Part shown: one piece after another, positions 1 to 35,228 of the stretch
How positions within the stretch are numbered: the stretch's first letter is position 1
Layout: every line of letters begins with the position of its first letter
From: Caldimonas tepidiphila
GTDB taxonomy: Bacteria > Pseudomonadota > Gammaproteobacteria > Burkholderiales > Burkholderiaceae_C
Assembly (NCBI RefSeq): GCF_003569765.1
Contig: NZ_KZ983965.1
Span: 414 to 35,641, forward strand
DNA length: 35,228 bases
Direction: 5' to 3'
Translations under genes and position numbers: made by a program
Notes under the pieces: generated by a model
What the model was told of the DNA's origin: nothing
What the model saw: only the letters and a program-made list of their open reading frames with translations
Databases searched by the model: none

Positions 1-50
1 ACCTTCACGTTGTAGTCGACCACGCGCTTGACCGGTACCAGTGCCTTCAT
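1..50 (-). CDS. etfB: Electron transfer flavoprotein beta subunit, N-terminal fragment
   Basis: Only the first 16 codons are inside the window; the gene runs off the left edge. The reverse strand reads MKALVPVKRVVDYNVK, the conserved N-terminus of the electron transfer flavoprotein beta subunit. With EtfA this protein carries electrons from acyl-CoA dehydrogenases to the quinone pool through ETF-ubiquinone oxidoreductase. The start is fixed by a good ribosome binding site, GGAGAG at 57-62, six bases before the ATG at 50-48. Upstream lie two palindromes suggesting control by regulators of fatty-acid or branched-chain amino-acid degradation. Identification rests on a short stretch, but the match to the family N-terminus is very characteristic. 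Confidence 0.85.
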   Translation of the reverse strand, partial: MKALVPVKRVVDYNVK

Positions 51-68
51 GGAACGCTCTCCGTTGAA

Positions 69-96
69 TTGACGTTTACGTAAACGTCCTATTCTA
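69..96 (-). promoter_or_regulatory. Perfect 18-bp palindrome upstream of etfB, LiuR-like operator
   Basis: Positions 71-88 read GACGTTTACGTAAACGTC, a perfect 18-bp palindrome 21 bases before the etfB start. An ACGT-rich palindrome of this kind resembles sites of the MerR-family regulator LiuR, which controls branched-chain amino-acid degradation and etfBA in Beta- and Gammaproteobacteria (from memory, not searched). A -10-like TAGAAT on the minus strand (96-91) lies just upstream, so a bound protein would sit at the transcription start. The palindrome is seen directly; the regulator is inferred. Confidence 0.5.
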
Positions 97-125
97 GGGC
101 GGCGTCCCGACGCTGGGCACCGCAA

Positions 126-150
126 AAATAGAACGACCGTTCGATTCTAG
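126..150. promoter_or_regulatory. Second inverted repeat between etfB and murI, TetR-type operator candidate
   Basis: GAACG-AC-CGTTC at 131-142 is a perfect 5-bp inverted repeat with a 2-base spacer. It is flanked by TAGAA and TTCTA elements that extend the dyad imperfectly across about 129-150. The form fits TetR-family operators such as those of fatty-acid degradation regulators. It could act on etfB, on murI, or on neither. Confidence 0.3.
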
Positions 151-267
151 CGGAAGCATGTCACGCCGTGCCAAGCCTGCCGAGCCCGCAGTCGCATTCC
201 CGCCCCGCGGCCTGCCGACGCCGCCCCCCTGCGCTGCTAGACTGCCGCGCCACCTTCGCGACCGCCG

Positions 268-1098
268 ATGCGCACCGAGCCCCCGACCTCCGCCGCCGCC
301 CGCCCCGAACCGATGACGGTCGGGGTGTTCGACTCGGGCGTGGGCGGGCTGTCGGTGCTGCGGGCGCTGCACCGCGAGCTGCCGGGCGCGCGCCTCGTCT
401 ACGTCGCCGACTCCGGCTACGCCCCCTATGGCGAGCGCCCGCGCGACTACGTGCTGCAGCGCAGCCAGGTCCTTACCGAGTTCCTGCAGGCGCAGGGCGC
501 GCGCGTGATCGTCATCGCCTGCAACACCGCGACGGCGGCTGCCGGGCAGTGGCTGCGCGAGCACTACCCCGACACCTGCTTCGTCGGCGTCGAGCCGGGC
601 CTCAAGCCTGCCGTTACCGCGAGTCGCAATCGCATCGTGGGCGTGATGGCGACACAGGGCACGCTCGCGAGCGAGAAGTTCCAGGCGCTGCGCCGCCCGC
701 TCGAGGCACAGACGCGCATCGTCACCCAGGCCTGCACCGGCCTCGCGGGCGCGCTCGAGCGCGGCGACCCGCAGGCAGGCGAGGTGCAGGAGCTGGTGCG
801 GCGCCACTGCGCGCCCTTGCGCGAGGCCGGCGTCGACACCGTCGTGCTCGGCTGCACGCACTACCCCTTCGCCACCGACGCGATACAGCGCGAACTCGGC
901 CCCTCGGTGCTGCTGATCGACACTGCCGAGGCGATCGCGCGCCACACGGTGACGCAGGTGAGGCGCGTGCACGGCGCCCTGCCCTCGCCCGATGCGCCGG
1001 ACGGCGTGAGCGCCTACACGAGCGGCCCAGTGGCGGTGCTCGAGAAGATCGCCGAGGCCTGGCTCGACTTCCCGATGTCGGTGCAGGCCCTGCCCTGA
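268..1098 (+). CDS. murI: Glutamate racemase
   Basis: Interconverts L- and D-glutamate in the cytoplasm, supplying D-Glu for peptidoglycan. The 276-residue frame carries the family N-terminus GVFDSGVGGLSVL (residues 19-31), the catalytic cysteine of IACNTA (Cys85) and the second catalytic cysteine of LGCTHYP (Cys196), the pair needed for the two-base mechanism. Length matches the family (about 260-285). The start is uncertain: ATG 268 gives a 15-residue extension, while ATG 313 would start at MTVGVFDSG; neither has a clear ribosome binding site. It is monocistronic and converges on the MFS gene, whose stop lies 16 bases beyond. Confidence 0.95.
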   Translation: MRTEPPTSAAARPEPMTVGVFDSGVGGLSVLRALHRELPGARLVYVADSGYAPYGERPRDYVLQRSQVLTEFLQAQGARVIVIACNTATAAAGQWLREHYPDTCFVGVEPGLKPAVTASRNRIVGVMATQGTLASEKFQALRRPLEAQTRIVTQACTGLAGALERGDPQAGEVQELVRRHCAPLREAGVDTVVLGCTHYPFATDAIQRELGPSVLLIDTAEAIARHTVTQVRRVHGALPSPDAPDGVSAYTSGPVAVLEKIAEAWLDFPMSVQALP

Positions 1099-1114
1099 GC
1101 CGCGTCCGCGTCGC

Positions 1115-2413
1115 TCAGGCGGCAGCCTGGGCCGCCGCGCGCTGCCCGCGCGCGACGTCGAGCGGCCGCAGCATCAGCAGCGCGAGCACGAAGAAAGCCG
1201 CGGTCGACAGGATCGCGAGGCGATGGTTGCCGGCGGTCCACCAGGTCACGAGCCCGTAGGTCACCGGCCCGAGGATCGACGCCAACCGCACCGCGAAGGT
1301 CCACAGGCCGAAGAACTCCCCGAGGTGCTGCGGCGGCGCGAGCAGCCCGGTCAGCGCGCGGCCGGCCGACTGGCTCGACCCCATGCACAGGCCGGCGAGC
1401 AGCGCCGCGATCCAGAACAGCCAGGCCGAGGTGGCCGCCACGGCGAGCCCCGCCATCACCACCCAGCCGACGAGCGTCAGCGCGAGGGCGCGCTTGTGCC
1501 CGCTGCGGTCCTGCAGGTAGCCGAAGCCGAAGGCGCCGGCGGCCGACGCGAGGTTGACGACGAAGACCAGCGCCATGGTTTGCGCCTGCCGGAAGCCGAG
1601 CACCTGCTCGGCGTAGACCGCCGCGAGCGCGACCACCACCGCGATGCCCGCCTGGTAGCAGGCGGTGCAGGCAAGCAGGATCAGGAAGTCGCGGTAGGAG
1701 CGCACATGGCGCCAGGTGGCGGCAAGGCGTCGCCAGGAGGCCCGCCAGCCCGCATCGCCGCGCGCCTGCGGCACCGCCCGCTCGCGCAGCAGCGCGAAGG
1801 TGGCGAGCGAGGCCGCGCCGTAGACGGCGCTGGTGATGAGCATCGTCACCGGCACGAATTCGGTGGCGGGCAGGCCCTGCGCCTGTGCCCACAGCACGTA
1901 GCCGAGGCTCAGGCCGAGCGAGAGCATGCCGCCGAAGTAGCCGAGGCTCCAGCCCCAGCCCGAGACGCGGCCCATCGAGTCGGGTCGCGCGAGCTCCGGC
2001 AGGAAGGCGGCGATCAGCGATTCGCCGCAGGCGTAGAAGGTGTTGGACAGCACGATCGCCGCCACCGCGAGGCCGACGTCCCCCGCCTTCACGAAGGCCA
2101 GCGCCAGCGTGCCGGCAACGCAGCCGGCAGTGGTGAAGGCGAGCAGCCGCTTCTTCGCGGCATGCAGGTCGGCATAGGCGCCGAGCGCCGGCATCAGCAC
2201 CATCGTGATCGCGCTCGACGCGGCCAGCGCCGAGGTCCACGCCAGCGTCGCCCAGGGTGCGTTGCCGGCCACGACGCCGACGAAGTAGGCGTTGAACACG
2301 GCGGTGAGCACGACCGTCGTGTAGCCGGAGTTGGCGAAGTCGTACATCGCCCAGCCCCACACCTCGCGCGGGCGCACGCCCTCGTTGAGCGCCGCCCTTG
2401 CACTTGCGTCCAT
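1115..2413 (-). CDS. MFS transporter, UMF1 (Atg22-like) family
   Basis: A 432-residue polytopic inner-membrane protein with about 12 hydrophobic segments. The N-terminus, REVWGWAMYDFANSGYTT, is the hallmark of the UMF1/Atg22-like branch of the major facilitator superfamily (W-a-x-YDFANSaY). Bacterial members are annotated as permeases of unknown substrate. I place the start at ATG 2413 because GGAGAGG lies just upstream and the family begins here; the frame stays open further 5' but that extension is Arg/Ala-rich and unlike the family. Tail-to-tail with murI, so probably transcribed alone. The family is sure, the substrate unknown. Confidence 0.85.
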   Translation of the reverse strand: MDASARAALNEGVRPREVWGWAMYDFANSGYTTVVLTAVFNAYFVGVVAGNAPWATLAWTSALAASSAITMVLMPALGAYADLHAAKKRLLAFTTAGCVAGTLALAFVKAGDVGLAVAAIVLSNTFYACGESLIAAFLPELARPDSMGRVSGWGWSLGYFGGMLSLGLSLGYVLWAQAQGLPATEFVPVTMLITSAVYGAASLATFALLRERAVPQARGDAGWRASWRRLAATWRHVRSYRDFLILLACTACYQAGIAVVVALAAVYAEQVLGFRQAQTMALVFVVNLASAAGAFGFGYLQDRSGHKRALALTLVGWVVMAGLAVAATSAWLFWIAALLAGLCMGSSQSAGRALTGLLAPPQHLGEFFGLWTFAVRLASILGPVTYGLVTWWTAGNHRLAILSTAAFFVLALLMLRPLDVARGQRAAAQAAA

Positions 2414-2677
2414 CCCGCCTCTCCCGGGCGCTGCCGCCCTCCTCGCCGCGGCGCATGATGCCAGAAGGCGGGACCCGCAGGACCGCGATGCGCGGTCACA
2501 GGTCTCGCTCCCGGGGCCACCGCCGGGCTGCAAGGCCGGCCCCGGGAGCCGTGGCTTCGACGATGAACTCACGACACTTCTCGATGCGATTCCCCGGTGC
2601 AACCCTGTTGCGCCGCCCGCTTCCTGACGCCATGCTTACGATCAAACGAGGCGAATTACATCGATTGGAGGAGCGAC

Positions 2678-2917
2678 ATGAGCACGACAGTGGAGTTCTC
2701 GAAGCCTGTGGTGATCGACGAGGGCATCGCCTTCTGCGTGCGTCTGGCCGACGGGACCCGGCGCATCGCGGTCGCCACCAAGGCCCGCCTGGGGCTCAGC
2801 GAGGAGGCGCAGGGCCTGGCGCTGCTGGCCGCCTTCGTCCAGGCGTCCATCGCGCTCTGCGCGGAAGCCGCCCTGCTGGTGCAGTCCGGGGCGGTGGGGC
2901 CGGTCCTCTACCTCTGA
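2678..2917 (+). CDS. Small hypothetical protein (79 aa)
   Basis: I do not recognise this protein. The ATG at 2678 follows a strong ribosome binding site (GGAGGAG, seven bases upstream). The 79 residues look like a small alpha/beta cytoplasmic domain: a beta-rich first half with a DGTRRI turn, then an Ala/Leu-rich helical second half, ending in VLYL. There is no signal peptide, cysteine cluster or clear membrane anchor. It lies in the divergent gap between the MFS gene and the tRNA cluster. The good ribosome binding site and non-random composition argue that it is real. A distant relation to small DUF1488-like proteins is possible but I cannot show it. Confidence 0.6.
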   Translation: MSTTVEFSKPVVIDEGIAFCVRLADGTRRIAVATKARLGLSEEAQGLALLAAFVQASIALCAEAALLVQSGAVGPVLYL

Positions 2918-2937
2918 GGAGGTCGCGCCCGGTGACG

Positions 2938-2956
2938 GCAGCGGGAAGCCCGCTGC
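2938..2956 (+). terminator. Hairpin after the small hypothetical gene
   Basis: GCAGCGGG and CCCGCTGC form a perfect 8-bp stem with a 3-base loop, 21 bases after the stop codon. There is no U-tract, so it may be a weak or Rho-assisted terminator. Confidence 0.3.
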
Positions 2957-3082
2957 AGCCGAGCCGAGGGCAGGCGCGCCAAGCGTGCCGGCTAACCCGG
3001 AAGCGTCCGGGGAGGACCGAGGTATCGAAGGGGGGAACCGGAGCCGGGCGCGCAGGTTCAGCGCGCCAGGTGACACGCCATG

Positions 3083-3168
3083 TGCCCGGAACCGGAATCG
3101 AACCGGTACGACCCTTTCGGGTCGGCGGATTTTAAGTCCGCTGCGTCTACCTGTTTCGCCATCCGGGC
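3083..3168 (-). tRNA. leuZ: tRNA-Leu(TAA)
   Basis: The reverse strand folds as a class II tRNA: a 7-bp GCCCGGA/TCCGGGC acceptor, D arm, anticodon arm GCGGA-CTTAAAA-TCCGC (anticodon TAA), a long variable arm with an ACCC-GAAA-GGGT hairpin, and T arm ACCGG-TTCGATT-CCGGT. The discriminator is A. The bases after it do not spell CCA, so the CCA end must be added enzymatically, unlike its two neighbours. The order Gly-Cys-Leu matches E. coli glyW-cysT-leuZ. Confidence 0.93.
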
Positions 3169-3201
3169 GGATGGGGCTCCCGATCGAAGGGACGGGCAAG
3201 A

Positions 3202-3226
3202 AAAAGCCCCGTCGAGCGGGGCTTTT
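3202..3226 (-). terminator. Terminator-like hairpin between tRNA-Cys and tRNA-Leu
   Basis: AAAAGCCCCG and CGGGGCTTTT form perfect 10-bp arms around a 5-base loop. In the minus (tRNA) direction the stem is followed by TTTTTCTT, so it looks like a true intrinsic terminator, yet tRNA-Leu(TAA) lies only 34 bases downstream. Confidence 0.6.
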
Positions 3227-3230
3227 CAAC

Positions 3231-3304
3231 TGGAGGCGCGGGGCGGAGTCGAACCGCCCTGGATGGATTTGCAATCCACTGCATAACCGCTTTGCTACCG
3301 CGCC
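3231..3304 (-). tRNA. cysT: tRNA-Cys(GCA)
   Basis: 74 nt with the CCA end encoded. The acceptor is GGCGCGG/CCGCGCC with discriminator T (U73 is a tRNA-Cys identity base). The anticodon loop TTGCAAA gives anticodon GCA. The T arm reads GGCGG-TTCGACT-CCGCC. Confidence 0.95.
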
Positions 3305-3344
3305 GCGTGCCCTTCTTCTCTCCGGTGCGGGACTGCGGCACCGG

Positions 3345-3369
3345 AAAAAAAGGGAAGCTTTGGCTTCCC
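3345..3369 (-). terminator. Terminator-like hairpin between tRNA-Gly and tRNA-Cys
   Basis: GGGAAGC (3352-3358) and GCTTCCC (3363-3369) form a 7-bp stem with a 4-base loop. In the minus direction it is followed by seven T residues (3351-3345). A second hairpin, CCGGTGC/GCACCGG (3322-3344), follows before tRNA-Cys. Confidence 0.6.
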
Positions 3370-3381
3370 TTCTTTGGAATC

Positions 3382-3457
3382 TGGAGCGGGAGACGAGTCT
3401 CGAACTCGCGACCTCAACCTTGGCAAGGTTGCGCTCTACCAACTGAGCTACTCCCGC
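3382..3457 (-). tRNA. glyW: tRNA-Gly(GCC)
   Basis: 76 nt with CCA encoded. The acceptor is GCGGGAG with CTCCCGC, the anticodon arm CAACC-TTGCCAA-GGTTG gives anticodon GCC, and the T arm GCGAG-TTCGAGA-CTCGT is regular. It is the first gene of the Gly-Cys-Leu cluster. Confidence 0.95.
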
Positions 3458-3498
3458 ATCGCTTCAACGTTTCGCTTCTGCGTCGCGCTGAAGCCGCT

Positions 3499-3528
3499 AT
3501 TCTAGGACGACTTCAGCGCGGTGCGCAA
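3499..3528 (-). promoter_or_regulatory. Putative promoter of the Gly-Cys-Leu tRNA cluster
   Basis: On the minus strand a -35-like TTGCGC (3528-3523) and a -10-like TAGAAT (3504-3499) are 18 bases apart, about 42 bases before the 5' end of tRNA-Gly. It lies right after the lon stop codon, and I see no strong lon terminator in front of it. Confidence 0.45.
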
Positions 3529-3550
3529 GAGCTTTCGCGAAGTTTTTTCG

Positions 3551-5971
<2,421 letters not shown>

Positions 5972-6050
5972 GACCTCTCTTTCTCAAGCCGATCTTGGGC
6001 CTGAGGCATGGATTGCAAGACAGCCCCACTCAAGACAAAGCGGGTGTGGA

Positions 6051-6076
6051 GTGGCGCGCCGTCCCGGCCGCGCCAC
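6051..6076 (-). terminator. Hairpin between clpX and lon
   Basis: GTGGCGCG and CGCGCCAC form a perfect 8-bp stem with a 10-base loop just after the clpX stop. There is no U-tract, so termination may be partial or the element may only mark an mRNA 3' end. Confidence 0.35.
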
Positions 6077-6087
6077 GCGGGAACACG

Positions 6088-7359
<1,272 letters not shown>

Positions 7360-7745
7360 GGTGTCGTTTCCGCGGGGAGAGTTGGGACGATGATAAGTCA
7401 AATGAAAAGGGGGCCCCGGACACCCGGAAAGCCCCGCCTTCCGGTCTGATTACTGGCGAAAGCCCGGGTTCCGTCCGGAAGGGCCCTGCGGCCACGAGAT
7501 GCAAGCAGATGGCGGGCCTGCCCGCCGGGATGCCGCGATGCCGCGAATGCGGGGGTGTCGGTGGGTGGAGTCGGAAGGGAAAAGCCGGCGTGCCGGGTGA
7601 GTGGCCCCGCGGCCTGCGCGCCCCGTCTCGCCGCAGCCGGACGGCCGGGGACGGGTCGGGCTGAAGATGTTTCGAGTGGCAACCCCAGGTGTTCCGAGAT
7701 GCGACCTGCGGGCGCGACGGGGCGGACAGCCGCCCCGCGCGGCGC
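7360..7745. other. 386-base clpP-clpX intergenic region
   Basis: No convincing gene lies here on either strand. It holds a GC-rich hairpin just after clpP (7719-7736), a GGCGGGC-CT-GCCCGCC hairpin (7511-7526), and a possible minus-strand -10 (TATCAT, 7395-7390) without a recognisable -35. It presumably holds the clpX leader and promoter; a small RNA cannot be excluded. Confidence 0.5.
7719..7736 (-). terminator. Hairpin after clpP
   Basis: GGGGCGG and CCGCCCC form a 7-bp G+C stem with a 4-base loop, nine bases past the clpP stop. There is no U-tract. Confidence 0.35.
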
Positions 7746-8354
<609 letters not shown>

Positions 8355-8441
8355 TGGAATTGAGTCCTTGGTGTGAACAGTGGCTACCGGACCGATTATG
8401 GCGCCGCGGGCAACACGATGCTGACGCCCGGCACAGGCCCG

Positions 8442-8487
8442 AAAAAACCGCAGGGGCGCTGACCCTCGCGGCCCAGCGCCCCTGCGG
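8442..8487 (-). terminator. Intrinsic terminator of tig
   Basis: CCGCAGGGGCGCTG (8448-8461) and CAGCGCCCCTGCGG (8474-8487) form a perfect 14-bp stem with a 12-base loop. In the minus direction six T residues follow. It lies 16 bases after the tig stop. Confidence 0.88.
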
Positions 8488-8503
8488 CGGACGGCTCAGC
8501 CGA

Positions 8504-9817
8504 TCACTGCGCCATCAGCTCGTCGAAGCTCAGCGTCTTGTCGGTGACCTTGGCGCGCGCCAGCACGAACTCGGTGACGTTGTTCTCGAGCACCACCGCC
8601 TCGGCCTCGGCCAGGCGCTGCGGCTCGCTGAAGTACCAGCGCACCACCTCTTCCGGACGCTCGTAGCTCTGCGCCAGCTCCTCGATGTGGGCCTTGACCT
8701 GCTCGGGCTTGGCCTGCAGTTCGTTGGACTTCACCAGCTCGGCCACCACCAGGCCCAGGCGCACGCGGCGCTCGGCCTGCTCCTGGAACAGCTCGGCGGG
8801 GATCGGCGCCTTGTCGGCGTCCTTGATGCCGCGCTGCTGCAGGTCGGCACGGGCGCCCTCGATCAGGCGCTCGACCTCGCCCTGCACCAGGGCCTTGGGC
8901 AGGTCCAGCTCGGCAACCTTGACCAGCGCCTCCATCACGGCGGACTTGTTGCGCGCCAGCACGCGGAACTTGACCTCGCGCTCGAGGTTCTTCTTGATGT
9001 CGGCGCGCAGCGCCTCGACCGAGCCCTCGGCGATGCCGAGCGACTTGGCGAACTCCTCGTTCACCTCGGGCAGGTTCTGCTGCTCGACCTTGGTCAGCGT
9101 GACCAGGAAGTCGGCTTCCTTGCCGGCCACGTCCTTGCCCTGGTAGTCCTCGGGGAAGGTCAGCGGGAAGGTCTTGGACTCGCCCGTCTTCATGCCGGCG
9201 ACGCCCTTCTCGAAGGCCTCGAGCATGCGGCCTTCGCCGAGGATGAACTGGAAGCCCTGGGCGGTACCGCCCTCGAACGGGACGCCGTCGATCTTGCCCT
9301 CGAAGTCGATCGTCACGCGGTCGCCGTCGGTCGCGGCCTCGTCGGCCGGGCGCTGCGAGAAGGTGCGGCGCTGCTTGCGCAGGATGTCGACGGTCTTGTC
9401 GATCGCGGCCTCGCTGACCTCGGCGTTCACGCGCTCGACCTCGGCGTTCGACAGGTCGCCGATCTTCACGTCCGGGTAGACCTCGAAGGTGGCCTCGAAG
9501 GCGATCTCGCCGTCGTTGGCGGGAGCGCCTTCCTTCTCGGTGATGCTCGGCGCGCCGGCGACGCGCAGCTGCGCCTCGGAGGCCGCCTTGTTGAAGGCCT
9601 CGCCGACCTTGTCGTTGAGCACCTCGTACTGCACCTGGTAGCCGTAGCGCTGGTTCACGACGCTCATCGGCACCTTGCCGGGACGGAAGCCGTCGGCCTT
9701 CACGGTGCGGGCCAGGCGCTTGAGGCGCGAGTCCACCTCGCTCTTGATCTGATCGGCCGACAGCGTCAGCGTGATCTTGCGTTCCAGTTTGTCGAGGGTT
9801 TCAACGTTCACGGCCAT
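8504..9817 (-). CDS. tig: Trigger factor
   Basis: Ribosome-associated chaperone and peptidyl-prolyl isomerase that meets nascent chains at the exit tunnel. The N-terminal ribosome-binding domain carries the signature GFRPGKVP (43-50). An FKBP-like PPIase domain follows (about 155-245, containing DRVTIDFEG), then the long helical C-terminal chaperone arms. At 437 residues it matches the family (about 430-440). ATG 9817 ([10 protein letters not shown]) is chosen because GAGAGAG precedes it and the family begins here. The start lies 22 bases after the 3' end of tRNA-Leu(TAG), so the tRNA and tig probably share a transcript. Confidence 0.97.
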
Positions 9818-9839
9818 GGAGATCTCTCTCGTTTGTATG

Positions 9840-9926
9840 TGGTGCGCGGGGGGGGACTCGAACCCCCACACCATTGCTGGCGTCAGGACCTAAACCTGGT
9901 GCGTCTACCAATTTCGCCACCCGCGC
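9840..9926 (-). tRNA. tRNA-Leu(TAG)
   Basis: 87-nt class II tRNA with CCA encoded. The acceptor is GCGCGGG/CCCGCGC with discriminator A. The anticodon arm CCAGG-TTTAGGT-CCTGA gives anticodon TAG with a C-A mismatch at the top of the stem. It has a long variable arm and T arm GGGGG-TTCGAGT-CCCCC. A -10-like TAAAAT (10002-9997, minus) overlaps the stop codon of the upstream RND gene. Confidence 0.95.
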
Positions 9927-10000
9927 TCGAAGCTCGTCGGACCCTCTCGGGCCCCGGAAGCCGCGCCAAGCGACTCCCCGAATTCGGCAAACCGAAGATT

Positions 10001-13000
10001 TTAACCTGCTGTCGCGACTTCTTCCGCACCAAAGCGCTTGACGCGAAACCACGCGGCGTACATCGCCGGCAGCGCCAGCAGCGTCAGCGCGGTCGCGACG
10101 ACCAGTCCGCCCATGATCGCCACCGCCATCGGGCCCCAGAACACGCTCCTCGACAGCGGGATCATGGCCAGCACCGCCGCGGCCGCAGTCAGGATGATGG
10201 GGCGGAAGCGCCGCACCGCCGCCTCGACGATCGCGTCCCAGGCCGGCACGCCGCGCGCACGGTCCTGCTCGATCTGGTCGATCAGGATCACCGAGTTGCG
10301 CATGATCATGCCCATCAGCGCGATCACGCCGAGCAGCGCGACGAAGCCGAAGGGGCGGCCGAGCAGCAGCAGCGCGCCTGCGACGCCGGCGATGCCCAGC
10401 GGCCCGGTCAGGAACACCAGCATCGCGCGGCTGAAGCTGTGCAGCTGCAGCATCAGCAGCGTGAAGATCAGGAACAGCATCACCGGCACGCCCGCGGCGA
10501 TCGAGCCGGTGCCCTTGCTGCTCTCCTCCACGGTGCCGGCGACGTCGATGCGGTAGCCCGGCGGCAGGTTCGAGCGCAGTTCGTCGAAGCGCGGGTCGAG
10601 CGCATTGCTGACGGTGGCCGGCTGCAGCCCCTCGGCGATGTCACCCTGCACCGTGACGGCGTAGTCGCGGCCCTCCCGCCACAGCACGCCCGGCTCCCAG
10701 ACGAAGCGCGGCGTGGCGATCTGCGACAGCGGGATCGAGCGCCCGGAGGCGGTCGGCAAGTAGGCGTCGGCGAGGTCGCCGAGCGCGTCGCGCTCGGCCT
10801 GCGGCTGGCGCAGCACGATGTCGATCAGCCGGTCGCCCTCGCGGTACTGGCCGATGGTCGTGCCGCTGTGCACGGTGCGCGTGGCCTGCGCGATCGCCTG
10901 GCTGCTGACGCCGAGCGCGCGCGCCTTGTCCTGGTCGATCTCCAGGCGCATCACCTTGACCGACTCGTTCCAGTTGTCGTTGACGCCGCGCAGGTCGGGA
11001 TGCGCGAGCATCACCGCCTTGACCTCGTCGGCGATGCGCCGCACCTCGGCGGGCTCCTTGCCGACGACGCGGAACTGCACCGGGTAAGGCACCGGCGGCC
11101 CGTTGGGCAGCAGCTTGGCGCGGCCCCGCACCTCGGGGAACTCCTCGGCGAGGATCTCCGGCAGGCGCCGGCGCAGCGCCTCGCGCGCCGCGTGGTCCCC
11201 GGGCATCACGATCATCTGGCTGACGTTGGTCTGCGGGAAGACCTGGTCGAGCACCAGCGCGAAGCGCGGCACGCCGGAGCCGACCCAGGTCGTGACGTGC
11301 GCCACGCCGGGCTCGCGCATCACGCGCGCCTCGACGCGTCGCGTCACCTCCTCGTTCGCGGCGAAGGAGGTGCCCTCCGGGAACCACAGGTCGACCAGCA
11401 CTTCCGGCCGGCTCGAATCGGGGAAGAACTGCTGCTGCACGCGGCCCATGCCGGCAAGGCCGAGCAGCAGCGTCGCGAGCGTCAGCCCGATCGTGATCCA
11501 GCGGTGCGCGACGCACCAGTTCACGAGGCGGCGAAAGCGCGTGTAGAACGGCGTGTCGAAGAGCTCGTGCGGCTCCTCGCCCGCCACATGGGGCTTGACC
11601 TTCAGCAGCCGCGCACCGAGGTAGGGCACGAAGAACACCGACACGAGCCAGGAGATCACGAGCGCCGCGGCCGTCACCGCGAAGATCGCGAAGGTGTACT
11701 CGCCCACCGTGGACTTGGCCATGCCGATCGGCAGGAAGCCGACCGCAGTGATCAGCGTGCCGGTGAGCATCGGCATCGCGGTGATCTCGTAGGCGGCGGT
11801 CGCGGCGCGCATGCGGTCGTAGCCTTCTTCCAGCTTCCGGACCATCATCTCGACCGCGATGATCGCGTCGTCCACCAGCAACCCGAGCGCGATGATCAGC
11901 GAGCCGAGCGAGATCTTGTGCAGCCCGACGCCCCAGTAGTACATCGTCAGGAAGGTGATCGCGAGCACCAGCGGGATCGTGATGCCGACGACGAGCCCCG
12001 GACGCACGTCGAGCGTGAAGCCCGCCAGGCCGCGCGCGCCGGGCTTGCGGTGCAGCCCGAGGCTGACGAAGCTGACCGCGAGCACGATCACCACCGCCTC
12101 GATCAGCACCTTCACGAACTCGCCCACCGAGCTCGACACGACCGTCGCCTGATCCTGGAACTGGCGCATCTCGATGCCCAGCGGCAGCTCGGCGCGGATG
12201 CGCCCGGTGGTGGACTCCAGGGCCTTGCCGAGTGCCACGATGTCGCCGCCTTTGGCCATCGAGACGCCGAGCGCGAGGATCTCCCGGCCCTGGTGGCGCA
12301 CCTTCGTCGTGGGCGGGTCGACGTAGCCGCGGCGCACCTCGGCGATGTCGCCCAGCCGGAAAGTGTTGCCCGCGGCGCGGATCGGGAAGGCGCGCAGCTC
12401 CTCCACCGCGGCGAACTGGCCGCCGACGCGGATCTGCACGTTGTCGGTGGGCGTGTTCACGACGCCGGCGGGCTCGACGGCGTTCTGCTGGCCGATCTGC
12501 GCCAGCACCTGGTTGAAGTCGAGCCCGAGCTGCGCGAGGCGCCGGCGCGGGATCTCGATGAAGACCTTCTCCTCCTGCGCGCCGAAGATCTCGACCTTCG
12601 CGACGTGCGGCGCCTTCAGCAGCTGCTGGCGCACGCGGTCGGCATGCTGGCGCAGCTCCTCGGCGCTGAAGCCGTCGGTCGACAGCGCGTAGATCGCCCC
12701 GTAGACGTCGCCGAACTCGTCGTTGAAGAAGGGGCCGACGACGCCCTGCGGCAGCGTGCCGCGCATGTCGCCGACCTTCTTGCGCGTCGAATACCAGATC
12801 TGCGGCAGCGCCGCAGGCGGCGAGTCGTCGCGGACCTGGAAGATGATCAGCGTCTCGCCCGGCTTCGAGTAGCTGCGGATCTTGTCGGCGTAGGGCACCT
12901 CCTGCAGCGTGCGCTCGATCTTGTCGGTCACCTGGTCGGCGATCTGCTGCGCGGTGGCGCCGGGCCAGTAGGCGCGCACCACCATCGCGCGGAAGGCGAA

Positions 13001-13153
13001 GGGCGGGTCCTCGTCCTGGCCGAGCTGGAAGTAGGCGGCGAGCCCGAGCAGCAGCAGCACCACCATCAGGTAGCGCGTCAGCGCCGGATGCTCGAGCGCC
13101 CAGCGCGAGATGTTGAAGCGCGAGGGGGCGGAAGCTTGCGGGAGGCTGCTCAC
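10001..13153 (-). CDS. RND-family efflux permease (AcrB/MexB type)
   Basis: Inner-membrane proton-driven trimeric exporter of 1050 residues, the typical size of hydrophobe/amphiphile efflux RND pumps. It begins with a first membrane segment (about 27-44) and a large periplasmic porter domain starting at DEDPPFAFRAMVVRAYWPGA. The TM4 proton-relay pair is Asp428-Asp429 in LGLLVDDAIIAVE. The second half repeats this plan. The start is GTG at 13153, preceded by GGAG at a good distance. Transcribed with the adaptor gene, 13 bases upstream. No outer-membrane factor is present. Substrate cannot be predicted; the subgroup resembles MexK/TriC-like permeases. Confidence 0.92.
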   Translation of the reverse strand: MSSLPQASAPSRFNISRWALEHPALTRYLMVVLLLLGLAAYFQLGQDEDPPFAFRAMVVRAYWPGATAQQIADQVTDKIERTLQEVPYADKIRSYSKPGETLIIFQVRDDSPPAALPQIWYSTRKKVGDMRGTLPQGVVGPFFNDEFGDVYGAIYALSTDGFSAEELRQHADRVRQQLLKAPHVAKVEIFGAQEEKVFIEIPRRRLAQLGLDFNQVLAQIGQQNAVEPAGVVNTPTDNVQIRVGGQFAAVEELRAFPIRAAGNTFRLGDIAEVRRGYVDPPTTKVRHQGREILALGVSMAKGGDIVALGKALESTTGRIRAELPLGIEMRQFQDQATVVSSSVGEFVKVLIEAVVIVLAVSFVSLGLHRKPGARGLAGFTLDVRPGLVVGITIPLVLAITFLTMYYWGVGLHKISLGSLIIALGLLVDDAIIAVEMMVRKLEEGYDRMRAATAAYEITAMPMLTGTLITAVGFLPIGMAKSTVGEYTFAIFAVTAAALVISWLVSVFFVPYLGARLLKVKPHVAGEEPHELFDTPFYTRFRRLVNWCVAHRWITIGLTLATLLLGLAGMGRVQQQFFPDSSRPEVLVDLWFPEGTSFAANEEVTRRVEARVMREPGVAHVTTWVGSGVPRFALVLDQVFPQTNVSQMIVMPGDHAAREALRRRLPEILAEEFPEVRGRAKLLPNGPPVPYPVQFRVVGKEPAEVRRIADEVKAVMLAHPDLRGVNDNWNESVKVMRLEIDQDKARALGVSSQAIAQATRTVHSGTTIGQYREGDRLIDIVLRQPQAERDALGDLADAYLPTASGRSIPLSQIATPRFVWEPGVLWREGRDYAVTVQGDIAEGLQPATVSNALDPRFDELRSNLPPGYRIDVAGTVEESSKGTGSIAAGVPVMLFLIFTLLMLQLHSFSRAMLVFLTGPLGIAGVAGALLLLGRPFGFVALLGVIALMGMIMRNSVILIDQIEQDRARGVPAWDAIVEAAVRRFRPIILTAAAAVLAMIPLSRSVFWGPMAVAIMGGLVVATALTLLALPAMYAAWFRVKRFGAEEVATAG

Positions 13154-13166
13154 GTCGGTCTCCGGA

Positions 13167-14288
13167 TCAGTTCGAGGCGGTCGCCGCGGCGGCCGTGGTT
13201 TCCCGGTAGAACTTCACCTTCTGCCCCGGGTTGAGCACGTGCACGCCGGCCGTCACGACCGCCTGCCCCGGCTGCAGCCCGCCGGCCACGAGCGCCTCGT
13301 TGCCCTCGACGCCGGCCACCCGGATCTCCTGCGCGCGCACCGTCATCGACGCCGGCTCGACCACCCACACCACCGTCCTGCCCTGCATCTCGCGCAGCGC
13401 CGACAGCGGCAGCCGCAGCACGCCCGAGACGGCCGGCAGCGGCACGCCGACGCTGGCGGTCTGGCCGAGCTGCGCCTCGGCGCGGCCGAGGTCGGCCTTC
13501 GCGACGAAGGTGCGGGTGACCGGGTCGGCGGCCGCGCCCACCTCGCGGATGCGCGCCTGCACGGCCGGCGCATCCGGCGCATTTCCCAGCCTCACCTGCA
13601 CCGGCGTGCCCTCGGCCAGCAGGCGGCGCACCAGTGCGACCCGGTCCTCGGGCACCGCGAACACCGCGTCGCGGGGACCGTGGTGCGCGAGCCGCAGCAC
13701 GGGCGTGCCGGCGGCGACCACCATGCCCGGCTCGGCCTCGACCGCGGTGACGACGCCGGCCGCGTCGGCCACCAGCGCGGCGTAGGCCGCCTGGTTGCCC
13801 TGCACGCCGGCCTGCGCGCGCGCCTGGTCGTGCTGCGCCTGTGCGGACTTCAGCGCCGCCTCGCGCCGCTCGAGCTCCGCCGAGCTGATGAAGCCCTGGC
13901 GGCGCAACTCGCCGTAGCGCGCGAACTCCGCCTGCACCACCGCGAGGTTGGCCTGCGCGGCCGACAGCGCCGCGCGCGCGGCCTCCTGCCCGAGCCGCAG
14001 GTCCTGCGGATCGAGCCGCGCGAGCACCTGCCCGGCCTTGACCGTGTCGCCGAGCCCCGCCGGCCGCTCCACCAGCTTGCCCCCCACCCGGAAGCCCAGC
14101 CGCGACTCGGTGCGCGCACGCACCTCGGCCGCGAACTCCGCCTGCGGCGCGACCGAGGCGGCCGCCACGGTGAGCGTGCGCACCGCGCGCACCGGCTCCT
14201 CGACGGGCTGCGGCTTCGAGCAGGCGGACAGGAGCGCCGCGACGAGCAGCGTCGACAGCGACAGGGCACGGGGGAAGGACGGGCGCAT
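13167..14288 (-). CDS. RND efflux periplasmic adaptor subunit, lipoprotein
   Basis: Membrane-fusion protein linking the RND permease to an outer-membrane channel. ATG 14288 (MRPSFPRALS) is chosen because GAGG lies six bases upstream and it gives a clean lipoprotein signal peptide with lipobox LSAC (Cys23). The frame is open for another 1 kb upstream, but that is antisense to hpnC. Of 373 residues, the order is: beta-barrel/lipoyl strand with RLGFRVGGKLVERPAGLGD, a helical hairpin rich in Ala, Gln and Glu (about 100-165), the second lipoyl half, then beta-barrel and membrane-proximal domains. First gene of a two-gene operon with the permease, behind a TetR-type operator. Confidence 0.92.
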   Translation of the reverse strand: MRPSFPRALSLSTLLVAALLSACSKPQPVEEPVRAVRTLTVAAASVAPQAEFAAEVRARTESRLGFRVGGKLVERPAGLGDTVKAGQVLARLDPQDLRLGQEAARAALSAAQANLAVVQAEFARYGELRRQGFISSAELERREAALKSAQAQHDQARAQAGVQGNQAAYAALVADAAGVVTAVEAEPGMVVAAGTPVLRLAHHGPRDAVFAVPEDRVALVRRLLAEGTPVQVRLGNAPDAPAVQARIREVGAAADPVTRTFVAKADLGRAEAQLGQTASVGVPLPAVSGVLRLPLSALREMQGRTVVWVVEPASMTVRAQEIRVAGVEGNEALVAGGLQPGQAVVTAGVHVLNPGQKVKFYRETTAAAATASN

Positions 14289-14353
14289 GGGGATCCTCGG
14301 CATCGGCGCGGGAATGCAGCAAAGGCGGGTCGGCAGTCGGGCAGGAGATACTG

Positions 14354-14396
14354 ACTGACCGGTCAGTACTGTATTGAGCCGCTCCCCGGCTGTCAA
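14354..14396 (-). promoter_or_regulatory. RND operon promoter with overlapping TetR-type operator
   Basis: On the minus strand TTGACA (14396-14391), a 17-base spacer and TACAGT (14373-14368) form a near-consensus sigma-70 promoter. Immediately downstream, over the expected start site, lies the perfect palindrome ACTGACCGGTCAGT (14354-14367). This is the size and form of a TetR/AcrR-family operator, so repression with release by a pump substrate is likely. No tetR gene lies next to it in this window. Confidence 0.75.
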
Positions 14397-14465
14397 ACCC
14401 CTTCGTCGTCCGCACCCTCCGTCGCGAGGGCGGCACCCCGCCCCCCCTCGCCGGCGTGCACGACA

Positions 14466-15299
14466 ATGCCGGCCGTGAGCGTCGACCACTACGAAAACTT
14501 CCCCGTCGCCTCGCTGCTGTGCCCGGCAGCGCTGCGCCCTGCCGTCACGGCGCTTTACTGGTACGCGCGCACCGCCGACGACCTCGCCGACGAGGGCGAG
14601 GTCGCGCCGCAAGAGCGGCTGAGGGACCTCGCCGCCTACCGCACCGACCTGCTCGCCACCGCGCGCGGCGACGCGCCCTCGCCGCGTTGGGCCTCGGTGT
14701 TCGGGCCGCTCGGCGAGGCGCTGCGGCGCCATGCATTGCCGCTGCCGCTGCTGCTCGACCTGCTGAGCGCCTTCGAGCAGGACGTCGTGAAGCAGCGCTA
14801 CGCCGACCGCGCCGAGCTGCTCGACTACTGCCGCCGCTCGGCCGATCCGGTCGGACGCCTGCTGCTGCACCTCTACGGCGTCGGCGACGCGCTGTCGCTG
14901 CGTCAGTCCGACGCGATCTGCAGCGCGCTGCAGCTGATCAACTTCTGGCAGGACCTGAGCGTGGACACCGCGCGCGGGCGGCTCTACATCCCGCTGCAGG
15001 ATTGCATCGCCTTCGGCGTCGAGGTCGATGCGCTGATGGCACGCGAGAGCACGCCCGCGCACCGCGAGCTGGTGGCCGAGATGGTGGGCTGGGCCCGGCA
15101 GCTGATGCTGTGGGGCGCGCCGCTCGCGCGCCGCGTGCCGGGCCGCGCCGGCTGGGAGCTGCGGCTGGTCGTGCAGGGCGGGCTGCGCATTCTTGAGAGA
15201 ATCGAGGCCCTGCGCTTCGACAGCCTGAGACAACGGCCCGCGCTGGGCCGGGGCGACGTGCCGCTGCTGCTGTGGCGCGCCTTCGCGGCCCAGCCCTGA
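14466..15299 (+). CDS. hpnC: Squalene synthase HpnC (hydroxysqualene synthase)
   Basis: Trans-isoprenyl diphosphate synthase-like enzyme of 277 residues. In the HpnCDE route HpnD joins two farnesyl diphosphates to presqualene diphosphate, HpnC converts this to hydroxysqualene, and HpnE reduces it to squalene for hopanoids. The N-terminus VDHYENFPVASLL is typical of HpnC. The two Asp-rich metal-binding motifs are present: DDLADE (Asp38-Asp42) and QDLSVD (Asp163-Asp167). The start is ATG 14466; GTG 14475 is an alternative closer to many family members. It is divergent from the RND operon and 46 bases before hpnD. Confidence 0.93.
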   Translation: MPAVSVDHYENFPVASLLCPAALRPAVTALYWYARTADDLADEGEVAPQERLRDLAAYRTDLLATARGDAPSPRWASVFGPLGEALRRHALPLPLLLDLLSAFEQDVVKQRYADRAELLDYCRRSADPVGRLLLHLYGVGDALSLRQSDAICSALQLINFWQDLSVDTARGRLYIPLQDCIAFGVEVDALMARESTPAHRELVAEMVGWARQLMLWGAPLARRVPGRAGWELRLVVQGGLRILERIEALRFDSLRQRPALGRGDVPLLLWRAFAAQP

Positions 15300-15345
15300 G
15301 CGCATCAGCAGGCCCCGGCACGCTGCAGACAAGAAAGAAAACCGC

Positions 15346-16182
15346 TTGACACCCGAACAATACGTCCAGGAGCGCGCCGCGCGCAGCGGCTCGAGCTTCT
15401 ACTACGCCTTCCTCTTCCTGCCGCCGCCGCGGCGCGCCGCGATCACCGCCTTCTACGCCTTCTGCCGCGAGGTCGACGACGTGGTCGACGAGGTGCAGGA
15501 CCCGGGTGTCGCGCGCACCAAGCTCGCGTGGTGGCAGCAGGAGGTGCGCAAGGCCTTCGCCGGCCAGCCGACCCATCCGGCGATGCAGGCGCTGCTGCCG
15601 CACGCGGCCGGCTACGGCATCACCGCCGAGCACCTGCTCGCGGTGATCGAGGGCTGCCAGATGGACCTGGACCAGACCCGCTACCTCGACTACCCCGGCC
15701 TGCAGCGCTACTGCCACCTCGTGGCCGGCGTCGTCGGCGAGGTTGCGGCCAACATCTTCGGCCGCACCGAGGCGCAGACCGTGGCCTATGCGCACCGCAT
15801 GGGCCTCGCCTTCCAGCTCACCAACATCATCCGCGACGTCGGCGACGACGCGCGGCGTGGGCGCATCTACCTGCCGGTCAGCGAGCTGCAGCAGTTCGAC
15901 GTGAAGGCCCACGAGATCCTCAACCGCGTCTACAGCGATCGCTTCACCGCGCTGATGAAGTTCCAGGCCGAGCGCGCGCACCGCACCTACGACGAGGCGC
16001 TCGCGCTGCTGCCCGAGGCCGACCGCGCGGCGCAGCGCCCGGGGCTGATGATGGGCAACATCTACCGCACACTGCTGCGCGAGATCGAGACCGAGAACTT
16101 CCAGGTGCTGCACCAGCGCATCTCGCTGACGCCGATCCGCAAGCTGTGGATCGCGTGGCGCACGCAGATGCGCGGGCGCTGA
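15346..16182 (+). CDS. hpnD: Presqualene diphosphate synthase HpnD
   Basis: Condenses two farnesyl diphosphates to presqualene diphosphate, the first step of the HpnCDE route. It has 278 residues and starts with TTG at 15346 (MTPEQYVQER), after a purine-rich AAGAAAG. The Asp-rich motifs are DDVVDE (Asp44-Asp48) and RDVGDDARRGRIYLP (Asp164-Asp168), both closer to classical squalene/phytoene synthases than those of HpnC. The family motif FYYAFLFLP is at 18-26. The stop TGA lies five bases before the hpnE start, so the genes are probably translationally coupled. Confidence 0.94.
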   Translation: MTPEQYVQERAARSGSSFYYAFLFLPPPRRAAITAFYAFCREVDDVVDEVQDPGVARTKLAWWQQEVRKAFAGQPTHPAMQALLPHAAGYGITAEHLLAVIEGCQMDLDQTRYLDYPGLQRYCHLVAGVVGEVAANIFGRTEAQTVAYAHRMGLAFQLTNIIRDVGDDARRGRIYLPVSELQQFDVKAHEILNRVYSDRFTALMKFQAERAHRTYDEALALLPEADRAAQRPGLMMGNIYRTLLREIETENFQVLHQRISLTPIRKLWIAWRTQMRGR

Positions 16183-16187
16183 AGGCG

Positions 16188-17459
16188 ATGGGCGCGCGCA
16201 AGGTGGCCGTCGTCGGCGGCGGCTGGGCCGGCTGCGCCGCGGCGGTGCAGGCGGTCGAGGCCGGCCACGAGGTGACGCTCTTCGAGATGGCCGGGCATCT
16301 GGGCGGGCGCGCGCGGCGGGTCGAGCTCGACGGCACGGCGCTCGACAACGGCCAGCACATCCTGATCGGCGCCTACGGCGAGACGCTCGCGCTGATGCGC
16401 CGCGTCGGCGTGGCGCCGGACGAGGCGCTGCTGCGCATGCCGCTGCGCGTGATGTACCCGGACGGCAGCGGGCTGCTGCTGGCCGAGGGCCCGGCGCTGC
16501 GCACCTTCCCGCTCGCGGTGCTGCGCTATCCCGGCTGGAGCGCCCGCGAGCGGCTGGCGCTGCTGGCGGCGGCGGGCGGCTGGGCGCTGCGCGGCTTCGG
16601 CTGCCGCGCCGGCCTGAGCGTCTCGCAGCTGTGCGCCGCGCTGCCGCAGAAGGTGCGCGCCGACTTCATCGAGCCGCTGTGCGTGGCGGCGCTCAACACC
16701 CCGGCGCGCGAGGCCTGCGCGCAGGTCTTCCTGCGCGTGCTGCGCGACGCGCTGTTCTCGGGCCCGGGCTCGTCGGACCTGCTGCTGCCGCGCAGCGACC
16801 TCAGCGCACTGCTGCCCGACGCGGCGGCGCGCTGGCTCGAGGCGGCGGGCGCGACGCTGCGGCTTTCGCGCCGCGTGCAGCGGCTGGAGGCGGACGCGGG
16901 CGGCTGGCGGGTCGACGGCGAGCGCTTCGACGCGGTGGTGCTGGCCGCCTCGCCGGTGGAGGCGGCGCGGCTCGTCGCGCCGATCGACGCGGGCTGGGCC
17001 GCGCAGGCGCGCGCACTGCGCTTCGAGCCGATCGTCACGGTCTATGCGCAGGCCGACGGCGCCACGCTGCCGCTGCCGATGATGGCGCTGCGCGAAGGCC
17101 CCGGGGCGCCGGCGCAGTTCGTCTTCGATCACGGCCGACTCGGCGGGCCGGCCGGGCGGCTGGCCTTCGTCGTCAGCGGCGCCTCGGGCTGGCTGGCGCG
17201 CGGCAGCGAGGCCACCGCGCAGGCGGTGCTCGCGCAGGCACGCGAGGTGCTGCCGGCCGGCACAGCGCCCCGGCTGCGCCTGCTGCGCACGCTGGTCGAG
17301 AAGCGCGCCACCTTCCTGTGCACGCCGGGACTCGCCCGTCCGCCGGCGGCCATCGCGCCGGGCCTGCAGGCGGCGGGCGACTACGTCGCCGGCCCCTACC
17401 CCGCGACGCTCGAGGGCGCGGTGCGCTCCGGCAAGCAGGCGGCGCGCGCGCTGACCTGA
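16188..17459 (+). CDS. hpnE: Hydroxysqualene dehydroxylase HpnE (squalene-associated FAD-dependent desaturase)
   Basis: FAD-dependent amine-oxidase-fold enzyme that reductively removes the hydroxyl of hydroxysqualene to give squalene. At 423 residues the N-terminus carries the dinucleotide-binding motif VVGGGWAGCAAA, then the FAD-contacting GGRARR stretch and DNGQHILIGAYGE, characteristic of HpnE. The C-terminal AGDYVAGPYPATLEGAVRSG is the second FAD-binding motif. The start is ATG 16188, five bases after hpnD; the frame is open upstream, but that overlaps hpnD. Third gene of hpnCDE. The squalene-hopene cyclase gene is not in the window. Confidence 0.94.
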   Translation: MGARKVAVVGGGWAGCAAAVQAVEAGHEVTLFEMAGHLGGRARRVELDGTALDNGQHILIGAYGETLALMRRVGVAPDEALLRMPLRVMYPDGSGLLLAEGPALRTFPLAVLRYPGWSARERLALLAAAGGWALRGFGCRAGLSVSQLCAALPQKVRADFIEPLCVAALNTPAREACAQVFLRVLRDALFSGPGSSDLLLPRSDLSALLPDAAARWLEAAGATLRLSRRVQRLEADAGGWRVDGERFDAVVLAASPVEAARLVAPIDAGWAAQARALRFEPIVTVYAQADGATLPLPMMALREGPGAPAQFVFDHGRLGGPAGRLAFVVSGASGWLARGSEATAQAVLAQAREVLPAGTAPRLRLLRTLVEKRATFLCTPGLARPPAAIAPGLQAAGDYVAGPYPATLEGAVRSGKQAARALT

Positions 17460-17494
17460 AGCGGGGCGCGCACCGCTGCCGGGTCGCCCCGCTT
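17459..17494. terminator. Bidirectional terminator hairpin between hpnE and the host-attachment gene
   Basis: AAGCGGGGCG (17459-17468) and CGCCCCGCTT (17485-17494) form a perfect 10-bp stem with a 16-base loop in the gap between two convergent genes. The U-tract is short in both directions. Confidence 0.5.
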
Positions 17495-17507
17495 GCTCAC
17501 GCCGGCT

Positions 17508-17993
17508 TCAGGCCGCGGGAGGACGCGGGAAGAGCCGCTGCGTGATCTCGCTGTTCTGCATGTGGATCAGGTCCTTGTCGATCTCGTCGGTGATCGTGGG
17601 CGAGATCTGGTTGTTGATGTACTTGCGCAGCATGCCGAGGAAGCGCGGCGCGGCGACGATGCGCAACTCGTCGAAGCGGCCCTGCTGCCGCGCCTCGGTC
17701 AGGTGCTGCACCACCCGCCGCGCGAAGCCCTCGGCCTCCAGGTGCTGGTTGTCCTCTCCGGCCGAGGACGCGATGTTCGCGACGCTGTTGAGCCGGTGGG
17801 GCGTGTTCTGCCGGGCGCCGTGGGTGACCCCCGCGGCACGCCGGCCGTAGGCGTCGCGCTGCAGGTCGGACCCGCTCGCATGCGCGTCCGGATCGGTGAG
17901 TTCCTCCACGCTTTGCAGTTCGCCCCCACCTTGAGGCCACTCGAGGATACGGGCGATGGCTTCGTCGGCCACCACGACCCAGATCTTCTTCAT
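17508..17993 (-). CDS. Host attachment family protein
   Basis: 161-residue protein beginning MKKIWVVVADEAIARI, with a conserved C-terminal FDELRIVAAPRFLGMLR and a final helical segment. This is the pattern of the 'protein required for attachment to host cells' family (Pfam Host_attach), named from plant-associated bacteria but widespread in Proteobacteria; its biochemical role is unknown. No signal peptide is visible, so it is probably cytoplasmic. ATG 17993 is chosen from AAGGAG at the right distance upstream; a longer open frame exists but lacks support. It may share a transcript with the TIGR03790-type gene 210 bases upstream, where I see no clear promoter. Confidence 0.8.
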   Translation of the reverse strand: MKKIWVVVADEAIARILEWPQGGGELQSVEELTDPDAHASGSDLQRDAYGRRAAGVTHGARQNTPHRLNSVANIASSAGEDNQHLEAEGFARRVVQHLTEARQQGRFDELRIVAAPRFLGMLRKYINNQISPTITDEIDKDLIHMQNSEITQRLFPRPPAA

Positions 17994-18203
17994 CGCTGCT
18001 CCTTGCTGTCTGTCTCGATGTCGGCGCCCTGCCATCGCGGCCGGCGCCGTTGCGTCTTCTCCCCGGCAACCCGCGTGCCCCGGGCCGGCGCCGTTCTCGG
18101 CCGGAGCATGCGCAGACCGCCTCACGCCCGCGGACACCAAGGCACCGTCTGCCGCGTCTGCTGCGACGGCAATCGCGGTGCCCGTGGAAGGGGCTGCGGC
18201 GAT

Positions 18204-19328
18204 TCAGGGTGCGGCGAAGGGCGCCGCGAGCGGCTCGCCGATGAAGACGCCCTGCTGCGGCCAGGCCACGCTCTTCCAGTAGGCCTCGATCGCGGTCGCG
18301 CCCTGCAGGTAATGCCCGAGCAGGGCCTGCGGGTGAGGAAACTTCTGCAGGTGGTTGCAGGGCTCGCTCACGCTGCCGTAGCTCGCGGTGGCGCCTGCCT
18401 CCAGCCAGCGCAGCGCGCTCATCTGCACCCCGCCCTCGAGCCGGCCGCCGCCGCTGGTCAGGTGGTCGGCGAGCGCGCCGGGCAGCCATTTCACCTGCGC
18501 CAGCCCCTCGACTTGTGCGGCGCCGGTCTGGTAGAGGATCGCGTTGTCCGGCGGCGCCATCCGCCCCGCGGCCTCGACGCGGATCTCGAGCGGCGGCCGC
18601 TCCAGCTGCCGGGGCGCCGGGTAGAGCGCCGCGCGCACGTTGCGCAGCGGGTCGTCGGTGGCGACGAAGTAGGCCTGCGCCCGCGGCGCGCCGACCTGCC
18701 GCAGGGCGCCGTCCGAACGCAGGCCGCGCTCGATGAGCGCGCGTGCCAAGGCCGGGTCGCGCGCGGCCAGCAGCATCGTCGGGCGCAGGCCCAGGTCGCG
18801 CCAGGGCATCGAGGTCCGCGCGTTGAAGTAGGGCGAGGGCCGCGAGGGGCGGCAGCCGTCCTCGCACAGCCCGCTCTGGTGACCCAGCGTCAGCACCGCG
18901 GTCAGCGACTGGCAGTCCACCGCGTAGGGCTGGCTCCACGCCAGCGCGACGGCCTGGATGCGGGGGCCGAAGGCGGCGTCGATGCGCTCGCGCAGCCGCC
19001 GGGCGTCGGCCAGCGGGATGCGCGGCGTGCTCGGCAGCTCGACGCGCAGCACCTGCTCCGGCCGCAGGCCGCGCGCCCGCGCGTACATCTCGCCGATGCG
19101 CAGCGACAGCGGGTCGGCCGCGTTGACGACCAGCCCGAGCTGCGAGGCGTTCAGCCGTCCCCTCACGAGCGGGATCGGCAGCTGGCGCTGCACGGCCTGC
19201 CCGCCCTGCGCTGCCGCAGCCGCCGCAGGCTGCGGCCCGGCTGCGAGCACCCCGCAGGCCATCGCGAGCGCGGCGGCCCGCACGGGCAGCCGCCCTGCTC
19301 GCCCGGGGCGTCGGGACAGGGCGTGCAT
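18204..19328 (-). CDS. TIGR03790-type exported protein of unknown function
   Basis: A 374-residue protein with a probable Sec signal peptide (Arg-rich start, hydrophobic ALAMACGVLAA, Ala-rich cleavage region). The mature part begins NASQLGLVVNAADPLS and continues with IGEMYARARGLRPEQVLRVELP, which I recognise as the TIGR03790 pattern: proteins of unknown function that, as I recall, occur only in genomes encoding an exosortase. Cysteines in VDCQSLT, LCEDGC and EPCNHL could form disulfides. ATG 19328 is the only reasonable start, without an obvious ribosome binding site; it lies 23 bases after the lutB stop and is probably cotranscribed with it. Confidence 0.72.
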   Translation of the reverse strand: MHALSRRPGRAGRLPVRAAALAMACGVLAAGPQPAAAAAAQGGQAVQRQLPIPLVRGRLNASQLGLVVNAADPLSLRIGEMYARARGLRPEQVLRVELPSTPRIPLADARRLRERIDAAFGPRIQAVALAWSQPYAVDCQSLTAVLTLGHQSGLCEDGCRPSRPSPYFNARTSMPWRDLGLRPTMLLAARDPALARALIERGLRSDGALRQVGAPRAQAYFVATDDPLRNVRAALYPAPRQLERPPLEIRVEAAGRMAPPDNAILYQTGAAQVEGLAQVKWLPGALADHLTSGGGRLEGGVQMSALRWLEAGATASYGSVSEPCNHLQKFPHPQALLGHYLQGATAIEAYWKSVAWPQQGVFIGEPLAAPFAAP

Positions 19329-19351
19329 GCGCGGCGCGAAGGCGTGCGGCT

Positions 19352-20755
19352 TCAGCGCCGCCGTCCGGCGTAGAGTTCCTTGAAGGTCTTGCCGGGCGGG
19401 GTCGGCAGGTCGCGCGTGCGGGTCCAGCCGCCTGCGCCCGGAAGCTGCCGCATGCGGCCGCCCTGCCCCGCCAGGCGCAGCAGCCGCACGCCGAGCCAGG
19501 CGGCGGCGCGGTAGAGCGCCGGGCGCCGCGCCGTGAAGCCCCAGGCACGCAGCGCGGCGCGCTCCCACCAGGGGCGCAGGCCGCGCTCGAACTGCTTCTC
19601 GCGCAGCTTGCGCAGCAGGTCGGGCAGCGGGATCTGCATCGGGCACACCACGTGGCATTGCCCGCACAGCGTCGAGGCCTGCGGCAGGTCGAGCGCCTTC
19701 TCGAGGCCGACGTAGCTCGGCGTCAGCACCGAGCCCATCGGCCCGGGGTAGACCCAGCCGTAGCTGTGCCCGCCGATCTTCTGGTAGACCGGGCAGTGGT
19801 TCATGCAGGCGCCGCAGCGGATGCAGCGCAGCATCTCCTCGAACTCGCCGCCGAGCAGCCCGGTGCGGCCGCCGTCGACCAGCACGAAGTACATGTGCTC
19901 GGGGCCGTCCGCCTCGTCCGCCGCGCGCGGGCCGCTCAGCAGCGAGAAGTAGTTGCTGATCACCTGCCCGGTGGCCGAGCGCGGCAGCAGCCGCATGATG
20001 TTGGCGAGGTCCTCGAGCGTCGGCAGCACCTTCTCGATGCCGGTGATCGCGACGTGCACGCGCGGCAGCACCGTGCACAGGCCCTCGTTGCCCTCGTTGG
20101 TGACGAGCGCGACCGAGCCGGTCTCGGCGACGAGGAAGTTGCCGCCGGTGATGCCCATGTCGGAGGCGAGGAAGCGCTCGCGCAGCACCTCGCGCGCCTC
20201 GCGCGTCATCTCGGTGATCTCGCTCTTGCGCGGCCGGGCATGGGTCTTCTCGAACAGCTCCGAGATCTCGTCCTTGTCCTTGTGCACCACCGGCGCGATG
20301 ATGTGGCTCGGCGGCTCGTTGCCGTTGATCTGCAGGATGTACTCGCCGAGGTCGGTCTCGGTGACCTGCACGCCGGCGGCCTCGAGCGCGCGGTTGAGCG
20401 CGAGCTCCTCGCTGACCATGCTCTTGGTCTTGGTCGCGCGCTTGACGCCGTGGCGCTGCGCGATCTCGACGACGAGGCGCGACGCGTCGGCGGGCGTCTC
20501 GGCCCACAGCACCGTCGCGCCGCGGCGCGTCGCCTCGCGCTCGAAGACCTCGAGCCAGACGTCGAGCTTCGCGAGCGCCGCGTCGCGCCGCCGCACCGCC
20601 TCGCTGCGGATCGCCTCGAACTCCTCGAGCTCGCGCACCGCGGCGGCACGCCCCGAGACGAACTTGCTCGACAGCTTCTTCAGGTTCTTCTGCAGCCGCG
20701 CGTCGGCGAGCCGCTGGCCCGCGCGGGCCTGGAAATGCATCGACTGGACCTGCAT
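19352..20755 (-). CDS. lutB: Lactate utilization iron-sulfur protein LutB
   Basis: 467-residue LutB/LldF family protein, part of the LutABC L-lactate oxidation complex. The N-terminal half is the LUD domain (about 60-300). It then carries ferredoxin-type clusters: CIRCGACMNHC (Cys311, 314, 317, 321) and CGQCHVVC (Cys364, 367, 371). The start ATG 20755 follows AAGGAG, which lies over the end of lutA, so the two genes are coupled (4-base gap). The usual third partner lutC does not follow; a TIGR03790-type gene does. LutC may be elsewhere or absent, or this pair may serve another 2-hydroxyacid. Confidence 0.9.
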   Translation of the reverse strand: MQVQSMHFQARAGQRLADARLQKNLKKLSSKFVSGRAAAVRELEEFEAIRSEAVRRRDAALAKLDVWLEVFEREATRRGATVLWAETPADASRLVVEIAQRHGVKRATKTKSMVSEELALNRALEAAGVQVTETDLGEYILQINGNEPPSHIIAPVVHKDKDEISELFEKTHARPRKSEITEMTREAREVLRERFLASDMGITGGNFLVAETGSVALVTNEGNEGLCTVLPRVHVAITGIEKVLPTLEDLANIMRLLPRSATGQVISNYFSLLSGPRAADEADGPEHMYFVLVDGGRTGLLGGEFEEMLRCIRCGACMNHCPVYQKIGGHSYGWVYPGPMGSVLTPSYVGLEKALDLPQASTLCGQCHVVCPMQIPLPDLLRKLREKQFERGLRPWWERAALRAWGFTARRPALYRAAAWLGVRLLRLAGQGGRMRQLPGAGGWTRTRDLPTPPGKTFKELYAGRRR

Positions 20756-20759
20756 CCGC

Positions 20760-21485
20760 TCACTCCTTGGTCAGCACTTCGGCGACGTGCAGCACCTGCG
20801 TGCGGCTGTCGCCGCGGCGGCGCAGCCGGCCCTCGATGTTCATCATGCAGCCGAGGTCGCCGAGCACCACCGCGTCGGCGCCGCTCGCCTCGATCTGCCC
20901 GCACTTCTCGTCGACGATCGCGGTCGAGATCTCGCCGTACTTGACCGAGAAGGTGCCGCCGAAGCCGCAGCACTGCTCGCAGCCCGCCATCTCCTTGAGC
21001 GTCAGCCCCGGCACCTTCGCGAGCAGCGCGCGCGGCTGCGACTTGATGCCGAGCTCGCGCAGCCCCGAGCAGGAGTCGTGGTAGGTCACCGTGCCGTCGA
21101 AGCGCCCTGGCACGCGCTCGATCTTCGCGACGTTGACGAGGAAATCGGTCAGCTCGTGCACCCGGGGGCGCATCTGCTCGAAGCGCCAGGCGAGCTGCGG
21201 GTCGTCGCGGAACAGGTCGGCGTAGTGCGCACGCACCATGCCGCCGCAGGAGCCGGAGGGCACCACCACGTGATCGAAGTGCTCGAACTCCGCGAGCAGC
21301 TTCTCGGCGAGCGCGCGCGCCGTGGCGCGGTCGCCCGAGTTGTAGGCCGGCTGGCCGCAGCAGGTCTGCGCCATCGGCACGTGGACGCGGTAGCCCGCAT
21401 CCTCGATCAGCCTGATGGCTGCCAGCCCGATGCCGGGACGCATCAGGTCCACCAGGCAGGTGACGAGAAATCCGACGTTCTTCAT
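20760..21485 (-). CDS. lutA: Lactate utilization protein LutA, (Fe-S)-binding
   Basis: 241-residue LutA/LldE/GlpC-type protein built of two CCG domains, the cysteine-rich motifs that bind [4Fe-4S] clusters or disulfides in heterodisulfide-reductase-like and glycolate oxidase GlcF-like proteins. The first is TCCGQPAY (Cys42-Cys43), the second CEQCCGFGG in the C-terminal half. SCGGMV and DSCSG are further conserved cysteine sites. ATG 21485 (MKNVGFLVTCLVD) is the family N-terminus. It lies 84 bases from the divergent IclR gene, the likely local regulator. Confidence 0.9.
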   Translation of the reverse strand: MKNVGFLVTCLVDLMRPGIGLAAIRLIEDAGYRVHVPMAQTCCGQPAYNSGDRATARALAEKLLAEFEHFDHVVVPSGSCGGMVRAHYADLFRDDPQLAWRFEQMRPRVHELTDFLVNVAKIERVPGRFDGTVTYHDSCSGLRELGIKSQPRALLAKVPGLTLKEMAGCEQCCGFGGTFSVKYGEISTAIVDEKCGQIEASGADAVVLGDLGCMMNIEGRLRRRGDSRTQVLHVAEVLTKE

Positions 21486-21569
21486 GGCCTGATTATCGGC
21501 CGCGCAGGCCGCTTTGCGGGAAGCGCTTTCGCCATGCAAAATTCACGATTCACAACGACAATGCGGGGC

Positions 21570-22340
21570 ATGAGAAAGACCGAGGGAAACACACCGACCA
21601 TCCAGGTGCTGGAGCGCATGTTCACGCTGCTGGACGTGCTCGCGGCACACCGGGACCCGGTCTCGCTGAAGGAAATCAGCGAGCAGACCGGGCTGCATCC
21701 GTCGACCGCGCACCGCATCCTGAACGATCTCGCGGTCGGCCGCTATGTGGACAGACCCGAGGCCGGCAGCTACCGGCTCGGCATGCGGCTGCTCGAGCTG
21801 GGCAACCTGGTGAAGGCGCGGCTCGACGTGCGCGACGCCGCGCTCGGGCCGATGCGCGAGCTGCACAAGCTCACGCACCAGCCGGTCAACCTGTCGGTGC
21901 GCCAGGGCGACGAGATCGTCTACATCGAGCGCACCTACAGCGAGCGCTCGGGCATGCAGGTGGTGCGCGCGGTGGGCGGGCGCGCGCCGCTGCACCTGAC
22001 CTCGGTCGGCAAGCTCTTCCTCGCGCACGACGATCCGCAGCGCGTGCGCGCCTATGCGACGCGCACCGGCCTGTCGGGCCACACCCGCAACAGCATCACC
22101 GACCTGCCGGCGCTGGAGCGCGAGCTGTCCAAGGTGCGGCAGTACGGCACCGCGCGGGACAACGAGGAGCTGGAGCTGGGCGTGCGCTGCATGGCCGCCG
22201 GCATCCGCGACGACCAGGGCCGGCTCGTCGCAGGGCTGTCGATCTCGGCGCCGGCGGACCGGCTCGAGGAAGGCTGGATGGAGCGGCTGCAGGCAACCGC
22301 CGCGAGCATCTCCGCCGCGCTGGGCTGGCAGGACCGCTGA
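21570..22340 (+). CDS. IclR-family transcriptional regulator
   Basis: 256-residue regulator. The N-terminal winged helix (about 10-75) contains SLKEISEQTGLHPSTAHR, the IclR recognition helix region. The C-terminal effector domain (about 85-255) contains VYIERTYSERSGMQ and the late AAGIRDDQGRLVAGLSIS, conserved in the family. The start is uncertain: ATG 21570 (MRKTEGN) and ATG 21561 are both possible, neither with a strong ribosome binding site. It diverges from lutA, and a direct repeat ATTCAC (21541-21546 and 21548-21553) lies between them, so control of lutAB in response to a hydroxyacid is likely but inferred. Confidence 0.88.
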   Translation: MRKTEGNTPTIQVLERMFTLLDVLAAHRDPVSLKEISEQTGLHPSTAHRILNDLAVGRYVDRPEAGSYRLGMRLLELGNLVKARLDVRDAALGPMRELHKLTHQPVNLSVRQGDEIVYIERTYSERSGMQVVRAVGGRAPLHLTSVGKLFLAHDDPQRVRAYATRTGLSGHTRNSITDLPALERELSKVRQYGTARDNEELELGVRCMAAGIRDDQGRLVAGLSISAPADRLEEGWMERLQATAASISAALGWQDR

Positions 22341-22357
22341 GCGGGCGCCGGAAACGA

Positions 22358-22381
22358 CATCGCGGGCCGGGGCCCGCGATG
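22358..22381. terminator. Hairpin between iclR and the PBP7 gene
   Basis: CATCGCGGGCC and GGCCCGCGATG form a perfect 11-bp stem with a 2-base loop in the 70-base gap of two convergent genes. There is no U-tract. Confidence 0.45.
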
Positions 22382-22410
22382 CATGTCCGTCGTCCGACGC
22401 GGCCCCGCCC

Positions 22411-23496
22411 TCAGCGGGAGACGATCGCCTGCGTGGCGCCCTCCAGCCACTTGCGCACCCGCTCCGCATCCGCGAGCCGCGAGTGCCGGCCGGCCGAATC
22501 GAGGAAGACCATGATCAGCTTGCGCCCGGACAGCTCGGCCTGCATCACCAGGCAGCGGCCCGCCTCGGAGATGTAGCCGGTCTTCTGCAGGCCGATCGAC
22601 CAGCCCGGGTTGTAGACCAGGCCGTTGGTGTTGCGGTATTGCAGGTGGCGCTTGCCGATCGCCACCTGGTACTCGGGCGAGGTGGACAGGTCGCGGATCA
22701 GCGCCTGGCCGTAGGCGTTGCGCACCAGCGTGGCGAGATCGCGCGCGCTCGACTGGTTGTCGCTCGACAGCCCGGTCGGCTCGACGTAGCGGGTGTCGCT
22801 CATGCCCAGCTCGGCCGCCTTGCGGTTCATCGCCGCGACGAAGGCGGACAGGCCGCCGGGATAGTGGCGCCCGAGCGCGTTGGCGGCACGGTTCTCCGAG
22901 GACATCAGCGCCAGGTGCAGCATCTCGCCGCGCGTGAGCTGGGTGCCGACGGCCAGCCGCGAACTGCTGCCCTTGAGCGTGTCGACGTCGTCCTGCGTGA
23001 TCGTTAGCACCTCGTCGAGCGGCAGGCGCGCCTCGGTCACCACCAGCGCCGTCATCAGCTTGGTCAGCGACGCGATCGGCAGCACCGCCTGCTCGTTCTT
23101 GCTGAAGATGATCTCGTTGGTGTCCTGGTCCAGCACCAGCGCAACGCTGGACTGCAGCGCGAGCGGATCGTCCACCTCGTGCAGGCCGTAGGCCCGCCCG
23201 AGCGACAGCCGCTCGACCACCGGCGCCTGCGGACGCGCCGATGCCACCACGCTAACGGCACGTTTCGGGATGTTCCGCGTCGAAGCCTTCACTGCGGAGG
23301 ACTTCTTGGCACGCGGCGCGGCGGCCGGCTTCTTCGGCGCCGGCGCCTTCTTCTGCACCGTGGCCCCGCGCTTGGCGGAGGACGCCGGTTTTCGTTCGGG
23401 AGCCGCTTCGGCAAACAGCGGTGCGACCGCCAGCGCGCAGGCGCTGATCCAAGTCACGAATCCGGGACGGGAAAAAATCTTTGGCAAAGACGACAC
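22411..23496 (-). CDS. pbpG: D-alanyl-D-alanine endopeptidase, PBP7 type
   Basis: Periplasmic low-molecular-mass penicillin-binding protein that cleaves D-Ala crosslinks in peptidoglycan. The serine-peptidase S11 motifs are all present: SLTK (Ser143-Lys146), SEN (200-202) and KTG (305-307), numbered from GTG 23496. GTG is preferred because AGGAG lies seven bases upstream; ATG 23553 would add 19 residues. At 361 residues it has a signal peptide (WISACALAVAPLFAEA) and then an unusual Lys/Ala/Pro-rich basic linker (about 33-82) before the catalytic domain. It follows the leuA terminator closely, so its promoter must overlap that region. Confidence 0.9.
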   Translation of the reverse strand: MSSLPKIFSRPGFVTWISACALAVAPLFAEAAPERKPASSAKRGATVQKKAPAPKKPAAAPRAKKSSAVKASTRNIPKRAVSVVASARPQAPVVERLSLGRAYGLHEVDDPLALQSSVALVLDQDTNEIIFSKNEQAVLPIASLTKLMTALVVTEARLPLDEVLTITQDDVDTLKGSSSRLAVGTQLTRGEMLHLALMSSENRAANALGRHYPGGLSAFVAAMNRKAAELGMSDTRYVEPTGLSSDNQSSARDLATLVRNAYGQALIRDLSTSPEYQVAIGKRHLQYRNTNGLVYNPGWSIGLQKTGYISEAGRCLVMQAELSGRKLIMVFLDSAGRHSRLADAERVRKWLEGATQAIVSR

Positions 23497-23534
23497 GGCA
23501 AAGCTCCTACTACCCGGCGCGCCGAGTGTATGGG

Positions 23535-23575
23535 AAAGAAAAAAACCGCGCAATATCAGAAACTTACGCGGTTTT
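23535..23575 (-). terminator. Intrinsic terminator of leuA
   Basis: AAAACCGCG (23542-23550) and CGCGGTTTT (23567-23575) form a 9-bp stem with a 16-base loop. In the minus direction it is followed by a T-rich tract (23545-23535). It lies 52 bases after the leuA stop and ends only about 40 bases before the PBP7 start. Confidence 0.7.
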
Positions 23576-23627
23576 CCTCATCTTTTCACTGACCGTACCG
23601 TCTATATGAGGGGGGTCAAATGGGGGG

Positions 23628-25169
23628 TCATCCCTGGGCGGCGACCCGCTCCCCCTTCTGGTGCAGCTTGTTCAGTGCCGCGAGATAGGCCTTGGCCGAC
23701 GCGACGACGATGTCCGGGTCGGCACCGACGCCGTTGACGACCCGGCCGCCATGCTGCAGCCGCACCGTCACCTCGCCCTGCGATTCTGTGCTGCCGGAGG
23801 TAATCGCATTGACCGAATACAGCAACATTTCGGCACCACTTTGCACCTTGGACTCGATCGCCTTCAGGCTCGCGTCGACCGGGCCGTTGCCGTCGCTCTC
23901 GGCGTGGAACTCCTCGTCGCCGGCGGCGAAGGCCACGCGGGCGTGCGGGCGCTCGCCCATCTCCGAGTGCTGCGACAAGGCCAGCAGCCGGAAGTGCTCC
24001 TGCTCGGCGGTGACGCTCTCGTCGGCGACGAGCGCGATGATGTCCTCGTCGAAGATCTCGCTCTTGCGGTCGGCGAGGTCCTTGAAGCGCGCGAACGCCG
24101 CGTTGACCTCGGCCTCGGAGCCGAGCTCGATGCCGAGCTCCTGCAGGCGCTGCTTGAAGGCGTTGCGGCCCGAGAGCTTGCCGAGCACGATCTTGTTCGC
24201 GCTCCAGCCCACGTCCTCGGCGCGCATGATCTCGTAGGTGTCGCGCGCCTTGAGCACGCCGTCCTGGTGGATGCCCGAGGCGTGGGCGAAGGCGTTGGCG
24301 CCCACCACCGCCTTGTTCGGCTGCACGACGAAGCCGGTGGTCTGCGACACGAGGCGCGAGGCGGGCACGATCTGCGAGGTGTCGATGCCGACCTCGAGCC
24401 CGAAGTGGTCGCGGCGCGTGCGCACCGCCATCACCACTTCTTCCAGCGCGCAGTTGCCGGCGCGCTCGCCCAGACCGTTGATCGTGCACTCGACTTGGCG
24501 CGCGCCGCCGATCTTCACGCCGGCGAGCGAGTTCGCCACCGCCATGCCCAGGTCGTTGTGGCAGTGCACCGACCAGATTGCCTTGTCGGAGTTCGGGATG
24601 CGCTCGCGCAGCGTGCGGATGAAGTTGCCGTAGAGCTCCGGCACCGCGTAGCCGACCGTGTCGGGCAGGTTGATCGTGCTCGCGCCCTCGTCGATCACCG
24701 CCTCCAGCACGCGGCACAGGAAGTCCACGTCCGAGCGGTAACCGTCCTCGGGCGAGAACTCGATGTCCGCGCACAGGTTGCGCGCGAAGCGCACCGCGAG
24801 CCGCGCCTGCTCGTACACCTCGTCGGGCGTCATGCGCAGCTTCTTCTCCATGTGCAGCGCGCTCGTCGCGATGAAGGTGTGGATGCGCGCGGAGTTCGCG
24901 CCCCTGAGCGCGTCGGCGGCCCGCGAGATGTCGCGGTCGTTGGCGCGGGCGAGCGAGCAGACGGTGCTGTCCTTGATCGCGTCGGCGATCGACTTCACCG
25001 CCTCAAAGTCGCCGTTGGACGAGGCGGCGAAGCCGGCCTCGATCACGTCGACGCGCAGCCGCTCGAGCTGGCGCGCGATGCGCAGCTTCTCCTCGCGCGT
25101 CATCGACGCGCCGGGTGACTGTTCGCCGTCGCGCAAGGTGGTGTCGAAGATGATCAGCTTGTCGGCCAT
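23628..25169 (-). CDS. leuA: 2-isopropylmalate synthase
   Basis: First enzyme of leucine synthesis: condenses acetyl-CoA with 2-oxoisovalerate. The TIM-barrel domain begins with the signature [15 protein letters not shown] (9-23) and holds the metal-binding VHCHNDLG motif (His202, His204). The C-terminal part, about 390-505, is the LeuA allosteric domain for leucine feedback. At 513 residues it has the usual size. The start follows GGAG. It is preceded by an 18-residue leader peptide with four leucine codons and an intrinsic terminator, so expression is controlled by leucine availability as well as feedback. Confidence 0.97.
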
Positions 25170-25204
25170 GGTTCGCTCCGTGGTGGTTGCCGTCTTTGCC
25201 GGGA

Positions 25205-25243
25205 CAAGAAAAACGGCCCGCTGCGCATGTGCGTGGCGGGCCG
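25205..25243 (-). terminator. Attenuator terminator upstream of leuA
   Basis: CGGCCCGC (25214-25221) and GCGGGCCG (25236-25243) form an 8-bp outer stem, with a further 4-bp inner stem after two mismatches. In the minus direction it is followed by TTTTTCTT. It stands between the leader peptide stop and the leuA start, the position expected of a transcription attenuator. Confidence 0.78.
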
Positions 25244-25274
25244 TGATGCAGTTGAAAGCTGTAGACGTGTGCGA

Positions 25275-25331
25275 TCAGCGCGCCCGGGACTGTCCCGGGA
25301 GAAGTAGCAGCGAGGCGGCGATGAACGTCAT
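25275..25331 (-). CDS. leuL: leuA leader peptide (leucine attenuation peptide)
   Basis: A short frame on the minus strand, ATG 25331 to TGA 25275, encodes MTFIAASLLLLPGQSRAR (18 residues). Four consecutive leucine codons, CTG CTA CTT CTC, are all different and include CTA, rare in such GC-rich DNA, so the ribosome should stall when charged tRNA-Leu falls. CCCGGGAC/GTCCCGGG (25283-25299), overlapping the end of the frame, can form a hairpin, and the intrinsic terminator at 25205-25243 follows. A -10-like TATATT (25343-25338) places the expected start of transcription at or next to the ATG, so the leader mRNA may be leaderless; no ribosome binding site precedes it. Confidence 0.8.
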   Translation of the reverse strand: MTFIAASLLLLPGQSRAR

Positions 25332-25345
25332 GCGGTCAATATAAC
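25332..25345 (-). promoter_or_regulatory. Likely -10 element of the leuA promoter
   Basis: TATATT on the minus strand (25343-25338) is the only AT-rich element between the pssA stop and the leader peptide. Transcription would start about seven bases on, at 25331, the A of the leader ATG. No good -35 is visible 16-18 bases upstream. Confidence 0.45.
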
Positions 25346-25388
25346 ACGCGGCCGGCAGGGCTCGTTCGCCGGCACGCCGCCTCCGGCC

Positions 25389-26210
25389 TCATTGATGCAG
25401 GCCCTTCTCGTCCGGCTCGTCGGTGGACACCGCGATCACGCTGACCGGCGCGCCCTTCGACTTGCGCCAGGCGTAGACGACGTAGCCCGACACGCCGTAG
25501 ACCATGAAGACCGCGAACAGCACCAGCGGCGGGTGGAAGGAGATCACCGCGAAGGCCAGCGCGATCGCGACGATCACGATGAAGGGCACCGTGCGCTTGA
25601 AGCTCACGTCCTTGAAGCTGTAGAAGGGCGCGTTGGTCACCATCGTCAGGCCCGCGTAGAGCGTGAAGCCGAAGGCGGTCCATGCGAGCCAGTCGAGCTC
25701 GTGCACCTGCTTGTAGCCGAGGTCGTCCATCACCCAGACCAGGCCGATCACGAGTGCCGCGGCCGCCGGGCTCGGCAGGCCCTGGAAGAAGCGCCGGTCC
25801 ACCACCGCGATGTTGGTGTTGAAGCGCGCCAGGCGCAGCGCCGCGCAGGCGCAGTAGACGAAGGCCGCGATCCAGCCCGGCTTGCCCAGGCCCTGCAGCG
25901 CCCATACGTAGATCACCAGCGCAGGCGCCGCGCCGAAGGACACCATGTCCGACAGGCTGTCCATCTGCTCGCCGAAGGTGCTCTGCGTGTTGGTCATGCG
26001 CGCGACGCGCCCGTCCAGGCTGTCGAGCACCATCGCGGCGAAGATGCCGATCGCCGACTGCTCGAAGCGCCCGTTCATCGCCATCACGATCGCGTAGAAG
26101 CCGCCGAACAGCGCAGCGACCGTGAACAGGTTGGGCAGGATGTAGATGCCCTTGCGGCGCGGCCGGGGCGGCGGCGCGTCGTCGTTGCGCGGATCGTCGG
26201 CGGAGTTCAT
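25389..26210 (-). CDS. pssA: CDP-diacylglycerol--serine O-phosphatidyltransferase
   Basis: Integral membrane enzyme that makes phosphatidylserine from CDP-diacylglycerol and serine. It carries the complete CDP-alcohol phosphotransferase motif: Asp63, Asp66-Gly67, Ala70-Arg71, Gly80, Asp84, Asp88. The 273 residues contain about six to eight hydrophobic segments after a charged, Pro-rich N-terminus. This is the membrane-embedded PssA type, not the peripheral E. coli type. ATG 26210 overlaps the psd stop as ATGA, so the two genes, which catalyse successive steps, are translationally coupled. Confidence 0.95.
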
Positions 26211-26854
26211 GCGTCGCTCAGCGTGGCCAGGATGGTGGTGGTGGCGTAGACCTTGTCGCCGGGCGCGACGAGCGCGCGTGCGGAAACCGGCAGGTAGACG
26301 TCCACGCGCGAGCCGAAGCGGATGAAGCCGTAGCGTTCGCCGCGCGCGAGCACGTCTCCCGGCTTCACGTAGCAAAGGATGCGCCGCGCGATCAGGCCGG
26401 CGACCTGCACCAGCGTGACGGTGTGGCGGCCGGTGTCGATCACCACCGCGTTGCGCTCGTTCTCGAGCGAGGCCTTGTCAAGGTCGGCGTTGACGAACTG
26501 CCCCGGGAAGTACTGCACCTTGGTGATCGTGCCGTCGACGCTCGAGCGGTTGGAATGGACGTTGAAGACGTTCATGAACACGCTGATCAGCAGCGCGTCG
26601 CGGTCCGCGTACGGGTCGCGCACCTTCTCGACCTTCACGATGCGGCCGTCGGCGGGCGACAGCACCGCGTCGGTGTCGGCAGGAATCGCGCGCGGCGGAT
26701 CGCGGAAGAACTGCACGACGAAGACGAGCGCGAGCCAGAACAGCAGCGAGACGAAACCGGGGCCGAAGAAGGACGTGGCGAAGACGGCCGCGAAGAAGGC
26801 GATGGCAATGAAGGGCCAGCCCTCTTTCGCGAGGATGGGATGGGGATAGTTCAT
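26207..26854 (-). CDS. psd: Phosphatidylserine decarboxylase proenzyme
   Basis: Decarboxylates phosphatidylserine to phosphatidylethanolamine. The 215-residue protein is the short Psd type: an N-terminal membrane anchor (about 14-50), then the pyruvoyl-enzyme core with FNVHSNR (97-103) and the self-cleavage site [11 protein letters not shown], where Gly181-Ser182 is cut and the serine becomes the pyruvoyl group. Its 3' end overlaps pssA by four bases. It lies 82 bases after ilvC with a terminator between, so psd-pssA is probably a separate transcription unit. Confidence 0.95.
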
Positions 26855-26880
26855 GGGCGCGAGGATACCTCAGCAGACTA

Positions 26881-26912
26881 TGAAAAAAGCCGCGAGGATC
26901 GCTCGCGGCTTT
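26881..26912 (-). terminator. Intrinsic terminator of ilvC
   Basis: AAAGCCGCGAG (26886-26896) and CTCGCGGCTTT (26902-26912) form an 11-bp stem with a 5-base loop. In the minus direction a run of six T residues follows. It lies 24 bases after the ilvC stop. Confidence 0.85.
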
Positions 26913-26936
26913 CGTGTCGAACGGGAGCCCGTCCGA

Positions 26937-28065
<1,129 letters not shown>

Positions 28066-28092
28066 AAATGGGAAAGGCGAGGCCGTGCGCGC

Positions 28093-28584
28093 TCACACGC
28101 GCAGGATGCGCTCGCCGCGGCCGATGCCGCTGGCGCCGGTGCGCACCGTCTCGAGGATCGCGCTGCGATCCAGCGCCTCGATGAAGGCGTCGAGCTTGGC
28201 GGAGTCGCCGGTCAGCTCGATCGTGTAGGTCTTCTCGGTCACGTCGATGATGCGGCCGCGGAAGATGTCGGCCATGCGCTTCATCTCCTCGCGCTCCTTG
28301 CCGACCGCCCTCACCTTCACGAGCATCAGCTCGCGCTCGGTGTAGCTGCCCTCCGACAGGTCCACCACCTTCACGACCTCGATGAGGCGGTTGAGGTGCT
28401 TGGTGATCTGCTCGATCACGTCGTCGGAGCCGGTCGTGACGATGGTCATGCGCGACAGCGACGGGTCTTCCGTCGGCGCCACCGTCAGGCTCTCGATGTT
28501 GTAGCCGCGGGCCGAGAAAAGGCCCACCACGCGGGAGAGCGCGCCCGGCGCGTTCTCCAGCAGCAAAGCGATGATGTGTTTCAT
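28093..28584 (-). CDS. ilvH: Acetolactate synthase small (regulatory) subunit
   Basis: Regulatory subunit that activates the IlvB catalytic subunit and mediates feedback by valine. The N-terminal ACT domain (about 2-78) begins HIIALLLENAPGALSRVVGLF and includes GYNIESLTV, where valine binds in E. coli IlvH. The second domain (about 80-160) holds the ELMLVKV and LTGDSAKLDAFIEAL segments. At 163 residues it matches E. coli IlvH. It lies 158 bases after ilvB in the same direction; that gap contains a small GGCGG-TAA-CCGCC hairpin but no clear terminator. Confidence 0.97.
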   Translation of the reverse strand: MKHIIALLLENAPGALSRVVGLFSARGYNIESLTVAPTEDPSLSRMTIVTTGSDDVIEQITKHLNRLIEVVKVVDLSEGSYTERELMLVKVRAVGKEREEMKRMADIFRGRIIDVTEKTYTIELTGDSAKLDAFIEALDRSAILETVRTGASGIGRGERILRV

Positions 28585-28742
28585 GTCGTCGTTGCGCGCT
28601 CTTCAGGACGACGGCGGTAACCGCCGCCCCTTGGCCACGCCCTTCGATGTCAGGGAATTCGAATGCGAACGTGCGGCACCTCACGCCCGGCGGCAGGGCG
28701 TCCCGCGGTAACGGGGCGCCCTCGCACCGGGCCTTCAGCGCC

Positions 28743-30533
28743 TCACAGGTCCTCGGAGCCGAGCAGCATCTCGGAGATGCCCTTGCCCGCCTGCACCATC
28801 GGCCAGACGTTCTCGGTCGGGTCGGTGCGCACGTCGAGGAAGACGGTGCGGTCCTTCAGCCGCAGCATCTCCTTGAGCGCGGGCTCGACCTCGGAGGGCT
28901 TCTCGATCTTGATGCCGACGTGGCCGTAGGCCTCGGCGAGCTTCACGAAGTCGGGCAGCGCGTCCATGTAGCTGTGCGAGTAGCGGCCCTCGTAGTCGAG
29001 CTCCTGCCACTGGCGCACCATGCCGAGGTAGCGGTTGTTCAGCGAGATCACCTTGACCGGCGTGTTGTACTGCTGGCAGGTCGAGAGCTCCTGGATGCAC
29101 ATCTGGATCGAGCCCTCGCCGGTGATGCAGAACACCTCCGCGTCGGGCTTGGCGAGCTTGATGCCCATCGCGTAGGGCAGGCCCACGCCCATCGTGCCGA
29201 GGCCACCCGAGTTGATCCAGCGGCGCGGCTCCTCGAAGCCGTAGAACTGCGCGGCGAACATCTGGTGCTGGCCGACGTCCGACGTGATGTAGGTCTCCTG
29301 GCCCTTGGTGAGGCGGCACAGCGTCTCGACCACGTACTGCGGCTTGATGACCTCGTCGGAGTTGCGGTACTTCAGGCACTCCTTCTTGCGCCACTCCGAC
29401 ACCTGGCCCCACCACGCGGCGAGCGCCTGCGCGTCGGGGCGGGCCTGCGCCTCGCGGATCTGGGCGATCAGCTCCTGCAGCACTTCCTTGACGTCGCCGA
29501 CGATCGGGATGTCGACCTTCACGCGCTTGGAGATCGACGACGGGTCGATGTCCACATGGATGATCTTGCGCTCGACCGACGCGAAGTGCTTCGGGTTGCC
29601 GATCACGCGGTCGTCGAAGCGCGCACCGACGGCCAGCAGCACGTCGCAGTGCTGCATCGTCATGTTGGCTTCGTAGGTGCCGTGCATGCCGAGCATGCCG
29701 AGGAACTTGGGCTCGCTCGCGGGGATCGCGCCCAGGCCCATCAGCGTGTTGGTGCAGGGCGCGCCGATCAGGTCGACGAGCTCGCGCAGCTCGGCCGAGG
29801 CGTTGCCGAGGATCACGCCGCCGCCGGTGTAGATGTAGGGGCGCTTGGCCTGCATCAGCAGCTGCACCGCCTTGCGGATCTGGCCGCCGTGGCCCTTGCG
29901 CACCGGGTTGTAGGAGCGCATCTCCACCGTCTCGGGATAGGAGAAGGCGCAGGTCTTGAGCGAGACGTCCTTCGGCACGTCCACCACCACCGGGCCGGGC
30001 CGGCCGGTGCGGGCGATGTGGAAGGCCTTCTTCATCGTCGCGGCCAGGTCGCGCACGTCCTTCACCAGGAAGTTGTGCTTGACGATCGGGCGCGTGATGC
30101 CGACGGTGTCGCATTCCTGGAACGCGTCCAGGCCGATCGCGTGCGTGGGCACCTGACCGGTGATGATCACCATCGGGATCGAGTCCATGTACGCGGTCGC
30201 GATGCCGGTCACGGCATTCGTCACGCCCGGGCCCGAGGTCACGAGCGCGACGCCGACCTCGCCGGTGGCGCGCGCATAGCCGTCGGCCGCGTGCACCGCG
30301 GCCTGCTCGTGGCGCACCAGCACGTGCTGGATGGTGTCCTGCTTGTAGAGGGCGTCGTAGACGTAGAGGACCGAGCCACCGGGGTAGCCCCAGATGTACT
30401 TGACGTTCTCGGCCTGAAGGCAGCGCACCAGGATCTCGGAGCCGTTGATCTCCTGGGCGGCGGTATGGGGGTGCGGTTGTGCCTTGCCCTCGAGGGCAGC
30501 AGCACGCTTGGTTTCCGCGGCAGACATGTCCAT
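28743..30533 (-). CDS. ilvB: Acetolactate synthase large (catalytic) subunit
   Basis: Thiamine-diphosphate and FAD-dependent enzyme that condenses pyruvate with pyruvate or 2-oxobutyrate, the first common step of branched-chain amino-acid synthesis. The catalytic glutamate is Glu76 in VRHEQAAVHAADGYARATG. The ThDP-binding motif is present as GEGSIQM followed by SLNNRYLG. The 596 residues include a 30-residue N-terminal extension before the conserved GSEILVRCL. ATG 30533 follows AAAGG; ATG 30527 is an alternative. A terminator-like hairpin in the leader (30622-30653) suggests attenuation. Divergent from the sigma-factor gene. Confidence 0.97.
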   Translation of the reverse strand: MDMSAAETKRAAALEGKAQPHPHTAAQEINGSEILVRCLQAENVKYIWGYPGGSVLYVYDALYKQDTIQHVLVRHEQAAVHAADGYARATGEVGVALVTSGPGVTNAVTGIATAYMDSIPMVIITGQVPTHAIGLDAFQECDTVGITRPIVKHNFLVKDVRDLAATMKKAFHIARTGRPGPVVVDVPKDVSLKTCAFSYPETVEMRSYNPVRKGHGGQIRKAVQLLMQAKRPYIYTGGGVILGNASAELRELVDLIGAPCTNTLMGLGAIPASEPKFLGMLGMHGTYEANMTMQHCDVLLAVGARFDDRVIGNPKHFASVERKIIHVDIDPSSISKRVKVDIPIVGDVKEVLQELIAQIREAQARPDAQALAAWWGQVSEWRKKECLKYRNSDEVIKPQYVVETLCRLTKGQETYITSDVGQHQMFAAQFYGFEEPRRWINSGGLGTMGVGLPYAMGIKLAKPDAEVFCITGEGSIQMCIQELSTCQQYNTPVKVISLNNRYLGMVRQWQELDYEGRYSHSYMDALPDFVKLAEAYGHVGIKIEKPSEVEPALKEMLRLKDRTVFLDVRTDPTENVWPMVQAGKGISEMLLGSEDL

Positions 30534-30621
30534 GTGTCGAACCTTTCAGATTTTCTCTGACGAAAAACGATCGGTGCCCCTCCTCTCGCCCTCGTGAGGC
30601 GGCTTCAGGGCCTGCGCGGTC

Positions 30622-30653
30622 AAAAAACTCGGACGGCCCGGGTCGGGTCGTCC
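30622..30653 (-). terminator. Terminator-like hairpin in the ilvB leader
   Basis: GGACGGCCC (30631-30639) and GGGTCGTCC (30645-30653) form a 9-bp stem with one mismatch and a 5-base loop. In the minus direction six T residues follow, about 90 bases before ilvB. With a possible -10 (CATAAT, 30689-30684) just upstream, it may be a transcription attenuator. No leader peptide as clear as the one before leuA is visible. Confidence 0.5.
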
Positions 30654-30794
30654 AGTCAAGACCAGATTGTTGTGCAGCCGCACATTATGGCATCGCGAGC
30701 GCCACGGGGGCTTTCCCCTCCGCTTCGAGGGCGGACGGGATGCGATAATTTTCCGAGTGCATTCCAGATCGCCCCCCGAGGCGACGCCGCTTTC

Positions 30795-31352
30795 TTGGCC
30801 AGCCCCACAGAACTTTCCGACTTCCTCAAGAGCTGCGAGAAGCGCGCCTTCAAGCGCACCCTCTATGCGGTCCGGGACGCCGATGCCGCGCTCGACATCG
30901 TGCAGGACGCGATGATCCGGCTGGCCGAGAAATACGGCGACCGCCCCGCCGCCGAGCTGCCGCTGGTCTTTCCCCGCATCCTCGCCAACGCCACCACCGA
31001 CTGGTTCCGCCGCAGCAAGGTGCGCAACACCGTGGTGCAGAACTTTTCCGCCTTCGAGCAGATCGATGGCGAGGACGCGTTCGACCTGCTGGAGGCCCTC
31101 GACCAGGCGAGCGCGAACGAGAGCGCGGCGGACGCGCTGTCGCGGCAGCAGACGATCCGGGCGATCGAGCAGGAAATCGGGGAATTGCCCGCGCGTCAAC
31201 GCGAGGCCTTCCTGCTGCGTTACTGGGAGGAACTCGACGTCGCCGAGACGGCGGCTGCCATGGGCTGCTCGGAAGGCAGCGTCAAGACGCATTGTTCGAG
31301 GGCCGTGCATGCCCTGGCCCGGGCACTGCGAGCCAAGGGAGTGGCACCATGA
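30795..31352 (+). CDS. ECF-type RNA polymerase sigma factor
   Basis: 185-residue group IV sigma factor. Region 2 is near the N-terminus (LYAVRDADAALDIVQDAMIRLAEKYGD), region 4 at the C-terminus (LPARQREAFLLRYWEELDVAETAAAMGCSEGSVKTH), with a helix-turn-helix. I place the start at TTG 30795 (reading ASPTELSDFLK next) because family homology begins there; upstream sequence in the frame is not family-like, and no ATG lies between. GATAAT (30744-30749) is a possible -10. The stop overlaps the next gene as ATGA. The next gene encodes a one-span membrane protein, so a sigma/anti-sigma pair is plausible. Confidence 0.88.
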   Translation: MASPTELSDFLKSCEKRAFKRTLYAVRDADAALDIVQDAMIRLAEKYGDRPAAELPLVFPRILANATTDWFRRSKVRNTVVQNFSAFEQIDGEDAFDLLEALDQASANESAADALSRQQTIRAIEQEIGELPARQREAFLLRYWEELDVAETAAAMGCSEGSVKTHCSRAVHALARALRAKGVAP

Positions 31353-31798
31353 AATACGACAATTCGATCCATCCGCCGATGGATCCGGACGCGCTGGAAG
31401 CGCGCTTCGGGCTGCGCATCGGCGCACAATTGAACGCGGCAGCCGACGCGCTGCCGCACGACATCACCGAGCGACTGCGTTTCGCGCGCGAGCAGGCGCT
31501 CCAGCGCCAGCGCCTCGCCGCGCAGCCGGTGGCGGCGCCCGCGCTGCTGCCGCAGCAGGCGGGGCCCGTGCTCGCGCTCGGCCAGGGCGGGCGCCCCCCC
31601 CGCTGGGGCTGGCTCGGCTCGCTGCTGTCCGTCGGCGGCCTGCTGCTGGGCCTGATCGTGATCGACGACTGGCAGCTGAGCCAGCAGATCCACGAGGCCG
31701 CGGAGATCGACAGCGCGCTGCTCGCCGACGACCTGCCGCCCGCCGCCTACAGCGATCCGGGCTTCGCGGAGTTCCTGAAGAGGACCGCGGACCGGTGA
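31349..31798 (+). CDS. DUF3619-family membrane protein, possible anti-sigma factor
   Basis: 149-residue protein with one clear membrane span (about 87-105, LGSLLSVGGLLLGLIVI). The N-terminal cytoplasmic part includes DALEARFGLRIGAQLNAAADALP and a Gln/Arg/Ala-rich helix; the short C-terminal part after the span ends FAEFLKRTADR. The layout matches the DUF3619 family found next to this sigma factor in betaproteobacteria. ATG 31349 overlaps the sigma stop (ATGA), with GGGAG upstream. Coupling to the sigma factor and one-span topology suggest an anti-sigma role; that is inference, and no zinc-binding anti-sigma motif is present. Confidence 0.75.
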   Translation: MKYDNSIHPPMDPDALEARFGLRIGAQLNAAADALPHDITERLRFAREQALQRQRLAAQPVAAPALLPQQAGPVLALGQGGRPPRWGWLGSLLSVGGLLLGLIVIDDWQLSQQIHEAAEIDSALLADDLPPAAYSDPGFAEFLKRTADR

Positions 31799-31803
31799 CC
31801 CCG

Positions 31804-32754
31804 ATGGAGCCGCAGATGCCTTGCGGGGCGCCGGGCCGCCCCTTGCCTTCGCGCCGGCTCGCGCGGGCCCTGCTCGTCCTCGCCGGATGGAGCCTCGCCG
31901 CGGCCGTGTTCGCGCAGCCCGCGAGCGAGTCCGCCGCCTCGGCCGCCTCGCCTGCCGCCTCTTCGGCCCTCCCCTTGCCGGCGGCCTCGGCACCGGCATC
32001 CGCTGCGGCGCCGCTGTCGCGACCTGCCGCCGCATCCGCGGCGACGGACGCCCGGCCGGCGACCGGCCCTGCTGCCGCGAGCGCCCCCCGCCGCAAGGCC
32101 GCTGCACCCCTCAACGAAGGCCCGCGCTGGTCCGCCCTGAGCCCGGCGCAGCGCACCGCCTTGCGGCCGCTGCAGCGCGACTGGGCCGAGATCGACGCCC
32201 TGCGCAAGCAGAAGTGGCTGGAGATCGCGCAGCGCTTCGACAAGCTAACGCCCACCGAGCGGGCGCGACTCCACGAGCGCATGGCCGAATGGGCCCGCAT
32301 GTCCCCGCAGCAGCGCAGCAACGCCCGGCTGACCTTCCAGGAGGCGCAGCAGTTGCCGCCCGAGGTCCGCCAGGACCGCTGGGCCGCCTATCTCGCGCTG
32401 CCGGAACCGGACCGTCTGCAATTCATCGAGCAGGCGGGCCGCTCGCTGGAAGCCCCCGCCCGGCCGGCCCCGCGGCCCGCCAAGCGCCCTCCCTCGTCCC
32501 TGGCCAAATCGAGCATCGTGCCCAACCCGCTTCACGCCACGCCGCCGCGCGCAGCCGGCCCCGCCCTGCTGCGCGCCGCGCCCGGCGCCACCACCACGCC
32601 GCTGCGCCAGCCGCCGCAGCCGCCCCGGCATCTGGTGCCCGGACTGCCCAAGATCGCCGCGATCCCGGAATTCGTCGACGGCACCACGCTGGCGCCGCGC
32701 GTCGGCCCCCAGGCGCCGGGAACGCGGCCGCCCGAACGCGAGTCGAGCCGATGA
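31804..32754 (+). CDS. DUF3106-domain exported protein
   Basis: 316-residue protein with a Sec signal peptide (LARALLVLAGWSLAAAVFA, cleavage likely before QPAS). A long Ala/Ser/Pro-rich linker (about 40-100) follows, then a helical core (about 104-210) rich in Trp and Arg: RWSALSPAQRTALRPL, KLTPTERARL and RMSPQQRSNARL, repeating the 'W..LsP.qR' pattern of DUF3106, reminiscent of CpxP/Spy-like periplasmic sensors. The C-terminus is again Pro/Ala-rich. ATG 31804 is chosen; GTG 31795, overlapping the DUF3619 stop, is an alternative. The stop overlaps the RDD gene as ATGA. Confidence 0.8.
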   Translation: MEPQMPCGAPGRPLPSRRLARALLVLAGWSLAAAVFAQPASESAASAASPAASSALPLPAASAPASAAAPLSRPAAASAATDARPATGPAAASAPRRKAAAPLNEGPRWSALSPAQRTALRPLQRDWAEIDALRKQKWLEIAQRFDKLTPTERARLHERMAEWARMSPQQRSNARLTFQEAQQLPPEVRQDRWAAYLALPEPDRLQFIEQAGRSLEAPARPAPRPAKRPPSSLAKSSIVPNPLHATPPRAAGPALLRAAPGATTTPLRQPPQPPRHLVPGLPKIAAIPEFVDGTTLAPRVGPQAPGTRPPERESSR

Positions 32755-33290
32755 ACGCCGCCGCATCCTCCCCGGCCGCAGCCGGCATCGCCCCTCCGCT
32801 GCGCCACCGCCTCGCGAGCTTCGTCTACGAGGGCGTGCTGCTGTTCGGCGTCGTGATGGCCGCCGGGCTGCCGTTCTCGATGCTCACCGGCCAGCGTCAT
32901 GCGCTGCAGGGGCGCTACGCGCTGCAGGCCTTCATGTTCGCGGTGCTCGCGATCTACTTCATCTGGTTCTGGTCGCACGGCGGCCAAACGCTCGCGATGA
33001 AGACCTGGCACCTGCGCCTGCTCCGCGCCGATGGCCGGCCGGTCTCGCCGCTGCACGCCGCCTGCCGCTTCCTGGCGAGCTGGGTCTGGTTCCTGCCGCC
33101 GCTCGCCCTGGTCTGGCTGCTGGACTGGAAGGGCAGCGGCACCGTCAGCGCCGCCGTCTTCGGCTGGATGCTCGCCTACGCGGCCCTGTCGCGCCTGCAC
33201 CCGGCGCGCCAGTTCTGGCACGACGCGCTGTGCGGCACCCGGCTCGTCGCCCACCGGACAGAGGCCGCGCCGAAGAAGATCCGGGCCTGA
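32751..33290 (+). CDS. RDD-family membrane protein
   Basis: 179-residue polytopic membrane protein of the RDD family (three or four spans: about 22-43, 57-77, 102-125 and 130-150). It keeps the family hallmarks RLASFVYEGVLLF near the N-terminus, where Arg-x-Ala-Ser-x3-Glu replaces the usual RxxAxxxD, and QTLAMKTWHLRLLRADG in the middle. Its function is unknown; some RDD proteins act in ion transport. ATG 32751 overlaps the DUF3106 stop (ATGA). Fourth and last gene of the sigma-factor operon; no clear terminator follows. Confidence 0.88.
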   Translation: MNAAASSPAAAGIAPPLRHRLASFVYEGVLLFGVVMAAGLPFSMLTGQRHALQGRYALQAFMFAVLAIYFIWFWSHGGQTLAMKTWHLRLLRADGRPVSPLHAACRFLASWVWFLPPLALVWLLDWKGSGTVSAAVFGWMLAYAALSRLHPARQFWHDALCGTRLVAHRTEAAPKKIRA

Positions 33291-33352
33291 GGGCCTGGAG
33301 CGGCGAAGAACGCGGCCGCCGACCGCCATCCCCTCGCCCCTCCGGCTGTTCC

Positions 33353-33358
33353 TATACT
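33353..33358 (+). promoter_or_regulatory. -10 element before the beta-hydroxyacid dehydrogenase gene
   Basis: TATACT stands 36 bases before the ATG, in otherwise GC-rich sequence. No good -35 is visible. It suggests this gene is transcribed separately from the sigma-factor operon. Confidence 0.4.
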
Positions 33359-33394
33359 CGCGGCCTTTCATCCATCTCCTGCGAGGACCGATCC

Positions 33395-34267
33395 ATGGAC
33401 ATCGCCGTGCTGGGCATCGGCATGATGGGGGCGCCGATCGCCCGCCGCCTCTGCGACGCGGGACACCGCGTCAGCGTCTGGAACCGCACGCGCGAGAAGG
33501 CCGAGCCGCTGGCTGCATGCGGCGCACGTGTCGCGGCGAGCGCTGCCGAGGCGGCGGCGAGCGCGGAGCTGGTCGTGCTGCTGCTGGAGAACGGCGCCGC
33601 GGTGGATGCGGTGCTGTTCGGCGAGGCGCAGGCCGCCGCGGCGATGCGTCCCGGCACGCTGGTCGCGGACATGAGCTCCATCAAGCCGGCCGAGGCGCGC
33701 GAGCACGCGGCACGCCTTGCCGCGCGCGGCATCGCGCACCTCGATGCCCCGGTTTCGGGCGGCACCGTCGGCGCCGAGGCCGGCACGCTCGCGATCATGG
33801 CCGGCGGGGAAGCGGCGGACGTGGCGCGAGCGGCGCCGGTGCTCGCGACGCTCGGGCGGCTCACGCATGTGGGCCCGCATGGCGCGGGCCAGCTCGCCAA
33901 GCTTGCGAACCAGATGATCGTCGGCATCACGATCGGCGCCGTCGCCGAGGCGCTGCTGCTGGCGGCCAGGGGCGGCGCGGACATGGCGAAGGTGCGCGAG
34001 GCGATCCGCGGCGGCTTCGCCGAGAGCCGCGTGCTCGAGGTGCACGGCCAGCGCATGGTCGAGCACGACTTCGCGCGCCGCGCGGCCCTCACGGTGCAGC
34101 TCAAGGACCTGCGCAACGCGCTCGCGACCGCCACGGAGCTCGGCTTCGAGGCGCCGGTCACGCAGCTCTTCGAGCAGCTCTACGCGAGCGCCGCTGAGCA
34201 CGGCTTCGCCGATGCCGACCACGCCGGCCTGTTCCTCGAGCTCGCGCGGCGCAACGCGATGGAGTGA
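33395..34267 (+). CDS. NAD(P)-dependent beta-hydroxyacid dehydrogenase (3-hydroxyisobutyrate dehydrogenase family)
   Basis: 290-residue oxidoreductase of the 3-hydroxyisobutyrate/tartronate-semialdehyde reductase family. The N-terminal Rossmann domain starts VLGIGMMGAPIA (Gly7, Gly9, Gly12) with NRTREKAEPL, whose Arg/Lys suggest NADP preference. The substrate-binding signature DAPVSGG is at 117-123, and the catalytic lysine is Lys169 in GQLAKLANQM. The helical C-terminal domain completes the fold. GAGGA precedes ATG 33395. Substrate cannot be set from sequence alone: 3-hydroxyisobutyrate, 2-hydroxy-3-oxopropionate or succinic semialdehyde (GLYR-like) are options. Confidence 0.88.
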   Translation: MDIAVLGIGMMGAPIARRLCDAGHRVSVWNRTREKAEPLAACGARVAASAAEAAASAELVVLLLENGAAVDAVLFGEAQAAAAMRPGTLVADMSSIKPAEAREHAARLAARGIAHLDAPVSGGTVGAEAGTLAIMAGGEAADVARAAPVLATLGRLTHVGPHGAGQLAKLANQMIVGITIGAVAEALLLAARGGADMAKVREAIRGGFAESRVLEVHGQRMVEHDFARRAALTVQLKDLRNALATATELGFEAPVTQLFEQLYASAAEHGFADADHAGLFLELARRNAME

Positions 34268-34310
34268 AAATCTTTCCCGAGGGGACTGGCGCGCCATGCT
34301 CCTGCTGCGC

Positions 34311-34316
34311 TATACT
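34311..34316 (+). promoter_or_regulatory. -10 element of tRNA-Ala
   Basis: TATACT lies 12 bases before the 5' end of the tRNA, a typical position for a tRNA promoter. No good -35 is visible. Confidence 0.5.
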
Positions 34317-34328
34317 GCCGATCTCTTC

Positions 34329-34404
<76 letters not shown>

Positions 34405-34414
34405 GAAGATTCCC

Positions 34415-34447
34415 AAGGCCTTGTTCCACAAGGCCTTTTTCTTTTTC
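34415..34447 (+). terminator. Intrinsic terminator of tRNA-Ala
   Basis: AAGGCCTTGT (34415-34424) and ACAAGGCCTT (34428-34437) form a perfect 10-bp stem with a 3-base loop, followed by TTTCTTTTT. Confidence 0.78.
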
Positions 34448-34484
34448 CGGCCGGTCACTTCGACGAAATGTCCATCGATCCAAC

Positions 34485-35228
34485 ATGGCCCTCGGATCCA
34501 CCCCTTCCTGGACATCGAAGTCCAACTCGCCTGCGACGGCTCCACCCCCCTCATTGAGGGGGACCGCTGCGCCTGTTGGCAACGCTACCGAGGCTCGTCC
34601 TCAGCCCTGGCGACCCCGCACCACTGCACCTCATCTGGTCAGGGCTCCCAACGGGATCTATCACCTGCGGCTGGTGATCCCTGAGCGGGTGCGAGCCGCG
34701 CATCCGGGCCTGCCACGGGAGCTACGACGCTCCACAAAATCATCCACAAAATCCACCGTAAAAATCCACGCTCTGCAGAAAGCGCGCGAAATGTGCGCAG
34801 AATTGGTAACCAGCTTAGATCCCTGCGGACCTGCAATGCTGGTGAACAACGAATCCTTCCAAGCCCGAAAACAGGGCTTCTTGATTGAATACACAGATGG
34901 GGCCCTGCGCGCCGAGGTCTACCCCGGCGCAGATCTCCAAACGTTGAACATGCTCGCCAAGCTGCTGCCGCTGGTCACGCAGCAGCTGGCCGAAGTTTGC
35001 AACCCACTTCCAGCCTCGTATACGGCTCCTCCAGAAGCAGGGTGCGATGCAAGCCGCCCTCCCCCGTCTGTCGCCGAGACACGGCCCGCTCCGCCAGTTG
35101 CCCCACCGGTACTGCATTCCGCTGTGGAGAAGCCAGCCCCAGTGGAGCCGGGAACGCAGGCCCCGGAAGCTGCGTCCGCTGTCAACGTGCCGCCGGCGGT
35201 TCGGTCAGTGGAGTGGCTCTCCGAGGCC
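34485..35228 (+). CDS. Tyrosine recombinase (phage/island integrase), N-terminal part
   Basis: The frame is open from ATG 34485 to the right edge (248 codons, no stop), so the gene is cut by the window. After a poorly conserved 50-residue lead it reads APHLVRAPNGIYHLRLVIP (48-66), then PGLPRELRRS, the N-terminal signature of a family of tRNA-associated integrases (DUF6538-type domain), and a helical segment (ALQKAREMCAELV). A Pro/Ala/Val-rich stretch covers the last third. The catalytic domain with the Arg/His/Tyr residues is beyond the edge, so the identification rests on the N-terminus and the tRNA neighbour. AT-richer codons (TTA, AAA, ATT) than the neighbours suggest transfer. The start could also be TTG 34554. 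Confidence 0.72.
   Translation, partial: MALGSTPSWTSKSNSPATAPPPSLRGTAAPVGNATEARPQPWRPRTTAPHLVRAPNGIYHLRLVIPERVRAAHPGLPRELRRSTKSSTKSTVKIHALQKAREMCAELVTSLDPCGPAMLVNNESFQARKQGFLIEYTDGALRAEVYPGADLQTLNMLAKLLPLVTQQLAEVCNPLPASYTAPPEAGCDASRPPPSVAETRPAPPVAPPVLHSAVEKPAPVEPGTQAPEAASAVNVPPAVRSVEWLSEA

Follow-up and report, generated by a model that had tools for sequence, protein, structure and literature searches.

Between pssA and leuA, the window (the whole 35,228-nt stretch of DNA analysed here) carries a short leucine-rich frame on the minus strand, and the questions raised by this locus are whether leuA is governed by leucine through ribosome-mediated attenuation, where the leader message starts, and which of its codons acts as the sensor. 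The initial annotation proposed a leucine attenuator with a leader message that starts at its own ATG without a ribosome binding site, and saw in four different Leu codons a sensor for several tRNA-Leu isoacceptors at once.

Leader layout and its conservation before leuA

The genes of this minus-strand row are presumably ilvB, ilvH, ilvC, psd, pssA and leuA, the last of which we take to encode 2-isopropylmalate synthase, class I. The leader ATG follows the end of the putative pssA by 57 nt, so that the leader promoter is located in a short gap after that gene (Table 1). The 18-codon frame with its run CTG CTA CTT CTC, as well as the terminator arms and the TTTTTCTT that follows them, were read directly in the sequence, as had been annotated, and the terminator shows two compensatory pairs in one group of relatives (group A, see below). 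A dyad had been placed behind the Leu run; it is present, but runs from the last Leu codon into the final codons of the frame and does not lie beyond the frame. The fold of the 127-nt leader RNA was better than that of 200 of 200 shuffles (z −2.91), a 162-nt version folding less convincingly (z −1.83, 8 of 200 shuffles equally good), and the free leader of the window was predicted to form a hairpin where the Leu run ends, together with the terminator. A simple terminator scan and a sigma-70 scan of the window gave 0 and 0 matches at this place.

Table 1 Features of the leader locus in the window (minus strand throughout; sequences and energies as read or folded)
Feature	Position	Strand	Basis
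Extended −10, TGT TATATT (TGTTATATT)	25338..25346	-	sequence read; TATATT = 25343-25338
Predicted transcription start, A of the leader ATG (leaderless)	25331	-	6-nt spacing from the −10
Leader peptide ORF MTFIAASLLLLPGQSRAR, 18 codons, stop TGA	25275..25331	-	sequence; leader ORFs in relatives
Leu control codons CTG CTA CTT CTC	25299..25310	-	sequence; CTA in 58/58 leaders
Dyad CCCGGGACAGTCCCGGG, candidate 1:2 (pause/protector) hairpin, −12.6 kcal/mol	25283..25299	-	folding
Predicted antiterminator 5′ strand CGGGCGCGCTGATCGCA, over the last codons and the stop	25270..25286	-	folding
Predicted antiterminator 3′ strand TGCATCACGGCCCG, shares the terminator 5′ arm; 14 pairs, −15.1 kcal/mol	25237..25250	-	folding
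Intrinsic terminator ACGGCCCGC...GCGGGCCGT (−23.9 kcal/mol; arms 25244-25236 and 25221-25213), then TTTTTCTT (25213-25206)	25206..25244	-	sequence, folding, compensatory pairs
leuA Shine-Dalgarno GGAG	25176..25179	-	sequence
leuA, the gene proposed to be regulated	23628..25169	-	open frame; 80 relatives at 82-90% protein identity
Putative pssA, upstream and co-directional	25389..26210	-	ATG inferred within a longer open frame

Three further observations concern the neighbourhood. Very long open frames overlap on both strands in the leuA region (e.g., 485 aa at 23661-25118 on the plus strand; also at 23602-24774 of the window), which is probably an effect of high GC. Another frame, divergent from ilvB (30594-31352, plus strand), resembles, in our judgement, an ECF-type sigma factor. 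An attenuator before ilvB was also considered, and reading of the ilvB upstream region by eye showed none.

Conservation was assessed with the best 80 of 585 leuA matches (82–90% protein identity), which together with the window gave 81 regions, each read up to 600 nt upstream of leuA or less at contig ends. Most of these relatives bear the name of a Burkholderiales genus, 'Burkholderiales' or 'beta proteobacterium'; a single one, L038, goes under Gammaproteobacteria. When the terminator and the Leu content were used and the promoter was not, a leader was found in 57 of the 81 regions, and in 58 once L030, accepted with 2 Leu codons, was added; at L064 the start of leuA was placed by hand. The layout is not a product of chance, because 58 of 81 leuA upstream regions carry it, and the expectation that the Leu leader and terminator are kept in relatives was thus borne out. 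Among the 23 regions where this rule gave no leader, a class II leuA lies immediately upstream in 19, one is truncated (L025, only 141 nt), and the other three (L014, L066, L079) have no leader. Two more class I loci were negative: L197, where pssA and leuA are present and the leader is absent, and L156 of family f10. A pssA C-terminal motif was found 5′ of the leader in 54 of the 58 cases, 16–74 nt (median 39) before the leader ATG.

Promoter, predicted start site and control codon

In the window, the hexamer TATATT is preceded by TGT, i.e., the −10 is an extended one, and a 6-nt spacer (GACCGC) separates it from the leader ATG. In all 57 leaders found without a promoter criterion, TGnTAnnnT ends 6–8 nt before an in-frame start. 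The spacing in the set of 58 is 6 nt (32 leaders), 7 nt (23) or 8 nt (3), the start codon being ATG in 57 and GTG in one; in this set the promoter was used to choose among in-frame starts, and the invariant letters of the −10 are therefore partly due to selection (L006, for instance, offers another in-frame ATG, 2 nt downstream of the −10). An ATG stands at +6, +7 and +8 after the −10 in 31, 23 and 3 of the 58 leaders, while any other downstream position within 40 nt has one in at most 2 of 58 and the highest upstream position in 7. We consider this nearly constant spacing informative, because a start site at the AUG predicts exactly that. Alignment on the −10 placed the information at about −18 to −7 (TTGTGnTAcATT); no conserved −35 was found in the 58 leaders, positions −51 to −19 all remaining below 0.3 bits. 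At −4 kcal/mol or better (15 nt before the start against the anti-SD), none of the 58 leader starts has a Shine-Dalgarno sequence, vs. 51 of 58 leuA starts at the same threshold. Leaderless starts have been described in the order, in a source whose main text never names leuA.

Based on these sequence features, the annotated start at the leader ATG without a ribosome binding site gains support from the relatives, with the −10 at 6–8 nt in 58 of 58 and a Shine-Dalgarno sequence in none, and the leader mRNA of the leuA attenuator is very probably leaderless. A competing explanation accepts attenuation and places the leader within a longer RNA that has a 5′ UTR, made for example by read-through from pssA or from a farther promoter, and from which it is translated. 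The position of pssA would allow it, as this gene is on the same strand and ends 57 nt upstream, and its motif stands 16–74 nt before the leader in 54 of 58 relatives; however, such an RNA would not account for the missing Shine-Dalgarno sequence (0/58), the −10 conserved at 6–8 nt, or the stretch from −51 to −19 in which nothing exceeds 0.3 bits, and we consider it unlikely.

The comparison also bears on the control codon. CTA accounts for 130 of 261 Leu codons (50%) in the 58 leaders vs. 6 of 2206 (0.3%) in the corresponding leuA genes, and at least one CTA is present in every leader (58/58). Seven leaders, that of the window and 6 others, have a single one; in the window this is 1 of 4 leader Leu codons, and the six window genes have it in 1 of 190. 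The conserved sensor codon thus looks to be the rare CUA. A tRNA-Leu with a TAG anticodon is expected to read it, and the two tRNA-Leu genes of the window, TAA and TAG, were found as annotated, about 15 and 22 kb from the leader. According to PMC1183508, CUA is rare in S. typhimurium usage and is argued to be the codon suited to the leu attenuator of E. coli; a change from CUA to CUG reportedly lowered the sensitivity in Salmonella.

If four different Leu codons instead made up a sensor that averages several tRNA-Leu isoacceptors, the run of the window itself would fit, and so would that of L018, which likewise has all four CTN codons. These are, however, the only two of the 58 leaders with all four, whereas CTA is in all 58 and makes up 50% of their Leu codons, and both the theory of codon choice and the Salmonella leu experiments, as given in PMC1183508, favour CUA as the sensitive codon. 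As a sensing principle, the multi-isoacceptor idea finds no support across the relatives and is decidedly improbable; it was the reading of one unusual sequence, in which it may describe a local adaptation. The retention of CTA might also reflect RNA pairing, as the Leu run is paired with the stop-codon region in some predicted folds of group A (L036, L052). The retention of CUA in the leaders, although the leuA genes of these genomes hardly use it, offers a natural test of the selective-charging theory.

Terminator, predicted antiterminator and proposed mechanism

The leaders fall into group A (n = 43) and group B (n = 15), the latter being the type of the window. In the fold of the window's RNA, CGGGC.CG.UGAU.GCA (25286-25270) pairs with UGCAUCACGGCCCG (25250-25237) and thereby uses the 5′ arm of the terminator. 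To represent the different states, nascent RNA was folded up to the terminator 3′ arm with ribosomes as blocked stretches, and the 5′ arm was considered sequestered at a probability > 0.5. For a ribosome placed on the first, middle or last codon of the Leu run, sequestration was predicted in 55, 57 and 56 of the 58 leaders, respectively; for one at the stop, downstream RNA sequestered the arm in none (0/58). When partners 5′ of the ribosome at the stop were permitted, the arm still exceeded that probability in 24 of 58, the window reaching 0.32, and in nascent RNA without a ribosome it was sequestered in 27 of 58. The complete leader without a ribosome formed the terminator in 58 of 58 folds.

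A competing antiterminator, which the initial annotation had proposed to look for, is in line with the stalled-ribosome sequestration in 55–57 of 58 leaders, but its core shows no covariation and dinucleotide-shuffled spacers already reach a mean sequestration of 0.64 vs. 0.92 for the real ones, with 30 of 58 beating 95% of their own shuffles. When strands were swapped between species, the own antiterminator partner was the better one: none of 2000 permutations did as well in the full set of 58 or in group B (n = 15), and in the 43 of group A the effect was weak (86 of 2000); kinship is uncorrected in all three. RNAalifold recovered the same antiterminator core, CGGGC:GCCCG, in which no double changes were seen in 14 leaders of group B (L022 left out) and 43 of group A. 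In the terminator, two pairs are changed on both sides in group A, in 13 and 11 of the 43 leaders. An antiterminator formed by the last leader codons and the stop fits these models.

We infer the positions of the ribosome and the response to leucine from this arrangement, and propose the following course. RNA polymerase would start from the extended −10 and give an RNA with AUG as its first codon, onto whose 5′ end a ribosome would load without a Shine-Dalgarno sequence. If leucine is plentiful, the ribosome would reach the stop and cover the last codons, which are the antiterminator 5′ strand; with this strand covered the terminator would form and transcription would end about 125 nt in. If charged tRNA-Leu is scarce, chiefly the one that reads CUA, the ribosome would stall in the Leu run, and the last codons and the stop could pair with the terminator 5′ arm, allowing read-through into leuA. 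The terminator would be the default when no ribosome is present. A starving ribosome could thereby switch on leucine synthesis, of which leuA is the first gene. From the sequence comparison we judge that leucine-governed attenuation at leuA is almost certain, and that a ribosome-mediated leuA attenuator and a leaderless leader message, both together, are still highly likely.

Two other explanations were considered. The hairpin might merely be the terminator of the upstream pssA operon, with a Leu-rich frame next to it by chance; pssA is co-directional and directly upstream, and the hairpin would stop pssA transcripts too, but the frame, the Leu run, the CTA bias, the start spacing and the stop are kept in 58 regions and the same leader also precedes class II leuA (see below), and we give this explanation hardly any probability. 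Equally little is left for a leader bound by a protein or ligand and acting on translation, not via a terminator, as in the actinobacterial LEU element, which likewise has a Leu-rich leader frame before leuA as far as described in PMC1262725, given that the leuA locus has a terminator with a T tract and two compensatory pairs and that the leuA Shine-Dalgarno sequence lies outside the hairpin.

Distribution and relation to known leucine leaders

Class II and class I leuA genes are frequently arranged in tandem in the family of the window. Other genomes of the family provided 18 such class II–class I tandems (L213, L215-L221, L225-L232, L235, L237; G314, with a partial class II leuA upstream, was left out), and in all 18 the leader precedes the first leuA; one genome (G342) has it before each of two separate leuA genes (L210, L222). 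Leaders before class II leuA were also found at L093, L095, L097 and L098 in the window's family and at L099, L100 and L102 in family f10. As the leader stands before the first gene of such unlike leuA pairs, it represents a regulatory module whose conservation is independent of its target gene. No leader of the window type is present at seven class II leuA loci of the family (L214, L223, L224, L233, L234, L236, L238); the first of these is the second leuA of the window's own genome, for which no leader was found. Other CTA-containing short frames, unlike the window type, were seen upstream of L233 and L236.

A second set of 78 loci, in which the promoter served as a tie-break, gave 58 leaders (5 already known, 53 new) and 20 loci without one. 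The extended −10 is 6–9 nt from the start in 48 of the 53 new leaders, one has a Shine-Dalgarno sequence, and CTA makes up 117 of 250 leader Leu codons; L223, counted among the 53, is probably a chance frame. Of 14 class I genes without a leader in this set, 10 stand in tandems whose leader precedes the class II gene, L197 is without any, and the rest (L243, L248, L249) were found in a separate scan. An RNA model (R1) searched against 300 genomes of the order matched 56 at E ≤ 0.001, the full-length matches being 8 of 9 listed from the window's family, its own included at a weak 28 bits, and 3 in family f10 (44–63 bits). Places outside families f1 and f10 (61 of 72 listed) were not counted as leaders, as 41 covered only part of the model and none exceeded 34.4 bits; those retrieved had no class I leuA start motif, and L105 and L107, checked for class II leuA, had no leader.

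The promoter in the short gap after pssA suggests a further reading, which we offer tentatively and hold to be rather doubtful: the leaderless start may act as an insulator within a module placed before the first leuA of either class, and its RNA of about 125 nt may have trans roles. Only RNAs from the leader's own +1 would load a ribosome on the AUG and become antiterminated, whereas run-in RNA from pssA and the ilv cluster would contain an internal AUG without a Shine-Dalgarno sequence, leave the leader untranslated and be stopped by the default terminator. In this view one small module serves the leading leuA of a locus, irrespective of its class (I or II), and after termination its RNA may persist as a small leaderless mRNA that acts in trans, as rnTrpL does.

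In other families, leuA often has a different Leu leader, with a −10 a few nt before the ATG and no obvious intrinsic terminator. The ORF of this second type ends mostly in ...GLLLR(P/L/S)AR or LLLRVRAH, frequently CTGCTGCTGCGC-NNN-GCGCGCTAA, and by eye a GC hairpin immediately follows the Leu codons; at L138 this hairpin contains the stop codon, and conservation may therefore concern the RNA and not the peptide. A scan of 60 loci flagged 28 such frames, and TANNNT stands 4–10 nt before the start in 25 (the choice of start favoured it); three (L134, L149, L175) were dropped as chance, and 25 were aligned (L124, L127-L130, L132, L133, L135, L136, L138, L140, L142, L144, L145, L147, L150, L158, L160, L163, L166-L171). 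Family f32 (L125, L153, L154, L157) has Leu leaders of other sequence with TATAGT 6–7 nt before the ATG, several CTA codons and, in L125 and L153, terminator-like hairpins.

At the gathering score, no Rfam family, leucine leader and T-box included, was found at the leader in the window (where only tRNAs matched) or at 15 loci. RF02424 (Bp2_287) gave a weak match, 23.4 bits with a cut-off of 70, on the other strand, which was set aside as unrelated; in 150 genomes of the order this family matched 28 at E ≤ 0.001, one above the cut-off, and ten of its loci (L083-L092) showed no class I leuA start motif, the only class sought. By title and abstract, no betaproteobacterial leuA leader was found in searches of the open literature, and an earlier prediction in a 2004 comparative survey of proteobacterial attenuators (PubMed 15135544) is possible. 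The locus gives these Burkholderiales a defined candidate leucine switch that comprises a promoter, a leader, a control codon and a predicted antiterminator.

Among its closest parallels is the leu attenuator of Salmonella and E. coli, with which it shares a Leu-rich leader peptide, the rare CUA, a terminator before leuA and, as predicted by folding, a competing antiterminator. Enteric leu leaders have a 5′ UTR and a Shine-Dalgarno sequence before the leader ATG, whereas the leader of the window has no Shine-Dalgarno sequence and is predicted to lack a 5′ UTR. A leaderless leader peptide would be shared with trpL/rnTrpL of Sinorhizobium meliloti, the terminated RNA of which is described as an sRNA (PMC7298713); that system, as described there, differs in its Trp codons, in trpE(G), in belonging to the alphaproteobacteria and in having a known start, where that of the leuA leader is predicted. 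Among Actinobacteria, LeuL1 (leuA) and LeuL2 (leuS) of Streptomyces lividans are leaderless and have a run of Leu codons, LeuL1 also preceding leuA, but unlike the window leader LeuL1 has no typical Rho-independent terminator in the account given in PMC8079986. The putative leuA leader of Corynebacterium glutamicum shares the Leu-codon run (PMC4046766), the ilvB leader peptide of C. diphtheriae is described as leaderless too, and the actinobacterial leuA region has been described as a LEU element (PMC1262725). Leaderless leader peptides were thus already known elsewhere, and what is new is the lineage bearing one: with the putative leuA attenuator, the proteobacteria gain a lineage whose leaders would combine leaderless initiation with attenuation across many genera.
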